From assembly GCA_021299375.1 (NCBI GenBank), contig JAJTGR010000022.1, forward strand, positions 62,001-126,000: a stretch of 64,000 nt of DNA, written 5' to 3'. The notes under the pieces were generated by a model, which worked only from the letters and a program-made list of their open reading frames with translations, did not search any database and was not told the origin of the DNA. Each line of letters starts with the position of its first letter. Position 1 is the stretch's first letter. The translations under genes were made by a program, and so were the position numbers. The stretch comes from Gemmatimonadota bacterium. Lineage in GTDB: Bacteria > Gemmatimonadota > Gemmatimonadetes > Gemmatimonadales > Gemmatimonadaceae. This document shows, piece by piece, positions 1 to 64,000 of the stretch.

Positions 1-447
1 AAGTCCGCCATGTACGACACGTTCGACACGTGCGCGCCGCTGCTGCCCTGGGACAAACCCCGCTATCTCATGGGCGTCGGCTTTCCTGATGACCTGCTGG
101 AGGCGGTGGGCCGCGGGATGGACCTGTTCGACTGCGTGGCGCCCACGCGCATGGGGCGACACGGAACGGTGTTCACGCCCACGGGCAAGGTGCAGGTGCA
201 GAAGAGCAGCCATCGCACAGACCGACGCCCGCTGACAGACGAATGCCCGTGTCCGGCGTGTACACACTACGACCGAGCCTATCTGCGGCACCTCATGGTG
301 ACCGACGAACCGCTGGGCCCGCGACTGCTGGCACTGCACAACCTCACATTTCTCCTGACGCTGATGGCGCGGGCGCGCCGGATGCTGCGGGAGGGGAGGT
401 TCACGTCGTGGCGTTCCGAGTGGTTGGAGCGGTATCGGGCGCGGTGA
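1..447 (+). CDS. tgt: Queuine tRNA-ribosyltransferase, C-terminal part
   Basis: Open from the first base of the window, so the 5' end is missing. The visible residues match the C-terminal part of bacterial tRNA-guanine transglycosylase, which exchanges guanine 34 for the queuosine precursor in GUN-anticodon tRNAs. Visible are the LMGVGFPDDLLEAV stretch, the DLFDCVAPTR segment that carries the catalytic/base-recognition region, and the zinc site CPCPAC followed by a His (CxCxxC...H) in AYLRHL. The protein ends normally with a short basic tail. It is followed by tandem repeat DNA and not by yajC/secDF, the frequent neighbours elsewhere. Identification is secure; only the upstream boundary is unknown. 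Confidence 0.93.
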   Translation, partial: KSAMYDTFDTCAPLLPWDKPRYLMGVGFPDDLLEAVGRGMDLFDCVAPTRMGRHGTVFTPTGKVQVQKSSHRTDRRPLTDECPCPACTHYDRAYLRHLMVTDEPLGPRLLALHNLTFLLTLMARARRMLREGRFTSWRSEWLERYRAR

Positions 448-532
448 CATGGCGAACGCTTCCCGCGTTTCGGGCGGACCGGCCGTGCTGACCTGGCGAA
501 ACCTTCCCGCGTTTCGGGAGGACCGGCCGCGC
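445..532. repeat. 44-bp tandem direct repeat, two copies
   Basis: Two near-identical 44-bp units (445-488 and 489-532) begin at the tgt stop codon, and a third copy is started but lost after TGAC. Each unit contains TCCCGCGTTTCGGG, a small hairpin (CCCG-CGTTT-CGGG). The hairpin placement just after tgt could help transcription termination. Confidence 0.75.
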
Positions 533-710
533 TGACGTGCACGCGATGCCGCCGCGCCTGGCGTGTTGCCGGACCTCGAGGTGGCCATGCTCGGCCATGC
601 CCCACGACGGGGCGACGGCGGAGTGTGAGCGATGTGCCGCGGCCCCTCACCTCCCGCCGCTCGGCCCCCCGCCGTAATGCGCGACTGCCGGGGCCTTCGC
701 GCACCGCTTT
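533..710. other. Intergenic stretch without a recognisable gene
   Basis: Together with the flanking repeat and hairpin this fills the 306-bp gap between tgt and the aquaporin gene, which converge here. Short open frames exist on both strands but have no credible ribosome-binding site or recognisable protein. No tRNA-like fold was seen. Confidence 0.5.
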
Positions 711-748
711 GACGGCATCGGTACCGCCGGGGCCGTACCGATGCCGTC
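711..748 (-). terminator. Hairpin terminator after the aquaporin gene
   Basis: A perfect 14-bp stem (711-724 with 735-748) and a 10-nt loop lie five bases past the aquaporin stop codon on the minus strand. There is no clear U-tract, so it may be a GC-rich or factor-assisted terminator, possibly also serving convergent tgt. Confidence 0.6.
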
Positions 749-753
749 CACCT

Positions 754-1482
754 TCAGGACGCCACCCCCGACCACAGCGCCGCCGCCAGCGCCCCACCGA
801 TCACCGGCCCCGCCACCGGGACCCAGGCGTACCCCCAGTCGCTGCCACCCTTCCCCGCGATGGGAAGCAACGCATGGGCGATACGCGGCCCCAGATCGCG
901 CGCGGGATTGATGGCATACCCCGTCGGCCCACCGAGCGAAAGGCCGATACCCCAGACGAGTGCACCGACGAGCGCCGGTCCGAGATTGGTGGCTGGCGTA
1001 TCGCCGGCTACCCCACGCGACGCGATGGCACTGGCCACGAGCACCAGCACCATGGTGCCGATCATCTCGCTCACCACATTCGCCCCGCCCTCGCGGACCG
1101 CCGGCGAGGTACAGAAGCAGGCCCGAATGGCGTCGGGGTCACGCGTGAGCCGCCAGTGCGACTGATAGTGCACCCACACGAGTGTCGCACCGAGTATCGC
1201 GCCCAACAGCTGTGCCCCGACGTGTGCCACGGCATCGGCCACCGTCCGTGTCCCCGCCACCACGTTCGCGACCGTCACGGCAGGATTGAGTTCGCCCGGC
1301 GCGCCGAGCGCAACCGCCACCAGCACACCGCAGAGCACCGCGAAGGCCCAGCCGGCGGTGACCACGATCCAGCCGCTGCCCTTGGCCTTGGACTCGTCGA
1401 GCAGCACACCGGCCACGACGCCGTTACCGAGCAGAATGAGGATGAGCGTCCCGAGCAGTTCGCCGAGGGCACTGGTTGGCAT
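754..1482 (-). CDS. glpF: MIP-family aquaglyceroporin (glycerol facilitator type)
   Basis: The 242-residue integral membrane channel has both family signatures. The first half-helix is ELNPAVTVAN (NPA at about residues 66-68). The second is AINPARDLGPR, whose Asp after NPAR is the mark of glycerol facilitators as opposed to water-only aquaporins. Six hydrophobic helices are visible. It should let glycerol and small neutral solutes cross the inner membrane. The ATG at 1482 is chosen because GGAG lies seven bases upstream; an in-frame extension to 1533 lacks family similarity. There is no glpK or glpD beside it. The gene is divergent from the MBL-fold gene. Confidence 0.9.
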   Translation of the reverse strand: MPTSALGELLGTLILILLGNGVVAGVLLDESKAKGSGWIVVTAGWAFAVLCGVLVAVALGAPGELNPAVTVANVVAGTRTVADAVAHVGAQLLGAILGATLVWVHYQSHWRLTRDPDAIRACFCTSPAVREGGANVVSEMIGTMVLVLVASAIASRGVAGDTPATNLGPALVGALVWGIGLSLGGPTGYAINPARDLGPRIAHALLPIAGKGGSDWGYAWVPVAGPVIGGALAAALWSGVAS

Positions 1483-1542
1483 GCAGTCTCCGGAAGAGGG
1501 GTAGGCTAGCGCAGATTGTACCGTGCACACCACATTCGCGGA

Positions 1543-2493
1543 ATGCTCCCGACCCGCCTGTTACGCACGATGGCCGCGACCGCTGCGCTGGCCGCCGTCC
1601 TCCCCCTGGTCGCAGCCCGCGCGCAGCCGCGCACTGCGGACCCCGCCGTCCGCGGCGTGCCGCTCAGCGCCTTTCCGCGTTTCGTAAAGCTCGCCGAGCA
1701 CGTCTACGGCTACGAGGACATTCGCCAGCCCGGCTTCACAACGGTGAGCCTCGTGGTGATCGGCCGCGAGGGCGTGCTCATCGCCGACGGTCAGGGGTCG
1801 CCGGCAGCCACCAGAACGCTGCTCGACCGCATCCGCACCCTCACGCCGCTGCCGGTACGGTGGTATGTGGTGGGCTCCGATCACGGCGACCACACAGCCG
1901 GCAACAGCGAGCTGCCGCCCGGCATCACTTACATCGTGCACCCAACGTCGCGCGCGCAGCTCGTGCGCGACTCGGCCACCGCCGCCGCAAGCGGTCGGGC
2001 CGTGGTCGTGCCTCCGACCGCCATGGCCAGCGACACCGACACGATCGATCTCGGCACAACGCAGGTCGTCGTGCGCTTCCTTGGCCGGGCGCATACCGGT
2101 GGTGACCTCATGGTGCACCTGCCGCGCGAACAGCTGCTGTTCATGAGCGAGGCCTACCTCAATCGCGTCTTTCCCGCCATGCGCTCGGCATATCCGAGCG
2201 AATGGGTGCACACGATCGACGCCGCGCTCGCGCTGCCGAACGTGCGGCACTTCGTCCCCGGTCACGGCTTCATCGAAAATGCCGTGGTGTCGCGCGAGGA
2301 ACTCGTCACGTTTCGCGATGCGATCAGGCAGGTGATCGCGGAGGTTGCACGCCTCAAGCGCGAAGGGCGCACCGTCGACGACGCGATCAAGGCGGCCAAC
2401 TGGGGCCCGCTCGGCGGGTGGTTCCTGGCGGAACAGCAGGGGCCGATCGCGGTGCGGCGGGTCTGGGCGGAGATCGAAGGCCGGCTCAGATAG
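1543..2493 (+). CDS. Secreted metallo-beta-lactamase-fold hydrolase
   Basis: The 316-residue protein starts with a Sec-type signal peptide (LLRTMAATAALAAVLPLVAARAQ) and has an MBL fold. The usual HxHxDH motif reads SDHGDH, so the first zinc ligand is Ser instead of His. Later motifs are GRAHTGGD (third metal His), a Glu in FMSEAYL where Asp is usual, and PGHGF near the end. It is probably a periplasmic hydrolase of the broad MBL superfamily rather than a proven beta-lactamase. The ATG at 1543 is preferred over an upstream TTG at 1516 because it sits right at the signal peptide. The altered ligand set makes metal content and activity uncertain. Confidence 0.82.
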   Translation: MLPTRLLRTMAATAALAAVLPLVAARAQPRTADPAVRGVPLSAFPRFVKLAEHVYGYEDIRQPGFTTVSLVVIGREGVLIADGQGSPAATRTLLDRIRTLTPLPVRWYVVGSDHGDHTAGNSELPPGITYIVHPTSRAQLVRDSATAAASGRAVVVPPTAMASDTDTIDLGTTQVVVRFLGRAHTGGDLMVHLPREQLLFMSEAYLNRVFPAMRSAYPSEWVHTIDAALALPNVRHFVPGHGFIENAVVSREELVTFRDAIRQVIAEVARLKREGRTVDDAIKAANWGPLGGWFLAEQQGPIAVRRVWAEIEGRLR

Positions 2494-2517
2494 CCGTCCA
2501 CCTGGCGGCCACAGCGA

Positions 2518-2664
2518 ACGGCGGCAACGCGCAACGGCGGCACCCATCACGACGTCATGGCGAACGCCGTGATCGGTGACCCGGGTTACCCATGTCACCG
2601 CGGTCATTGATCACGTTGTTCGCCATGACGTCGTTTCGGTATCGCCGTTACGCGTTGCCGCCGT
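2518..2664. repeat. Long imperfect inverted repeat between convergent genes
   Basis: Arms 2518-2574 and 2609-2664 are reverse complements over about 56 bp with few mismatches and one 1-nt gap. The inner 26 bp (2549-2574 with 2609-2634) match at 24 positions. The 34-nt centre holds a smaller GGTGAC/GTCACC pair. It lies between the convergent MBL gene and the small membrane protein gene. Confidence 0.85.
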
Positions 2665-2701
2665 GACGAGTCGCCGCCGTTGCGAGTTGCCGCCGTGACG
2701 G
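2654..2701. repeat. 16-bp tandem repeat, three copies
   Basis: Three consecutive 16-bp units of the form GTTGCCGCCGTGACGA (2654-2669, 2670-2685, 2686-2701) run into the end of the next gene. Related sequence in reverse orientation occurs in the left arm of the adjacent inverted repeat. Confidence 0.7.
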
Positions 2702-2713
2702 GTTACCGCACGG

Positions 2714-3058
2714 TCAGCGGTACCGCCGTGCCCCCAGCCGTGCGATGCCGCCCGCCAGCCCGCCCGCCTGCAGCGCCGGCAGCAGCAGCGTGAGCAGCAG
2801 CAGCCCCCACCCGGGCACATTGAAGTTGGCACCGAGGCGGTCGGCCCAGGGCAGGACGGGCGCACCACGCACCGCGGTCATGGCCAGCAGCAGCGCAGCA
2901 GCAGCGGCCGCCGCGAGGAACCCCACGCGAAACGCGCCCCGCTGGCGCAGCGCCAGGCCGATGAGCACACCGCCCACGGCCGCCCCCCAGATGCCACCAA
3001 GGGCCTGCGCGGCCACCTGCAGGACCAGCGCCGAAACGAGCAACGAAATCTTGGGCAT
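2714..3058 (-). CDS. Small integral membrane protein, unknown function
   Basis: A 114-residue, very hydrophobic protein with about four predicted membrane segments, rich in Ala, Leu and Gly, and a short basic tail. I do not recognise a family. It starts 17 bases after the stop of the penicillin-acylase gene on the same strand and is probably cotranscribed with it. The ATG at 3058 begins directly with a hydrophobic helix. Confidence 0.6.
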   Translation of the reverse strand: MPKISLLVSALVLQVAAQALGGIWGAAVGGVLIGLALRQRGAFRVGFLAAAAAAALLLAMTAVRGAPVLPWADRLGANFNVPGWGLLLLTLLLPALQAGGLAGGIARLGARRYR

Positions 3059-3075
3059 GATCGAGGTCCGAGTGG

Positions 3076-5682
3076 TCAGCGCGCCCGCAGCGTCAGGCGC
3101 GCGCGCACGGCGGTGGCAGGGAAATCGGCGGGCGTCCGCGGTACGAAGACGGTGTCAAGCGTACCACGACCCCAGAGCGGCAGACGGTCGAGATAGCGCG
3201 GACTCGCAGGATTGCCGCTCTGACCGCCGGGATAGGTGGCCATGATGCGAGGCGTCCTGTCGAGCTCCACCACCATGCGCCAGCTCGCGCCGAAGTTCGC
3301 GCGGCGCGAGCCGATGGACGGATTGAGTGTTCCGCGCCCGCCATCGATGGGCACCTCGGGGGCGGCGAATCCGGCCAACTGCAGCAGGTGGCGCGGCTTG
3401 GCCGGCGCCACTCGGCCCCACGTCCACGGCGTCGACGTCGGATCGCCGAATTCCGTCCGCAGGGTATCGTAGGCGGTCACCAGCGCGCGAGCGAGCAGGC
3501 GGTCGCGATCTTCGCGTACGTCGGTGGTGCGGCGATCGTCCCACCAGGGGCTCACCGAATCGGCGATGAGTTGCAGCAGGCGGGACTCCGATGGGCGGAC
3601 GAGCGGGGTTTGCGAGCCCTCAGGAATGAACTCATCCCAGATCAGGGTCATGGCGCGCCCGAGCGCCGTCTCGAAGAGGCGCGCGCCGGTGTTGTCACGC
3701 GTGTAGCGGCGGTCCCACGCCCCGAGCATCGCTTCGGCCGCCTTGAGCGTGGCGGTCGTATCGCCCGCTGCCAGGCGTGTGCGCGCCGCATGCACGAACG
3801 CCGGCACAAGGCGGTCGGCGCGCACGCTGCCGGGATCGGTCTGATACCGCCGCATCGCATCGGGGGTCACCGCGCGGTCGGCGCGCAACAGCCGGTTCAC
3901 CTGCAGCGCACGCCAGATCTCGTAGTGCGGATCGACGCCGAGGTAGAGCGGATCGAATGCCGGATCGATGGGCTCCTGGTTGGCCGAGGCGAGATAGCCC
4001 TGCGCCGGATTCACGCTTTGGGGATAGCGCTGGATCGGACGGAAGCCGATCCAGTCGGCCATGCGCGTGCGCCCGTCGAGGATGTCGGAGCCGCGGCCGC
4101 TGTCGGCGCGAATGGGATGACGTCCCGTGGAGCGAATGGCGATCGTGCCGCTCGTGTCTGCGACGATCATGTTCTGCGCCGGTGCCGTGTAATAGGTCGC
4201 CAGCGAGTCGAGGAAGCTCTGCGCCGTGGTGGCGCGCAGCCCGGCGTAGAAACCGAGCAGCTCCTGACCGGCTTCAAGCACCGTCCAGCGCATCGACAGC
4301 CATTCCCGGCCCTGCTTCGCCAGGGGCCCGCGATGCGTGTAGCGCACCGTGTCGGTGGCAATGATGCGCCCGCTCTTGTTGCGGTAGGTCTCGATGCGCG
4401 TATCCACGAACGGTTGGAGCTTCCCATCGAGCTCGTACGCGGTCGGGCGCGCCGGATCGTTCACCGTCTCGCGCCAGAAATCCATGACATCGGCGCCGGT
4501 ATTGGTGAAGCTCCACGCAAAGGCGCGCGTGAACCCGATGGTCACACCGGGGAGACCGGGAATCGTCACGCCGCCCACGTCCATCACCCCCGGCACCACG
4601 AGGTGCACCTCGTACCAGATGCTGGGGAGCGTGAGTTCGAGATGCGGATCGCCGGCCAGCAACGCGAGCCCGCTGGCACTGCGCGCCGGGGCCACGGCCC
4701 AGTTGTTGCTGGCAAAGGCGCGTTCCTGCTGCTGCACGAACCGGTCCTCGGGTGACAACCCGGCATCACGCGCCCAGCGCAGCGGCGAGCGCCCATGCCC
4801 CGCGACCACCCGCGCGGGCGGCGGCGCTGCGCCGCCAGGTGGGTGCGTGGCGAAGCCGGCGTCGATGCCGTCCGTGAGCGACGCGACCAGCCGGGCGGCG
4901 ACGGTATCCGGAGCCCCCGGCGCCGGCAGCGGCGTGAGCTCCTCGCGCGGGGCAGTGCGCGGCGCCGGCTGAATGGGCTCCTGCACCGGTGACGACGCGT
5001 CCCAGACGGCGCGGGCCGCCTGTTCCCCCACGAGCGCGCGCGCCTGCAGCAGGTCCAGTTCGATGGGCGCGTGGGCCAGCGTGTAGCCCATGCGATTGAG
5101 CAGGTGGAGACTGTGGATGGGCAGCCACTCGCGCGGTGCCTTCTGCAGCAGCTTGTACTCGACAGGGTACTGGGCAGTGCTCAGCGACGTGCGATAGGCA
5201 TTGATGCCATCGGCGTATGCCTGCAGCACGCGATGGAGCGTACCGGCGGTATCGAGGCTCGCCAAGCGTTGCTGGGCGGCTCGTGGCATGCCCAATCGCC
5301 GCGTCTCCTGATCGGCCACGAGCGCCACCTCGTCAACGAGTTCGGTGAGCGTCCCCTCACCGGCCCGTGACTGGAGCTCGAGTTGAAAGAGCCGGTCGCG
5401 CGCCACAACATAGCCGAGGGCCCGGATGGCGTCGAGATCGGTGGCGGCGAAGATGTGCGGGACGCTGCGCCGGTCGTACTGGATCTGGACCGCATCGGTC
5501 AGGCCGGGGATGTCGGCGCTGGCCTCGGCGGGGAGATCGTCGACGGCGTTGATCCAGAGGCCGACCGTCGGCGACAACACTGCATTGAGCGGGGGCACCG
5601 GGCCGGCACCACGTACGCCGATCCAGGTGGCCGCGAGCCCGATGGCCAGCGACACAAGGGCAGAAACGGAAAACCGGGCCAT
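3076..5682 (-). CDS. Penicillin acylase family (S45) N-terminal nucleophile hydrolase
   Basis: The 868-residue precursor has the length and order of S45 acylases: signal/anchor helix (residues 5-22), alpha chain, spacer, then a beta chain beginning at Ser325 in AFASNNWAVAP. That Ser would be exposed by autoproteolysis as the nucleophile. Other family landmarks are DRLFQLELQSRAGEG (near 96-110), LLAGDPHLELTLPSIWYE and the FTNTGADVMDFW segment. Family members hydrolyse amide bonds in the periplasm, including beta-lactam side chains, acyl-homoserine lactones and lipopeptides. The substrate here cannot be told from sequence. It is divergent from the ECF sigma gene and followed by a small membrane protein. 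Confidence 0.92.
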   Translation of the reverse strand: MARFSVSALVSLAIGLAATWIGVRGAGPVPPLNAVLSPTVGLWINAVDDLPAEASADIPGLTDAVQIQYDRRSVPHIFAATDLDAIRALGYVVARDRLFQLELQSRAGEGTLTELVDEVALVADQETRRLGMPRAAQQRLASLDTAGTLHRVLQAYADGINAYRTSLSTAQYPVEYKLLQKAPREWLPIHSLHLLNRMGYTLAHAPIELDLLQARALVGEQAARAVWDASSPVQEPIQPAPRTAPREELTPLPAPGAPDTVAARLVASLTDGIDAGFATHPPGGAAPPPARVVAGHGRSPLRWARDAGLSPEDRFVQQQERAFASNNWAVAPARSASGLALLAGDPHLELTLPSIWYEVHLVVPGVMDVGGVTIPGLPGVTIGFTRAFAWSFTNTGADVMDFWRETVNDPARPTAYELDGKLQPFVDTRIETYRNKSGRIIATDTVRYTHRGPLAKQGREWLSMRWTVLEAGQELLGFYAGLRATTAQSFLDSLATYYTAPAQNMIVADTSGTIAIRSTGRHPIRADSGRGSDILDGRTRMADWIGFRPIQRYPQSVNPAQGYLASANQEPIDPAFDPLYLGVDPHYEIWRALQVNRLLRADRAVTPDAMRRYQTDPGSVRADRLVPAFVHAARTRLAAGDTTATLKAAEAMLGAWDRRYTRDNTGARLFETALGRAMTLIWDEFIPEGSQTPLVRPSESRLLQLIADSVSPWWDDRRTTDVREDRDRLLARALVTAYDTLRTEFGDPTSTPWTWGRVAPAKPRHLLQLAGFAAPEVPIDGGRGTLNPSIGSRRANFGASWRMVVELDRTPRIMATYPGGQSGNPASPRYLDRLPLWGRGTLDTVFVPRTPADFPATAVRARLTLRAR

Positions 5683-5739
5683 GTGAGTGGGACGGAGGGG
5701 GACAACGGACCCCGAAGGATCCCCTTCCCCATGCCGGTG

Positions 5740-5766
5740 TGCAAGTTCCGGCAGGGGTGGCGTCTA
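5740..5766 (+). promoter_or_regulatory. Candidate ECF-type promoter upstream of the sigma gene
   Basis: TGCAAG (5740-5745) and CGTCTA (5761-5766) resemble the -35 and -10 elements used by several ECF sigma groups, with a 15-nt spacer, 60 bases before the sigma start. Autoregulation is typical for ECF factors. The match is by eye and short, so this is tentative. Confidence 0.3.
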
Positions 5767-5826
5767 CATGACAGCGGCAGATTCACGGTTCACGGCGTCG
5801 CGCCACGCCCCTTCCCTTGCCCAGTC

Positions 5827-6360
5827 ATGGACGACCTCGAACGAATGTTTCGGGAGTATCACGCGCCGGTCGTACGGTACCTCACCCGACGACTGGGCGA
5901 CCGTGATCTCGCTGAGGAGCTGGCGCAGGAGACCTTCCTGCGCGCGCTGCGCCACGGCCCGGTTGTCAGGGAACGCGCGTGGCTGTTCACCGTGGCGACG
6001 AATCTGGTGCGTGACGAAGCCCGGCGCGGCGCCCGTGAGCGGCAGCGGCTGGCGCTGCTGCACGATGAACTGGCAGCTGACGGTGTCGCCGAAGCCGACA
6101 GCCCGGATGCTGAGGGCTGGCACGAACGGCTGCAGGAGCAGGCGCTGGCACGCGCGGCGGTGGATGCGCTGGCCGAGCGCGACCGCATGGCGCTGCTGCT
6201 GCGGGAGGAAGGGCTGGACTATCACGAGATTGCCGCGGCACTGGGGCTGAGTGTGGGCAGCGTGGGAACGACGCTGTCCCGGGCCCGCCGGCGGCTCCTG
6301 ACCGTTTACGAGGCGCTGCAGCGCGGACGTGCAGCGCGGGAGGGGTACGATGTCGCGTGA
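5827..6360 (+). CDS. ECF-family RNA polymerase sigma factor
   Basis: The 177-residue protein has region 2 (MFREYHAPVVRYLTRRLGD...AEELAQETFLRAL, residues 7-40) and region 4 (ALAERDRMALLLREEGLDYHEIAAALGLSVGSVGTTLSRARRRL). There is no region 1.1 or region 3, as expected for the extracytoplasmic-function type. The ATG at 5827 gives the normal length; upstream in-frame codons encode nothing recognisable. The last codons overlap the start of the next gene, a membrane-bound zinc-finger anti-sigma protein, so the pair should form a sigma/anti-sigma switch. Confidence 0.92.
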   Translation: MDDLERMFREYHAPVVRYLTRRLGDRDLAEELAQETFLRALRHGPVVRERAWLFTVATNLVRDEARRGARERQRLALLHDELAADGVAEADSPDAEGWHERLQEQALARAAVDALAERDRMALLLREEGLDYHEIAAALGLSVGSVGTTLSRARRRLLTVYEALQRGRAAREGYDVA

Positions 6361-9022
6361 CGAATTCGTGGTGTCCGATGAGCGTCTGGTGCCGGTGTTC
6401 ACGGCAGACGGGCATGTCGACGAGGGGAGTGTACACGCCTGGCTGGACGACGCCTTCGACGAGACGGCGGCTGCGCTGGTGGCCGCCCACGTGGAGACCT
6501 GCGCGGCCTGCGCCGCGGCGGTGGCGGAGGCGCGCGGCCTGATCGCGGGAAGTGCGCGGGTGCTGGGGGCGCTCGATGCGGTGCCGGCCGGCGTCGTGTC
6601 GCGGGATGATGCGGCGCGGACGGCGGCGCGCGTCCTCGCGGCGGCTGACGCACGGGAACGACGGTCGCGACGGCCGTGGTGGGTGGGGGTGGCCGCAGCG
6701 GCGGTGCTGGCCGTGGGAGGCGGCGCGGTCGTGTGGTCACGGGCAGGAACGCCGCGCGAGGTGGCGCGCGTGGCGGCGGGGACGGAATCGGCGGTGGCGA
6801 GGCAGGCGGGAATGGCGCGAGCCGATACGGCGCGAGCCGAAACGGCACGAACCCTCACTGCGCGAGCCGATACGGCGCGAGCCGATACGGCGCGAGCCGA
6901 TACGGCGCGAGCTGATGCGGCGCGAGCTGATGCGGCGCGAGCCGATACGGCGCGAGCGCTCACCGCGCGAGCCGAGATGGCGCGAGCCGATGGCGCGGAG
7001 GCGGCAGCGCCGCGCGCGGTACCAGCTGTTGCACCGCTGGCTACACCTGCCGCACGAGGGACCGTCATCGTCACCGGCACCGTGCGCGATGCGATGGGGG
7101 GACAGCCGATCGCGGGCGCGCTGGTCACCGTGATGCGCGGTGGGATCGCCCTCACGCCGGTCGGTTCGCGCACGGAGCGCAACGGCCGCTACCGTGTTCG
7201 CGTCGAGAGCGTTACGCCGGAGACCATGCTGATGGTGCGGGCCGAACGGCCGGGCTACCAGCCACGCGCCCTCATGGTACGCGCCGGCGTCGATACGGCG
7301 TTCGTCGACCTCCGCCTCGCGCCCAGCGTCAACACGCTGGCCGCGGCCGCACCCCCGGAGCCCACGACCGGCTCCGCCCGTACGATGGAGACACCGAGCA
7401 TGACGGCCGTGCGGCGAGTGGGCGCGGCGCCGGCATCGGCGAGTGTCGCTGAGGATTTTTCCGGCCGCGCCGTCGCCGGCGGCATCGCCCGCGTCAGGGC
7501 CCCCGGCAGCACCCCCGGCAGCACCCCCGTCATCAGTACGGGACCGCGCCAGCGCCGCCCGGGGGAGCCGTTCAATCGCGAGCAGTACGAGCGCATCGAA
7601 GACAACCCGTTCCTTGGCGTGCGCAGCAACCCGCTCTCCACGTTCTCCATCGACGTCGATCGGGCCGCCTATGCCAACGTGCGCCGCTTCATCACCGGCG
7701 GCCAGCGCCCGCCGGCGGACGCGGTGCGCATCGAAGAGCTGGTGAACTACTTCCCGTACACGGTGCCGGCCCCGCGCGGTATCGAACCCGTGGAGATCAC
7801 CAGCGAGGTCATGGCGGCACCGTGGCAGCCCCGGCACCAGCTCGTGCGCATCGCGCTGCAGGCCGCGCGCATCGAAACGGCCGACTTGCCGCCCAACAAC
7901 CTGGTCTTCCTGCTCGATGTGTCAGGCTCGATGCTGTCGCCGGACAAGCTGCCGCTCGTGAAGCAGGCCCTGCGCCTCCTCGTGGACCAGCTGCGGCCGC
8001 AGGACCGCGTCGCGATCGTGGCCTACGCCGGCGCCGCGGGGCTCGTGCTGCCCAGTGCGCGCGGCGACGAGAAGGTCCGCATCATGGAGGCGATCGATCA
8101 GCTCGAGGCCGGTGGCTCCACCGCCGGCGGCGCCGGCATCGAGCTCGCGTACCGGACGGCGCGGGAGCACTTCCTCGAGCGCGGCAACAACCGGGTGATC
8201 CTCGCCACCGACGGTGACTTCAACGTGGGCGTGAGCAGCGACGCGGAGCTCGAACGGCTTGTCGAGCGCCGGCGCATCGAGGGCACCTACCTCACCGTGC
8301 TTGGCGTGGGAACCGGCAACTACCAGGCGGCGAAGATGGAGAAGCTCGCCAAGGTGGGAAACGGCAACTTCGCCTACCTCGATGGGCTGGCCGAGGCGCG
8401 GAAGGTGCTGGTGGAGGAAATGGGCGCCACGCTGCGCACCGTGGCCAACGACGTGAAGCTGCAGGTGGAGTTCAACCCCGCGGCCGTGCAGGCGTATCGG
8501 CTGATCGGCTACGAGAACCGCCTGCTGCGCAACGAGGACTTCACCGATGACAGCAAGGACGCCGGCGACATCGGTGCCGGACACCAGGTCACGGCGCTCT
8601 ACGAGCTCGTGCCGGTTGGCGTCACGGGCACGGTGCCCGTACGCGACGTGGACGCGCTGCGCTACCTCGCGCCGGAGCGGATCGACGGGGCCACGCGGAC
8701 GACGAACACGAACGCCAACGAGCTGCTGTTCGTGAAGCTGCGCTACAAGCGTCCGGGTGAATCGCAGAGCCGGCTGCTGTCACATGCGGTGTCCGCCCGG
8801 CGCGGAGCACGGGGCAGCGATGACCTACGTTTCGCGGCGAGTGTGGCGTCGTTCGGCATGTTGCTGCGCGACAGCGAGTACCAGGGAAACACCAGCGCCG
8901 CGCAGGTCCTGGAGCAGGCCCGCGCGGCGCTGGGGAACGACGTGGGAGGTTATCGCGCCGAGTTCGTGCGACTCGTGGAGCGGTGGCGCGACCTCGGAAT
9001 TACTTCTGGCGGACGGCGGTGA
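6350..9022 (+). CDS. Anti-sigma zinc finger fused to YfbK-like VWA protein
   Basis: The 890-residue protein overlaps the sigma gene by 11 bases. Domains in order: a cytoplasmic anti-sigma zinc finger (H47xxxC51xxC54); a membrane helix (about 103-122); a 60-residue pentapeptide repeat linker (TARAD type, 155-214); a carboxypeptidase-regulatory-like beta domain (about 233-325); the YfbK N-terminal segment (DNPFLGVRSNPLSTFSIDVD); a von Willebrand A domain with the metal-binding motif DVSGSM and TDGDFNVG; and a YfbK-type C-terminal domain. The likely model is that the outer VWA domain senses a ligand and the inner finger releases the sigma factor. The fusion of sensor and anti-sigma in one chain is unusual. 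Confidence 0.88.
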   Translation: MSRDEFVVSDERLVPVFTADGHVDEGSVHAWLDDAFDETAAALVAAHVETCAACAAAVAEARGLIAGSARVLGALDAVPAGVVSRDDAARTAARVLAAADARERRSRRPWWVGVAAAAVLAVGGGAVVWSRAGTPREVARVAAGTESAVARQAGMARADTARAETARTLTARADTARADTARADTARADAARADAARADTARALTARAEMARADGAEAAAPRAVPAVAPLATPAARGTVIVTGTVRDAMGGQPIAGALVTVMRGGIALTPVGSRTERNGRYRVRVESVTPETMLMVRAERPGYQPRALMVRAGVDTAFVDLRLAPSVNTLAAAAPPEPTTGSARTMETPSMTAVRRVGAAPASASVAEDFSGRAVAGGIARVRAPGSTPGSTPVISTGPRQRRPGEPFNREQYERIEDNPFLGVRSNPLSTFSIDVDRAAYANVRRFITGGQRPPADAVRIEELVNYFPYTVPAPRGIEPVEITSEVMAAPWQPRHQLVRIALQAARIETADLPPNNLVFLLDVSGSMLSPDKLPLVKQALRLLVDQLRPQDRVAIVAYAGAAGLVLPSARGDEKVRIMEAIDQLEAGGSTAGGAGIELAYRTAREHFLERGNNRVILATDGDFNVGVSSDAELERLVERRRIEGTYLTVLGVGTGNYQAAKMEKLAKVGNGNFAYLDGLAEARKVLVEEMGATLRTVANDVKLQVEFNPAAVQAYRLIGYENRLLRNEDFTDDSKDAGDIGAGHQVTALYELVPVGVTGTVPVRDVDALRYLAPERIDGATRTTNTNANELLFVKLRYKRPGESQSRLLSHAVSARRGARGSDDLRFAASVASFGMLLRDSEYQGNTSAAQVLEQARAALGNDVGGYRAEFVRLVERWRDLGITSGGRR
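6812..6991 (+). repeat. 15-bp in-frame coding repeat, twelve units
   Basis: Twelve 15-bp units (consensus GCGCGAGCCGATACG phase) encode TARAD-like pentapeptides directly after the membrane helix of the anti-sigma/VWA protein. Most units are nearly identical at DNA level, which suggests recent slippage expansion. The array is open in antisense frames as well. Confidence 0.9.
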
Positions 9023-9380
9023 AAGGGAACCCACCCATGCCGGCCACATCGAGCAGGCCGCTCATGTTGTCGTTGTCCTTCATGGCGGCCGCGCCATTGA
9101 TGACAATCTGCTGTCCGCCCATGTCGAGGGCGAAGCCGAAGAACACCGAGTCGCCCTTGACCACGCCGCGGAGGTTGGCGGTCCCAAGTTCGGACTCGGT
9201 GACGCCGGCGATGGAGTCGCCCTTCTGCTCGATGGTGAGCATGGACGTGCGGGCCTGATCGGGGGTAGCGATGTTCATCGTCCACTTGCCCGACAAATCG
9301 GCGAAGAGACGGGGCGCGGCCACCGCCGCGCTGGCAGCGACCGAGACGAGCGCAACGGAAGCGAGGAGACGACGGAGCAT
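9000..9380 (-). CDS. Secreted protein of unknown function
   Basis: The 126-residue protein has a clear signal peptide (MLRRLLASVALVSVAASAAVA) followed by an all-beta-looking domain (LSGKWTMNIATPDQ, then ELGTANLRGVVKGDSVFF). It looks like the small beta modules found next to hydrolases in related bacteria, but I cannot name a function. The ATG at 9380 is chosen because it starts the signal peptide. Its 3' end overlaps the convergent anti-sigma/VWA gene by 23 bases, so the two transcripts would be antisense at their ends. Confidence 0.7.
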   Translation of the reverse strand: MLRRLLASVALVSVAASAAVAAPRLFADLSGKWTMNIATPDQARTSMLTIEQKGDSIAGVTESELGTANLRGVVKGDSVFFGFALDMGGQQIVINGAAAMKDNDNMSGLLDVAGMGGFPFTAVRQK

Positions 9381-9664
9381 GGCGGGATCGGGGTTGGGTG
9401 GAATGGTGACTCGGGGCATCGGCCGGCGACCGGCAGCGCCCCCCCGGATGGCGACAAACCTATCGACTTCCGGCCTCCCTACGCCATGGCCACCATGACG
9501 GTTTCTGTCATCCCGCAACCCCTTCGTCAGCACGGGGGCCGTGTTGGGGGCGGCGTCCGGCAGCGGCTATGTGCACTCCGGGACTTATTCCGGCCGGCTG
9601 CCGGGCCGGGCGGGTACGGCCTCGCCATCAGCCAGCCGGCGGCAGGACGGCACTCGCACCGCCG

Positions 9665-10807
9665 TCAGGCCTGCCACACCGGTCGCCACCCGCCCGTTCG
9701 CAGCGCACGGTGCAGCAGCGTCCCGCCCAGCAGGGCCACCGCGTATCCGTACGGCGCGAAGGCGGCCGTCGCGCCGCAGGCCAGCGCCACCCCGAATGCC
9801 ACCGGGGTGGGCCACAGGTCGCGGACCAGTGCCAGCACCGCCACCGCCTCGACCAGCAGCAGCGCGCCGAGCATCGGCGCCGGCACCAGCCGCTGGAACG
9901 CCGACGGGTCGCCCGCGAGGAACAGCCCGGCCAGCACGAGCGCACTGCCGTAGATCACGGCGCTGGCGCCCGTCCGAGCCCCGAACGCGTAGTGCCCCGC
10001 GATGCCGCCCGAGCCGTGACAGACGGGCAGCCCGCCCAGGGGGGCAGCGATCAGGTTCATGAGGCCATACGTCGCGCCGATGCGACGGACGGTGAGCGGC
10101 TCGCGCTCGGGGAAGAAGTCTGCCACCACCTGCCGCGTGGCGAGCACGGAATTGCCGAGCGACAGAGCGATTTGCGGCAGCGCGAGGAGTAGCGTGGCCT
10201 GCGCGAACTCGGTGCCGGTGGGCCAGCGCGTGGGGAACGACGGCATGTGGACGCCGAACGGACTGGGCATCCCGGCCGGCCACGTCAGCGCGGCGTACCC
10301 CAACCCCAGCGCGAGCACCACCAGCCCCCCCGGCACCGTCCTGTTGGTACGCAGTGCGAGGATCACCACGAGCGCCATGGCGGCCAATGCCCAGCCCGCC
10401 GCCCCTTCCGCCGGCAGGAATCGGGTCAACGCGAGATTCCCCAGTTGCAGCCCCAGACCGACCTGCACCCCGCGGACGACCGGTTTCGGGACCACACGCG
10501 CAATCCACTCGAGCGCACCCGTCCATGCCAGCACGAGCATCGTCGTACCCACGATCAGGCCACCCGCGGCCAGCAGGGTCGGCGCGAGCTTGCCGGCGAT
10601 GGCGATGGCGGCCATGGCCTTGAGGGGCTGCACCGGCATCGGGAGGCGATAGACCAGCCCGGAGGCAATCTGGAGGGCGCCGAAGACCATGAACACCGTG
10701 GTCGGGTCCATGCCGGTGGCGAGAACCACGCCGACCAGCAGCGGGAGATCCGTTCCGAGGTCGCCGAAGGCCCCAGCCAGTTCGTGGCGCGTGAAGGTGA
10801 ACGACAC
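9665..10807 (-). CDS. MOT1-like sulfate/molybdate transporter
   Basis: The 380-residue polytopic protein belongs to the MOT1/SulP-like superfamily. It opens with HELAGAFGDLGTDLPLLVG, has the PMPVQPLKAMAA segment after the second helix, and near residue 290 the PVCHGSGGIAGHYAFGARTG loop; these are the paired conserved blocks of the family. About ten membrane helices are visible. It should import molybdate or sulfate. The GTG at 10807 places the family N-terminus correctly; an in-frame ATG at 10870 is an alternative but would leave only 9 bases to the divergent ABC gene. No mod genes lie nearby. Confidence 0.85.
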   Translation of the reverse strand: MSFTFTRHELAGAFGDLGTDLPLLVGVVLATGMDPTTVFMVFGALQIASGLVYRLPMPVQPLKAMAAIAIAGKLAPTLLAAGGLIVGTTMLVLAWTGALEWIARVVPKPVVRGVQVGLGLQLGNLALTRFLPAEGAAGWALAAMALVVILALRTNRTVPGGLVVLALGLGYAALTWPAGMPSPFGVHMPSFPTRWPTGTEFAQATLLLALPQIALSLGNSVLATRQVVADFFPEREPLTVRRIGATYGLMNLIAAPLGGLPVCHGSGGIAGHYAFGARTGASAVIYGSALVLAGLFLAGDPSAFQRLVPAPMLGALLLVEAVAVLALVRDLWPTPVAFGVALACGATAAFAPYGYAVALLGGTLLHRALRTGGWRPVWQA

Positions 10808-10879
10808 TCCGCAATATCGCGCCGGACGACACGGGGCCGCGACCCTCCCCTGCGTCGTGCAGGTCGCCATCTTTCGTCC

Positions 10880-11837
<958 letters not shown>

Positions 11838-11845
<8 letters not shown>

Positions 11846-13121
11846 GCTCGTCGCCGTCATCCGCCGCGAGTACCTCGAGCGGGTCCGTTCCAAGTGGTTC
11901 GTGATCGCCACGCTCTTCGGCCCGCTGTTCTTCGGTGTGCTGATGGTCGTGCCCTCGCTGCTCGCCGCCAGAGAACGCGGCAATGCCCGCGGCGGGGACG
12001 TCGTGATCCTTGATGCCTCGGCCAGCGATCTCGGCGACCGGCTGGCCACGCAGCTCGCCGGTGGTGTGGCGGGAAGCAGCACCCGGCCGCAGGTCCGCAC
12101 GCTCGACGCCGACGAACTGGCGCCGGCCGAGTCGCTGGCCACGCGGCAGGTGGTGACCGATGCGCTGAAAGGGTATCTCGTGCTCGACAGCGCCACGGTG
12201 GCCACAGGCGCGGCGCGCTACGCGGGCAGCAACACGACGGCAATCTTCGACATGCAGCGACTCGAGTCGGCGCTGCAGCGGGAGCTGCTGGGACTGCGCA
12301 TCGAGAAGAGCGGCGTGGACCCCGAGGTGGGTCGCGCGCTCGCCGCGACGCGGGCGAGCATCGCCACCGAACGGCTCTCGTCGCGCGGCCGCGGTGGCTC
12401 CGGCCAGGTCAACTTCATCGTCGGCTTCGCGGTCGCGATGCTGCTGTACCTGGTGACGTTCATCTACGGACTCAACGTGCTGCGCGGCGTGTTGGAGGAA
12501 AAGCAGACGCGCGTCGCCGAAGTCGTCATTGCCAGCATTCCGGCCAACCGCCTGCTGTGGGGCAAGGTGATCGGCGTGGGCGGCGTGGGGCTCACGCAGA
12601 TGGTGCTCTGGCTGGGCATGAGCTTCGTGCTCTGGCAGCTGCGCTCGCCGCTGCTGTCTCGCTTCGGTGTGGATGCGGCGCCGTTTGCCATGCCCGACGT
12701 GGGCGCGGGGTCGGTGGCGCTGCTGCTGGCGTTTTTCCTGTTGGGTTTCACTCTCTATGCCGGGCTCTTTGCCGCCGCCGGGGCCAGCGTGAGCAGCGAG
12801 CAGGAGGCGCAACAGGCGCAGATGCCGGTGGTGCTGCTGCTGGTGTCGAGCATCGTGTTTGCCCAGAACATCCTCATGCAGCCCGACGGCATGATGGCGC
12901 GCGTGTTCTCGATGATGCCGCATTCGGCACCGATCATCATGCCGCTGCGCATGACGGTGTCCCCGGTGCCCACGCAGGAACTGGTCATCGCGCTGCTCTC
13001 GGTGGCACTGGGGGCCGCCGCCAGCGTGTGGGTGGCCGGCCGGATCTACCGGGTGGGGCTGCTCATGTACGGCAAGCGCCCGTCCCTGCGCGAGCTGCTG
13101 CGCTGGGTGCGGGCGCGGTAG
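11838..13121 (+). CDS. ABC-2 type permease (NatB-like)
   Basis: The 427-residue membrane subunit is the partner of the preceding ATPase. It has the N-terminal amphipathic IRREYLERVRSKWF, first helix (FVIATLFGPLFFGVLMVV), a large extracytoplasmic domain (about 45-185), then five to six helices including the EEKQTRVAEVVIASIPANRLLWGKVIG coupling segment characteristic of NatB. Overlap with the ATPase gene implies translational coupling. Followed by a hairpin. Confidence 0.92.
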
Positions 13122-13130
13122 CGGAGGCTC

Positions 13131-13155
13131 GGCGCGGGCGCAGGGCTCCCGCGCC
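13131..13155. terminator. Hairpin between convergent genes
   Basis: GGCGCGGG (13131-13138) pairs with CCCGCGCC (13148-13155) around a 9-nt loop, ten bases after the permease stop and upstream (in coordinates) of the stop of the convergent bacilliredoxin gene. Stem is GC-only and lacks a U-tract. Confidence 0.4.
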
Positions 13156-13195
13156 CGGGCCAGGCCGTGTGCCGGCTGAACTCACGCCGGCGGAT

Positions 13196-13633
13196 TCACG
13201 CCGGCTGTGCGGCGGATGAGCAGTAGGCGTCGAACGCGCGCGTGAGGTCGGCCGCGATCTCCTGCGCACTGCGCCCCTCGATCTGGTGCCGCTCGAGCAT
13301 GAACACCACGTCCCCGTCCTTCATGAGCGCAATGCTCGGCGACGACGGCCGGTAGCCCACGAACAGCGAGCGCGCCCGCTGGGTGGCCTCGACGTCCTGC
13401 CCCGCGAAGACGGTGGTGGCCACATCGGGCTTCACCGCATGAGACAGCGCCATGGCCACGGCGGGCCGCGCGTTGCGCGCGGCGCAGCCGCACACCGAGT
13501 TCACGACCACCAGCGCCGTGCCCGGCTGACCGACGAGCGATGCGTCCACGTCGGCCGCGGTGCGAAGCTCCTGGACGCCGAGACGCGTGAGTTCCTCGCG
13601 CATGGGAATGAGCAGCTGTTCGGGGTACATCAT
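13196..13633 (-). CDS. BrxA/BrxB family bacilliredoxin-like protein
   Basis: The 145-residue thioredoxin-fold protein has the family's CGC active site (C48-G-C50 in VNSVCGCAARNARPAV), the opening MMYPEQLLIPMREELTRLGV and the SPSIALMKDGDVVFMLERHQIEG segment. In Firmicutes the family removes bacillithiol from proteins; outside them it may act as a general disulfide or thiol-mixed-disulfide reductase. The start at 13633 has GAGGGA upstream. It lies 109 bases beyond the GroES-like gene and may have its own promoter. Confidence 0.88.
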   Translation of the reverse strand: MMYPEQLLIPMREELTRLGVQELRTAADVDASLVGQPGTALVVVNSVCGCAARNARPAVAMALSHAVKPDVATTVFAGQDVEATQRARSLFVGYRPSSPSIALMKDGDVVFMLERHQIEGRSAQEIAADLTRAFDAYCSSAAQPA

Positions 13634-13742
13634 GGGTCTGGTCCCTCTGGCAGAAGGTGAAGGGGGGGCAGGACGACGATGATCAGGGAGGAGGGAGCAC
13701 ACGGCGCGGCCGCCGGCGCCTCACCCTGCCTCGTCGGTGCCG

Positions 13743-14129
13743 TCAGAAATCCGGGATGTCTTCGCGGGGTTCGCGCACCAGCGCGAGGATCGCCGCCTGC
13801 GGAACCACGAGGAACTGTTGATTCTCGAACGTGATCTCGACGGCGGCCTTGCGGAAGAACAGGGCGTAGTCACCGACCTGCGCCTGCATGGGGACATACC
13901 GCGCCTCACGGCCCGAGGATCCACCAATCCGCCACGGTTCGTCACCCTGGTCGGCCAGGTCCGGCAGGGCGAGTCCGGGACCGGTGGAGACGATCTCCCC
14001 GCCCTGCACCGCCTGGTTGTCCACCGCCGTGGGTGGCAGGTACAGCCCAACCTTCGAGCGCTGCTCGCCGTCCTCGACTTTCACGAGGACGCGGTCGCCC
14101 ACTACGATGAGTCGCTTGTGCTTGCTCAT
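13743..14129 (-). CDS. GroES-like co-chaperonin family protein
   Basis: The 128-residue protein has the cpn10 fold: DRVLVKVEDGEQRSKVGLYLPP (mobile-loop region), GGEIVSTGPG, then QVGDYALFFRKAAVEITFENQQFLVV. It is about 30 residues longer than ordinary GroES, with an insertion near residues 58-80. There is no groEL beside it, so it is probably a second, specialised GroES-like protein and not the housekeeping one. Its ATG overlaps the stop of the Ser/Thr kinase gene (ATGA), implying coupled translation. Confidence 0.82.
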   Translation of the reverse strand: MSKHKRLIVVGDRVLVKVEDGEQRSKVGLYLPPTAVDNQAVQGGEIVSTGPGLALPDLADQGDEPWRIGGSSGREARYVPMQAQVGDYALFFRKAAVEITFENQQFLVVPQAAILALVREPREDIPDF

Positions 14130-15889
14130 GTCCGAAAACTAGTGTCCGGCGGAAGGGTGCCCGGAGGGGCTGCCCCGAGTCGATTTCGCTCGGCGGCAAA
14201 GCGGGCGAGTTCCTCCACGAGTTCCCGGAGTTCGCGGGACTTGGCCTTCACGGTCCGCCCAAGCAACAGCCTGGCACTGCCAAGCGCTGACACGAGGATG
14301 CCAGCGGCGAGTGCCACCCCGGTCCCCGGATTGCCAGTGTTGATCAGCACACCAAGGGTCGCAGTGCCCACGCTGAACCCGGCTCCGAGTCCGAGACCGA
14401 CGAACAAGCCGGTCACGGTCTGCGACAGGTCCTCGAAGGCGCGCACCGTGGTGCGCCCGTTCCTGGCCGACAGGGTCAGCTGCAAAGCCCGCGGAGTCGC
14501 CGCGTGATTGGGGCGCGGGACACTGGTGCTGATCGTGAGCGTCCGCCCGACGGCACTGATCGACACGAGGTCCCCCAGCGAACGGCGCGCGATGTCGGCC
14601 ACGTCCTCGAATGCCTCGAGGGAGAGCTCCCCCTCCACCACGGCCTCGAACTCGATCTTGCTGTGCGCCCCCAGAAACACGTTGGGCGCCGCGAGCGCCT
14701 GCCGCCCCGCGTGCACGATCACGTCGGTAGGCGGATGGGCCGCGGCGGCCTGCTCGGCCATGGCCCGTTCCACGTACTTCGGGGCGATCCCTGCCTCCAC
14801 GGCCCCCTCCTTCACCAGCGCCGCCTCGTAGCCGCGGGTGAGCGCCGGTTCCGCGGGTGGGGCCGGAAACTGGGCCGGCGGCACCACGACCCCGGTATTG
14901 GCCTGCAGCTCGGCCGCGCGGGCCCACACCGCCTCAGCCTCCGCCGACGACAGGGGCCGGGCCGGCAAGGTGGGCGAGGCCGGGATCACCACCGGCACCG
15001 GCAGGGCGGCGGCGGGCGCCTCGGCGCCGTCGTCGTCGGGGGCCAGCGTGTCCAGCCGCTCCAGCAGTGCCCGCGCGGACGCCAGCCGTGCCTCGCGGCG
15101 CTTGGCGAGCAGGTCGTGCACCAGCGCGTCCACCGACGCGGGCACGTGCGGCGCGACCTCGCGCAGCCGCGGCGGCGCCGTGTTGACGTGGGCCACCAGC
15201 ACCGCCGAGTTGTTGGCCCGCTCGAACGGGAAGCGCCCGCTGAGCATGCGGAAGAGCAGCACCCCCAGCGCGTACAGGTCGCTCCGGCCGTCGAGCGGCT
15301 CGCCCATGACCTGCTCGGGACTCATGTAGTGCACGGTGCCGAGCACGGTGCCGGTGGCGGTGATGGGCTGGGCCTCGCTCACGCGGGCGATGCCGAAGTC
15401 GGTGACCACGGCGCGTCCGGCGCCATCGAGCAGCACGTTCTCGGCCTTGATGTCACGGTGCACCACGTTGGCCGCGTGTGCGGCCTCCAGCGCCAGCGCC
15501 AGCTGCCGCACAATGGCCAGCGCGGCCGGCACGTCGAGCGGCCCGTCGCGCAGCAAGCGCTCGGCGAGCGACTCGCCCTCCACGTAGCCCATGGTGAAGT
15601 ACACCACGCCATCACGCTCGGCGGCGGAGTAGATGGGCACGATGTTGGGGTGCGACAGCGCGGCGGCGGTGCGCGCCTCGCGCAGGAAGCGCTGGCGCAC
15701 CTGCGCATCGGCCATGAGGTGCGACGGCAGCGTCTTGATGGCCACCCGCCGTTCGAGCTGCGTGTCCTCGGCGAGGTAGACCACACCCATGCCCCCCCGC
15801 CCGATCTCGCGCACGAGACGGAATGCGCCGGCGACGGCGCGGGCGAGCGAGGGAGCAGGATCGGCCCAGGCCTGGGCGTCGGTGTTCAT
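14126..15889 (-). CDS. Eukaryotic-like Ser/Thr protein kinase with membrane C-terminus
   Basis: A 587-residue protein. The kinase domain (about 23-285) has the glycine loop GRGGMG (30-35), VAIK lysine 52, HRDIKAENVLL, TDFGIA and the APE-region variant MSPEQ. A proline/alanine linker follows. Around 330-450 there is a helical segment resembling short SHOCT-like pairs plus an alpha/beta stretch; near 500-560 come two hydrophobic helices. There are no PASTA repeats. It lies 22 bases after the FAD oxidase gene and overlaps the GroES-like gene, so it probably belongs to the polyamine/membrane operon as its regulator. The ATG at 15889 is preferred; an upstream extension has no similarity. Confidence 0.88.
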   Translation of the reverse strand: MNTDAQAWADPAPSLARAVAGAFRLVREIGRGGMGVVYLAEDTQLERRVAIKTLPSHLMADAQVRQRFLREARTAAALSHPNIVPIYSAAERDGVVYFTMGYVEGESLAERLLRDGPLDVPAALAIVRQLALALEAAHAANVVHRDIKAENVLLDGAGRAVVTDFGIARVSEAQPITATGTVLGTVHYMSPEQVMGEPLDGRSDLYALGVLLFRMLSGRFPFERANNSAVLVAHVNTAPPRLREVAPHVPASVDALVHDLLAKRREARLASARALLERLDTLAPDDDGAEAPAAALPVPVVIPASPTLPARPLSSAEAEAVWARAAELQANTGVVVPPAQFPAPPAEPALTRGYEAALVKEGAVEAGIAPKYVERAMAEQAAAAHPPTDVIVHAGRQALAAPNVFLGAHSKIEFEAVVEGELSLEAFEDVADIARRSLGDLVSISAVGRTLTISTSVPRPNHAATPRALQLTLSARNGRTTVRAFEDLSQTVTGLFVGLGLGAGFSVGTATLGVLINTGNPGTGVALAAGILVSALGSARLLLGRTVKAKSRELRELVEELARFAAERNRLGAAPPGTLPPDTSFRT

Positions 15890-15911
15890 CAGGATGGTGA
15901 GAATCCGGTCA

Positions 15912-17519
15912 TCAGCGCAGCGCCTCGACGACCTGCTCGGCGGCCTGCACACCATGCCACTGGGCTTCTTCGAACAGACTGAAGTTGCTCAGATCGGCGT
16001 GCGCGGGGAACAGGCGCGGCGCCGGCCGCCATGCCTGCAGTGTGCGCACGCGGTCGAGTGTACCGGGCACCGGGCGCGCCATGGCGTGCCCCCAACGCAT
16101 GATATCCACACGGATGACCCGCTCATCGATGTCGGGGTGTGCGCGTCGCAGGTCGGCGAGAATCTCGTCGCGCCACGCGCTCCATGGGCGCTGCTGCAGC
16201 CAGCGACGGGCGTCCGGACCTGAGCGATCGACCACCGCGTGATACCAGGTCCAGACCGGCTGGCTCGGCGGCATGCCGAGCCGTTGATGCGACGCATTCA
16301 CGTAGCCCAGCGACGGGCTGCCGTAGACGACGTTGTCCCAGGCCAGCGGCGCCCCGCGCTCTTCGGGCAACCGGTCGAGCACGAGGTTGGCGACCACCCA
16401 CGGCGCGTGGTCGAACACCACGGGCAACGCGATGCCAGGCGTCACGCGGGGCAACAGCATCAGTGGAGCGGCCCATACCACGGCGTCGGCGACGACGCGG
16501 GCCGCTGGCGTGTCCACCACCCAGCGCGCCCCCTCTCGGGTGAGCCGCGCCACCGGAGCGCCCGTCACCACGCGGGGTTGCCCATCGGCGGCAACCACGC
16601 GCGCGAGCCGCTGGTGCAACTGGTGGACCAGCCAGGCGTTGCCCTCGGGCCAGGTGAGGGGGCCGTCCTCCTCGCTCGCGCGAGCAGCGAAGTAGTGCAC
16701 CGCTGCCCACGCGCTGGCCTGGGCGAGCGAGGCGCCGTAATCGTCGCGCGTTCCGTACTCCACCCACCAGCGCACGGCGGGCGACGTGAAGCCTTCGCGC
16801 TGCAGCCACTCGTGCGCGGTGCACTGGTCGAGCGCCGCGACCTCGCGGGCGAGGCGTGTCGCGGCGCCACTTCCGCGCAGCGCCTCCACTCGCATCGCGT
16901 GCCCCCGTGCGCTCGGCACCGTGAAGCCCCCACTCGCGCGCAGTTCCGCAACCCGAGCCTCGAAGCGCCCGAACTGCTCGCGATCGGCGCGTGACGCAGC
17001 GTCGAGCGGGGCGAGCCCCTCGTGCCAGCGCCCATGCTGCCAGAGTCGCTCCTGCGGCGAATGGCAGAGGACCCGTTCGTCGAAGCGCCCGGCGGCGTCC
17101 ATCACCCCAAGGTCGCGCAGGAGTTGCCGGACATGCACCGCCTGTTCATCGGGGACAGGCAGATAGTGGGCACCCCACGGCGCACGCTGCCCCTCGAGCC
17201 CCGGATACTGCGCGGCACGCGCATTGCCGCCCACCTGTGGCGCCAACTCGAGCAGTGTCCAATCCGTGAGGCCCAGCGCATCGAGCCGCCAACCGGCGGA
17301 CAGGCCGCCGATGCCCCCACCGACAATGGCGACGGCCACGCGCCGCATGGGGCGTGATGGCGACCGCGCCAGTGTGCCGTCGCGCAGCGCATGCCCCACC
17401 GTACTGTCGTCGTCCACGAACCCGCCGCCGACGACCCGCCCCTTCGGCGTGAGGCCCACGAGTGCCGGCGCGGCCAGCAGGGCCCCGAGCGACTGCAGGA
17501 CCTCGCGGCGCGACGTCAT
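15912..17519 (-). CDS. Tat-exported FAD-dependent amine oxidase-like protein
   Basis: The 535-residue protein starts with a twin-arginine signal (TSRREVLQSLGALLAAPALVG) and has an FAD-binding Rossmann motif VAIVGGGIGGLSAGWRL (about 63-80), followed by LELAPQVGGNARA, as in the flavin amine oxidase superfamily. The rest fits an amine-oxidase-type substrate domain but the C-terminal FAD motif is weak. It lies 27 bases after the spermidine-synthase-like gene. Inference: it oxidises an amine, perhaps a polyamine product, on the outer face of the inner membrane after folding with FAD in the cytoplasm. A dehydrogenase or isomerase role is possible. Confidence 0.82.
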   Translation of the reverse strand: MTSRREVLQSLGALLAAPALVGLTPKGRVVGGGFVDDDSTVGHALRDGTLARSPSRPMRRVAVAIVGGGIGGLSAGWRLDALGLTDWTLLELAPQVGGNARAAQYPGLEGQRAPWGAHYLPVPDEQAVHVRQLLRDLGVMDAAGRFDERVLCHSPQERLWQHGRWHEGLAPLDAASRADREQFGRFEARVAELRASGGFTVPSARGHAMRVEALRGSGAATRLAREVAALDQCTAHEWLQREGFTSPAVRWWVEYGTRDDYGASLAQASAWAAVHYFAARASEEDGPLTWPEGNAWLVHQLHQRLARVVAADGQPRVVTGAPVARLTREGARWVVDTPAARVVADAVVWAAPLMLLPRVTPGIALPVVFDHAPWVVANLVLDRLPEERGAPLAWDNVVYGSPSLGYVNASHQRLGMPPSQPVWTWYHAVVDRSGPDARRWLQQRPWSAWRDEILADLRRAHPDIDERVIRVDIMRWGHAMARPVPGTLDRVRTLQAWRPAPRLFPAHADLSNFSLFEEAQWHGVQAAEQVVEALR

Positions 17520-17546
17520 GGGTACGCCGAGCGCCGTGCCAGCGGC

Positions 17547-19043
17547 TCAGCGGTTGATGGCATCGAACTCGTGCTCGTAGTAGCGCACGAGCACCTGATC
17601 GTTGAGGCGATTGGGTTCCGCGGGCACACGCCGCATGTCGGCAGGAAAGTCGAACAGCGCCGGCACCGTAGCCGCGGTGAGATAGCGCAACCCGTCCGGC
17701 AGCCCTGGCGGCGGCGCATAGCTGTCGAGCCCCGCGATCACGAAGCCCCACTCACCGAAACTCGGCACGTACACGTGATACGGCCACGTGCGCAGCCCTG
17801 CCCCCTCGAGTGTGGCCACGATGCTCCAGAACGACTGCCGCGCGAACAGCGGCGAGGTGCTCTGCACCGCCAGAAAGCCGCCCGGGGCGAGGTGCTGCTT
17901 GACCAGGCGATAGAACGCACTCGTGTACAGCTTGCCCACGTGGTAGTTGGACGGATCGGGGAAATCGATCACCACGAAGTCGTACTGCGCCGCGTGGGTG
18001 TCGAGCCAGGTGAAGGCATCGGCGTTCACCACCTGCACTCGCGCGTCGTTGAGTGCCTGCGCGTTGAGCGCCGTGAGGCGCGGGTGCGTTTGGAAGAGCG
18101 CCGTCATCCCTTCGTCGAGGTCGACCAGCGTCACCTGCTGCACGTCGGGGTAGCGCAGGATCTCGCGCACGGCAAGACCGTCCCCGCCGCCCAATACCAG
18201 CACCCGCCCGCGTGCCCGCGCCGCCGACAGCCCGGGGTGCACCAGCGCCTCGTGGTAGCGATACTCATCGCGCGACGCGAACTGCAGGTGGCCGTTGAGG
18301 TACAACCGCAGATCGTCCTTCCAGCTGGTGAGCACGATGCGCTGGTACCGCGTGTCCTTCGCCAGGATGATGGGGTCGGCGTACATCCCCTCCTCGGCGA
18401 GCGTGGTGATGGCCTGCCCCTTCCACAGGCCGCCGCCGAGCACGACCAACGCCACCAGTCCCGCCACCTGCAACCACCGCCGCCGCGGCAGCTCGTGCCT
18501 GAAGAGCCACGTGCTCCACAGCCCCACCAGCACGTTGATCACGCCGAAGAGCAGCGCCGAGCGCACGAGCCCGAGCCGCGGCACCAGCAGCAGCGGAAAG
18601 AGCAGCGAGGCCACCAGTGCGCCGATGTAGTCGAACGTGAGCACGTTCGCGACCACGTCCTTGAAGCTGAAGCGGTCCTTGAGGATGCGCATCAGCAGCG
18701 GGATCTCGAGCCCCACCAGGATGCCGATGACCAGCACCAACCCGTAGAGGGTGGGGCGGAACGCCTCGGTGTACGCGAAGGCCAGGAACAGCGCCAGCGA
18801 CGACAGCCCGCCCACCACACCCACGATCAGCTCGATGAGCACGAACCGGGCGATCACGCCGCGGACCACGAAGCGCGAAAGCCAACTCCCGATCCCCATC
18901 GCGAAGAGGTACGTGCCGATGATCGTGGAGAATTGCGTGACACTGTCGCCCAGCAGATACGAGGCCAGCGCGCCGGCCACGAGCTCGTAAATGAGTCCGC
19001 AGGCGGCGATCAGACAGACGGACAGGAACAGCGCAACGGGCAC
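17547..19043 (-). CDS. Membrane-anchored spermidine synthase-like aminopropyltransferase
   Basis: The 498-residue protein has about seven membrane helices (residues 1-215) fused to a spermidine-synthase-fold domain. That domain shows VLVLGGGDGLAVREIL (decarboxylated-SAM site), VTLVDLDEGM, NADAFTWL and DFPDPSNYHVGKLYTSAFY, which corresponds to the DxxDP gatekeeping loop of SpeE. It should transfer an aminopropyl group from decarboxylated S-adenosylmethionine, supplied by SpeD of the same operon, at the membrane. The acceptor is unknown. It lies 30 bases after the DUF350 gene. Confidence 0.88.
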   Translation of the reverse strand: MPVALFLSVCLIAACGLIYELVAGALASYLLGDSVTQFSTIIGTYLFAMGIGSWLSRFVVRGVIARFVLIELIVGVVGGLSSLALFLAFAYTEAFRPTLYGLVLVIGILVGLEIPLLMRILKDRFSFKDVVANVLTFDYIGALVASLLFPLLLVPRLGLVRSALLFGVINVLVGLWSTWLFRHELPRRRWLQVAGLVALVVLGGGLWKGQAITTLAEEGMYADPIILAKDTRYQRIVLTSWKDDLRLYLNGHLQFASRDEYRYHEALVHPGLSAARARGRVLVLGGGDGLAVREILRYPDVQQVTLVDLDEGMTALFQTHPRLTALNAQALNDARVQVVNADAFTWLDTHAAQYDFVVIDFPDPSNYHVGKLYTSAFYRLVKQHLAPGGFLAVQSTSPLFARQSFWSIVATLEGAGLRTWPYHVYVPSFGEWGFVIAGLDSYAPPPGLPDGLRYLTAATVPALFDFPADMRRVPAEPNRLNDQVLVRYYEHEFDAINR

Positions 19044-19073
19044 GACAGGCTACCAGAAGAGTATCGGCACCAC

Positions 19074-19286
19074 TCAGTGAATCGCCGCGGCGACAATGAT
19101 GCCGAGGGCGATGGCCACACAGCCGATCACGATGGCGACCGCGCTGTTCTGCTTGGCGCTGAGCTCATCCCACAGCTTGCCCGGCGTGAGCAGGTCGATG
19201 ACGAGGAACGCCACCGCGAACAGGATGACGCCCAGGAAGGCGAAGGCGGCAGAGTTGACGATGTTGCTCATGAGTTGTTCGATCAT
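19074..19286 (-). CDS. Short DUF350 membrane protein
   Basis: A 70-residue protein with two membrane helices and the loop LLTPGKLWDELSAKQNSAVA that typifies DUF350. Common DUF350 proteins (such as YjfL) are about 130 residues with two such units; this one holds a single unit and may act as a dimer. The ATG at 19286 has GAGGAT upstream. In other bacteria DUF350 genes cluster with DUF4178, PspA-like and polyamine genes. Function is not established. Confidence 0.85.
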   Translation of the reverse strand: MIEQLMSNIVNSAAFAFLGVILFAVAFLVIDLLTPGKLWDELSAKQNSAVAIVIGCVAIALGIIVAAAIH

Positions 19287-19296
19287 GCGGAGATCC

Positions 19297-19485
19297 TCAC
19301 TTGCCGCGGAGTGTGCGACCCGGGACGTAGTACGAGGAGCGGTACGCGCCGGGGTTGTCGCGCACCGATCGGGGATTGGTCTTCGATTCGTTGACGGACG
19401 TGAGCGTCCAGCCACGGTATTGCGCCACCCCGAGCAGGGTGAGCACGAGCGCGGCCCACACCGCGTACACGCGCGCGCCTAGCAT
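19297..19485 (-). CDS. Small one-TM protein of the polyamine/membrane operon
   Basis: A 62-residue protein with a single N-terminal membrane helix (VYAVWAALVLTLLGVAQY) and a polar tail (residues 25-62) rich in Ser, Asn, Arg and Tyr. No family recognised. It is 10 bases upstream of the DUF350 start and 48 bases after the DUF4178 gene, in the same direction, which supports a real gene. It may be an assembly factor or anchor. Confidence 0.7.
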   Translation of the reverse strand: MLGARVYAVWAALVLTLLGVAQYRGWTLTSVNESKTNPRSVRDNPGAYRSSYYVPGRTLRGK

Positions 19486-19533
19486 GCGGCGGCCTCCGTG
19501 GCCGGCGTGTGTGGGCTACTGGTCATCGTCGCC

Positions 19534-20826
19534 TCAGGAAGACGCATGATCGCTTTCCGCCCAGCGCCGGCCTTCGAAGCTGGCGCTTGGCAGGACGGCC
19601 AGGATGGTGGGCAGCAGCAGGGCCAGGAAGGCCAGGCCATAGAGCGCCATGTGCGGGACATCTCGGCGCACCGACAGCGTGTACGCCACCGACGCCTTGG
19701 CGGGTTCGCCACCCTCCGGTTCGACCCGCAGGAAGTAGCGGCCAGCCGGGACCGCAGCCAGCCGCACGGTCTCCGTGCGCGCGCCCTCCGACCACGCGCC
19801 GTCGCTGTCGACCCCGGTGTAGTAGCTCACCTGGCGCGACAGCTCGCGCGTCTCCCCGGACGCTTCGTTGATGAGCGCCAGGGAGAAGAACACCCAGTCG
19901 TTGTCGAGGGTCGTCCCGATGTCGATGGTCACCCCCGAGGGGCGACCGTCCAGCTCGAACGGCGGTGTGACGAAAGCCGCGGCCTCGGCAGTGCGGCGAT
20001 CGAAGGTATAGCCTTGCGTGAACACCTTCCGGTCGCTCGCGAGCCCGACGTTGGCGATGAGCATCGCCAACAGCGCCAGCAGCGCCACGGCGAACGTTCC
20101 AAAGACCCGCGTGGGGAGCCCGGCATACGGATTGGGCTGGTTGGCGAAGACCCCGATCGGATCGATGAGGGGCTGCGCGAGCCCGAAGGCCTTCTGGATG
20201 AGCGCCGGCTTGGTGTAGGTGCCCTGCGACCACGTGATCTCGTTCTCGGACTCCTCGGCGCTCAGGAGGAATGGGGGAGCCACGAAATCACGACTGGTGA
20301 TCGTGTCCCCGACGCGCAGCTCCCACGGGAACTCGCCGAGCGCCGCCGTCGTGCGGGCCACGGCGGTCTGGAAGTGCTTGTAGGTGACGCCATCCAACTC
20401 GACGGTCGGCTGCGCCCCGCTCGTCTCACGTACGGGCCGACGCCGCAACTTCTCGATGACATTCCAGTGCCCGTCGTATTCCGACAGGTACAGGAAGCCC
20501 CGGTACGGATTGAAGCAGACGTACTCCCGCCAAGCGTAGTCGACCTCGTCGACGGTGATGGTCACCTGCTGGCAGCCGATGACCTCCCACGATGCCCCCT
20601 TCCAGGTGCCACGCGTTCCCAGCGGAATACGTGGACGGAAGGTGACCTGTTCGCCGTACTGCAGCACCCGCAGGTTGGGGTCGGTGGCATCGAGCTGGGC
20701 GCCACAGGCGGCGCACACCACGCTCACGGCCCACCCCTGCGCGTGCAACTCGATGGCAGCGCCGCACGATGGACAGCTCAGCGACGACAGCTGCGGCACG
20801 GGCGCCGTAGCGACCGGGTTCACCAT
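19534..20826 (-). CDS. DUF4178 protein with zinc ribbon and two TM helices
   Basis: The 430-residue protein begins with a zinc ribbon (CPSCG...CAACG, residues 18-40), then a DUF4178 domain (GTWKGASWEVIGCQQVTI...WREYVCFNPYRGFLYLSEYDGHW). Later come one membrane helix (about 270-292), an extracytoplasmic beta domain and a second helix near the C-terminus. DUF4178 proteins accompany SPFH, PspA-like and DUF350 genes elsewhere, but no activity is known to me. It is the larger of two adjacent DUF4178 genes. Confidence 0.85.
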   Translation of the reverse strand: MVNPVATAPVPQLSSLSCPSCGAAIELHAQGWAVSVVCAACGAQLDATDPNLRVLQYGEQVTFRPRIPLGTRGTWKGASWEVIGCQQVTITVDEVDYAWREYVCFNPYRGFLYLSEYDGHWNVIEKLRRRPVRETSGAQPTVELDGVTYKHFQTAVARTTAALGEFPWELRVGDTITSRDFVAPPFLLSAEESENEITWSQGTYTKPALIQKAFGLAQPLIDPIGVFANQPNPYAGLPTRVFGTFAVALLALLAMLIANVGLASDRKVFTQGYTFDRRTAEAAAFVTPPFELDGRPSGVTIDIGTTLDNDWVFFSLALINEASGETRELSRQVSYYTGVDSDGAWSEGARTETVRLAAVPAGRYFLRVEPEGGEPAKASVAYTLSVRRDVPHMALYGLAFLALLLPTILAVLPSASFEGRRWAESDHASS

Positions 20827-20862
20827 ATGGACGGCACCGAGACCGCCGACAGCCTCACGGCC

Positions 20863-21507
20863 TCACCACCCTTCGAAGGTCCGCAGATTGCGGAGCGCGA
20901 GATCATCGTAGGTCAGGTACTCGCCGAGGTAGAGCAGCGGTGGGGTCTCGCTGCCATCGATCGTGGCGAAGCCGCCTTGTGGCGTCTGCAGGTCGACGAA
21001 ACGACAGGTGGTGCGCGCCCACGACGTGAACGGCAGCTCGCCCTCGGTCCCGAGGTAGTGCGCTTCGGTGACGCCGACGACATCGTAGCCGGTGTCGTTC
21101 CAGAAGTAGGTCTCGCCCGGATGCACCCGCAGGAGATCGGGCAGGACCCCACGCGGGTCCGCCTGTTCGGTCATGGCGTACTCGAGCTGCGCATCCGACA
21201 GCCACGCGCTGTGCCCGTCGTTGAGCAGGCAGTGCCATTCGTTCCAGCGGCCGCGTTCCCAGGCGTAGGTAAGTCGACCGACCACCACAAACGATCGGGT
21301 GCGCCAGCGCCCCTCGGTGCCGATCTGGATGGGCGAGCCGGTGAGGGGAAACTCCGCCTGTTGCCCCACCCGTTCGAGCTGGAGGTCTCGGCGCACGAGC
21401 ACCGCGCGGCAGTACGGACACGTGGTCTGTACGGCCTGCGCCCACAGGAAACGCACGGGGGCGCCGCAGTTCGGGCATGTGGCGCCGTGCGCCTGCGGGA
21501 CCGTCAC
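20863..21507 (-). CDS. Soluble DUF4178 protein with zinc ribbon
   Basis: A 214-residue protein with a zinc ribbon (CPNCG...CPYC) and one DUF4178 domain (RWRTRSFVVVGRLTYAWE...WNEWHCLLNDGHSAWLSDAQ). It has no membrane helix. The GTG at 21507 is chosen because it overlaps the speD stop codon as GTGA; a longer reading frame from 21609 would run deep inside speD. It pairs with the next, larger membrane DUF4178 protein and may form the soluble half of a complex with it. Confidence 0.84.
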   Translation of the reverse strand: MTVPQAHGATCPNCGAPVRFLWAQAVQTTCPYCRAVLVRRDLQLERVGQQAEFPLTGSPIQIGTEGRWRTRSFVVVGRLTYAWERGRWNEWHCLLNDGHSAWLSDAQLEYAMTEQADPRGVLPDLLRVHPGETYFWNDTGYDVVGVTEAHYLGTEGELPFTSWARTTCRFVDLQTPQGGFATIDGSETPPLLYLGEYLTYDDLALRNLRTFEGW

Positions 21508-21887
21508 CGTGCGCCGGGCGTGGCCACCAGCGGCCCCACGTACTCGCGGGAGAGCTGACGGGCGTCCACCTGCTCCGCGCCGAGGAGCGCCGGCAACCGC
21601 TCGCGCCATGGCCAGGCGGCGCGCGGTGTGCAGCAGAACAGGTTGAGGCAGGCCGAGCCATGCTCGGGAAACGTGTGCACCGTCAGGTGTGACTCGGCGA
21701 GCATCACCATGCCGGTAATGCCTCCGGGCGCCGGAAACTGGTGCCAGAGCGCCGGCGCCACCGGGTGCAGGGCGAGGTCGGCGATGATCGCGTCGAAGAG
21801 CGCGTGCAGTGAGGCCGGATCGGCGAGGCGTACGGGGTCACACCCGTACGCCTCGACGATCCACTCACTCCCCTGATGAGCCAGCAT
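21504..21887 (-). CDS. speD: S-adenosylmethionine decarboxylase proenzyme
   Basis: The 127-residue bacterial-type SpeD has the self-cleavage site E65-S66 in LAESHLTVHTFPEHG, where Ser66 becomes the pyruvoyl group. His71 and Cys86 have the same spacing from the Ser as the processing/catalytic residues of the Thermotoga enzyme. It makes decarboxylated SAM, the aminopropyl donor for spermidine synthases. It lies 12 bases after the SPFH gene and its stop overlaps the DUF4178 start. No speA, speB or speC is in the window. Confidence 0.95.
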   Translation of the reverse strand: MLAHQGSEWIVEAYGCDPVRLADPASLHALFDAIIADLALHPVAPALWHQFPAPGGITGMVMLAESHLTVHTFPEHGSACLNLFCCTPRAAWPWRERLPALLGAEQVDARQLSREYVGPLVATPGAR

Positions 21888-21899
21888 CTTGCGGCGGCG

Positions 21900-22931
21900 T
21901 CAGCTCTGGGCCGTGCCGCAGGACGAGCAGAACTTCGCCGCCGCCGGCAACTGCGTACCGCATTCGGTGCAGTACTTCGTGGCCGTGCCGGCTGCGGTGG
22001 TGTCGGCCGGAGCGACTGGCACGGCCAGGCGTGTCGGAGGAACCGCGCCCCCGGGCGCACCGGATCCCCCCGTCGTGCCACGCATGGCGTCGGCGATGAC
22101 ACCGCCGAGCCCCATCCCCGCCCCGAGACCGGCGGCGAGTCCCGCCATGCCCCCCTGGTTGGCGGCCGCGATGGGAATGGATTGGGCGGCCTGGAAGGCC
22201 GTATAGGTGCGCATGTCCCCGATCATGTTCATCGAGATGCGCTCGTCGAGGCGCTTCTGCAACTCGTCGGGGAGCGACAGGTTCTCGACGGTGAACGACT
22301 CCAGGGTGAGCCCGAGCGCCTCGAACGCCGGTTGTACCGTGCCGGCGATCTGCGTGGCCAAGTGCGCCTGGTTGGCGGCCATGTCGAGGAACGGCACCTG
22401 CGCGTTGGCGAACGCGCCCGTGAACCCCGCGATAATGGCGTTGCGCAGCGCCGGCTCGAGCTGCGCCACCGTGTACTCGGCGTCGGTGGCGCCCACGTTC
22501 CTCTGGAACACTGCCGGATTGGCGACGCGGAACGCGTACATACCGAAGGCGCGCAGCCGCACCGCCCCGAACTCGCGGTCCCGAATGGTGATGGGCTGCT
22601 GCGTCCCCCAACGCTGCCCCGTCTGCACACGGGTAGAAAAGAAGTACACGTCGCTCTTGAACGGGGACTTGAACAGCTTGTCCCAATTCATGAGGTTCGT
22701 GAGCAGCGGCAGGTTGGCCGTGACGAGCGTGTGCAGCCCCGGGCCGAAGGCATCGGCGGCGCGCCCCTCGTTCACGAAGAGCGCCATCTGTGACTCACGG
22801 ACCGTGAGCTGGGCTCCGCTCTGGATTTCCATGTCCCGCATGGGGAAGCGGTACATGAGGACGCCCGGACCCGATTCGGTCCATTGGATGACGTCGATGA
22901 ACTGCTTGCGCAGGAAGTCGCCCAAAGCCAT
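21900..22931 (-). CDS. SPFH-domain protein with C-terminal zinc ribbon (YdjI type)
   Basis: A 343-residue protein: N-terminal FLRKQFIDVIQW, an SPFH (band-7-like) domain (about 20-240) with LMYRFPMRDMEIQSGAQLTV and an LRLFGMYAF-type core (LRAFGMYAF), a Gly/Ala-rich linker, then two CxxC pairs at the C-terminus. This is the architecture of the YdjI/virion-core-like SPFH family, which binds membranes without a transmembrane helix. Such proteins assemble at sites of membrane stress together with PspA and DUF350 partners. It is the first gene of the compact polyamine operon; the preceding peptidase stops 44 bases upstream. The ATG at 22931 is the family start. Confidence 0.88.
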   Translation of the reverse strand: MALGDFLRKQFIDVIQWTESGPGVLMYRFPMRDMEIQSGAQLTVRESQMALFVNEGRAADAFGPGLHTLVTANLPLLTNLMNWDKLFKSPFKSDVYFFSTRVQTGQRWGTQQPITIRDREFGAVRLRAFGMYAFRVANPAVFQRNVGATDAEYTVAQLEPALRNAIIAGFTGAFANAQVPFLDMAANQAHLATQIAGTVQPAFEALGLTLESFTVENLSLPDELQKRLDERISMNMIGDMRTYTAFQAAQSIPIAAANQGGMAGLAAGLGAGMGLGGVIADAMRGTTGGSGAPGGAVPPTRLAVPVAPADTTAAGTATKYCTECGTQLPAAAKFCSSCGTAQS

Positions 22932-22975
22932 GTGCCTGCTCCGCGTACTGCTGTCGAGAGTGGGAATGCGAACGG

Positions 22976-24418
22976 TTATCGGACCAGATGGAACGTGGTC
23001 TGCCGACCATACGCCCAACGGACCTTCCCGGTTGCATCGATGATCACGTCCTCCTCCTGCGCCGACCGGACCAGCTGGTTGTTCCACTCCGGGACCGCCG
23101 TGGTCGCCTGCAGCTCGATGGAGTACCACATACCCGGAATGATCTTGTGGTCGCCGCGCCCTGGGACGCCGTCCTGGTAGTCCCAGAGGCCGATCAGGGC
23201 CCCGGCGCCATGCCCGTGCAGCCCGATGGGGTGCGAGTACTCGGTACCGTCGATCTTTTCGGCCCGCATGCGCGTGAGCACCGCCTTCAGCACCTCGTTG
23301 CCGGTGCGGCCGGGCTTGAGCTCCTCGAGGGTGATGTCCTGCAGGCGATTGGAGTTGGCCAGCGCCTTCTTGAGTCCGGCCGGCACGTCCGTCTCGCCCT
23401 CGCGCAGCACGTAGCCGTTGTGCTGGGTGTCGGTGTTGAGGCCCATGGCCGTGATGCCGAAGTCGCAGTGCAGCACGTCGCCGCGCAGAATGGTGGGGTT
23501 CACCCCCACCAGCTCCGGGCTGCCGAACTGCCGCTGCACCTCCACGCTGGGCTGGAACCAGGTGCCGAGGCCGAGGTCATTCACGCGCTGCCGCATCCAC
23601 CAGAGCACGTCGTCGGCCTTGGTGACGCCCGGGGTGATGACCTTGTTCGAGAAGGCCTCCCGGATGATCTCCCACGCCACCCGATTGAGCTCGCGGAACG
23701 CCGCTTCCTCCTCCGGCTGGCGGGCCGCAATCAGGTCGACGGCCAAGGCCTCGGCGGGCACGATGCGGCTGGTCCAGGGCGCGCCGAGTGCCTCGAGCAT
23801 CCCCTCCTTCTCGCCGCTGGAGAGCCCGTCGGCAAAGGCGAAGGTGCGCGAGGTGTTGAGGGCAATCTTCTTCGGTTGCCGCTCCTCGATGACCTGCTTG
23901 AGCACCTGCCACTGCTCATCGCCCCAGAGTTCGGCCTGCCGGTCGGTGGAGCGGCTGCCGGCGGCCGGCGCCGGTACCGGCTTCATGCTGCGCACGGCCT
24001 TGAAGACGTTCCCCTGCGACGTCCCCCCGAGCGCGATGCGTTCGACGCCCTTCTCGGGGCCGCGGTCGAAGAAGACGTAGATCGTGCGGCGTCGGGCCGC
24101 GAAGGTCGTGGGCGACGTGATGGCCTTGAAGAGCGGGTCTTCGTTGTACTCCCGCATGGGCACCACCCACAAGTCGACGCCCTCGCGCCGCATGAGGGCG
24201 GGGAGCGTGCGCTCGAGGCGCAGTTCGAGCCAGCGCTGCTGCTGGGCCGCCTGGTCACGCAGCAGGCCGAACGGCCGCAGCGTGTCGGCCGCCGTGGAGC
24301 CGGAATGCCGGGCCCCGGGCGTGGCCGGCGACGTCACCGGCTGCGCCGACGCGTGCGTCGGCAGCAGCCACGCGGACAGGAACGCCAGCGTGAGCCGGCA
24401 GCGGGCACGCACCATCAT
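22976..24418 (-). CDS. Secreted M24-family (Xaa-Pro aminopeptidase-like) metallopeptidase
   Basis: The 480-residue precursor has a signal peptide (CRLTLAFLSAWLLPTHASAQ), an N-terminal creatinase-like domain and the pita-bread catalytic domain. Metal ligands are visible in HCDFGITAMGLNTDTQH (two Asp), GLHGHGAG (His), SIELQ (Glu) and QEEDVII (Glu). It should cleave N-terminal residues next to proline in the periplasm. ATG 24418 and ATG 24415 are adjacent. It lies 7 bases after a small membrane-protein gene. Confidence 0.9.
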   Translation of the reverse strand: MMVRARCRLTLAFLSAWLLPTHASAQPVTSPATPGARHSGSTAADTLRPFGLLRDQAAQQQRWLELRLERTLPALMRREGVDLWVVPMREYNEDPLFKAITSPTTFAARRRTIYVFFDRGPEKGVERIALGGTSQGNVFKAVRSMKPVPAPAAGSRSTDRQAELWGDEQWQVLKQVIEERQPKKIALNTSRTFAFADGLSSGEKEGMLEALGAPWTSRIVPAEALAVDLIAARQPEEEAAFRELNRVAWEIIREAFSNKVITPGVTKADDVLWWMRQRVNDLGLGTWFQPSVEVQRQFGSPELVGVNPTILRGDVLHCDFGITAMGLNTDTQHNGYVLREGETDVPAGLKKALANSNRLQDITLEELKPGRTGNEVLKAVLTRMRAEKIDGTEYSHPIGLHGHGAGALIGLWDYQDGVPGRGDHKIIPGMWYSIELQATTAVPEWNNQLVRSAQEEDVIIDATGKVRWAYGRQTTFHLVR

Positions 24419-24425
24419 GAGTCGC

Positions 24426-24920
24426 TCACGCAGAAGGAGAAGTGTGCAGACGCTGATCGATCGCGCGGCGGACCAGCTGGACGACCGCCGCCAGGACGAG
24501 CGCAAACATGACCAGCACGACGCCCCGCTGCCAGAAGGTCTGGCCGGCCATCGACCACCAGTCCTCCCAGACGGCCGCGCGCGATCCGAAGCGCTCCCGC
24601 CCGACGGCAATGAGGAGCGTACTCATGCCCATCTCCACGATCACCTCGATCAGGAAGAACGCCACCACCCGCAGTGGCCAACGCCGGACGGGGAAGTTGC
24701 CAAGGTGCCACGTGAGCATGCCGCAGAGGAACAGCACCCCCACCGTCAAGCCGCCCACGAAGAGCAGCCAGCTCGCGCTGCCGAGCAGCGCCGCGCGCCA
24801 GAGGCGCAGCACGAGCCCCGTGATGCCGGCCGGCTCGACGGTGCGAATGGCGAAGGCGCGCAACGGGTGGAGCTGCTCCTCACCCCACTGGACGACATCG
24901 CGCGGAAAGAATCGGGACAT
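24426..24920 (-). CDS. Membrane protein of unknown function
   Basis: A 164-residue protein with three predicted membrane helices (about 45-70, 82-105, 130-150) after an amphipathic N-terminal segment. I do not recognise the family. It is tightly linked to the M24 peptidase gene (7 bases), so the two are likely cotranscribed. Confidence 0.65.
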   Translation of the reverse strand: MSRFFPRDVVQWGEEQLHPLRAFAIRTVEPAGITGLVLRLWRAALLGSASWLLFVGGLTVGVLFLCGMLTWHLGNFPVRRWPLRVVAFFLIEVIVEMGMSTLLIAVGRERFGSRAAVWEDWWSMAGQTFWQRGVVLVMFALVLAAVVQLVRRAIDQRLHTSPSA

Positions 24921-24976
24921 CGGGACGAAGCTACGCCCGCGGCAGGCTGGCGCCAGAGCCGATACCGCGGCGGCGC

Positions 24977-24996
24977 CGCACCCGTGGACGGGTGCG
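24977..24996 (-). terminator. Hairpin terminator after the esterase gene
   Basis: An 8-bp perfect stem (CGCACCCG with CGGGTGCG) and a 4-nt loop abut the esterase stop codon on the minus strand. Compact and GC-rich, without a U-tract. Confidence 0.5.
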
Positions 24997-26073
24997 TCAC
25001 GGCGTGGCGATCTGCGCCAGCAGGAAGGTCAGGCTGTCTTCGGCGTGCGCCCGCCAGTAGGTCCACGTGTGCCCGCCGAAGTATTCGCCGTACCGGCGCG
25101 GCACCCCGGTCGCCGCCATGACGGCATTGAAGTCGCGATTGTGCCGCAGCCACGGGTCGTCGACGCCCACGTCGATGTACAGCGCGGGCCAGGTGGCCTC
25201 GCCGCGCTGCACGCGGGGCGCCAGGCGAGCCAGCAGGACGCGGGGGTCGCGCGCGGTCCACGCGATCGAGTCGCGGCCGAACGCGAGCCGCTGGGAAGGC
25301 CACAGCCGTCCGGCGGCGCGAGCGAACTCCGCCGGCGTCACGGCGTAGCGCGGCGAGGCCGCGGCGCTGTCGGATGGCGAGTCGGCCGGCAACAGCCGTG
25401 GCGACAGCACACCGGAGTGGCTCGCCGCCGCGGCGAACACATCGGGATAGGCGAGGGCGAGTGTCACGGCCCCGTAGCCCCCCATGCTCAGCCCGGCAAT
25501 GGCACGATGTGCCCGATCGGCGCGGGTGCGGTAGGTGGCATCGAGATGGCCGACGATGTCGCGGGCGACGTAGTCATCATAGTGCGGCCACGGGACACAG
25601 AAGGTCGCCGCCGGCTCACGCCGCGCGGTATCGGCCTGACAGCCCGGCACATCGGGCAGTGAGGCGAAGGTCGTGTACCAGCTGTCGTCGCCATCGGGCA
25701 TGGCAATGATCGCCTCCGGCCACCCGGCGGACACCAGGGAGTCCATGGTGCGATGCAGTTGCCCGGCATCCACCCAGTTGCGTTCGTTGCCGCCGAGGCC
25801 ATGAAGATAGAGCAGTACCGGATAGCGCCGGGTCGCCGTCGGGTCGTACGACGGCGGCAGGTACACGGTGAGCGCCTTGCGCGTGCCCAGCGACTGCGAC
25901 CACAGCGTGTCGGTGCGGACGGTACCGGCCAATGTCCCGCGATCGACACGCGGCCCGACGCGGCTCCCGGCCTCCTGACTCCCCCTCCCCCCTGACGCCT
26001 GCGCGGCCACCGACGGGGCCCAGGCGATCGCGAGCAAGGCCCCGAGCGTCAGGCCCCGGCGCCGCTTCATCAT
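24997..26073 (-). CDS. Secreted esterase of the esterase D/enterochelin esterase-like family
   Basis: The 358-residue alpha/beta hydrolase has a signal peptide (LTLGALLAIAWAPSVAAQA), the oxyanion region YLHGLGGNERNWVD, the nucleophile elbow GLSMGG, an Asp in YIDVGVDDPW and a His in FGGHTWTYW. The length and order fit the putative-esterase (PF00756-type) family that includes esterase D and Fes. The substrate is likely an ester or cell-surface acyl group. The ATG at 26073 is followed by another at 26070. It lies 8 bases after lepB. Confidence 0.88.
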   Translation of the reverse strand: MMKRRRGLTLGALLAIAWAPSVAAQASGGRGSQEAGSRVGPRVDRGTLAGTVRTDTLWSQSLGTRKALTVYLPPSYDPTATRRYPVLLYLHGLGGNERNWVDAGQLHRTMDSLVSAGWPEAIIAMPDGDDSWYTTFASLPDVPGCQADTARREPAATFCVPWPHYDDYVARDIVGHLDATYRTRADRAHRAIAGLSMGGYGAVTLALAYPDVFAAAASHSGVLSPRLLPADSPSDSAAASPRYAVTPAEFARAAGRLWPSQRLAFGRDSIAWTARDPRVLLARLAPRVQRGEATWPALYIDVGVDDPWLRHNRDFNAVMAATGVPRRYGEYFGGHTWTYWRAHAEDSLTFLLAQIATP

Positions 26074-26081
26074 CCGCGCCG

Positions 26082-26879
26082 CTACCGAATGATCGTCCCG
26101 ATCCGCCCCCACCGAATGTCGGTGAGGAACGGCAGCGGACGATCGCTTTCGTCGGCGCGATACGAGTAGTACACGAAGACCGGGCGCCCCCGCACGTTCT
26201 GGCGTGGCACGAAGCCCCAGTAACGCCCATCCTTCGAGTCGTAGCGGTTGTCGCCGAGCATGAAGAGGAAGCCTGACGGCACGACTAGTGGCCCCCAGTC
26301 ATCGAGCGTCGGCGACGCCGGCGGATCGCCGGCACGGGTTCCCCGCACCTCGTACTCCTTCTGCCACTGGAACAGCGGATGCGAGAAGCCGCCGTCGCCG
26401 ACCGGGTTCTGTGCGGCCTCGAAACTCTGCTTCTGCGGCATGCCATTCACGTGGAACAGCCCGCCGCGCATCCAGATTGTGTCACCGGCCACCGCCACCA
26501 GACGCTTGACGAGCGTGGGCGTCGGGTCGTCGGGCTGGTCAATCTGGTTGGGGGAGACGAACACCACGACATCCCCCCGCTCGGGTTCATCGTAGCCCGG
26601 CAGGTTGATGTCCGTGAACGGCACATGGGGCCCGTAGGCCAACTTGTTCACGAACAGCCAGTCGCCCACGAGCAGCGTGGGGATCATGCTCCCCGAGGGA
26701 ATACGGTACGCCTCGATCAGGAAGGTCCGGATCACCAGGAAGATCGCGACGGTGACGACGATCGCCTTGATGTTTTCCCAGGCCGTCGCACCGCCGCTCC
26801 CGGCCGGCCGGCCAGGGGCCTTGCCGCTGCGGAGCGCGGAGACGGAGGACATGTCGGACGCTGACTTCTTCGTGGCCAC
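26082..26879 (-). CDS. lepB: Signal peptidase I
   Basis: The 265-residue S26 peptidase has one N-terminal membrane helix (about 38-55) and the catalytic dyad: Ser64 in YRIPSGSMIPTL and Lys125 in PTLVKRLVAVAGD. Box E reads FMLGDNRYDSKDGRYWGFVP. It removes signal peptides from exported proteins on the periplasmic face of the inner membrane. The N-terminal 35 residues are a Ser/Lys/Gly-rich cytoplasmic extension. It follows a strong terminator. Confidence 0.95.
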   Translation of the reverse strand: MATKKSASDMSSVSALRSGKAPGRPAGSGGATAWENIKAIVVTVAIFLVIRTFLIEAYRIPSGSMIPTLLVGDWLFVNKLAYGPHVPFTDINLPGYDEPERGDVVVFVSPNQIDQPDDPTPTLVKRLVAVAGDTIWMRGGLFHVNGMPQKQSFEAAQNPVGDGGFSHPLFQWQKEYEVRGTRAGDPPASPTLDDWGPLVVPSGFLFMLGDNRYDSKDGRYWGFVPRQNVRGRPVFVYYSYRADESDRPLPFLTDIRWGRIGTIIR

Positions 26880-26946
26880 GGGCGGAACGGATGGAGAGGC
26901 GAAGGCCCCGGATCACGGGCATCCGGGGGCAGGAACGGGAAATCTA

Positions 26947-26976
26947 AAGGGGCGCGTCCGGTGGGACGCGCCCCTT
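26947..26976 (-). terminator. Intrinsic terminator after the SWIB gene
   Basis: A perfect 13-bp stem (26947-26959 with 26964-26976) with a GGTG-type tetraloop. On the minus strand it ends in CCCCTT followed by TAGATTT, a short U-rich tract, as for a rho-independent terminator. Confidence 0.85.
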
Positions 26977-27003
26977 CCAACGTACGGCCCAAGCCAGCGC
27001 GGG

Positions 27004-27423
27004 TTACTTGAGGTGCGCCGAGACGAGCTTGGTCATGTCGAACATGCTGACCGACTTCTTGCCGCCGAAGACCGCCTTGAGCTTGTCGTCGGCGTTGATC
27101 TGGCGCTTGTTCTTCTGGTCCTGGAGGCCGTTCTTCTTGATGTAGGCCCACAGCTTCTTGACCACTTCCGTACGCGGCAGCCCCTTGTCGCCAACGATCG
27201 CCGCCAGCTCGGCGCTCGGCGTGAGCGGCTTCATGAACGCCGCATTCGGCGTGCGCTTGGCGGCCTTCTTGGCCGGCGCCTTCTTCGCCGCCTTCTTGGG
27301 AGCGGCCTTCTTGGCGGGCGCCTTCTTCGCGGCCGCCTTCTTCGGCGCCGCCTTCTTGGCAGCAGCCTTCTTGGGAGCAGCCTTCTTCGCAGCCTTCTTC
27401 GCAGACTTCTTCGCAGCGGCCAT
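27004..27423 (-). CDS. SWIB domain protein with histone H1-like Lys/Ala tail
   Basis: A 139-residue protein. Residues 1-58 are repeats of KKAA/PKKAA, like the C-terminal tails of histone H1 and bacterial Hc1/AlgP-type proteins; residues 60-139 form a SWIB/MDM2 domain (MKPLTPSAELAAIVGD, VVKKLWAYIKKNGLQDQKNKR, KSVSMFDMTKLVSAHL). SWIB-like proteins with basic tails occur in Chlamydia and other bacteria and are thought to bind and compact DNA. The start has AGGAGA eight bases upstream. It stands alone between a promoter region and a strong terminator. Confidence 0.9.
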   Translation of the reverse strand: MAAAKKSAKKAAKKAAPKKAAAKKAAPKKAAAKKAPAKKAAPKKAAKKAPAKKAAKRTPNAAFMKPLTPSAELAAIVGDKGLPRTEVVKKLWAYIKKNGLQDQKNKRQINADDKLKAVFGGKKSVSMFDMTKLVSAHLK

Positions 27424-27427
27424 GTCG

Positions 27428-27433
27428 TCTCCT
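27428..27433 (-). promoter_or_regulatory. Strong ribosome-binding site of the SWIB gene
   Basis: AGGAGA four bases before the ATG at 27423, one of the best Shine-Dalgarno matches in the window; most neighbours have weak or none, so high expression is likely. The 164 bases between it and the next gene hold no gene. Confidence 0.7.
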
Positions 27434-27597
27434 GGAATTAAGTGACCGGGTGAGTCGCGTCGAGCACTCCTGCACGCTCTCGACAGATCGCGCGAAGTCA
27501 GTCAGTGCTTCGCGGACGGCCACAAACTACAATCGCCCCTTGGACGCGCAATAGGTGTTTCGGTGTTTCTCCTCTGAAATCCGCACTTTTTCGGCCA

Positions 27598-28662
27598 TCA
27601 GCACGAGTTTTCGCGCAGAGACGCCGGTTTTTCCCTCGACGCCCGCCCCTTCGCAGGCGGCAGTGTCTCACTGAGCTGGGTCACGAGGAAGCCGACCAGC
27701 GCCTCGAGCGCCTCGCGGCGGACACGTCGATCGGGGAGCCGCCCGTACCCCTGCGGATCGCCGTCACGGTCGGCCAGCAGAAGATGATTCGTCTGCGGGA
27801 GATGGCGGACGGCCACGACCGGGGCCCCGCTGCGGCGCAGGACGTCGGCCAGCTCGTCGGCATGCCGAGGCGGCACCTGCCGGTCGGTCTCGCCATGCAG
27901 GAGCAGGACCGGCACCCGAACGCCGCGGGCCACGTCACGCGGATCGAGGGCGAACCATTGGCGTAGCCAGGGATCGCGCACGGCAAGCGACTCGGCGACC
28001 GCCTCGGCCGCCGCCAGCACAGCGCGGCGCTCGCGCGCTGGCCAGCGGGCCAGGTCACTGCCGACGAGTTCCTGCCGCTGCGAGCGCGCGATCTCGCGGC
28101 CGGGGCGCGACGGCGCGCCAAGCAGCACCAGTGCGGCGAGCTGTCGATCCGCCTGCGCCACGAGCAGCGCCTCGACGGCGCCTTCGCTGTGCCCCACGAC
28201 CGCCAGCCGCCACGCATCGATACCGGGGACCTCGCGCAACCACCTGAGCGCCGTCCCCGCGTCCCGGGCGAAGTCCGCGGTGGTCGCACCGGCGAAGGCC
28301 CCGGTCGAGCCACCGAAGCCGCGATCGTCGAGCTGCAGCACAGCGACGCCGCGGGCAATCAGCGCGTCCCGGACATCACGCCACGGCCGATATCCCGGCA
28401 CGTCCGCACGCGCGCCCTCGCGGTCCTGCAGCCCCGACCCGCTGAGCAGGAGTACGGCTGGTGCACAGCTGGCCGCCGCCCGCACGGGCATCGTCAGGGT
28501 GCCAGCCAACGTGGTGGCCGAATCCACGGCGATACGCACCTCGCGCCCGACGACGGCGCGCGGGGTCGCCGGCTCGACGCAACCGATGGCAAGGCCTCCC
28601 CCCACGACCGCGATCAGCCCGCACCTCACGGCGCGAGCCGAACGGGGCAAGGCCGGCGTCAC
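27598..28662 (-). CDS. Lipoprotein alpha/beta hydrolase
   Basis: The 354-residue precursor begins with a lipoprotein signal (CGLIAVVGGGLAIGC, lipobox AIGC). The hydrolase has the nucleophile elbow VVGHSEGAVEAL, an Asp in LHGETDRQVPP and a His in PQTNHLLL. The opening VLLLSGSGLQDREG and RGVAVLQLDDRGFGGSTG resemble the S9/dienelactone-hydrolase-like group found as outer-membrane-anchored esterases or peptidases. The GTG at 28662 overlaps the stop of the endonuclease IV gene (GTGA), giving a close fit with the lipobox. Confidence 0.84.
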   Translation of the reverse strand: MTPALPRSARAVRCGLIAVVGGGLAIGCVEPATPRAVVGREVRIAVDSATTLAGTLTMPVRAAASCAPAVLLLSGSGLQDREGARADVPGYRPWRDVRDALIARGVAVLQLDDRGFGGSTGAFAGATTADFARDAGTALRWLREVPGIDAWRLAVVGHSEGAVEALLVAQADRQLAALVLLGAPSRPGREIARSQRQELVGSDLARWPARERRAVLAAAEAVAESLAVRDPWLRQWFALDPRDVARGVRVPVLLLHGETDRQVPPRHADELADVLRRSGAPVVAVRHLPQTNHLLLADRDGDPQGYGRLPDRRVRREALEALVGFLVTQLSETLPPAKGRASREKPASLRENSC

Positions 28663-29558
28663 GATCCCGCGTCGGCGAGCTGACGGAGAGCGGCGATCGA
28701 GGCCACATCCCACGGGTCCGGCGTGTCGTCGTCTTCGCCGACCTCCGGCTGTGCCTGCGGGGTCTCGAGAATCAACGGTACGCCACGTGCGCGGGCATCG
28801 TGCAGCAACCAGCCAAAGGGCGCCGTACCGATGAGCCCCTCGCCGATGACGGCGTGGCGATCCTTGTTCGACCCGAATGCGCCGTGGCTGTCGTTGAGAT
28901 GGAAGAAGGCGGGGGGCTCGCCGATCGTCTGCTCGAAGTCGTCGAGTACGCCCCGCTGTGCCGCCGGCGATTCGGCAATCGGGAACCCCGACGCGAACAG
29001 ATGGCAGGTGTCGAGACCGTACCCGGTGCGCGCGCGGTGGTCGGCGGGGATGCTGCGCAGCATGCGGGCGATCTCGTCCGGGGTACGCCCCACCGTGGTG
29101 CCGGCGCCGGCCGTGTTCTCGATGAGCAGCCGCGTCGTGCCGGCAGGCACGGCGGCGAGGGCGCGCCGCATGGCCTCGCTCACGCGGTCACAGGCCGCGT
29201 CCCGATCGCCATCGGTGGCCGCCCCCGGATGAAAGCACACGCCGCCCACCCCGAGCGCCGTCGAGCGCTCGAACTCCTTGGCGAGGCCGGCCGCCGCGCG
29301 CTCCCACTTTTCGGGGTCGGGCGTGGCGCAGTTGAGCACGTACGCGGCATGGACGATGACATGCTCCGGGCGGATGCCCGCGTCGGCCAACGCGTCGCGA
29401 AAACGCCCGACGCGCTCGGGCTTCACGCCGACCTTGTCGTTGTAGTACTTGGGGATCGCGCTGAAGATCTGGAGGGCCCGCATCCCGGCCCGGCCGGCGC
29501 GCCGCGCGGCCATGGGGATGCCACCAGTGTCGATACAGTGGGCGCCGAGGAGATGCAT
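28659..29558 (-). CDS. nfo: Deoxyribonuclease IV (AP endonuclease)
   Basis: The 299-residue TIM-barrel protein has zinc-ligand segments expected for endonuclease IV: GAHCIDTGGI, VIVHAAYVLN, CFHPGAA, LLIENTAGAG, GYGLDTCHLFASG and FFHLNDSHGAFGSNKDRHAVIGEG. It cleaves DNA 5' of abasic sites in base-excision repair. It is translationally coupled to the following lipoprotein hydrolase by a GTGA overlap, a curious pairing of cytoplasmic repair with an exported enzyme. Confidence 0.93.
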   Translation of the reverse strand: MHLLGAHCIDTGGIPMAARRAGRAGMRALQIFSAIPKYYNDKVGVKPERVGRFRDALADAGIRPEHVIVHAAYVLNCATPDPEKWERAAAGLAKEFERSTALGVGGVCFHPGAATDGDRDAACDRVSEAMRRALAAVPAGTTRLLIENTAGAGTTVGRTPDEIARMLRSIPADHRARTGYGLDTCHLFASGFPIAESPAAQRGVLDDFEQTIGEPPAFFHLNDSHGAFGSNKDRHAVIGEGLIGTAPFGWLLHDARARGVPLILETPQAQPEVGEDDDTPDPWDVASIAALRQLADAGS

Positions 29559-29661
29559 GGGGAGAGGTGATGAAACGGTGAGACTGTGCGTCCGTCAGAC
29601 GCTGACCGACGGCACGAAGGACCACGGCACCGATCACGCTGCCATGTCCAGCAACGTGATC

Positions 29662-29691
29662 GCGGACGGCGGTCCTGCCACCGCAGTCCGC
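29662..29691 (-). terminator. Hairpin after the lipoprotein gene
   Basis: A 12-bp stem with one mismatch (29662-29673 with 29680-29691) and a CCTGCC loop directly behind the lipoprotein stop codon. A second GATCACG/CGTGATC pair follows at 29634-29661. Confidence 0.6.
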
Positions 29692-29692
29692 C

Positions 29693-30715
29693 CTATGGCC
29701 GCACCGCCGCCCGCCGCAGTTTGAAGCTCGGCGCCGCCGTTGGCGTGGCCAGGTCGCTCCAGCCCACCACCACGGCCCGCCCACGCACCGTGACGTAGGG
29801 ATCCTGCGCCGAGGTGCCACCACTCGCGGTCAGACGTGCTTCGAACAAGTGCCCGGCCGTTCGCGAGATCGCCAGGCCCACCCGCGTGCGCTCGCGGCTG
29901 TTGGGGTCCTCGTACACCACGGCCACGAGATCCCCGTGGGAAGCCACGCGCGCCTGCCCGAGCCGCTCGCCGTACAGGACGGCCACCGGTGGCTCGAATG
30001 CCGCGCGCGGGTCCATCTGGTGGGCGTAAAAGACCCCCGGCCCCTCGGGCCCCGTGAGGGCGTACGCCACGTGCACGTAGCCATTCACGGAATCCACGGC
30101 CACACTCGGTGCGGGCCGGGCGCAGCCGTATGCGCCGCGGTCCGCCGCCTGGGCGTCGCGCGGCCCCTGATCGAGCGTGTCCACCACGATCGGCCCACGC
30201 CAGGCGCCGAGACGCCCCCCGCCCGCGATCGAGTCGCGCCAGGCGGCCATCAGGTGCACCCGACCGCCGGCCGCCTTGCTCCACCACACCGCCACCCGCC
30301 CCCGTAATGGCGCCACCACCACCCGCATCGAGCGGGCGCATTGGTCGGCAGCAGTCGGCTCCTCGGATTCGCCCAACGTGGTCGTGGGCGCCGCCGCCAC
30401 CTGTATCGCCGGCAGCGCCCCACCGGCCGCCACCGACTGCTGCGCCTCGGGCATGGCATCCCGCACCTCCCGCAGTAGCGAGACCGCCCCGGCCTCGCGG
30501 AGCCGGTCGTGCGCGAGCAGGAACTGCGCCGGCGGCGACCCCGCCGACAGTGTCGAGTCGAACGGCGTGAATGGGGGAAAGCGAAGCGGCGAGGGCATGG
30601 TGGTCGCGACCGGCTCGGCGTCCACCCAGCGCGCGGCCGGCGTTTCGCAGGCCGCAAGCGTCCCGAGCAGGACGATCCCGGCGGACAGCGTACGAAAGGG
30701 AAGCGGGGCGGGCAT
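29693..30715 (-). CDS. Lipoprotein of unknown function
   Basis: The 340-residue protein has a lipoprotein signal (LPFRTLSAGIVLLGTLAAC). The mature part includes repeated segments with VAVWWSKAAGG, PSVAVDSVNGYVHVAYAL, LVAVVYEDPN and AVVVGWSD, spaced like the blades of a beta-propeller (sialidase/BNR-like). No catalytic motif is visible. The ATG at 30715 is the start of the signal peptide. It is divergent from pruA. Confidence 0.7.
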   Translation of the reverse strand: MPAPLPFRTLSAGIVLLGTLAACETPAARWVDAEPVATTMPSPLRFPPFTPFDSTLSAGSPPAQFLLAHDRLREAGAVSLLREVRDAMPEAQQSVAAGGALPAIQVAAAPTTTLGESEEPTAADQCARSMRVVVAPLRGRVAVWWSKAAGGRVHLMAAWRDSIAGGGRLGAWRGPIVVDTLDQGPRDAQAADRGAYGCARPAPSVAVDSVNGYVHVAYALTGPEGPGVFYAHQMDPRAAFEPPVAVLYGERLGQARVASHGDLVAVVYEDPNSRERTRVGLAISRTAGHLFEARLTASGGTSAQDPYVTVRGRAVVVGWSDLATPTAAPSFKLRRAAVRP

Positions 30716-30788
30716 GTGCGAAGGGTACAGCGGGACCAGCCTGACGCTAGCTTTCCGGATCCTCACCCCGTCCTTCGGAGACACCCGC

Positions 30789-32420
<1,632 letters not shown>

Positions 32421-32425
32421 CCGTC

Positions 32426-33388
32426 ATGCGCACCCTCCGCTTCGTCACCGCCGACGTGTTCACGTCGGAACCCTTCACCGGCAACCAACTGGCGGTCGTG
32501 TTCGGCGCGGAGGGGCTCCCCACCGCCACGCTGCAGGCGATCACACGCGAGTTCAACTACGCGGAGACCACGTTCGTCTTCGCGCCCACGGTGCCCGGCA
32601 CCACCCGCCGCGTGCGGATCTTCACCCCCGAACTCGAAGTGCCCTTCGCCGGCCATCCGACCATTGGCACCGCCCACGTGCTCGTGGCCACCGGGGAGGT
32701 GAAGCCCTCCGCCGACGATCTCGCCCGCGGTGAGATGCTGGTGGTTCTCGGCGAGAACGTCGGGCCGGTCCCCGTCCGGGTGCGTCTGCAGGACGGCGCG
32801 CCCGTGCACGGGCAGCTCACCACCGCGCAACGCCCCGAGGAACGCGTGGAGGTCACCGATCTCGACGCGCTGGCATCGACCCTCTCCCTGTCGGCATCGG
32901 ATTTCGTGGGCGGGCCCCATGCCCCCGCTGCCGTCAGCTGTGGCCTGCCGTTCCTCATCATGCCGCTCACCTCGGTGGAGGCCGTCCGCCGTGCCCGCCT
33001 CGACCTGGAGGCGTGGCGGCGCGTCCTCGAGGGCAAGTGGGCCGCATGGCCGATGATCTTCGCAATGACCCAATCGGGTGGGAGCGACGCGGACTCGGCG
33101 CTGCCGGAGCACGTGCGGGGATGCGACATCCGGGCGCGCGTGTTCGTACCGGGCAGTACGGTTCCGGAGGATCCCGCCACGGGCTCGGCGAACGCGTGCC
33201 TGGCCGCCTACCTCGCCGCCCGGACGCCGCGCGACGGCGTGCTGCAGTGGGCGGTGGCGCAGGGGGTCGAAATGGGACGTCCGAGCCGGCTGGCCATCGA
33301 GGCGCACAAGGCGCACGGCGTCATCGATGCCGTGCGGGTTGGCGGCGCCACGGTGATGATCAGCGACGGGACGATGGCTCTGCGGTAA
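32426..33388 (+). CDS. PhzF family isomerase/epimerase-like protein
   Basis: The 320-residue protein has the family pattern: FVTADVFTSEPFTGNQLAVVF, the catalytic Glu in REFNYAETTFV, FTPELEVPFAGHPTIGTAHVL and DPATGSANACLAAYL. Relatives include PhzF (phenazine biosynthesis) and YddE; most have unknown substrates. A GTG at 32417 overlaps the pruA stop (GTGA) and could be the start; the ATG at 32426 fits the family N-terminus better. The 3' end overlaps the convergent GGDEF gene by 29 bases. Confidence 0.9.
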   Translation: MRTLRFVTADVFTSEPFTGNQLAVVFGAEGLPTATLQAITREFNYAETTFVFAPTVPGTTRRVRIFTPELEVPFAGHPTIGTAHVLVATGEVKPSADDLARGEMLVVLGENVGPVPVRVRLQDGAPVHGQLTTAQRPEERVEVTDLDALASTLSLSASDFVGGPHAPAAVSCGLPFLIMPLTSVEAVRRARLDLEAWRRVLEGKWAAWPMIFAMTQSGGSDADSALPEHVRGCDIRARVFVPGSTVPEDPATGSANACLAAYLAARTPRDGVLQWAVAQGVEMGRPSRLAIEAHKAHGVIDAVRVGGATVMISDGTMALR

Positions 33389-34655
33389 GGCGGGTGGTCG
33401 GGAACTCGCTGCGCTGGCCAAGGCGCATGGCGTCGAGTCCGCTGGACCACAGCACGACCCGGTTGCGCCCGTTGCGCTTGGCGGCGTAGAGCGCCTCGTC
33501 GGCGCGCGACCGCAAGGCCTCGGCGATGCTGTCGTCGGGGACCGCGGCAGCGACGACCCCGATGCTGACGGTCACCAGCACCCGGGCCTTCGGCTCCGCG
33601 AAGGTCCGACGCTGAAATGCCTCGACGATGCGCTGGGCGAGGTTCCGGGCGCCGTCGATCGTGGTGTTGGGCGCCAGAATGGTGAACTCCTCGCCGCCAG
33701 TCCGTGCCACGACATCATGGGCGCGCGCGTTGACCCGCAGCAGTTCGCCGGCCTCGGCGATGACCTGGTCACCCACCAGATGCCCGTGGGTATCGTTGAC
33801 AACCTTGAAATGATCGAGGTCGATGGCGAGTAATGCGACATCGGTCTGAGCGCGGGCGGCGCGGGCCAGCTCCCGTCGGAATTGCAGCTCGAACCCACGC
33901 CGGTTGAAGCAACCGGAGAGCGGATCGGTGAGCACGATCGTCGCCAGCTGCGTACGCATGCGGTTGTAGGCACGTCCCACCGAGGTGATTGCATCCGGTC
34001 GCCGATCGGCCGCGACATCATAGCTGTCGCTGAAGTCACCTTCCTCCGCGCGCGCGAACATCGAGACCAGGGCGGCGAGACGCTCATGGAGGTCGCTCTG
34101 GACGCGCGTCACCAGCAGCGCACCCGCCCCGAAGATCCCGAGGGTGAGGAGAATCCTGCGCCAGGGCACCAGCACTCCGTGCTGTGCGGCCACGTCATTG
34201 AGGAGCAGGTACGCCGCTGCCGCCGCGACCAGCATCAGCAACGCGGGGCCCCGCCCGAAGTACACGTGCGTGAGTTGCAGCGCGAAGAAGGCGACGAACA
34301 GCCCGAGATGGTAGCTCTCGTGATCGACGAGCAGGAACAGCAGCCAGAACACGACGGCGAGATCGGCTGCCACCATGAGCGTGGAAAGGGAGCGCCCCGC
34401 GGTACGCGTCCGCAGGATTCCCTGGCGAATGCCGAGCACCAGCAACGCGTACACGACCGTGACGATGACCAGCATCCAGTCGGCCACACGCCGCCCCACC
34501 ACGGCATCGGCCACCGGGGCGAGCTGCAGGAATCCGGTGGAACGCAGCCCCACGGCGACCACCGCAGCGGCGAGGGCCAGTACGATGCGATAGCCAGTCT
34601 GCCAGAGCAGCACATCGGCACTGACCGTATCGGAACGATGGCGTTCGGCGACCAT
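33360..34655 (-). CDS. Membrane-bound diguanylate cyclase (GGDEF)
   Basis: The 431-residue protein has about six N-terminal membrane helices (residues 15-200), a short linker, and a GGDEF domain. The domain shows DPLSGCFNRRGFE, LLAIDLDHFKVVNDTHGH, and the active site GGEEF. A RxxD inhibitory site (RAHD) sits five residues before it. It should make cyclic di-GMP with product inhibition. No EAL or HD-GYP partner is nearby. ATG 34655 is chosen over an upstream codon. Divergent from gltB. Confidence 0.92.
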   Translation of the reverse strand: MVAERHRSDTVSADVLLWQTGYRIVLALAAAVVAVGLRSTGFLQLAPVADAVVGRRVADWMLVIVTVVYALLVLGIRQGILRTRTAGRSLSTLMVAADLAVVFWLLFLLVDHESYHLGLFVAFFALQLTHVYFGRGPALLMLVAAAAAYLLLNDVAAQHGVLVPWRRILLTLGIFGAGALLVTRVQSDLHERLAALVSMFARAEEGDFSDSYDVAADRRPDAITSVGRAYNRMRTQLATIVLTDPLSGCFNRRGFELQFRRELARAARAQTDVALLAIDLDHFKVVNDTHGHLVGDQVIAEAGELLRVNARAHDVVARTGGEEFTILAPNTTIDGARNLAQRIVEAFQRRTFAEPKARVLVTVSIGVVAAAVPDDSIAEALRSRADEALYAAKRNGRNRVVLWSSGLDAMRLGQRSEFPTTRLTAEPSSRR

Positions 34656-34795
34656 GGCATATGGTACCCTCGACCACGCCAGTCGGTAACGCCGGCCCTC
34701 GTGTTCCCGACGCCGCAATGGGCCGCCGCGACGTACTTTCGGGTGGGGGCACGTCACTGCCTTGGCTGGCCCTGGTCACCCTTACCGGTCCGTTC

Positions 34796-37700
34796 ATGCG
34801 CGCGCACCAGGCCCGAGGTTCGCTGTCCGACGATTCCGTTGGCTCACCATACGCCCCCCGCGATGCCTGCGGCGTGGGGTTCATCGCCCGCCAGAGCGGC
34901 GAGCGGACGCACGAGGTGGTGAGCCTGGCGCTCGAAGCGGCGGCGCGCCTGGCGCATCGCGGCGCCTCCGCCACGGACAACTCGGCCGACGGCGCGGGCA
35001 TGCTCACCCAGATTCCGCGGCGTCTCTTCATTCTCGCGGCCTCACGCCTCGGCATTCATCTGCCCGCCGATGCCTCGATCGGCGTGGGGATGTGCTTCCT
35101 GCCCACCGACGCGCAGGCGCGCGCGGAGGCGGAGACGCTCATGCGCGATGTGCTGCTTGGTGACGGCCTGCCGGTGCTCGGCTGGCGCGATGTGCCCGTC
35201 AACCCCGACGTACTCGGCGCCTCGGCGCGCGGCGCGATGCCCACCATCCGTCAGGTCCTCGTCGGCCGGCCGGCCGGCAGCGACGACGACAGCTGGGAGC
35301 GACAGCTGTACGTGGCGCGCCGTGAAATGGAGCATCGGGCTCTGGCCCGCGGCCTCGAGCCGTTCTACGTCTGCTCGCTCTCCTGCCGCACCGTGGTGTA
35401 CAAGGGGCTGCTGAACGGTGGCCAGCTGGGGGCCTTCTTCCCCGACCTGCGCGATCCCGCGTTCGAGACGGCGATCGCCGTGTTCCACGAGCGCTACGCC
35501 ACCAACACCATGCCGCGGTGGGAGCTCGCCCAGCCCTTCCGCCTGCTCGCCCACAATGGCGAGATCAACACGCTCTGGGGCAACCGCAACGCCATGGCGA
35601 TGCGTGGCCCGCTGCTCGACGCGCCCGCCTTCGGCCCGCTGGCGGATCGCGTACGCGATCCGATCCGCCCGCGCGGCAGCGACTCGGCCAGCCTCGACAA
35701 CGCGCTGGAGCTGCTCGTGCGCGCCGGCCGCTCGCCGGTGCATGCGACCATGATGCTGGTGCCGCAAGCGTGGGAGAAGTATCCCGACGTGGAACCCGCA
35801 GTGAAAGCGTTCTACGAATACCACCAGTGTGTGCTCGAACCGTGGGACGGTCCGGCGGCGCTGGCCTACAGCGATGGCGTGCAGGTCGCCGTCTCGCTCG
35901 ACCGCAATGGCTTGCGCCCGTGCCGGTACAAGATCCGCGCCGACGGCATGGTGGTGGCGGGCTCCGAAGTGGGCATCGTGGACTTCGACCCGCGTGACGT
36001 CGTGGAGACAGGCAAACTCGGCCCCGGCGGGGTGTTCCTCGTGGACACGGCGGGCAAGCGCATCGTGCGCAATCTCGCCGCCAAGCGCGAAGTGGCCACG
36101 CGGCGCCCCTACGCCAAGTGGATCGCGCAGCACATGGCGACGCTCCCCACTAGCGATGGCACCGAACCGCTCGTGCGCTCGAGCGACCAGCTGCGTGCCT
36201 CGCAGCTGGCGTTCGGGTACGGGCACGAGGACCTGCGCCTCGTGCTCGAGCCCATGGCCACCACTGCCGCCGAGGTGGTGTGGAGCATGGGCGACGATGC
36301 GCCGCTCGCGGTGCTGTCGCCGTCCACGCCGCCGCTGTACGCCTTCTTCCGGCAGCGCTTTGCGCAGGTCACGAATCCGCCCATGGATTCGCTGCGCGAA
36401 TCCATGGTCATGTCGCTGCGCATGCACCTGGGGCGGCGCGGTTCGCCGCTGGTGGAGAAGCCGGCGTACGCGCGCATGCTGCGCATCGAGCATCCGGTAC
36501 TGCTCCCCGAGGAGATGCAGGCGCTGCGCACCTTCCCGGGCTTTGCGAGCGCGACACTCGACGCCACGTTCGCGGCGCAGTCGCGCCCCGAGGGGCTGGA
36601 GGCCGCGCTCGACTCGCTCTGCCGCCGCGCCGAAGTGGCGGCCCGCAAGGGCGCGCGCCTGCTCGTTCTCTCCGACCGCAAGGTGAGCGCCGAACGGGCA
36701 CCCATTCCCGCCCTGCTCGCGCTGGGCGCGGTCCGGCAGCACCTCGTGCGCACCGGCCTGCGCGCGCGCGTGGGGCTGGTGATCGAGGCGGGTGACGCCA
36801 TGGAGCAGCACCACATGGCGGCGCTCTTTGGTTACGGCGCGGAGGCGGTGCATCCGTGGCTCGCCTTCGAGACCGTGGCGACGCTCTTCGCCGAGGCGCA
36901 CGGCAAGGCCGACGCCGACCCCGAGCGCCCCGGCCCGGCACTGGCACAGTCGCGCTATCGCACCGCCATCGAGAAAGGCCTGCTGAAGGTGCTGGCCAAG
37001 ATGGGCATCTCCACCCTGTCCAGCTATTGCGGTGCCCAGACGTTCGATGCGCTCGGACTGGGCGCCGACGTGATCGACCGCTGCTTCGCCGGCACCGCCT
37101 CCCCCATGGGCGGGCTGTCGCTGCGCGAACTCAGCGAGGACGTACTGCTGCGCCATCGCCGTGCCTACGGCCCCGATGGCGTGGCATTGACCGGGTTGCC
37201 GGATCACGGACGCATCCGCTTCCGCAAGGACGGCGAACAGCACGCCTGGGCGCCCCAGACCGTGCTCGCGCTGCAGCAGGCCGTGGGCAGTGCGCGCGCG
37301 TCGCGGGCCGGCACCAGCCCGGACGAGGCGTGGCGCACGTTCGCCGAACGGGCAGCCGGCGGCGCGCCGACCACCGTACGTGACCTGCTCACGCTGCGCC
37401 CGGCCTCCCCCATTCCGCTCGAACAGGTCGAGCCGATGGAAGCCATCCGCGCCCGGTTCATTTCGTCGGCCATGTCGCTCGGCGCGCTGTCGCCGGAGGC
37501 CCACGAGACGTTGACCATCGCCATGAATCGCATGCAGGCGCGCTCGAACTCCGGCGAAGGCGGCGAGGACCCCGGGCACTATCACCCGACTGACGGCGAC
37601 CGGCACGACAGCCGCATCAAGCAGGTGGCGTCGGCGCGTTTCGGCGTGACCACCGAGTACCTCGTGCGCGCGGAGGAACTCGAGATCAAGATCGTGCAGG

Positions 37701-39406
37701 GCGCCAAGCCAGGCGAAGGCGGACAGCTGCCGGGCCACAAGGTCACCGAACTCATTGCCCGCCTGCGACACAGTACGCCTGGCGTCGGGCTCATCTCGCC
37801 ACCACCGCACCACGACATCTACAGCATCGAGGATCTCGCGCAGCTGGTGCACGACCTCAAGACCGTGAATCCACGGGCGCGGGTGGGCGTGAAGCTGGTG
37901 GCCGAATCCGGTGTGGGGACCGTGGCCGCTGGTGTCGCCAAGGCTTTTGCCGACTACGTGCTGATTGCCGGCCACAACGGCGGTACCGGCGCCTCACCGC
38001 TTTCGAGCATCAAGTACGCCGGATCCCCGTGGGAGCTGGGGCTGGCCGAAGCGCAGCAGGTGCTGGTGGCCAACGGGCTCCGGCACCGCATCGAGGTTCG
38101 GGCCGACGGGGGCCTCAGGACCGGGCGTGACGTGATCATCGCGGCGCTGCTCGGTGCGGAAGCATATGGGTTCGGCACGGCCCCGCTTGTCGCCATGGGC
38201 TGCGACATGGCCCGCCAGTGCCACCTCAACACCTGCCCCACGGGCATTGCCACGCAGCGCGACGAGCTACGCGCCAGGTTCCGCGGCACCCCCGAGCAGG
38301 TCATCGCGTACTTCTCGCGCATCGCCGAGGACGTACGCACCGAATTGGCATTGCTGGGTGTGCGCTCGCTGGCCGACATCATCGGGCAGGTGGAGCGGCT
38401 GCAGCGAGCCGAGCGTCCGGAACTGCCACGGTCGACCATGCTCGACTTGTCGTTGGTGCTGGGTGTGCCGCGCCGCAGCGACGAACCCCGGGTTCGCACC
38501 GCCGTGCGGAACATCCGGCCCGGCGTGCAGGTGCTGGACGACCGGATCGTCGCCGATGCCGCGGTCGCGATCGAGACCGGCACCGCGTTTTGCGGGACGT
38601 ATGAGGTCCGTAACCACCACCTGGCCGTGGGGACGCGCCTGGCTGGTGCCCTCGCCGAGCGGTTCGGGGATGCCGGGTTGCCGGCCGGCACGGTGCACCT
38701 CACGTTCCACGGCAGCGCCGGACAGAGCTTCGGCGCCTTCGCGCTCCGGGGCATGCGCCTCGATCTCGACGGTGAGGCCAACGACTACGTGGGCAAGGGC
38801 CTCAACGGCGCCGAGATCACGGTCCGGCCATTCCGTAACGCGCGCTATCGGGGGGCGAGTCACCTCAACATGATCCTCGGCAACACCGTGCTGTACGGTG
38901 CCACCGACGGCCTGCTGTGTGCCGCCGGCCAGGCGGGCGATCGGTTCGCCGTGCGCAACTCCGGTGCGGCCGCGGTGGTGGAAGGGGTGGGCAACCACGC
39001 CTGCGAGTATATGACCGGCGGCGTGGTGGCCGTGCTCGGGCGCGCGGGGCGCAACTTCGGCGCCGGCATGTCCAACGGCCTGGCCTATGTCTTCGACGAG
39101 AACGATACCTTCGCGAGTCGCCTGAATCACGAGATGGTGCTGCTGGCCGAACTCGACGCCGACGACCAACGGCTGCTGACACAGCTGCTCACCGTGCACC
39201 AGCAGCGTACGGGCAGCGCGCGGTCGCGGTGGCTGCTGGACGACTGGGAGCACCAGCACGCCCGCTGGCGCAAGGTCAAGCCGCGCGGGGCGCTGGAGCA
39301 TGTGGCGCGCATCCGCGAGGCGTGGCTCACCCGGACCGCGACACTCGCCGGCGAGGTCCCGTCGGTGCCCGTACCGGCGCCGGCGGACCGTACCATGCGC
39401 TCGTAG
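34796..39406 (+). CDS. gltB: Glutamate synthase large (alpha) subunit
   Basis: The 1536-residue protein contains the class-II glutamine amidotransferase domain, whose nucleophile Cys25 follows a short propeptide (APRDACGVGFIARQ); the central domain; the FMN domain (ISSAMSLGALSPEAHETL-type opening, here SSAMSLGALSPEAH, and GHNGGTGASPLSSIKYAG); the 3Fe-4S cysteines in MGCDMARQCHLNTCPTG; and the C-terminal GXGXG beta-helix. It makes glutamate from glutamine and 2-oxoglutarate. No gltD (small subunit) follows; a hairpin and a convergent gene come next. The partner must be elsewhere, or electrons come from ferredoxin. Confidence 0.95.
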   Translation: MRAHQARGSLSDDSVGSPYAPRDACGVGFIARQSGERTHEVVSLALEAAARLAHRGASATDNSADGAGMLTQIPRRLFILAASRLGIHLPADASIGVGMCFLPTDAQARAEAETLMRDVLLGDGLPVLGWRDVPVNPDVLGASARGAMPTIRQVLVGRPAGSDDDSWERQLYVARREMEHRALARGLEPFYVCSLSCRTVVYKGLLNGGQLGAFFPDLRDPAFETAIAVFHERYATNTMPRWELAQPFRLLAHNGEINTLWGNRNAMAMRGPLLDAPAFGPLADRVRDPIRPRGSDSASLDNALELLVRAGRSPVHATMMLVPQAWEKYPDVEPAVKAFYEYHQCVLEPWDGPAALAYSDGVQVAVSLDRNGLRPCRYKIRADGMVVAGSEVGIVDFDPRDVVETGKLGPGGVFLVDTAGKRIVRNLAAKREVATRRPYAKWIAQHMATLPTSDGTEPLVRSSDQLRASQLAFGYGHEDLRLVLEPMATTAAEVVWSMGDDAPLAVLSPSTPPLYAFFRQRFAQVTNPPMDSLRESMVMSLRMHLGRRGSPLVEKPAYARMLRIEHPVLLPEEMQALRTFPGFASATLDATFAAQSRPEGLEAALDSLCRRAEVAARKGARLLVLSDRKVSAERAPIPALLALGAVRQHLVRTGLRARVGLVIEAGDAMEQHHMAALFGYGAEAVHPWLAFETVATLFAEAHGKADADPERPGPALAQSRYRTAIEKGLLKVLAKMGISTLSSYCGAQTFDALGLGADVIDRCFAGTASPMGGLSLRELSEDVLLRHRRAYGPDGVALTGLPDHGRIRFRKDGEQHAWAPQTVLALQQAVGSARASRAGTSPDEAWRTFAERAAGGAPTTVRDLLTLRPASPIPLEQVEPMEAIRARFISSAMSLGALSPEAHETLTIAMNRMQARSNSGEGGEDPGHYHPTDGDRHDSRIKQVASARFGVTTEYLVRAEELEIKIVQGAKPGEGGQLPGHKVTELIARLRHSTPGVGLISPPPHHDIYSIEDLAQLVHDLKTVNPRARVGVKLVAESGVGTVAAGVAKAFADYVLIAGHNGGTGASPLSSIKYAGSPWELGLAEAQQVLVANGLRHRIEVRADGGLRTGRDVIIAALLGAEAYGFGTAPLVAMGCDMARQCHLNTCPTGIATQRDELRARFRGTPEQVIAYFSRIAEDVRTELALLGVRSLADIIGQVERLQRAERPELPRSTMLDLSLVLGVPRRSDEPRVRTAVRNIRPGVQVLDDRIVADAAVAIETGTAFCGTYEVRNHHLAVGTRLAGALAERFGDAGLPAGTVHLTFHGSAGQSFGAFALRGMRLDLDGEANDYVGKGLNGAEITVRPFRNARYRGASHLNMILGNTVLYGATDGLLCAAGQAGDRFAVRNSGAAAVVEGVGNHACEYMTGGVVAVLGRAGRNFGAGMSNGLAYVFDENDTFASRLNHEMVLLAELDADDQRLLTQLLTVHQQRTGSARSRWLLDDWEHQHARWRKVKPRGALEHVARIREAWLTRTATLAGEVPSVPVPAPADRTMRS

Positions 39407-39409
39407 CCG

Positions 39410-39440
39410 GCGTCGTGCGGGCGACACGCCCGCACGACGC
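39410..39440. terminator. Bidirectional hairpin between gltB and the barrel protein gene
   Basis: A perfect 14-bp stem (39410-39423 with 39427-39440) and a 3-nt loop between convergent stop codons. GC-rich, no long U-tract. Confidence 0.7.
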
Positions 39441-39457
39441 GCGTCAGGCCGCTGCGG

Positions 39458-42073
39458 CTACAGCGGTGCGCCGAGATAGAAGTCGGTGCGCCAGCCCCTG
39501 CTCGGGTAGAGCCCGCGCGCGATGTCCAGACGCAGCAGGCCATCGAGTGCACCGAACCCGAACCCGGCGCCGCGCTGGGGCTGGACCTGCCCGAAGGCTC
39601 TGCGGCTGCCGGCCCACCCAATGTCGTAGAACACGACCGGGCGGACGGCACCAAGACCGCGCCCGAGTTCCGCACGCCCCAGCCAGAACGCGTCACCCGC
39701 CTGCGTCCCCGGCAGCTGCCCGCGCACGGTGCGCAAGCCGCCAACGTAGTAGCTGCGCTGGATCGGCACACGACCGAGCGCGCTGCCGATTGCCCCCGTG
39801 ATGGCGCCGGTGAATCCGGCGAACGGGCGCGACACGGTGGTCTCGAAGGAGCCCCGCGCGTACTCGAAGGTCCCCGTCGCCGCCTCGGCCCGCGTCACCG
39901 AAACGAGGCGGAGCCCCTGCGGGCGGTCGATGAGGCTTCGGGCCCAGGTAGCCCTGACGCCGGTGAACGAGCCTGGCTCGGCCAGCTGGTTCCCGCGGAA
40001 CCGACGGTCCCCGAACGCCCGAGCGAGCGAGAACGTGTTGACCACGTCGGAGTCACCCGCGGTCCACTGCCGCTCGAGGAATAGCCCGTATTCCAGCGAG
40101 CCGCGGCGCTGCTCGCGGCGTTCCACCACTTCGATGCCGTAACTCCGATAGTAGAAGCCCTCGTCGCGGCCATACAGGACCGCCGGCAGCGATGGGGCGA
40201 GGGTCAGGGCCCCCGCCCACTCGGGGTTCATCGCATTGAGACGGTGATACGCACTCGCCGTGACGGTCCGCGCGCCATTGCTGCGCGCGAGGGACAGCTC
40301 CCCATTCGCATGCCGGTCGGCGTGTCCGATGCGGCCCACGCCGCGCAGCGTGAATCCGGCGCCGAGCACCTGCTTCACCTCCACGCCGGCCGAGAGCCCT
40401 TCCACCCGATTGTACCGGAGAAGGTCGGAACCGAGGCGAACGGTTGGGCGCTGTGGCGCCCACGGCACCTGCAGGCCCATGCTCAGCGCATTCGCCAGCT
40501 GCTCGGCGCTGCGCAGGTCGAACAGCTCCTCATCGCTGGCGGTTTCCGCTGGCAGCACCGGGGACTTGGCCAGTCGGTCCATGTCGCAGGGCATGTCGTA
40601 GGCGATGCGCAGCGTACGGTCGAAACGTTCCTCGACCCGGGTCCACGTGCTGTCGGCACGACACTGGGTCACCTTGCCGCGGCCGTACTTGCGCTGTTCG
40701 ACCGAGTCGCGCGCGGCCGAGTCGGCGGGCGGCCGACGGCGCCCCCCACCAGGCGCAATGATGACCTCCACCCCGTTGTCGAGATCGACCTTGGCGGAGT
40801 CGCCTGCCGGGGCGGCCTCGAAGCGATTGCGCGCCGGTGGCAGGGTCGCGAGCGCGAAATCTCCGTCCACGTCCTCGTACGTGAACTTCTCGTCGATACG
40901 GAACGGGATGCGCATGAACATCACGTCCGCGCTGGCCGTGGCGCTGTGCGCGCGCGGCAGCCAGAACTTCCCCTTGTAGAGGGCGTACTCCACCGTGATG
41001 GCATCGAGCTTGGCGCGCATGGGGCGCATGGTGGCACTCACCCACGCCGGCACTTCCTCGGCGTCCTCGTCCGTCGCCCCGCGACGCCCGGCGGACGCCC
41101 GGGCCCGGACCCGGGCCCGCTCCAGACTGTCCGTGACGTACAGGTCTCGCGGCAGGCGGGCCCGCAGCACGGAATCCCGGACCGGGTCGAGGGTGGCGTT
41201 CTCCAGTAGATCCTTCTTGATCTCCTCGTTCGCCACGCCCCAGATGTCGATGTCGGTGGCGAGGCGGTAGGCGGCGCGCACGAGCTGCCCACCGTCGCGG
41301 TCGAACCAGAATGACCCCACGAAGGTGCGCCAGTCGGGTTTGCGGGCCGCGATGCGCAGCTCGCGCAACTTGATCACCCGGCCGTCCGGCAGCGTGATGT
41401 CGGCCGAATCGCCGATGTCGTAGCGGTAGAACCGCTCGGCACCACGCGCCAGCGGGTGGATGATGTCGCGCTCATCGACCTCGGTCTTCACGCGACCGAA
41501 TTCGGACGAGGGAAACCAGAGCTGTTCACGCCCCGGGAAATACGGAATGGAGACCGCCGAGACGAAGTCACCGGCCACCTCGCTGGCCATCGGCACGGTC
41601 ATGCGCGACCCGACGGGCCGGACCCGTACGCCCACTTCGCGCCGCCAGGAGATCTCGGCGACGTTGTCGCCACGGAAGAACAGCTTTTCGAGACCGAGCC
41701 CCCGCGCGCCGAGGTGCACGGACATGCGCTGGGTGGTCGTGGCGCGGTACGAGCGCAGGGCACTGTCCTGCCGCTCACGGGCTTCACGCGCGCGATCGAA
41801 CACGGCGCGGGCATCGGGGCTGCCGAAGGCCGACGTGGCGGCCTCCTCCGCGAGGCGGGCCCGCGTGGCGCTGTCACCACCGAGCCGCTGCCGGTTGATC
41901 ACGCGGGCATCGCGCACGACCTCGCGCACCGCCCGTCGCTGCTCGTCCGTCAGCGTGTCGCCGCGGGACGCGCTGTCACGACCGGCCGGCCGCGTCGAGG
42001 CGGTCTGCGCGCGCAGGTTGGCGGGCACCAAGGCGACCGCGAGCAGCAGTCCGGAAAGGAAGAGGCGACGCAT
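39458..42073 (-). CDS. Large outer-membrane beta-barrel protein, unknown function
   Basis: The 871-residue precursor has a signal peptide (RRLFLSGLLLAVALVPANLRAQ), a periplasmic region (about 25-560) with a charged helical segment and beta-rich part, and a C-terminal portion of alternating strands. The portion includes SYYVGGLRTVRGQLPGTQAGD, which recalls the VRGY motif of Omp85/TpsB barrels, and ends in a hydrophobic/aromatic strand (WRTDFYLGAPL). It may be an Omp85-like assembly or surface protein. The family is not identified with certainty. ATG 42073 begins the signal. Confidence 0.72.
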   Translation of the reverse strand: MRRLFLSGLLLAVALVPANLRAQTASTRPAGRDSASRGDTLTDEQRRAVREVVRDARVINRQRLGGDSATRARLAEEAATSAFGSPDARAVFDRAREARERQDSALRSYRATTTQRMSVHLGARGLGLEKLFFRGDNVAEISWRREVGVRVRPVGSRMTVPMASEVAGDFVSAVSIPYFPGREQLWFPSSEFGRVKTEVDERDIIHPLARGAERFYRYDIGDSADITLPDGRVIKLRELRIAARKPDWRTFVGSFWFDRDGGQLVRAAYRLATDIDIWGVANEEIKKDLLENATLDPVRDSVLRARLPRDLYVTDSLERARVRARASAGRRGATDEDAEEVPAWVSATMRPMRAKLDAITVEYALYKGKFWLPRAHSATASADVMFMRIPFRIDEKFTYEDVDGDFALATLPPARNRFEAAPAGDSAKVDLDNGVEVIIAPGGGRRRPPADSAARDSVEQRKYGRGKVTQCRADSTWTRVEERFDRTLRIAYDMPCDMDRLAKSPVLPAETASDEELFDLRSAEQLANALSMGLQVPWAPQRPTVRLGSDLLRYNRVEGLSAGVEVKQVLGAGFTLRGVGRIGHADRHANGELSLARSNGARTVTASAYHRLNAMNPEWAGALTLAPSLPAVLYGRDEGFYYRSYGIEVVERREQRRGSLEYGLFLERQWTAGDSDVVNTFSLARAFGDRRFRGNQLAEPGSFTGVRATWARSLIDRPQGLRLVSVTRAEAATGTFEYARGSFETTVSRPFAGFTGAITGAIGSALGRVPIQRSYYVGGLRTVRGQLPGTQAGDAFWLGRAELGRGLGAVRPVVFYDIGWAGSRRAFGQVQPQRGAGFGFGALDGLLRLDIARGLYPSRGWRTDFYLGAPL

Positions 42074-42227
42074 GGGAACGGAGAGAAGACGCAGAAAGGA
42101 GACCGGCGGGTGGTCCACGCCACCGGGCGAATGGCTCATCGGGGACTACGGGCGCCCCGCGCGAGCGGTTTCCGCTTGCGAAACGTAACTTCGGGTAGTT
42201 GGACCCCGGCCCGCTGCCTTCCGTTTC

Positions 42228-42233
42228 AGGAGA
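42228..42233 (+). promoter_or_regulatory. Ribosome-binding site that fixes a GTG start
   Basis: AGGAGA six bases before GTG 42240; no in-frame ATG upstream, so the Shine-Dalgarno decides the start of the first M20 gene. Confidence 0.7.
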
Positions 42234-42239
42234 CCCGAC

Positions 42240-43928
42240 GTGCGATTCCCCCCGCTGCTGTTCCGCTCGACCCGCCATCTGCCGGTGGCGGCCCTTCTCG
42301 CCAGTCTGAGCGCCGCCCCGGCGGCGGCCGTGGCGCAGGCGCCGGCTACGGCGGCCGGCACGCAGACCGCCGCGGAGGACCCCCGCCTGGCGAAGCTCAA
42401 GGACGAGGCGCTGCAGATGGTCCAGGCGCGGGCCAAGCAAGTCCAGGAGATCGTGGACATGCTCTTCTCCTTTCAGGAACTCGGGTTCCAGGAGTGGGAG
42501 TCGCAGAAGTACCTCACCGGCCTGCTTGAAAAGGAAGGCTTCAAGATCGAGCGCGGCGTCGCGGGCATTCCCACGTCGTGGACGGCGAAGTGGAGCTATG
42601 GCACCGGCAAGCCCGAGATTTCACTGGGCTCCGACGTGGACGGGATCCCGCAGGCCAGCAACAAGCCCGGCGTGGGCTACCGCGACCCGATGGTGAGTGG
42701 CGGCCCGGGACATGGGGAAGGGCACAACTCGGGGCAAGCCGTCAACATCGTCGCGGCGATCGTCGTCAAGCAACTCATGCAGCGCGACAAGATCAACGGC
42801 ACACTGCTGCTCTGGCCCGGCATTGCCGAGGAGCAGATGGCGGGCAAGGCGTTCCTGGTGCGCTCCGGGGTCTTCAAGAACACCGACGTCACGCTGTTCA
42901 CGCACGTCGGCAACGATCTCGGGGTGTCGTGGGGCGCGAGCGGCTCGAGCGCCCTGCTGTCGGCGGAGTTCCGTTTCCGCGGGTCGAGCGCCCATGCCGC
43001 CGGGGCGCCGTGGCGCGGACAGAGCGCCCTCGATGCCGTGATGCTCATGGCGCAGGGGTGGGAGTACCGCCGCGAGCACCTGCGCCTGCAGCAGCGCTCG
43101 CACTACGTGATCAAGGACGGCGGTGACCAGCCCAACGTCGTGCCGAGCACCGCGAGCATCTGGTTCTACTTCCGCGAGCAGGACTACCCGCGCACCATGG
43201 CGCTCTTCGAGACGGGCAAGAAGATCGCCGAAGGAGCGGCACTGATGACCGATACCAAGCTGGACACGGTCGTGATCCTCGGCTCCGGCTGGTCGGCACA
43301 CTTCAGCAAGCCGATCGCCGAGGCGATGCACAAGAACATCCAGACCGTCGGTATGCCTCAGTGGGACGACAAGGACCAGACGCTGGCCAAGGGCATCCAG
43401 CGCGAGCTCGGCTCCCCCGACTTCGGCCTGTCCGATCAGGTGAACAAGGAGTTGCGCGGCGCCGAAACACCGCAGAACTGGATGGGTGGCGGCTCCGACG
43501 ACATCGGTGATGTGGCGTGGAACGTGCCCACGATCACCCTGCGCTTCCCCTCGAACATTCCGGGACTGCCCGGCCACAACTGGGCCAACGCCATTTCGAT
43601 GGCGACGCCCATCGCGCACAAGGGCGCGCTGGCCGGGGCCAAGGTGCAGGCCCTGACGATGCTGGACATCATGCTGACGCCCAAGGTCGTCGCCGACGCG
43701 TGGGACTACTTCAACAATGTCCAGACGAAGAACGTGAAGTACCAGCCGTTCATCCGCCCCTCCGACCAGCCGCCCATCTGGCTGAACGCCGACATCATGG
43801 CCAAGTACAAGCCGCAGCTGCAGAAGTTCTACTACGACCCGAGCAAGTACAAGACGTACCTCGAGCAGCTCGGCATCGAGTACCCGACGGTGCGGCCGCT
43901 CGAGGCCAAACCGAAGGGTGACCACTGA
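42240..43928 (+). CDS. Secreted M20 amidohydrolase (AbgB-like)
   Basis: The 562-residue protein starts at GTG with a strong AGGAGA site and has a signal peptide (HLPVAALLASLSAAPAAAVAQA). The M20 fold shows GSDVDGIPQASN, GHGEGHNSGQAVN (metal His/Asp region), WPGIAEEQMAGKAFL (Glu pair) and RGSSAHAAGAPWRG. The order resembles AbgB, subunit of p-aminobenzoyl-glutamate hydrolase. It is longer than usual, with a C-terminal 60-residue extension. TGATG overlap with the next amidohydrolase implies they work together. Confidence 0.9.
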   Translation: MRFPPLLFRSTRHLPVAALLASLSAAPAAAVAQAPATAAGTQTAAEDPRLAKLKDEALQMVQARAKQVQEIVDMLFSFQELGFQEWESQKYLTGLLEKEGFKIERGVAGIPTSWTAKWSYGTGKPEISLGSDVDGIPQASNKPGVGYRDPMVSGGPGHGEGHNSGQAVNIVAAIVVKQLMQRDKINGTLLLWPGIAEEQMAGKAFLVRSGVFKNTDVTLFTHVGNDLGVSWGASGSSALLSAEFRFRGSSAHAAGAPWRGQSALDAVMLMAQGWEYRREHLRLQQRSHYVIKDGGDQPNVVPSTASIWFYFREQDYPRTMALFETGKKIAEGAALMTDTKLDTVVILGSGWSAHFSKPIAEAMHKNIQTVGMPQWDDKDQTLAKGIQRELGSPDFGLSDQVNKELRGAETPQNWMGGGSDDIGDVAWNVPTITLRFPSNIPGLPGHNWANAISMATPIAHKGALAGAKVQALTMLDIMLTPKVVADAWDYFNNVQTKNVKYQPFIRPSDQPPIWLNADIMAKYKPQLQKFYYDPSKYKTYLEQLGIEYPTVRPLEAKPKGDH

Positions 43929-45253
43929 TGCGCGCGCGCGGTGTGCTGGCGGCCGTGGTGCTGATGTGCACCGGGACCGACCCCCTGCTCGCGCAGCAGC
44001 CCCCGTTCGACGCGGCCTTGCAGGCGGAGATCGACCGACGCAGCGCCGCCATCGCCGACAAGGTGACGGCGTGGCGTCATGACATTCACCAGCACCCGGA
44101 GCTGGGCTATCAGGAGCACCGCACCGCCGCGCTCGTGGCGGCGCATCTCAAAGCCCTCGGCCTCGAGGTGCAGGAGAATGTGGGCGGCATCCCCGGCGTG
44201 GTGGGCATCCTGAAGGGCGGCAAGCCCGGCCCCACCGTGGCGCTGCGCGCGGACATGGACGCGCTCCCTGTCACCGAGCTGGTGGACGTGCCCTTCAAGA
44301 GCACGGTGCGCACCGTGTACAACGGCGTGGAGACAGGCGTGATGCATGCCTGCGGCCACGACATGCACACGGCCATGCTGATGGGCACGGCCGAGGTCCT
44401 GGCGGGGCTCAAGGCGAAGCTGCCCGGCACGGTGAAGTTCCTCTTCCAGCCGGCCGAGGAAGTGCCACCGCGCGGCGGCGCGCAACCGATGATCGATGCC
44501 GGCGTCATGCGGGGCGTGGATGGCGTATTCGGCCTGCATGTGGGGCCCGGCAAGCTCGGGGCGCTGAGCTATCGCCAGGGGGCGATCACCGCCGCCGCCG
44601 ACGGCTTCCGCATCGTGGTGCATGGCAAACAGACGCACGGGGCCGCCCCGGCACGTGGCGTGGACCCGATTGTGGTGAGCGCCGAGATCGTGACGGCACT
44701 CCAGACGATCGTGTCGCGCTCGGTCGACCTTGGCACCGGGCCGGCGGTGGTGACGGTGGGCGCCATTCACGGCGGGCTGCGCGAGAACATCATCCCCGAC
44801 TCCGTCTGGATGATCGGCACCATTCGGACCTTCGAACCGGATACGCGACGCCTGATCGGCCAGCGCATGAAGACGCTGGCCACGAACATCGCGGCCGCGC
44901 ACGGCGCGACGGCCGATGTGCAGGTCGACCTGGGCTACAGCAGCACCATCAATCACGGAGCCATGGTGACGCGGTTTTCACCGGTGTTGTCGCGGGTGGC
45001 CGGAGCGGCGGGCGCCATGGAATCCAAGTCCGCCTCGATGGCCGGTGAGGATTTCTCCCGCTTTGCGGAGCTGGCCCCGGGCTTCTTCTTCAATCTCGCC
45101 GTGACGCCGCCGGGTGTGGACCTGCAGACGGTTGCCAGCAATCACTCCCCGCTGTTTCAGGGCGACGACAGGGCGCTGCCTGTTGGCGTACGAGCCATGA
45201 GCAGCCTGGCGGTGGAGTTCCTCACGTCGGGAGGCGTGCCGCGGGTGCCGTAG
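43928..45253 (+). CDS. Secreted M20D amidohydrolase (hippurate hydrolase/aminoacylase type)
   Basis: The 441-residue protein has a signal peptide (GVLAAVVLMCTGTDPLLAQ), RHDIHQHPELGYQEHRTA, LRADMDALPV, the metal site MHACGHDMHTAMLMG, FQPAEEVPPRGGAQ and SMAGEDFSRFAE, all M20D hallmarks. It should remove acyl groups from amino acids or release indole/benzoyl conjugates in the periplasm. ATG 43928 overlaps the previous stop. Followed by a terminator hairpin. Confidence 0.92.
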   Translation: MRARGVLAAVVLMCTGTDPLLAQQPPFDAALQAEIDRRSAAIADKVTAWRHDIHQHPELGYQEHRTAALVAAHLKALGLEVQENVGGIPGVVGILKGGKPGPTVALRADMDALPVTELVDVPFKSTVRTVYNGVETGVMHACGHDMHTAMLMGTAEVLAGLKAKLPGTVKFLFQPAEEVPPRGGAQPMIDAGVMRGVDGVFGLHVGPGKLGALSYRQGAITAAADGFRIVVHGKQTHGAAPARGVDPIVVSAEIVTALQTIVSRSVDLGTGPAVVTVGAIHGGLRENIIPDSVWMIGTIRTFEPDTRRLIGQRMKTLATNIAAAHGATADVQVDLGYSSTINHGAMVTRFSPVLSRVAGAAGAMESKSASMAGEDFSRFAELAPGFFFNLAVTPPGVDLQTVASNHSPLFQGDDRALPVGVRAMSSLAVEFLTSGGVPRVP

Positions 45254-45277
45254 CGCAGACCGCAGGCGCGCACCAGG

Positions 45278-45307
45278 GTGGCCGGCACGTTCGAGCGTGT
45301 CGGCCAC
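45278..45307 (+). terminator. Terminator after the amidohydrolase pair
   Basis: A 12-bp stem (45278-45289 with 45296-45307, one G-T pair) and a TTCGAG loop, followed by GTTTC. Fits an intrinsic terminator for the plus strand. Confidence 0.65.
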
Positions 45308-45507
45308 GTTTCATTCCCGGCACACAGGTCACGGGGCCCGGTGGTCCCTGCGGTGCGCGTTCGCCAGCCGCGTCACGGCCTGGGCACCGATCGTCTCGAG
45401 AAGGCGCATCGACCGCCGAGTCCGCGCTCGCCCCCGAGCGTCGGACGCGGATCGGCGGATGCGTGAGATCGCCCCCGCTCAAGTCCAGTGATCCACGTGC
45501 CGATACC
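45308..45507. other. Upstream region of the chemotaxis operon
   Basis: With the flanking hairpins this forms the 310-bp gap before cheA. It contains one further hairpin (45420-45445, CGCTCG/CGAGCG core with flanking TCCG/CGGA). No gene or clear sigma-70 or sigma-28 promoter was identified by eye. Confidence 0.45.
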
Positions 45508-45558
45508 CCCCGGTACACCAGCGACGCCGTTGGCATCTGCTCCCCGTGTGTACCGGGG
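45508..45558 (+). promoter_or_regulatory. Inverted repeat covering the cheA ribosome-binding site
   Basis: CCCCGGTACAC (45508-45518) is perfectly complementary to GTGTACCGGGG (45548-45558). The right arm holds the only purine-rich stretch (GGGG) before the cheA ATG at 45564, so an mRNA hairpin could hide it. Confidence 0.55.
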
Positions 45559-45563
45559 TCCCG

Positions 45564-47888
45564 ATGGACGATTTGCTTCGAGACTTTCTCACCGAGAGCG
45601 AGGAAAACCTCGCGAAACTCGATAATGATCTCGTAGCCCTGGAGCAGCGCCCCGGCGAGGTCGCGCTTCTCAATAGCATCTTTCGCACAATCCACACCAT
45701 CAAGGGCACCTGCGGCTTCATCGGCCTCAGCCGCCTTGAAGGTGTGGCCCATGCTGCGGAAAACGTGCTGGATGCCCTTCGATCGCAGCGGCTGGCCGTG
45801 CAGTCGGAGGTCATTGGCGATGTGCTGACCGCCGTTGACTGCATCAAGGCGATCCTGCAGCATCTGGAGCAGACGGAGACCGAGCCCGAGGGCGAGGACG
45901 GTGCGCTGATCGCCCGGCTTGAGGCGTGGCTGGGTGGTGGAGCACAGCCGCAACCGGCGGCGGATGTACCGCCGGCGCCATCGGACGAGGACATCGCTCG
46001 CGCTCGCGCGGCGGCCCGCAAGGTCACCCCCATCCGTTCGGCCACGGTCCCGCCCCCCGACGTGGTGGCAGCGGAGCGATCGGCAACGGCCAGCACTCCG
46101 GGATCTTCCGCCCCCGCGCCTGAGGCGGCGGGTCGGAAGGTGCCATGGGACGGCGTGGAGCGCCGCAAACGGCCGGACGATGAAGGCGTCAGCACCGGCG
46201 GCGACGGATCGCTCCGAGTGGGCCTGGTGCTGCTGGACCAGCTCATGAACCTCGTTGGCGAGCTGGCGCTGAGCCGGAACCAGTTGCTGCAGCTCATCGG
46301 GGCGCAGGAGGACTCCGCATTCGCGAAGCCCGTGCAGCACCTCAACCGTGTCACCACCGACCTGCTCGAAGCGGTCATGAAGACCCGCATGCAGCCGATC
46401 GGGAATGCGTGGACCAAGCTGCCGCGCATCATCCGCGATCTGGCGCAGGCCAGTGGCAAGCAGATCGCCCTCGAATGTTACGGGGCGGAGACGGAGCTCG
46501 ACCGCCAGATCCTGCAGGCGATCGGCGATCCGCTCACGCACATGATCCGCAATTCAGCCGACCACGGCATCGAGGCGCCCGCGGTGCGCCGCGCGAGTGG
46601 CAAGCCGGCCGGTGGCACCATCCGGCTGTCCGCGCGCCATGAAGGTGGGCACGTCGTCATCGAGATCGCCGACGATGGCGCGGGCATCGATCCCGCGCGC
46701 ATCCGCCGCAAGGCGATCGAACGCGGGCTCGTGCGTGCGGATGCGGCCGAGCAGATCCCGGACTCGCAAGTGCTGCGGTTCATCTTCGAGCCCGGATTCT
46801 CCACCGCCGAGCAGATCACCAACATCTCCGGCCGCGGCGTCGGCATGGATGTGGTACGCAGCAACATCGAGGCGATCGGCGGCACGGTCGACCTGTCCTC
46901 GCAGGTGGGCGTCGGCACCACCATCCGGGTGAAGATCCCGCTCACGCTGGCCATCATCTCGGCCCTGCTGGTGGGAACCGCGGGCGAGACGTTCGCGGTC
47001 CCCCAGATCGGCGTGGTGGAGTTGGTGCGTCTCACCGAGGAACAGCACCACCAGGTGCAGGTCGTGCACGGTGCGGAGTTCTACCGCCTGCGCGATACCC
47101 TGCTGCCCCTGGTGCGGTTGGATGCCCTGCTCAAGGTACAGAAGGCGGCCCCGGTGGGCGACAGCAGCATCGTCGTGTGCCAGGTCGGCGAGTCGCGCTT
47201 CGGTCTGGTCGTGGATGAGGTGTTCGACACGCAGGAGATCGTGGTGAAGCCCGTCGGTCGGCTTGTGAAGCACCTTGGGGCCTATGCCGGCTGCACGATT
47301 ACCGGCGACGGGCGTGTGATCATGATCCTCGACACGACGGGCATCGGTACGATGGCGCACATCGCCAGCCGAGCCAGTGAAGGTGAAGCGGCGGCCGCGG
47401 CGGCCGCGCGCGCCCTCACGCTTGTCGACGCCGACGCGACCGAGAGCGTCCTGCTCTTCGATGCCGGTTTCCCGGCCCTGCAAGCCGTGCCGCTCTCCCG
47501 CGTGGCGCGACTCGAGGAGTTCCCGCAGCACATGTTCGAGCAGGCTGACGGCCACGTGCTGGTCCAGTACCGGGGCAGCCTCATCCCGATCCTGCCGGCG
47601 CATCCCGCCATGGATGTCATGGCTCGGGATCCCCGCCCCATCATCGTGTTCACGGATGAGGATCGCACGATGGGGCTCGCCGTCGACGAGATCCGGGACA
47701 TCGTCGCCGACACGATCCACCTGGAGCGCACGGCCACGCGCGCCGGCCTGCTGGGTGTCAGTGTGATCGCGGGCCGCGCGGCGGAGGTGATCGACATCGA
47801 ATACTTCCTGCGGGAAGCGTTCGGCATGGACGGCGAGTCAGCCGCGCTCGGCCCGGTCCCGTCGGCCTCTGACCGGATCGCGGCATGA
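45564..47888 (+). CDS. cheA: Chemotaxis histidine kinase CheA with an extra CheW-like domain
   Basis: The 774-residue kinase has an Hpt domain with His44 (FRTIHTIKGTCGFIG), a Pro-rich linker, the dimerisation domain (LLDQLMNLVGELALSRNQ), the HATPase domain (HMIRNSADHGIE, DDGAGIDPARIR, ISGRGVGMDVVRSNIE) and a CheW-like domain (about 495-625). After a linker there is a second CheW-like domain (ESVLLFDAGFPALQAVPLSRV to the end). There is no P2-type CheY-binding domain evident. It phosphorylates CheY and CheB of the same operon. Confidence 0.95.
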   Translation: MDDLLRDFLTESEENLAKLDNDLVALEQRPGEVALLNSIFRTIHTIKGTCGFIGLSRLEGVAHAAENVLDALRSQRLAVQSEVIGDVLTAVDCIKAILQHLEQTETEPEGEDGALIARLEAWLGGGAQPQPAADVPPAPSDEDIARARAAARKVTPIRSATVPPPDVVAAERSATASTPGSSAPAPEAAGRKVPWDGVERRKRPDDEGVSTGGDGSLRVGLVLLDQLMNLVGELALSRNQLLQLIGAQEDSAFAKPVQHLNRVTTDLLEAVMKTRMQPIGNAWTKLPRIIRDLAQASGKQIALECYGAETELDRQILQAIGDPLTHMIRNSADHGIEAPAVRRASGKPAGGTIRLSARHEGGHVVIEIADDGAGIDPARIRRKAIERGLVRADAAEQIPDSQVLRFIFEPGFSTAEQITNISGRGVGMDVVRSNIEAIGGTVDLSSQVGVGTTIRVKIPLTLAIISALLVGTAGETFAVPQIGVVELVRLTEEQHHQVQVVHGAEFYRLRDTLLPLVRLDALLKVQKAAPVGDSSIVVCQVGESRFGLVVDEVFDTQEIVVKPVGRLVKHLGAYAGCTITGDGRVIMILDTTGIGTMAHIASRASEGEAAAAAAARALTLVDADATESVLLFDAGFPALQAVPLSRVARLEEFPQHMFEQADGHVLVQYRGSLIPILPAHPAMDVMARDPRPIIVFTDEDRTMGLAVDEIRDIVADTIHLERTATRAGLLGVSVIAGRAAEVIDIEYFLREAFGMDGESAALGPVPSASDRIAA

Positions 47889-48355
47889 CGCCCCGCCCCC
47901 CGCTGTCCGTTGCGACGACCGCACCATCGGAGTTCGTGACGTTCCGTCTGGCCGATCAATGGCTGGGCATCCCGGTGACGCTCGTCCAGGAAGTGCTGGT
48001 CCCGCAGCGCATCGCACGCGTGCCGCTGGCACAGGACGCGATTGCAGGCTTCCTCAACCTGCGTGGGCAGATCGTCACGTCGCTCGACCTGCGTACCACC
48101 ATGCGCCTGCCGGCCCGTGAACCGGACGCCGAGTACATGAACGTCGTCGTCCGTCACGACGGCGAGCTCTTTGCCTTCATGGTCGACGACGTCGGCGATG
48201 TCGTAACCGTGGACCACGAAGCCGTCGAAGCGACCCCAGCCACGATCGACGAACGCTGGCGCAGCGCCAGCGCCGGCATTGTCCGCCGCGACCACGACCT
48301 GCTCGTCGTCATGAAGGTCCCCGAACTCCTGCGCCTCGAGCAGGTCGTCAGCTAA
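47885..48355 (+). CDS. cheW: Chemotaxis coupling protein CheW
   Basis: A 156-residue CheW with EFVTFRLADQWLGIPVTLVQEVL, AGFLNLRGQIVTSLDLRTTMRL and FMVDDVGDVVTV, the conserved core motifs. It links the receptor to CheA. It overlaps cheA as ATGA. Confidence 0.94.
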   Translation: MTPRPPLSVATTAPSEFVTFRLADQWLGIPVTLVQEVLVPQRIARVPLAQDAIAGFLNLRGQIVTSLDLRTTMRLPAREPDAEYMNVVVRHDGELFAFMVDDVGDVVTVDHEAVEATPATIDERWRSASAGIVRRDHDLLVVMKVPELLRLEQVVS

Positions 48356-48386
48356 CCCGCCTTTTCATCTTCCCGAGAGTCTTCCG

Positions 48387-50471
48387 ATGCCCGCCAATCG
48401 TACCACCGTGAAGTCGGTCGCCCGCTCGACCAAGCAGACTGCCGCCACCGCCCGATCCTCGAGCCGCCTGGCCACCGTGCCACGTTCCCGGCCCGTCCCC
48501 CCGGCGGGTGCGCCGGAAGCGCAGCCCACCGAAGCGGACACGTTCAACGCGCTGTTCGCCGAGTATGAGGCGCAGATCAACGCGATCAACGCCTCGATGG
48601 CCGTGGTCGAGTTCGACCTCGATGGCACCGTGCTGACGGCGAACGACAACTTCCTCCGCACTCTGGGCTACACCCTTGGTGAGATTCAGGGGAAACACCA
48701 CTCGCTCTTCGTGGACGACGCCTACCGGTCCAGCGACGCCTATCGCGCGTTCTGGGCGAAGCTCCGGCGCGGCGAGTTCGATGCCGGCGAGTACAAGCGC
48801 ATCGCCAAGGGCGGGCGCGAGGTGTGGATCCAGGCCTCGTACAACCCGGTGCGCGATGGCAACGGGACGCTGATGAAGGTGGTGAAGTACGCGCAGGATG
48901 TCACCGAACGGAGCGTGCAGCTGACGGACTTTGCCGGACAGGTGGCGGGCATCAGTCGGTCGAATGCCGTGATCGAGTTCGATCTCGACGGCACCATCCG
49001 GCATGCCAACGAGAACTTCCTTGCCACGGTCGGCTACGAACTGCACGAGATCAAGGGCCAGCACCACGCCATGTTCGTCGACGAGGCCTACAAGGCGAGC
49101 CCCGAGTACCGCGAGTTCTGGGCCAAGCTGCGCCGCGGGGAGTTCCACGCGGGTGAATACCGGCGTGTCGGCAAGGGTGGCAAGGTCGTGTACATCCAGG
49201 CCTCGTACAATCCCATCCGCGATCGCGATGGCCGGCTGGTGAAGGTGGTGAAGTACGCCACCGATGCCAGCGAGGCGGTGCGCCTGCGTGAAGAGATGGC
49301 ACTGTTCAAGCCCATGGTGGAGAGCGCGAGGATCAACCTGATGCTCTGCGACCTCGACTTCACCATCAAGTACGTCAACCCGGCGTCGCTGGCGACCCTC
49401 AAGACCATCGAACAGCACCTGCCCGTGAAGGCGCACGAGGTGGTGGGGTCCAAGATCGACATCTTCCACAAGGATCCGGCGCACCAGCGGGCGATGCTGG
49501 CCACCGACAAGCACCTGCCGCACAATGCCAAGATCCGCGTCGGCCCCGAGCACCTCGACCTCACCGCCGTCGCCATCTACAACCGCGACGGCCAGTACGT
49601 CGGCCCGATGGTCAACTGGTCGATCATCACGCCACAGGTGAAGATGGCCGACGATTTCGAGTCGACGGTGGCGACCATTGCCAGCGTGGTGAGCAGCTCG
49701 TCGACCGAGCTCGAGGCCAGCGCGCAGGGCATGGCGGCCTCGTCCGAGGAAACCTCGCGTCAGGCGCAGGCAGTCGCTGCGGCGTCCGAGCAGGCCACGC
49801 GCAACGTGCAGACGGTTGCCAGCTCGGCCGAGGAGCTCACCGCCAGCATCCGCGAGATCGCCAGCCGGGTACAGGAGGCGTCGCAGATCTCGCAGGTGGC
49901 GGTGCGCACGGCCGGCAGCACCACCGACACCATGGCCAAGCTCGGGGAGTCGAGCCAGCAGATCGGTCAGGTGGTCAAGGTCATTACCTCGATCGCACAG
50001 CAGACGAACCTGCTCGCCCTGAATGCCACGATCGAGGCCGCCCGCGCCGGCGAGGCGGGCAAGGGCTTCGCGGTGGTGGCGAACGAGGTCAAGGAGCTCG
50101 CGCGCCAGACCGCCAAGGCCACGGAGGAGATCAGCAGCAAGATCACCGGCGTGCAGGCCGACACGGCGTCGGCCGTCGCGGCGATCAGGGAGATCACCGG
50201 CGTAATCAACAAGATCAACGAGATCTCGACCACGATTGCCGGTGCCGTCGAAGAGCAGAATGCGGCCACGAGCGAGATCTCCCGCAACGTGAGCGAGGCG
50301 GCTCGTGGCACGGCGGAAGTCAGCTCGAGCATCGCGATGGTGACGCAGGTGGCCTCAGAGGGTGGCCGAACGGCCGAGAACATCAAGGGCGCCGCGTCGC
50401 AGCTGTCGCACGAATCGGAGCGGCTCAATCACGCCGTCACGGGCTTCCTGGCCAAGCTGCGCAGCGCCTGA
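48387..50471 (+). CDS. Cytoplasmic methyl-accepting chemotaxis protein with tandem PAS domains
   Basis: The 694-residue receptor has no membrane segment. Two PAS domains (about 70-175 and 190-295) share most residues, including FWAKLRRGEF and GKHHSLFV/GQHHAMFV; a third, divergent PAS-like unit (about 310-410) follows. The signalling domain carries the hairpin signature IAQQTNLLALNATIEAARAG with flanking coiled coils. It probably senses an internal signal such as redox or metabolic state. No heme or FAD ligands can be assigned from sequence. The C-terminus lacks a CheR-tethering pentapeptide. Confidence 0.93.
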   Translation: MPANRTTVKSVARSTKQTAATARSSSRLATVPRSRPVPPAGAPEAQPTEADTFNALFAEYEAQINAINASMAVVEFDLDGTVLTANDNFLRTLGYTLGEIQGKHHSLFVDDAYRSSDAYRAFWAKLRRGEFDAGEYKRIAKGGREVWIQASYNPVRDGNGTLMKVVKYAQDVTERSVQLTDFAGQVAGISRSNAVIEFDLDGTIRHANENFLATVGYELHEIKGQHHAMFVDEAYKASPEYREFWAKLRRGEFHAGEYRRVGKGGKVVYIQASYNPIRDRDGRLVKVVKYATDASEAVRLREEMALFKPMVESARINLMLCDLDFTIKYVNPASLATLKTIEQHLPVKAHEVVGSKIDIFHKDPAHQRAMLATDKHLPHNAKIRVGPEHLDLTAVAIYNRDGQYVGPMVNWSIITPQVKMADDFESTVATIASVVSSSSTELEASAQGMAASSEETSRQAQAVAAASEQATRNVQTVASSAEELTASIREIASRVQEASQISQVAVRTAGSTTDTMAKLGESSQQIGQVVKVITSIAQQTNLLALNATIEAARAGEAGKGFAVVANEVKELARQTAKATEEISSKITGVQADTASAVAAIREITGVINKINEISTTIAGAVEEQNAATSEISRNVSEAARGTAEVSSSIAMVTQVASEGGRTAENIKGAASQLSHESERLNHAVTGFLAKLRSA

Positions 50472-50507
50472 GGCGGCGGCGCACTCATCTCACGACTTGA
50501 GGACCCG

Positions 50508-50876
50508 ATGAAGCACATCCTCGTGATCGACGACTCCGCGGCCATCCGCAAGGCCATCCGCCGCATTCTCGAGCAACTGGGGCACGTCGTCGAGGAGGCC
50601 GGCGATGGCCAGGAGGCCATCGACCGGCTGGAGGGGGGTGGGACGTTCGACGCCATCCTCTGTGACATCGACATGCCGGTCATGGACGGCCTGGCGTTCC
50701 TGGCCGAGCTGCCCAAGCGCCCGCGCGTCACGCCGCCACCCATCATCATGTGCACCACGCACACAGGCTTCGACAAGATCCAGCTGGCGCTCACGCTCGG
50801 TGCGACGGAGTACATCATGAAGCCGTTCGACGCCGACATCATCACCTCCAAGCTCGAGGCCTGCGGGGTCGCATGA
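50508..50876 (+). CDS. cheY: Chemotaxis response regulator CheY-like
   Basis: A 122-residue single-domain receiver: DD pair 8-9 (LVIDDS), phospho-acceptor Asp53 (LCDIDMPVMDG), Thr in IMCTTHT and Lys in YIMKPF. It should carry the CheA signal to the output, flagellar motor or another effector. It overlaps cheB as ATGA. No CheZ or CheC/CheX phosphatase is in the operon. Confidence 0.92.
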   Translation: MKHILVIDDSAAIRKAIRRILEQLGHVVEEAGDGQEAIDRLEGGGTFDAILCDIDMPVMDGLAFLAELPKRPRVTPPPIIMCTTHTGFDKIQLALTLGATEYIMKPFDADIITSKLEACGVA

Positions 50877-51982
50877 GTTCGACGGCGGGGCCGGTCCGCG
50901 TGCTGATCGTGGATGACAGCGCGGTGATCCGCGGCGCGCTCGGCCGCATCATCGATGCCGAACCGGACCTCACGGTCGTCACTACGGCCCCCAATGGTCG
51001 GGTGGCGCTCGATGCCCTGCGCCACAGCGAGGTGGATGTTGTCCTGCTCGATGTGGAGATGCCGGAGATGGATGGCATCACGGCGCTGCCCCGGATTCTC
51101 GCCGAGCATCCGGGCACGCGCGTCATCATGGCCAGCAGTCTCACCCAGAACGGCGCCGAGGTGACCTTGCAGGCGCTGGCGCTGGGGGCGGCGGACTATA
51201 TCACCAAACCGGCGGCCCGGAGCGGGTCGGGTACGCTCGCCGGCATGCAGCAGGAAATCGTGGCCAAGGTCCGGGCCATCGGGCGAGCCACGCGGGTCAG
51301 GCAGGCAAGGACGTTCGACACCACGCCCGGGGCGGCTCGCGCCGAACCGACAGCGACCACGCCCCCGGCGGCACTGCTGGCCGCCCGGGGGAACGGCGCG
51401 GTGTCGCGCATCGTCGCCATCGCCTCGAGCACGGGCGGTCCGAATGCCTTGGCCGAGGTCCTGAGCGGACTTCCGCGGGACTTTCCGCTCCCCATTCTCA
51501 TCACGCAGCACATGCCGACCGTCTTCACCGCCCTGCTGGCGCAGCGACTGGAACGCGACACCGGCCGCCCGTGCCACGAGGCACGGGACGGGGAGGCCAT
51601 CCTCCCGAACCACACGTATGTGGCGCCGGGCGGCAATCACTTGTTGGTGCAGACACTGGAAGCCAAGCCGTACGTGCGCCTGTCGACCACGGAGCCGGAG
51701 AACTATTGCCGACCCTCCGCCGATCCGATGCTCCGGTCGGTCGCCGCCATCTATGGGTCGTCGACGCTCGCGGTGGTCCTCACGGGCATGGGGGACGACG
51801 GCATGCGCGGCTGCCGCGCCGTGCACGAACGGGGCGGTCGCGTCCTCGTGCAGGACGAGGCGACCAGTGTCGTGTGGGGGATGCCCGGCGCGGTGGTCAA
51901 CGCCGGCCTCGCCTCGGCCATTCTTCCCCTCCCCGCTATCTCCGAGGCCATTCAGGCCTCCTGTGGAGCCTTGGTGCCATGA
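50873..51982 (+). CDS. cheB: Chemotaxis methylesterase/deamidase CheB
   Basis: A 369-residue protein with a receiver domain (Asp60 in VVLLDVEMPEMDG), a linker and the methylesterase domain. Catalytic residues are visible: Ser in IASSTGGPNAL, His in ITQHMPTVF and Asp in LTGMGDDGM. It removes methyl groups from the receptor on phosphorylation. Its stop overlaps the cheR start (ATGA). Confidence 0.95.
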   Translation: MSSTAGPVRVLIVDDSAVIRGALGRIIDAEPDLTVVTTAPNGRVALDALRHSEVDVVLLDVEMPEMDGITALPRILAEHPGTRVIMASSLTQNGAEVTLQALALGAADYITKPAARSGSGTLAGMQQEIVAKVRAIGRATRVRQARTFDTTPGAARAEPTATTPPAALLAARGNGAVSRIVAIASSTGGPNALAEVLSGLPRDFPLPILITQHMPTVFTALLAQRLERDTGRPCHEARDGEAILPNHTYVAPGGNHLLVQTLEAKPYVRLSTTEPENYCRPSADPMLRSVAAIYGSSTLAVVLTGMGDDGMRGCRAVHERGGRVLVQDEATSVVWGMPGAVVNAGLASAILPLPAISEAIQASCGALVP

Positions 51983-52830
51983 TTGCCTCCGACGACTACG
52001 CCTTCCTCAGCGACCTGCTCAAGCGTCACAGCGGGCTCGCCCTCGGCCCGGGCAAGGAATACCTGCTGGAAAGCCGCTTGCCCGCGGTCGCGGTCACGTA
52101 CGGTCACGGTGACATCACCGGCCTGGTGCACGCCCTGCGCGCGGCTCCGCCCAAGGAACTCGTCAAGCACGTCTGCGATGCCATGACGACGAATGAGACG
52201 ATGTTCTTTCGCGACGGCAAGCCATTTGTGGCCCTTGAGAAGGAGCTGCTGCCGGCGGCGGCCCGCCGAGCCAGGAGCCAGGGGCGTCCCGTGCGCATCT
52301 GGTGCGCCGCGAGTTCCACCGGCCAGGAGCCGTACACCATCGCCATGATCGTGGCGCAGCTCGAGTCGCAGCTGGAGGGCGTGAAGGTGGAGATCACCGC
52401 CACCGATTTCTCGGCGGCGGCGCTGCAACGCGCGAAGGCAGGGATCTACAACCAGTTCGAGGTCCAGCGCGGCCTGCCGGTGCAGCTGCTCATGAAGTTC
52501 TTCAGGCCGCACCCGGACGGATTCGAACTCGTGCCCGACATCCGCCAGCGCGTGAGCTACCGGGAGATCAACCTGCTCGATCCCTTCCCCTCGTTCTGGC
52601 AGTTTGACATCATCTTCTGCCGCAACGTGCTGATTTACTTCGACGTCGCGACGAAGAAGAGCGTGATCGACCGCATGGCAACCCTACTGCTGCCCGGGGG
52701 GGCGCTGTTCCTCGGCGGCACCGAAAGCACGCTCGGCATCACTGACTCGGTGGTGCGGGCACCCGGGAATGCCTCCGGGCTCTTTTGCCGGCCGCAGGAT
52801 CTCGAGTTTCACACGGTGAAGGCGGCATAG
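51979..52830 (+). CDS. cheR: Chemotaxis methyltransferase CheR
   Basis: The 283-residue protein has the N-terminal helical domain and the SAM-binding domain (IWCAASSTGQEPYTIAM, ITATDFSAAALQRAKAG, FDIIFCRNVLIYFD). It methylates receptor glutamates. Last gene of the operon, followed by a strong hairpin. Confidence 0.95.
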   Translation: MIASDDYAFLSDLLKRHSGLALGPGKEYLLESRLPAVAVTYGHGDITGLVHALRAAPPKELVKHVCDAMTTNETMFFRDGKPFVALEKELLPAAARRARSQGRPVRIWCAASSTGQEPYTIAMIVAQLESQLEGVKVEITATDFSAAALQRAKAGIYNQFEVQRGLPVQLLMKFFRPHPDGFELVPDIRQRVSYREINLLDPFPSFWQFDIIFCRNVLIYFDVATKKSVIDRMATLLLPGGALFLGGTESTLGITDSVVRAPGNASGLFCRPQDLEFHTVKAA

Positions 52831-52885
52831 GCCGCCTCACCCGCACGGTGGCCGCCCGACGCGGCGCGTGCCTGCGGCGATCACA

Positions 52886-52932
52886 ACGACCGAGCCCCCG
52901 CACCGGAAGTCCTGGTGCGGGGGCTCGGTCGT
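52886..52932. terminator. Strong bidirectional hairpin after cheR
   Basis: A perfect 19-bp stem (52886-52904 with 52914-52932) and a 9-nt loop between convergent genes. It is the longest perfect hairpin I found in the window. Confidence 0.85.
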
Positions 52933-52951
52933 CTGATGGAGGGGCGCGTCA

Positions 52952-53266
52952 CTACTCGAGCCAGACGTCGATCTGCCGATGCGCCTCGCTGAGGGTGAAA
53001 ATCGGTCGAGGGTAGTGCACTTCCTGCGCGTGCAGCTCCGCCATCATGGCGTCCAACGGAATTTCTTCGGCGCGAATCCGCTCCTGCACATCGGCGGGAA
53101 TGACTTCCATGAGCCAGCGGGCACTGCGGGCAGGCAACGTGACCAGCACGCGTTCCTCGCCATCGCGCACCACACGGACGCGCAGATGCTGGGCTGGCGC
53201 GCCCGGGGGGGTTGCCGAGGGACTCGTGAAGAAGCTGCGGACCCAGGTATAGGGGCAGCGAGCCAT
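52952..53266 (-). CDS. Small protein of unknown function
   Basis: A 104-residue protein starting MARCPYTWVRSFFTSP with a beta-rich centre (LRVRVVRDGEERVLVTLPARSARWLMEVIPADV) and an acidic C-terminus. No family recognised; no signal peptide. It is alone between a terminator and a 180-bp non-coding gap. The ATG at 53266 has a weak upstream site. Confidence 0.6.
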   Translation of the reverse strand: MARCPYTWVRSFFTSPSATPPGAPAQHLRVRVVRDGEERVLVTLPARSARWLMEVIPADVQERIRAEEIPLDAMMAELHAQEVHYPRPIFTLSEAHRQIDVWLE

Positions 53267-53446
53267 GTGCGATCCGGGAAGGGAGAGACACCATTGGGCC
53301 GCGGCGTCGCGGTGTCCCGAAGTATCGGCGTGCAAGGGCAGGAGTTGAGTGAAACGACGACCGGCGACGGCGGGAACGACGGAACGGCACCACCGGCGTC
53401 ATCCATGGCGGCGGGCCCCGCATTCAGCGGTCCCGCACGGAACCGT

Positions 53447-54784
53447 TCACCCCCGCGCCGCGATATTGCGGATCGCCGCCGCCAGCATGTCGGCGTCGGC
53501 CGGCGTGTTGTACAGCGTGGGTGTCACCCGCACACAATCACCGTTGGCGATGCCTGTGCGTTGAAACGTGAAGATCCCGAACTCCTCGAACAGTGTGCGG
53601 GCCAGTGCCGCATTGGCCTCGCGCGACCCGCGCCCATGCAGGCGGAAGCCCGTGATCGCCCCGGTGAGCGACGGATCTTCCGGCGTCAGCACGTCGACGC
53701 CCGGCACGTCGCGCACCGCGTGCACCCAGCGGTCGCGCAGGTAGCGCAGGCGGGCAGCCTTTTGCGGGATGCCGATCGACTGCTGGAAGTCGAGGGCATC
53801 GGGAATGGCCATGAACGTCGCGAAATGCGTGGTCCCCGTGTGCAGGCGACTCTCGATGCGGTCGGGCGAAACACTTTCGTCGGCATGGGCCCGATCGATG
53901 GCGTCGAGACGGCCGGTGCGAATGTAGAGCGCCCCGGCGCCCACGGGGGCGCCAACCCACTTGTGCAGGTTGATGCCCACGAAGTCGGCGCCGAGGTCGT
54001 CCATGGTGAGTGGCACCTGGCCGAACGAGTGCGCGGCATCGACCACCACATCCACGCCACGGGTGCGGGCCAGTGCCGCTACCTCCTTCACTGGCAGCAG
54101 CAACCCCGTCTTGTTGTTGCAGTGCGTCAGCAGCAGGAGCCTGGTGCGCGGGTGCGCCTCGAGCGCCGCCGCGTAGGCAGCGAGGATGTTCTCCCGGGAG
54201 GCCGGTTCGGGAATGTCAAGTGTGGCCACCCTCGCTCCCGTGCGCTGCGCAAGGGCGTTCATGGCCCACTGCATGGCGTTGTAGTCGAGGTCGGCGTACA
54301 TGACCGTATCGCCGGCGCGCACCCGGTTGTACTGCCCGATGAGCGCCTGCAGCGCTTCCGTGGCTCCGCGCGAGAAGGTGATCTCGGTGGGCTGGGCGCC
54401 CACGAACGCCGCCACCCGCTCGCGGGCCGCACGCAGCATGGGGCCATACTCGCGTCGCGCGAAGTACGAATTCTCCCGGTTCACCCGGTCGATGTGTTCG
54501 TGGTACTTCGCCAGCACCGGCGCCGCCATGAGCCCGAAGTAGCCCGCCTCGAGATTCGTTACCTTGTCGGTGATGCGGTACCGGGCCGCGACCTTCTTCC
54601 AGTACCCCTCGTCGCGGGCCACGGCGGCGAGATCGCCAACCAGTGGCACCAGGGGTCCGGGCCCGTCGGTGGCCACGCGGTCGTCCGTCGCGAGCCCAAG
54701 GCCGGTGGTGGGCATGGTGAGGCTCGCGGCCCCGAGCAGGGCGCTGTCGCGCAGGAAGTCGCGGCGGGACGGGTTGGGAGTCAT
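53447..54784 (-). CDS. Tat-exported class V aminotransferase (isopenicillin N epimerase-like)
   Basis: The 445-residue PLP enzyme carries a Tat signal (PSRRDFLRDSALLGAASL). The core has FSRGATEALQALIGQ, DVVVDAAHSFGQ and the PLP lysine, Lys275, in GINLHKWVGAP. Family members include isopenicillin N epimerase, cysteine desulfurase and kynureninase. Export of a folded PLP enzyme is the natural reason to use Tat. Substrate unknown. The gene is divergent from an aromatic amino acid decarboxylase, 58 bases away. Confidence 0.88.
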   Translation of the reverse strand: MTPNPSRRDFLRDSALLGAASLTMPTTGLGLATDDRVATDGPGPLVPLVGDLAAVARDEGYWKKVAARYRITDKVTNLEAGYFGLMAAPVLAKYHEHIDRVNRENSYFARREYGPMLRAARERVAAFVGAQPTEITFSRGATEALQALIGQYNRVRAGDTVMYADLDYNAMQWAMNALAQRTGARVATLDIPEPASRENILAAYAAALEAHPRTRLLLLTHCNNKTGLLLPVKEVAALARTRGVDVVVDAAHSFGQVPLTMDDLGADFVGINLHKWVGAPVGAGALYIRTGRLDAIDRAHADESVSPDRIESRLHTGTTHFATFMAIPDALDFQQSIGIPQKAARLRYLRDRWVHAVRDVPGVDVLTPEDPSLTGAITGFRLHGRGSREANAALARTLFEEFGIFTFQRTGIANGDCVRVTPTLYNTPADADMLAAAIRNIAARG

Positions 54785-54842
54785 GCTCCACGCTACGAGC
54801 GCGAGCCATTCACCGCAACGCCACGGGCGGGTATCGTTCGAC

Positions 54843-56324
54843 ATGCCTGAGCGCCCCCTCACCGCCCCTGCGGAATCGCCACGCACGGGTGATCTCCCCG
54901 CGGACGAGTTCCGCGCCGCTGCCCACGCGGCGGTGGACTGGATTGCCGACTACCTCGAAAACGCCGTGCGCTACCCGGTGCGCAGCCGTGTACGGCCGGA
55001 TGACATCCGCGAGGCACTGCCCACGGCCCCGCCCACTCGGGGCGAGCCGCTCGACGCGATGCTGCGGGACTTCCACGCGACCATCCTGCCGGGCATCACG
55101 CACTGGAATCACCCGGCGTTCTTCGCCTATTTCGCCAACTCGGGATCGTATCCCGGCATCCTCGGTGAACTGCTGGCGGCCGGGCTGAACGCCAATGGCA
55201 TGCTGTGGGTGACCAGCCCGGCGGTCACCGAACTCGAGCAGGTTACCCTCGACTGGCTGCGACAGCTCATGGGCCTCGGGGATGGCTGGTTCGGCGAGAT
55301 CACCGACACCGCCAGCATGAGCACGTTCTACGCCCTGGCGGCAGCACGCGAGCGAGCCGGATTCGACGTGCGCGGTCGCGGCATGGCGGCGCGCGACGAC
55401 CTGCCGCGTTTGCGCGTGTACTGCAGCGAACACGCCCACTCCTCGATCGACAAGGCGGTGATTGCCCTCGGCCTCGGTCACGAGAACCTGGTCCGGATTC
55501 CGGCCGACGCCCAGTTTCGCCTACGGCCCGAGGCGCTCGAGGCGGCCATGGCCGCCGATGTCGCGGCGGGATACGCGCCCATCGCCGTGGTGCCCTGCGT
55601 GGGCACCACGAGCATCACGAGCATCGACCCGGTGGCCGAGGTGGTGCGCATCGCCCGGCGCCACCACTGCTGGGTGCATGTGGATGCGGCCTACGGCGGC
55701 GTGGCCGCGATCGTTCCCGAGCTGCGCTATCTCATGGACGGCGTGGACGGCGCCGATTCGTTCGTCGTCAACCCGCACAAGTGGCTCTTCACGCCGATGG
55801 ACTGCTCGGTGCTCTACACCAGGGATCCGCAGTCGCTCAAGCAGGCGTTCGCCCTGCTGCCGGAGTACCTCGTCACCCGCATGCAGGACGAGGCCATCAA
55901 CCTGATGGACTACGGCATTCAGCTTGGGCGGCGGTTCCGCTCACTCAAGCTGTGGATGGTGTTGCGCGCCTATGGGGCCGACGGGCTCGCCGAGCGCATC
56001 CGCCAGCATTGCGAGCTGGCGCGGGAGTTCGCGGGCATGGTGCACTTCGAGGGGGGCTGGGAACTCACCGCGCCGGTGACGCTGTCGCTCGTGTGCTTCC
56101 GGTACGTTCCCCCGGGGGCCACGGAGGCCGAGATCGCCGCCCTCAACGCGGCCATCATGGAGCAGGTGAACGCGCGCGGCCGTGTCTACCTGTCGCACAC
56201 CAAGCTGGACGGACGCTACACGCTGCGGCTGGCCATCGGGAACATCCGCACGGAGCGGACGCACATTGAACTGGCGTGGCGGGAGCTGCGGGACGCCGCC
56301 GCGTCAGTCCGTCCGGCCGCCTGA
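54843..56324 (+). CDS. Aromatic L-amino acid decarboxylase-type PLP enzyme
   Basis: The 493-residue group II decarboxylase shows HWNHPAFFAYFANSGSYPGILGE, GEITDTASMSTFYAL, EHAHSSIDKA, HVDAAYGG and the PLP Lys313 in VNPHKWLFTPMDCS. It most resembles DOPA/tryptophan/phenylalanine decarboxylases, which give aromatic amines. The substrate is not fixed by sequence. Its 3' end overlaps the convergent DedA gene by 21 bases. Divergent from the Tat-exported PLP enzyme, so shared control is possible. Confidence 0.92.
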   Translation: MPERPLTAPAESPRTGDLPADEFRAAAHAAVDWIADYLENAVRYPVRSRVRPDDIREALPTAPPTRGEPLDAMLRDFHATILPGITHWNHPAFFAYFANSGSYPGILGELLAAGLNANGMLWVTSPAVTELEQVTLDWLRQLMGLGDGWFGEITDTASMSTFYALAAARERAGFDVRGRGMAARDDLPRLRVYCSEHAHSSIDKAVIALGLGHENLVRIPADAQFRLRPEALEAAMAADVAAGYAPIAVVPCVGTTSITSIDPVAEVVRIARRHHCWVHVDAAYGGVAAIVPELRYLMDGVDGADSFVVNPHKWLFTPMDCSVLYTRDPQSLKQAFALLPEYLVTRMQDEAINLMDYGIQLGRRFRSLKLWMVLRAYGADGLAERIRQHCELAREFAGMVHFEGGWELTAPVTLSLVCFRYVPPGATEAEIAALNAAIMEQVNARGRVYLSHTKLDGRYTLRLAIGNIRTERTHIELAWRELRDAAASVRPAA

Positions 56325-56975
56325 CCCCATCTCGACGGTGGACCGTGGGGTCGCAGGCGGGACAGCCGCCTGCCGTGCCGCCTTGCGCGCGCGCCGGGTG
56401 CGCTGCCACTTCACGAAGGCGAGGATGGCGCCGGTCAGCACGATGGCACCGACGATTTCGCCGGCCTGGCCGAGGTGCCCGATGGCCTGGACCGCCGCCT
56501 CGCCGGCGGCGTAACCGACGGCGGTGAAGACCGCTGTCCATGCCAATGACCCGAGCAGGGTCATGGGTAGGTAGCGGTACAGGGGTACGCGCGCCGCCCC
56601 GCAGGCCATCGGCAGCACGATACGCAGGCCGAAGGCGAAGCGCACGAAGAACGACGCGGTCATCGGGTTCCGGCGCACCACCCGCAGCGCCACGGTACCC
56701 GTGGCCCGGACCTTCGGGAAGCGACGGCGGATGGCCTCCCACTTGAGCCGCCCGAGCAGGTACAGCAGCGCCGTCGCCATCCACCCGCCGAGCGTGATGG
56801 CGACCACCACCGCCATGAGCCGCAGTTCACCCTCGTGGGCAGCAATCCCCCCGAAGATCGGCGCCAACTCCTCGGTGACAATGGCCGACGCGCCGAGGAC
56901 GATGTACGTCCACGGCGCGTCCGTCAGCACAGCGAGCCAGGCGGGTGCGGAGAGCAGGGCAAACGGAACGCGCAT
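56304..56975 (-). CDS. DedA family (VTT/SNARE-associated) membrane protein
   Basis: The 223-residue protein has the DedA pattern: an acidic residue in VTEELAPIFGG, GGWMATALLYLLGR, and RFAFGLRIVLPMACGAARVPLYRY (the conserved arginine/proline region). About five membrane segments. DedA proteins flip phospholipids or undecaprenyl phosphate and support envelope stability. The reverse-strand overlap with the decarboxylase gene suggests dense packing. Confidence 0.9.
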   Translation of the reverse strand: MRVPFALLSAPAWLAVLTDAPWTYIVLGASAIVTEELAPIFGGIAAHEGELRLMAVVVAITLGGWMATALLYLLGRLKWEAIRRRFPKVRATGTVALRVVRRNPMTASFFVRFAFGLRIVLPMACGAARVPLYRYLPMTLLGSLAWTAVFTAVGYAAGEAAVQAIGHLGQAGEIVGAIVLTGAILAFVKWQRTRRARKAARQAAVPPATPRSTVEMGSGGRTD

Positions 56976-57039
56976 AGATAGGGCAATGTAACCCCACCCG
57001 TCGCCTCCGGTTCGCCGTCACCGGCCGCGACAGGACGGC

Positions 57040-60000
57040 TCAGTCACCAGCCTCCGGCACCGGCATCTCGATGGTCGCAAACTGTCCCGTATGGGGCGGC
57101 CTGAGCCCCACGCGCCGGGCCACACGGGTGCGGGCCTTGTCGAAGATCTCGTAGAAGGTCGGGATCACCAACAAGGTAAGGATCGTGCTGGTCACCACGC
57201 CCCCGATGACGGCCACCCCGAGTGGGGCGCGGAACTGCGCCCCCTCGCCCCGGCCCAGGGCAACCGGAATCATGCCGGCGATGAGGGCAAAGGTCGTCAT
57301 GAGAATCGGACGCAGGCGGATGGCCCCGGCCTCGATGAGCGCCTCCCGCAACGGCATCCCGTTCTTCTCCCGCGACCACTTGGCGAAGTCGATGAGCAGA
57401 ATGGCGTTCTTGGCCACGATACCGCACAGCAGGATCACGCCGATGAGGCTCATCATGTTGATGGTGTGGCCCGTGATGGCGAGGGCGCCCATCACGCCGA
57501 TGAGCGACAACGGCAGTGAGATCAGGATCGCGATCGGGTCGAGGAACGACCCGAACTGCACGACCAGAATCAGGTACATCAGCGCCACCGCCACCCCGAG
57601 CGCGATGAAGATGCTGCCGAACACTTCCTGCTGCTGCTCGACCTGTCCGCCAGTCGACAGCGTCACGCCGGGCGGCAAGGGAATGGCCGCGGTGCCGCTG
57701 GCAATGTCGGCCTGCACTTCGCTGAGCGAGCGCCCGGCGACATTCGCCTCGACCTTGATCACGTTGTCGCGATTGAGGTGGTTGACGATGGCGGGGCCCA
57801 GTTCACTGCGCACACGCGCCACCTGTTGCAGCGGGATGAGAGTGCCATTCGCCCCCTGCCCCACGGCGATCGGCAGGAGTTCCAGGTCGGCGCTGCGCGC
57901 CCGGGCCTCGGGCGACAGGCGCACCATGACCTTGCGCGTCTCGTTGTTCGGGTCGACCCAGTCGCCGGCGTCGAGCCCGGCGAACGCCGGACGGATGGCG
58001 GTGGCCACCTGGCCGACGCTCAGCCCCAGCGCCCCTGCCAGACCACGATCCACCTGCACTGTGAGTTCCGGTTTCTGTCCCTTCGTGCTCAGGCCGACAT
58101 CCACCGCGCCGTTCACGGTCTTGAGGACCGCCATATACTGATCGGCGACCTGCTGCAGCGCGTCCTTGCTCTGCCCGCGCAGCTGCAGCGAGATCTGTTT
58201 CTCCTCGCCGGCGAAGTCGTTGGTGAACACCGACACGTTGGCGCCGCCGATCGTGGCGACGTCGCGGCGGATGGCCTCACCGAGCTCCTCCGCGGAGCGT
58301 TGTCCGTCCTTCTGCCGATCGGCGCGCCGGCGCAGCTTGAGGTACACACTCGCCTTGTCCACCGCACCGTTCGCGCCACCGGCGGTGACGAAACTGTACT
58401 CGACCTCGGGATACTGCCTGGTCACCGCCAGCGTCTCCGTGACCTTCTGCCGCAGGTAGTCGAGGTTCGCCCCCGGCGGGGTCTCCACGGCCATGTTCAA
58501 CTCGGCGTTGTCCTGGAGCGGGAAGAACCCGCCGCCAACCAACCCGATCGCCGGCATGGCCAACGCGAGCACGAAGCTGGAGACCGCGAGCAGCACCATG
58601 CTCTTGGGATGGTCGAGCGCCCACCCAACGAGGCGGCGGTAGCCATCGGCGAGGCCATTGAACCAGGTGTTGAAGCGATCGAGCCGCCTGGTGATCCAGC
58701 TCTTCTGATGCTCTTCGAGATGCGGGTCGGGCCAATAGGCCGAGAGCATCGGGTCGAGCGAGAAGGACACGAACAGCGACACCAGCACCGAGCAGGCGAT
58801 CGTGAGGGCAAACGGCTTGAACCACTGCCCGGACTCCCCCTGCAGGAACGCGATCGGCACGAAGACGGCCACGATCGAGAAGGTGGTCGCAGCAACCGCG
58901 AGCCCGATCTCGTCGGTCCCTTCGCGCGCCGCCGTGTAGTGGTCTTTCCCCATCTCCACGTGGCGCACGATGTTCTCACGCACCACAATGGCGTCGTCGA
59001 TGAGGATGCCGATGGCCAGCGAGAGGCCAAGCAGCGACATCGTGTTGAGGGTGAAGCCGAAGGCCCACACGGCGACGAAGCTGGCCAGCACCGACACCGG
59101 CAAGGCCAGCCCCGTGATCACCGTCGAGCGCCACGAGTTGAGGAACAGGAACACCACCAGCACCGTGAGCACCGCACCTTCGACGAGGGCGCTCTGCACA
59201 TTGTTCACGGAGTTCTCGACACGCGTGCCCTTGTTCTTCACGACGTCGAGCTGGGCCCCCGCCGGCAGCGTCGGGCGCAGCTGGTCGACCTTCCGGATGA
59301 TCGCCTCGGCCACCGCCGTGGTGCTGTAGCCCTTCGTCTTCTTGATCTCGATGCCTACGGCTTCGCGGCCGTTGAACAGCGCCAGGGTGCGCTGCTCTTC
59401 GATACCATCGGTGGCGACGGCGACATCGCCGAGCCGGATGAGGCGGCCGCCCTTCTCGGCCACGACCAGGTTCATGAAGTCCTGCGGCCCGTCGAGGCGG
59501 CCGCGCAGGCGGATGGTCCGTTCGTCGAGCGCGCCGTTCACGCGGCCGACGGGCACCGCAAGGTTGCCCTGCTGCAGCGCCCCGACCACCTGCGGGATGC
59601 TCACCCCGGCGGCAAGCAATCGCTGCGGGTCGAGGTTCACGGTAAGTTCGCGCTTGACCGCGCCGGTGACCGCGACGTCGGCCACACCGGGGATGGCGCG
59701 CAGTTCACGGGTGATGCCGGGATCGGCCAGGATCGTGAGCTGGGCCGGCGTCAGCGTGCTGGAATACAGGCTGAGCGTGATGATGGGCGCATCGGTCGGA
59801 TTGAACTTGCGGAGGATCGGCTCCTCGATTTCCTGCGGCAGATCCTGACGCTTGCTGCTGATGGCGTCGCGGATGTCCTGTGTGGCCTCCTGCAGGTCCT
59901 TGGAAAAGACGAACTGTGTCGTGATCTGAGCAAAGCCGTCGCGCGCCTCGCCGTTGATCGACTTGACGCCGGAGATGGACTGGATGGCTTCCTCGATCGG

Positions 60001-60195
60001 TTCGAGGACTTCCCGCTCCACTTGTTCGGGCGAGGCGCCCGGATACACCACCGTGGTCAGCACTACCGGTGGCTGCACCTCGGGAAATTCATCCGTCTGC
60101 AATTGGAACAGCGCCACCAGGCCGAAACCGACCAGCGCCAGCATCGCGACCACCGTCAGCAGGGGGCGCTTGATGGCAAAATCCGAAATGAACAT
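57040..60195 (-). CDS. RND efflux pump, HAE1-type inner-membrane subunit
   Basis: The 1051-residue transporter has the RND layout: helix 1, large periplasmic loop, helices 2-6, second loop, helices 7-12. The proton-relay Asp pair is visible in GLSLAIGILIDDAIVVREN, and the opening FISDFAIKRPLLTVVAM is typical of AcrB/MexB-like pumps. It should export hydrophobic drugs, dyes or toxic metabolites. It starts 7 bases after the adaptor gene. Confidence 0.94.
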   Translation of the reverse strand: MFISDFAIKRPLLTVVAMLALVGFGLVALFQLQTDEFPEVQPPVVLTTVVYPGASPEQVEREVLEPIEEAIQSISGVKSINGEARDGFAQITTQFVFSKDLQEATQDIRDAISSKRQDLPQEIEEPILRKFNPTDAPIITLSLYSSTLTPAQLTILADPGITRELRAIPGVADVAVTGAVKRELTVNLDPQRLLAAGVSIPQVVGALQQGNLAVPVGRVNGALDERTIRLRGRLDGPQDFMNLVVAEKGGRLIRLGDVAVATDGIEEQRTLALFNGREAVGIEIKKTKGYSTTAVAEAIIRKVDQLRPTLPAGAQLDVVKNKGTRVENSVNNVQSALVEGAVLTVLVVFLFLNSWRSTVITGLALPVSVLASFVAVWAFGFTLNTMSLLGLSLAIGILIDDAIVVRENIVRHVEMGKDHYTAAREGTDEIGLAVAATTFSIVAVFVPIAFLQGESGQWFKPFALTIACSVLVSLFVSFSLDPMLSAYWPDPHLEEHQKSWITRRLDRFNTWFNGLADGYRRLVGWALDHPKSMVLLAVSSFVLALAMPAIGLVGGGFFPLQDNAELNMAVETPPGANLDYLRQKVTETLAVTRQYPEVEYSFVTAGGANGAVDKASVYLKLRRRADRQKDGQRSAEELGEAIRRDVATIGGANVSVFTNDFAGEEKQISLQLRGQSKDALQQVADQYMAVLKTVNGAVDVGLSTKGQKPELTVQVDRGLAGALGLSVGQVATAIRPAFAGLDAGDWVDPNNETRKVMVRLSPEARARSADLELLPIAVGQGANGTLIPLQQVARVRSELGPAIVNHLNRDNVIKVEANVAGRSLSEVQADIASGTAAIPLPPGVTLSTGGQVEQQQEVFGSIFIALGVAVALMYLILVVQFGSFLDPIAILISLPLSLIGVMGALAITGHTINMMSLIGVILLCGIVAKNAILLIDFAKWSREKNGMPLREALIEAGAIRLRPILMTTFALIAGMIPVALGRGEGAQFRAPLGVAVIGGVVTSTILTLLVIPTFYEIFDKARTRVARRVGLRPPHTGQFATIEMPVPEAGD

Positions 60196-60202
60196 GGGGG
60201 CC

Positions 60203-61345
60203 TCAGTTCTTCACGTTCTTCTGGGCGGCCGCCGAATCGCGGGGCCCGGCATCACGCGGAGCCGACACGCTCACTGCCGTGCCGACCGAAATTCCTCGTG
60301 CCGCACCGAGCAGCACCGTGTCACCGCCAGCAATACCGGTCGTGATCTCGAGCCGCTCGGATACCGCATCACGCAGTCCCACCTGCACCTCGACCCGCTC
60401 CACCGTGCCGCCGCGCAGCCGGATCACCGTGGGCACGATGCCCGTCTGATCCACCGCCTGGTCCGGCACCAGCACACCGGCCCGCTCCTGCGCCGACACC
60501 CGCCCTTCGACGAACAGCCCGGCCACCAGCGCCTCGGTGTTGTTGGGCACCGTGGCCAGGATGCGCACCTGCTTCGTCTGCGGATCGACCATGGGGCTCA
60601 CGCGGGTGATGCGGCCCGTGAGCACGCGATCGGCGCCGTTCACCGTAAACGTGACAGACGCCCCCACGCGAACCGACGCGAGGGCCGACGCCGGTACCGA
60701 CGCCTCAACGCGCAGACTGCGCGGGTCGATCACGGTGAACATCGCCGCCCCGGGAGCGACGATGTCGCCGGGGCTCACGGCCCGCTCCGCGACCACCCCG
60801 GCGAATGGCGCCCGGACCATGGTGTTGCGCAGGTTCTTCTCCGCCGCCGAGAGGCGCGCGTTGGCATCGGCGAGTGCCGCCTGCGCCGACAGGTTTGCCC
60901 GCTCGGCACTTTCGACGTCACGCTCGGCGATAGCCCCCGCCCTGGCCAGCGTCTGGGCGCGCTGCAGCTCCCGCGCGGCCTGGTCGGCCGCAACCTTGGC
61001 CTGCGTCACGCCCGACCGCGCCGAGATCGCCGCATCGCGTACCGCTGCATCGTCGATGCGGGCCAGTACGGCTCCCGCACCCACGCGTTCCCCCTCCTCG
61101 ACGAGGGTCTGCAGGACCGCCCCGCCGACTTCGGCGCGAATGCGCGCTTCGCGATCCGCAGTGAGCATCCCGGAAACAGCCGGGCCACTGCGCAGCGTGT
61201 CGAGCACGGCGACGGCAATGTTGTCGGGGCCGATGGCCTGGGCCGCCGCCGTGGTGGCGTTCGGGGCACCGGCCGGCTTGCCACACGCGCCGACCATGAG
61301 GGCAACCGTCAAGAGAAGCGCCGAACGGCGCACAAGGGTGGTCAT
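60203..61345 (-). CDS. RND periplasmic adaptor lipoprotein (MFP)
   Basis: The 380-residue adaptor has a lipobox (LTVALMVGAC), the barrel-sandwich halves (RAEVGGAVLQTLVEEGERVGAG and IVAPGAAMFTVI), a coiled-coil hairpin (about 85-155) and a C-terminal membrane-proximal domain. It joins the RND pump to TolC. Its ATG overlaps the tolC stop (ATGA). Confidence 0.92.
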   Translation of the reverse strand: MTTLVRRSALLLTVALMVGACGKPAGAPNATTAAAQAIGPDNIAVAVLDTLRSGPAVSGMLTADREARIRAEVGGAVLQTLVEEGERVGAGAVLARIDDAAVRDAAISARSGVTQAKVAADQAARELQRAQTLARAGAIAERDVESAERANLSAQAALADANARLSAAEKNLRNTMVRAPFAGVVAERAVSPGDIVAPGAAMFTVIDPRSLRVEASVPASALASVRVGASVTFTVNGADRVLTGRITRVSPMVDPQTKQVRILATVPNNTEALVAGLFVEGRVSAQERAGVLVPDQAVDQTGIVPTVIRLRGGTVERVEVQVGLRDAVSERLEITTGIAGGDTVLLGAARGISVGTAVSVSAPRDAGPRDSAAAQKNVKN

Positions 61346-62895
61346 CGCGTCGTACCGGGGTTCGTGGACGCCGCCAGCGGAGCCGACGGCGACAGCGGGA
61401 GATAGGGAAGAAGTGCGAGGCGCTTGCGCGCCACCTGCAGGTCGCGCGCCGCGCGGGCGCGGTTCGCCAACGCCTGCTGCAGCTGGACGCGCGTCTCGGA
61501 CAGTTCGAGCTGCGTGGAGATCCCCTCGCGAAAGCGCACTTCGGCGATTTCGTACGCCCGCTGCGCCTGTTCGGCGGTGCCGAGGCTCGCCTGCCACGCC
61601 GCCTCGGCCTCCGTGAGCTGCAGCGTGGCCGCCCGGGCGTCGAGCGAGGCCCCCTCTTCGGCCAGCTTGAGGCGTTGGCGTGCGTCAATCACGCCGGCCT
61701 CGGCGGCCACGATCTGACCGCGGACGTTGCCCCCGGTGAACAGCGGCAGCGACAAGCCAAGGCCGACGGTCCAGTTGGGCAGGAAGTCGTTGAGGCTCGT
61801 GGGCAGGATGTTCCGCGGATAGGCGAGCCGCTGGTAGTTGGTCTGCGCCGAGATCTGCGGCAGGCGTGCGGCCTTGGTCGCGCGCAGGGCCTGCTGCGCA
61901 ATCTCGACGTTCTTCTGTGCCTGCAGGACGGCAGCCCGGGCCCGCGCCGAGGTGTCGCTCGAGGCCACGCGCCGCGACACCTCACCCGCCACGCGGGGAT
62001 CGGGCGCGAGCACCTGCACGGCATCGACGTTCACCGTCGTCAGCAACGCCGGCCCGGGTGGGACGGGCGCGGGGCCTTCGGCAATGCTGTCCGTCAGCTG
62101 CAGTGGCTCACCCGCCGGCAGGTCGAGCAGCTGCCGGAGACGCACGAACGCGAGCTCACGCTGGGTTCGGGCCTGCAGCAGCGACGGCCGCTGATTGTCA
62201 CGCGTGACGCGGGCGCGGATGAGCTCGAATTCCGACGCTGAGCCCACGCTGCGGGTGAGCTGCACTTGCCGGAGCGTGCGCTCAGCCTGCACGAAGGCCG
62301 AGTCGGCGATGGTGGCCAGCCGCTCGGCAAGCAGCGCGTCGTAGTACGCCGACGTCACGTCGAGCTGCACCTGCGCTTCGGCACTGGTAATGCCGATCGC
62401 GGCCGCCTCACGCGCTGCGCGCGCCGAGCGAATGTTGGCGGTGGCGCGCCCGCCGGTGAACAACGGCTGCGACGCCGTGAGCCCAACATTGAAGTTGTAC
62501 TGTGACGCGAAGATCCGCGTGATGGGATTGTCCGCGGTGGAGGAGTCACTGCCGCTGCCGGTACCGGTGCCACTGCCGCTGTTGCCGGACCGGCTGGCGA
62601 TGGCGGCGAACTGGTTCTGCAGCTGCTTCTGCCAGTTCAGCGTGGAAGCGAGTTGCGGAAGGAGCGCCGCACGCGCCTGCGTTTGCTGGCCGCGCGCGCG
62701 TTGTTCAGCGGCGCGGGCGAGCGCCACCTGCTCGCTGGTGCCCGCCGCCAGGCGCAACGCTTCGGCGAGTGACAGGGCGCGGGGCGCCATCTGGGCGCCG
62801 ACGGCCATCGGTGCGGCACCGAGCATGGCCAGCACTGCGACGGCGGTGGTGCAAGTCAGTGCCTCGCGTCGGCGGGCACGAGATGAGGCCATCAT
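61342..62895 (-). CDS. TolC-like outer membrane factor
   Basis: The 517-residue protein has a signal peptide (CTTAVAVLAMLGAAPMAVGA) and two homologous repeats, each with coiled coils and a barrel hairpin (NFNVGLTASQPLFTGG and NWTVGLGLSLPLFTGG). A Gly/Ser-rich insertion near residues 103-122 is unusual. The ATG at 62895 overlaps the tetR stop codon (ATGA). Confidence 0.91.
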   Translation of the reverse strand: MMASSRARRREALTCTTAVAVLAMLGAAPMAVGAQMAPRALSLAEALRLAAGTSEQVALARAAEQRARGQQTQARAALLPQLASTLNWQKQLQNQFAAIASRSGNSGSGTGTGSGSDSSTADNPITRIFASQYNFNVGLTASQPLFTGGRATANIRSARAAREAAAIGITSAEAQVQLDVTSAYYDALLAERLATIADSAFVQAERTLRQVQLTRSVGSASEFELIRARVTRDNQRPSLLQARTQRELAFVRLRQLLDLPAGEPLQLTDSIAEGPAPVPPGPALLTTVNVDAVQVLAPDPRVAGEVSRRVASSDTSARARAAVLQAQKNVEIAQQALRATKAARLPQISAQTNYQRLAYPRNILPTSLNDFLPNWTVGLGLSLPLFTGGNVRGQIVAAEAGVIDARQRLKLAEEGASLDARAATLQLTEAEAAWQASLGTAEQAQRAYEIAEVRFREGISTQLELSETRVQLQQALANRARAARDLQVARKRLALLPYLPLSPSAPLAASTNPGTTR

Positions 62896-63548
62896 GTGGA
62901 GCTCGAAGTGAGAGTCGTCGCGCCTGCGGCCATACGTCCCGTCTGGGCGACGGGTTCCGCCAGGGCGCCCAGACCGCGCAGGAATATCCGGACGTAGGCG
63001 CGGAGCGTCTCGTCGACGGGGCGCGAGAACATCGCGGGCATGAGGTCGCGATTCATACCATCGGCGAACACGGCGCCCAAGAGCATCGTGACGGCCGCCG
63101 CCACCTCCGCCGGGGCCAGCACCTCCTCGCCAGCGAGGAACCCATGGGCGCGCAGCTGCGCGACGTAGCTCCGGAGCTGCGTTGCGGCGTTGTTCGGCCC
63201 GTTGGTGGCACAGTTCACCAGCTCGGGGCGCTCCTCGGCGTCGGACATGATCTGCCGAATCAGGGTGCGCCGGGTGCTCGTGTCCTGATGATGCGCCCGG
63301 GCCCAGGCGAGCAGCTCCAGCTCCGGCTCCTGCGGGATTCCCTCGAGCGAAAGACCGGCCTTCGCGGCCGACAGCCCGCGCATCATCTGCTCGAGCAGGG
63401 CGTCCTTGGAGCCGAAGTGCCGGAACAGCGTCACCTCGTTCACGCCCGCCTCTTCGGCGATCCGTCTGGTCGTCGCGCCGCGCCACCCATGCTGGGCGTA
63501 GACCCGGGCGGCCGCCTGGAGAATTCGCTGGTGGTTGTCATCGGTCAT
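62892..63548 (-). CDS. TetR/AcrR-family transcriptional regulator
   Basis: The 218-residue protein has the N-terminal TetR helix-turn-helix (RILQAAARVYAQHGWRGATTRRIAEEAGVNEVTLFRHFGSKD split over residues 9-50) and a ligand-binding helical domain. It is the first gene of the efflux operon, so it probably represses itself together with the pump and responds to a pump substrate. ATG 63548 is preferred over a TTG at 63560. Confidence 0.92.
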   Translation of the reverse strand: MTDDNHQRILQAAARVYAQHGWRGATTRRIAEEAGVNEVTLFRHFGSKDALLEQMMRGLSAAKAGLSLEGIPQEPELELLAWARAHHQDTSTRRTLIRQIMSDAEERPELVNCATNGPNNAATQLRSYVAQLRAHGFLAGEEVLAPAEVAAAVTMLLGAVFADGMNRDLMPAMFSRPVDETLRAYVRIFLRGLGALAEPVAQTGRMAAGATTLTSSST

Positions 63549-63561
63549 CCCCACAAACAAA

Positions 63562-63595
63562 GCAAGTCGTTACTTGCTCGCAAGTGGGCACTTGC
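63562..63595. promoter_or_regulatory. Tandem palindromic operators for the TetR regulator
   Basis: Two perfect palindromes, GCAAGT-N4-ACTTGC, at 63562-63577 and 63580-63595, spaced 18 bases centre to centre, plus a half-site ACTTGA at 63600-63605. They lie 14 bases upstream of the tetR start, so binding would overlap its promoter. Confidence 0.8.
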
Positions 63596-63801
63596 TTTCA
63601 CTTGAGATTGAACCGCCGGTGCGTCCGCGAGTGGACAGCCACCGTCGGAGCTGATCGCACGTCCGCGGACAGCCCGCCACCGGAGGGGCGGGGCCGAGGC
63701 TGGTGCGGCCGGGCCAGGCCACGCGCTCCCGGTGGCGGCTGCGCCCGCAATCCGCATATTCCTCGAGGGTCCTCCTCCATTCCCCCGGTTGCGGAGCGTT
63801 G

Positions 63802-64000
63802 GTGAACGGCTTTGTGGAACTCGCTCGCGCGGCGGCGGGGGCTCGTCAGGAACGTCCCGGAGTCCCGCTGGCGCTGGCTACCCTCGTGCGGGTCGATGGG
63901 TCGTCGTATCGCCAGCCGGGGGCGCGCCTGCTGGTGGACGCCGAGGGGCGCATTCTGGCCGGAGCCATCAGCGGCGGCTGCCTCGAGGGCGATGTCGCGA
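63802..64000 (+). CDS. XdhC/CoxI family protein, N-terminal part
   Basis: Starts at GTG 63802 with GGAG seven bases upstream and is cut by the window end. The visible 66 residues include PLALATLVRVDGSSYRQPGARLLV and GAISGGCLEGDVA, the characteristic N-terminal motifs of XdhC/CoxI proteins, which help insert the sulfurated molybdenum cofactor into xanthine dehydrogenase or CO dehydrogenase-type enzymes. Its molybdoenzyme partner is outside the window. Confidence 0.88.
   Translation, partial: MNGFVELARAAAGARQERPGVPLALATLVRVDGSSYRQPGARLLVDAEGRILAGAISGGCLEGDVA

Follow-up and report, generated by a model that had tools for sequence, protein, structure and literature searches.

The window, a stretch of 64,000 nucleotides from a Gemmatimonadota bacterium, contains an operon in which a membrane-bound aminopropyltransferase (SpeE) is encoded together with a 62-aa protein, and the terminal residue of this small protein is lysine in all 94 distinct sequences read (109 loci). 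Judged by sequence, the invariant lysine of the tiny membrane protein is a plausible target of SpeE, and the 62-aa protein is the best candidate acceptor within the operon. We propose, with a probability of roughly 40%, that an envelope protein is capped: the membrane SpeE would aminopropylate the C-terminal lysine of a co-encoded, anchored peptide. Membrane aminopropylation of an acceptor other than putrescine in a PspA-type context is already published (Ravi et al. 2024; PMC11237479). What looks new here is the tenth gene with its invariant lysine end. A C-terminal lysine on such partners is mentioned neither in the open-licence literature searched nor in the accessible part of PMC11237479.

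Operon layout and conserved core

ORF calling yielded a minus-strand run of ten co-directional genes from position 22931 to 13743 (Table 1). The gaps amount to 12, -4, 36, 48, 10, 30, 27, 22 and -4 bp in operon order, just as the preliminary description had given them (4-bp overlap to 48 bp), and the GTG start of the first DUF4178 gene overlaps the speD stop. The nine genes named in that description all have profile support; its list omitted the 62-aa single-helix ORF, and the lysine-ended protein was not picked out. A promoter scan returned no promoter-like sites, and five terminator-like sites were seen where 3.0 are expected. Downstream of the operon and in the same direction follows a disulphide-isomerase gene, the product of which is of the bacilliredoxin type.

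Table 1. Genes of the operon, in operon order, and the adjoining downstream gene (window positions)
Feature	Position	Strand	Basis
SPFH/Band-7 protein, C-terminal zinc ribbon, 343 aa	21900..22931	-	Band_7_1 246 bits, Zn_Ribbon_1 31 bits
SpeD, class 1b AdoMet decarboxylase homologue, 127 aa	21504..21887	-	AdoMet_dc 85.5 bits
DUF4178 protein a, 214 aa	20863..21507	-	DUF4178 73 bits (scored on 248-aa ORF)
DUF4178 protein b, 430 aa, zinc-ribbon-like N-terminus	19534..20826	-	DUF4178 79.5 bits
Single-helix protein, 62 aa, ends ...LRGK, proposed aminopropyl acceptor	19297..19485	-	sequence
Half-length DUF350, 70 aa, two helices	19074..19286	-	DUF350 47.9 bits, profile 2-65 of 133
Membrane SpeE, seven helices and aminopropyltransferase domain, 498 aa	17547..19043	-	PRK03612 703 bits
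Tat-signal flavin amine-oxidase-fold protein, 535 aa	15912..17519	-	NAD_binding_8 (FAD-type Rossmann)
Ser/Thr kinase, 587 aa from 15889 start (609 from 15955)	14126..15889	-	Pkinase 167 bits
GroES/Cpn10-like protein, 128 aa	13743..14129	-	Cpn10 48.6 bits
PF06491 disulphide isomerase	13196..13702	-	200 bits

A core comprising SPFH, SpeD, two DUF4178 proteins, the one-helix protein, half-length DUF350, the seven-helix SpeE and the Tat flavoprotein was found again in Gemmatimonadota, in Acidobacteriota-labelled contigs and in some proteobacterial ones. Of 34 Gemmatimonadota loci whose SpeE is orthologous, all have the small protein and DUF350, 32 have SpeD (the two absences fall at the ends of contigs) and 29 have the oxidase; most of the 80 SpeE loci listed from a genome-wide scan share the same gene order. 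Such linkage argues against a chance arrangement; the preliminary description had made its reading depend on linkage in relatives, and this turned out to be strong. SpeD and SpeE each have a single match over cut-off in the window's genome, both inside the operon, and a member of the genus without SpeE (G112) also lacks SpeD.

Exceptions concern the partner as well as the enzymes. Neither small protein nor DUF350 was found upstream of SpeE in four of the 80 loci listed, the stretches searched being 8000 (L084), 632 (L095), 1262 (L119) and 8000 bp (L144); in L095 and L119, too, the upstream sequence was long enough to have revealed the small protein. A fifth partnerless locus, L147, is cut on its upstream side by a contig end. 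As these four loci make up only a minor fraction of the 80 and operons are sometimes split, we have kept the odds of lysine capping as they stand. SpeD is missing from the stretch in 14 of the 80 loci listed, in part owing to contig ends; the operon-bearing genome G300 (L103) has no SpeD match at all, and in G301 (L149) the gene sits on a separate contig. The oxidase is absent from the long stretches L065 and L067. In L071, SpeD is placed between two membrane synthase-like genes and the stretch examined contains no lysine-ended partner; we treat this locus as a different system.

The kinase and the GroES-like protein, once regarded as pathway parts, are ruled out as core components by their distribution: among the 34 Gemmatimonadota loci they occur only in the window's genus, where the kinase is on the same strand in 9 and GroES present in 10 of 15 loci. 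In three further loci of the genus the only kinase is on the opposite strand, and contig ends truncate another three. L042 and L048 have GroES upstream, the PF06491 gene having moved together with it; L039 and L041 lack GroES. Among the 80 loci listed, kinases are nearby in L102 (same strand) and in L129, L140 and L142 (opposite strand). Both genes are lineage-specific neighbours. Their shared strand and 4-bp overlap in the window and the frequency of same-strand kinases in the genus would fit a working role, which is nevertheless extremely improbable given their reordering or loss within the genus and their absence from all 19 Gemmatimonadota loci outside it.

Lysine-ended partner proteins

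The 62-aa protein consists of a single helix and a basic tail with an NPGAYRSSY motif, and it has no Pfam match at 0.1. Its terminal lysine is encoded by AAA in 51 and by AAG in 43 sequences; use of both codons indicates that the residue itself is under selection. C-terminal lysine is found in 11 of 462 genes of at least 100 aa in the Gemmatimonadota loci, and the ends of the seven other operon proteins compared all vary, DUF350 coming closest to invariance with histidine in 79 of 89.

Distant membrane-SpeE clusters encode partners of a different construction, which likewise end in lysine. They include short peptides, lipoproteins of 193-525 aa (L181-L183 and L068 among them) and one DUF4178 fusion (L179). 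The lysine is retained where the small-protein profile barely matches (12.9 bits in L153, 10.8 bits in L155) and in the partners of L156 and L180, with a bare match or none; those of L154 and L157 were found via a filter demanding terminal lysine. A lipoprotein profile from which the tails had been excluded retrieved 13 proteins in 369 genomes, all ending in GK; six lie outside the query set, and the seven queries were chosen after their GK ends had been noticed. A divergent SpeE type (about 35% identical) is accompanied by the lipoprotein in all ten genomes, seven of which supplied the profile while three are independent. A permissive pattern gave a lipobox-like match in 16 of 16 lipoproteins, and ten partner-related proteins have no Pfam match over cut-off. 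No oxidase was seen in the lipoprotein-type clusters, and G496 and G536 have the lipoprotein but, at 1e-50, no SpeE match. On the actinobacterial side, where partners are of the DUF4247 type, a phylum search around G303 gave 0 of 247, and none of the genomes reached is known to be actinobacterial.

Sister clusters possess an ATP-grasp enzyme of the peptide-spermidine-ligase type, and here the DUF1190 partner ends in GG in 11 of 12 cases and in GS in one, never in lysine. The end of the partner tail thus tracks the enzyme. Neither this ligase nor a GG-ended DUF1190 partner is present in the window operon, whose partner ends in GK. These observations bear on a second interpretation. In it, SpeE would recognize the invariant C-terminus without modifying it: the lysine-ended tail would dock to the enzyme or regulate it, and the true acceptor would be a lipid, some component of the wall or a different amine. 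Invariant C-termini are often used for recognition, basic tails would bind anionic lipids, and Ravi et al. (2024; PMC11237479) leave the acceptor open. We nevertheless rate docking as rather unlikely, as GK with SpeE versus GG with the ligase fits substrates better and the lysine is kept over unlike scaffolds.

Membrane SpeE and its possible acceptors

The PRK03612 score of SpeE exceeds the NCBIfam cut-off of 472, and helices are predicted in the AF2 model (pLDDT 84.9, pTM 0.60), both in line with the fusion to about seven membrane helices noted at the outset. The model matches the fold of the Thermus thermophilus aminopropyltransferase 3anx (Z 33.9, rmsd 2.3, 279 residues aligned). All 58 membrane-type sequences aligned conserve the acidic helix residues E20, E113 and D138 as well as D288, D310, D342, D360, D363 and Q394 of the active site, the catalytic and donor-binding positions. 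A D[FLM]PDP motif was discarded as a hallmark of membrane SpeE, since the standalone aminopropyltransferases L069 and L070 carry DLPDP.

With its active site intact, SpeE might be a spermidine synthase acting on free putrescine or another small amine, the polyamine being released at the envelope as a surface stabilizer. It is the only protein of the spermidine-synthase family over cut-off in the genome. Moreover, the lack of a putrescine-making enzyme, as first described, holds for the operon but not for the genome, where two genes of the arginase/agmatinase family and a SpeA-length PF02784 decarboxylase gene with an open frame of 656 aa make a free amine substrate possible on genomic grounds. 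We consider this unlikely: SpeE scores 115 bits against TIGR00417 speE (cut-off 249.55), a deoxyhypusine-synthase/SpeY-like gene offers an alternative triamine route, and the invariant lysine and conserved partner would be left unexplained. Membrane fusions of this kind also reportedly, in the hands of Li et al. in 2019, fail to complement an E. coli synthase mutant.

SpeD retains the residues equivalent to S63, H68 and C83 of the Thermotoga maritima enzyme and reads HTFPE where that enzyme has HTWPE. The roles of S63, H68 and C83 are described in PMC10407285, which also reports many homologues turned into ornithine or arginine decarboxylases. A neofunctionalized SpeD would let the operon make its own putrescine or agmatine, and the HTFPE variant and a TIGR03330 score of 66.3 bits, under the equivalog cut-off of 75.65, would be compatible with that. 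It is very unlikely, given that SpeD has lost neither the residues for processing and catalysis nor the proline of HT.PE, and that such SpeD proteins occur in genomes without SpeA/SpeC (PMC10407285), yet the window's genome has the SpeA-length gene.

Indications on the sidedness of the reaction point both ways. In 45 sequences, lysine plus arginine come to 8.75 on the N-terminal side and to 2.54 on the side of the SpeE domain; in 13 divergent sequences the values are 8.46 and 2.70. By the positive-inside rule this would place the aminopropyltransferase domain on the outer face, and lipobox and Tat signals point the same way. On the other hand, the donor, decarboxylated SAM, is found in the cytoplasm and would have to be transported to reach a domain on the outer face; the ATP requirement of the sister-cluster ligase argues for modification inside, and the strongly basic tail of the small protein would, under the same charge rule, lie on the inner side.

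In the Tat flavoprotein, recognized as such in the preliminary description, the twin arginine of the Tat-like motif is invariant in 38 of 38 aligned oxidases. The Amino_oxidase Pfam profile matches 26 of the 38, the window protein having no match at 1e-3. Its fold is that of MAO, putrescine oxidase and polyamine oxidase (Z about 29, rmsd 3.2-3.5, about 418 aligned), with a score tied with phytoene desaturase; protoporphyrinogen oxidase shares it too.

For lysine capping, the following sequence of events is proposed. SpeD would produce decarboxylated SAM in the cytoplasm, the seven helices would anchor SpeE, and their invariant acidic residues may aid passage of the cationic donor toward an outer-face aminopropyltransferase domain. 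There, the side chain of the partner's terminal lysine, which offers a putrescine-like aminobutyl arm, would receive at least one aminopropyl group on its amine. The Tat-exported flavoprotein would reside in the same compartment and may oxidize the new amine, while SPFH, DUF4178 and DUF350 proteins may organize the complex. Only tentatively do we extend this to an extracytoplasmic modification of anchored peptides and lipoproteins, operating within SPFH/PspA membrane-stress complexes and converging with what peptide-spermidine ligases do to GG-ended DUF1190 proteins. The terminal lysine reduces the question of the SpeE acceptor to a single mass measurement on the 62-aa protein.

Relation to known systems

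Ravi et al. (2024; PMC11237479) describe operons of seven-helix SpeE, DUF350, DUF4178 and a lipoprotein, and raise aminopropylation of other substrates, citing Li et al. (2019). SpeD/SpeE machinery on the membrane and a tie to PspA-type clusters, both proposed in the preliminary description, are thus supported and already in print there. The window operon shares with these the seven-helix spermidine-synthase fusion, DUF350, DUF4178 and an anchored partner. It differs in including SpeD and the Tat oxidase, in its half-length DUF350 and its 62-aa partner, and in having an SPFH-zinc ribbon protein in place of PspA/CesT. No PspA turned up in a Pfam scan that covered the small protein, the nine other operon proteins and two flanking genes, and the PspA/CesT dyad (group 2 of Ravi et al.) was not found among the proteins scanned.

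YjfM-YjfC and YgiB-YgiC of E. coli (DUF1190 with peptide-spermidine ligase) also combine an anchored partner with a Gly/Ser/Arg-rich tail and polyamine chemistry, in the yjf case in a DUF350/PspA context, but they use an ATP-grasp ligase instead of an aminopropyltransferase and their tails end in GG, not GK. If lysine capping is correct, two unrelated enzymes would converge on polyamine-capped protein C-termini, the acceptor end (GK or GG) would be predictable from the enzyme present, and a reason would be suggested why DUF350/SPFH/PspA stress operons repeatedly recruit polyamine enzymes. The soluble spermidine/triamine synthases of T. thermophilus (3anx/1uir) agree in catalytic fold and residues but have no membrane part, and a P[STA]FG.WG loop is found in the 58 membrane-type sequences aligned. 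A further parallel is eIF5A, in which the side chain of a lysine receives a group derived from a polyamine to give deoxyhypusine or hypusine. Partner and enzyme differ, yet capping of the terminal lysine would work alike, with decarboxylated SAM as the donor, and would amount to a lysine modification akin to hypusine, placed in the bacterial envelope.

Composition and conservation of the operon

The run of ten tightly spaced, co-directional genes named in the preliminary description was recovered with gaps of -4 to 48 bp, nine of the ten being those titled there. The tenth ORF, situated between the second DUF4178 gene and that for DUF350, encodes 62 residues that form a single hydrophobic helix and then a basic tail ending in ...NPGAYRSSYYVPGRTLRGK (small protein, the candidate aminopropyl acceptor). 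The window's half-length DUF350 covers positions 2-65 of a 133-residue profile. In related operons, loci L185-L191 and L225 included, DUF350 proteins are 70 (window), about 133-145 or about 280-300 aa long, as if a variable number of two-helix units were assembled. The membrane SpeE matches PRK03612 with 703 bits and lies below the canonical speE profile cut-off. Its nearest relatives in named records, among the matches listed, carry Gemmatimonadota labels, including a Gemmatimonas phototrophica MAG.

Features and their coordinates
Feature	Location	Strand	Remarks
Ten-ORF run	window 22931 -> 13743	minus	gaps 12, -4, 36, 48, 10, 30, 27, 22, -4 bp
DUF350	window 19074-19286		half-length, 70 aa
GroES-like/disulphide-isomerase pair	window 13196-14129
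SpeD gene with flanking SpeE-like genes	L071:4602-7558
DUF4178 fusion	L179:7019-8593		C-terminal helix and Gly/Ser tail, end GGSHK
DUF350 of related operon	L225:3516-3953
NAGK-ended protein	L225:5077-5436

A SpeE above 700 bits, a score that separates cleanly from the rest, was found in 34 of 298 genomes of the phylum, including 15 of the 16 that belong to the window's genus. Profiles detected the small protein and DUF350 in all 34 loci, SpeD and the first DUF4178 protein in 32 each, the amine-oxidase-fold protein in 29, the second DUF4178 protein in 28 (DUF4178 counts are lowered by fused or long ORFs assigned to the other model) and SPFH in 26. Both SpeD misses (L050, L066) fall at contig ends. 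Despite long stretches, SPFH went undetected in L059, L060, L062, L064, L065 and L067, which form part of a single family, and the oxidase in L065 and L067. In a genome-wide scan, the best 80 loci among the matches listed are labeled Gemmatimonadota, Acidobacteriota and some Proteobacteria, and 75 contain the small protein. Conserved linkage in relatives is thus borne out by both sets of counts. Certain labels appear wrong or odd: L079, L123 and L137 are recorded as Kuenenia, Gammaproteobacteria and Arcobacter, as against the identity of their SpeE to Gemmatimonadota or Acidobacteriota copies, for which misnamed bins or transfer may account.

Among the five loci without the small protein, L147 ends at a contig end. 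L084, L095, L119 and L144 have an intact SpeE, yet SPFH, DUF4178, small protein and DUF350 are absent from the upstream sequence available (8000, 632, 1262 and 8000 bp); the oxidase gene adjoins SpeE in L084 and L095. SpeD is missing between SPFH and DUF4178 in the operon copies L103 and L149; elsewhere, the genome of the former (G300) has no SpeD match and that of the latter (G301) has one on a different contig. In L071, a SpeD gene is flanked by two membrane-type SpeE-like genes and no Lys-ended partner was found in the stretch examined; this is apparently another membrane aminopropyltransferase system.

The kinase and GroES-like genes had also been counted as operon parts, which their distribution does not support. 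Fifteen genus loci contain a same-strand kinase in nine cases and GroES in ten, in varying order, while kinase, GroES and disulphide isomerase occur in none of the 19 Gemmatimonadota loci outside the genus. Among the best 80 loci listed, GroES is present in only five (SpeE identity 84-90%), and kinases lie near the operon in L102, L129, L140 and L142, in three of these on the opposite strand. Kinase and GroES are local neighbours of the operon. In the window, a PF06491 disulphide isomerase gene follows GroES; the two relocate as a pair (also L042, L048), at times upstream of SPFH.

Terminal lysine of the anchored partner

Small proteins from 109 loci, some of which represent one contig twice, yielded 94 distinct tails. 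All 94 end in Lys (codon AAA in 51, AAG in 43), preceded by Gly in 93. Measured from an NPGxYRxxY motif, the end lies at a distance of 10 in 83 tails and of 9-15 in the others, one sequence being without the motif. No invariant end emerged when seven other operon proteins were counted likewise. As background, C-terminal Lys occurs in 11 of 462 genes for the Gemmatimonadota loci and in 42 of 293 for the gammaproteobacterial ones, partners counted in.

Distant clusters encode, in the position following DUF4178, peptides with marginal or no match to the small-protein profile; these end in THK (L153), SHK (L155, a 48-aa hypothetical protein by annotation), RVK (L156) and TGK (L180). Those of L154 (SHK) and L157 (SGK) are correctly placed but were picked by a filter requiring terminal Lys. 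In L179, two operon genes are naturally fused, with helix and tail joined to the end of DUF4178, and the terminal Lys is kept. Lipoproteins encoded next to SpeE in L181-L183 (193-215 aa) end in SRGK, and one of 525 aa in the window's own phylum (L068) ends in GRGK. A profile of seven longer lipoproteins, first noticed for their GK ends and entered without tails, matched in 13 of 369 genomes, with GK ends in 13/13, six of them new to the profile. The longer lipoprotein is present in 10/10 genomes with its SpeE type, seven by construction, and lies on a separate contig in G360, G482 and G543; G496 and G536 contain it with no SpeE match at 1e-50, and the remaining genome with the lipoprotein is G856. 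A permissive pattern finds a lipobox-like motif in 16/16 of these lipoproteins. Judged from sequence, what looks new is a C-terminal Lys that stays invariant on anchored partners of differing build, and it opens the acceptor question to direct test.

In L181-L183, the SRGK lipoprotein and SpeE are preceded by a gene whose N-terminal sequence is of one type in all three clusters and which Pfam identifies as a GNAT acetyltransferase in L182; it is possibly a further modifier of the amine.

Enzymes, membrane side and amine supply

The AF2 model of SpeE (pLDDT 84.9, pTM 0.60) places the aminopropyltransferase domain after seven long helices; among solved chains it comes closest to 3anx, the triamine/agmatine enzyme of T. 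thermophilus (Z 33.9, rmsd 2.3, 279 aligned). Helix residues E20, E113 and D138 are invariant (58/58) and E71 occurs in 57/58. The enzyme domain is predicted outside because positive charges lie on the N-terminal side (K+R 8.75 versus 2.54 on the enzyme-domain side in 45 sequences; 8.46 versus 2.70 in 13 divergent ones). Both the lipoboxes and the oxidases' twin-arginine start (38/38) likewise point outwards. However, the small-protein tail is very basic and would lie inside by the identical charge rule. With the SpeE domain outside, decarboxylated SAM would have to cross the membrane. SpeD keeps self-processing and catalytic residues (roles as in an excerpt of PMC10407285). The flavoprotein has an amine oxidase fold (Z 29.0 to MAO-A and a bacterial MAO); since this fold is common to desaturases, several substrates are conceivable. 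None of the divergent lipoprotein clusters examined showed the oxidase.

Ordinary spermidine synthesis by the operon SpeE is possible. In the window's 4.48 Mb assembly, SpeD and SpeE each occur once over cut-off, within the operon. The assembly also contains a SpeA-length PF02784 open frame, one gene of the deoxyhypusine-synthase/SpeY-like kind and two of the arginase family. The congeneric genome G112 likewise has the decarboxylase, together with a single arginase-family gene, and gave no matches to SpeD, SpeE or DS. The gene content of both indicates an amine supply independent of the operon. Li et al. reportedly proposed in 2019 an acceptor other than putrescine.

Published operons and ligase clusters

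The operon is real and conserved and belongs to a published kind; the variant found here includes SPFH, SpeD and an exported oxidase. 7TM-SpeE/DUF350/DUF4178/lipoprotein operons have been described by Ravi et al. (2024; PMC11237479), whose text, in the portions available, suggests roles in sensing polyamines or in aminopropylating other substrates; the prior work considered in excerpt also includes PMC11107197, PMC12506659 and PMC10948618. The membrane aminopropylation idea of the preliminary description is therefore already known. The Lys-ended partner, found neither by literature searches nor in those portions of PMC11237479, appears to be new.

E. coli YjfC and YgiC are annotated as peptide--spermidine ligases (Pederick et al., 2023, as cited in an excerpt of PMC12568646). 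Their neighbours YjfM and YgiB end in HWGG and SMGG. Twelve DUF1190 proteins, the partner family of such ligases, end in GG (11/12) or GS (1/12, Vibrio campbellii) and never in K; where the stretch is annotated (eight proteins), a ligase or glutathionylspermidine-synthase-family gene is adjacent or one gene away. In the ligase-type V. campbellii cluster (L225), the GS-ended protein adjoins a hypothetical protein of 119 aa that starts with a signal-like sequence and ends in NAGK.

A ligase requires a carboxylate and an aminopropyltransferase an amine, so the partner ends fit their enzymes: GG in ligase clusters, Lys in membrane-SpeE clusters. This switch of GK and GG ends with the enzyme, a correlation among sequences, is the strongest sign that the C-terminus may be the substrate.
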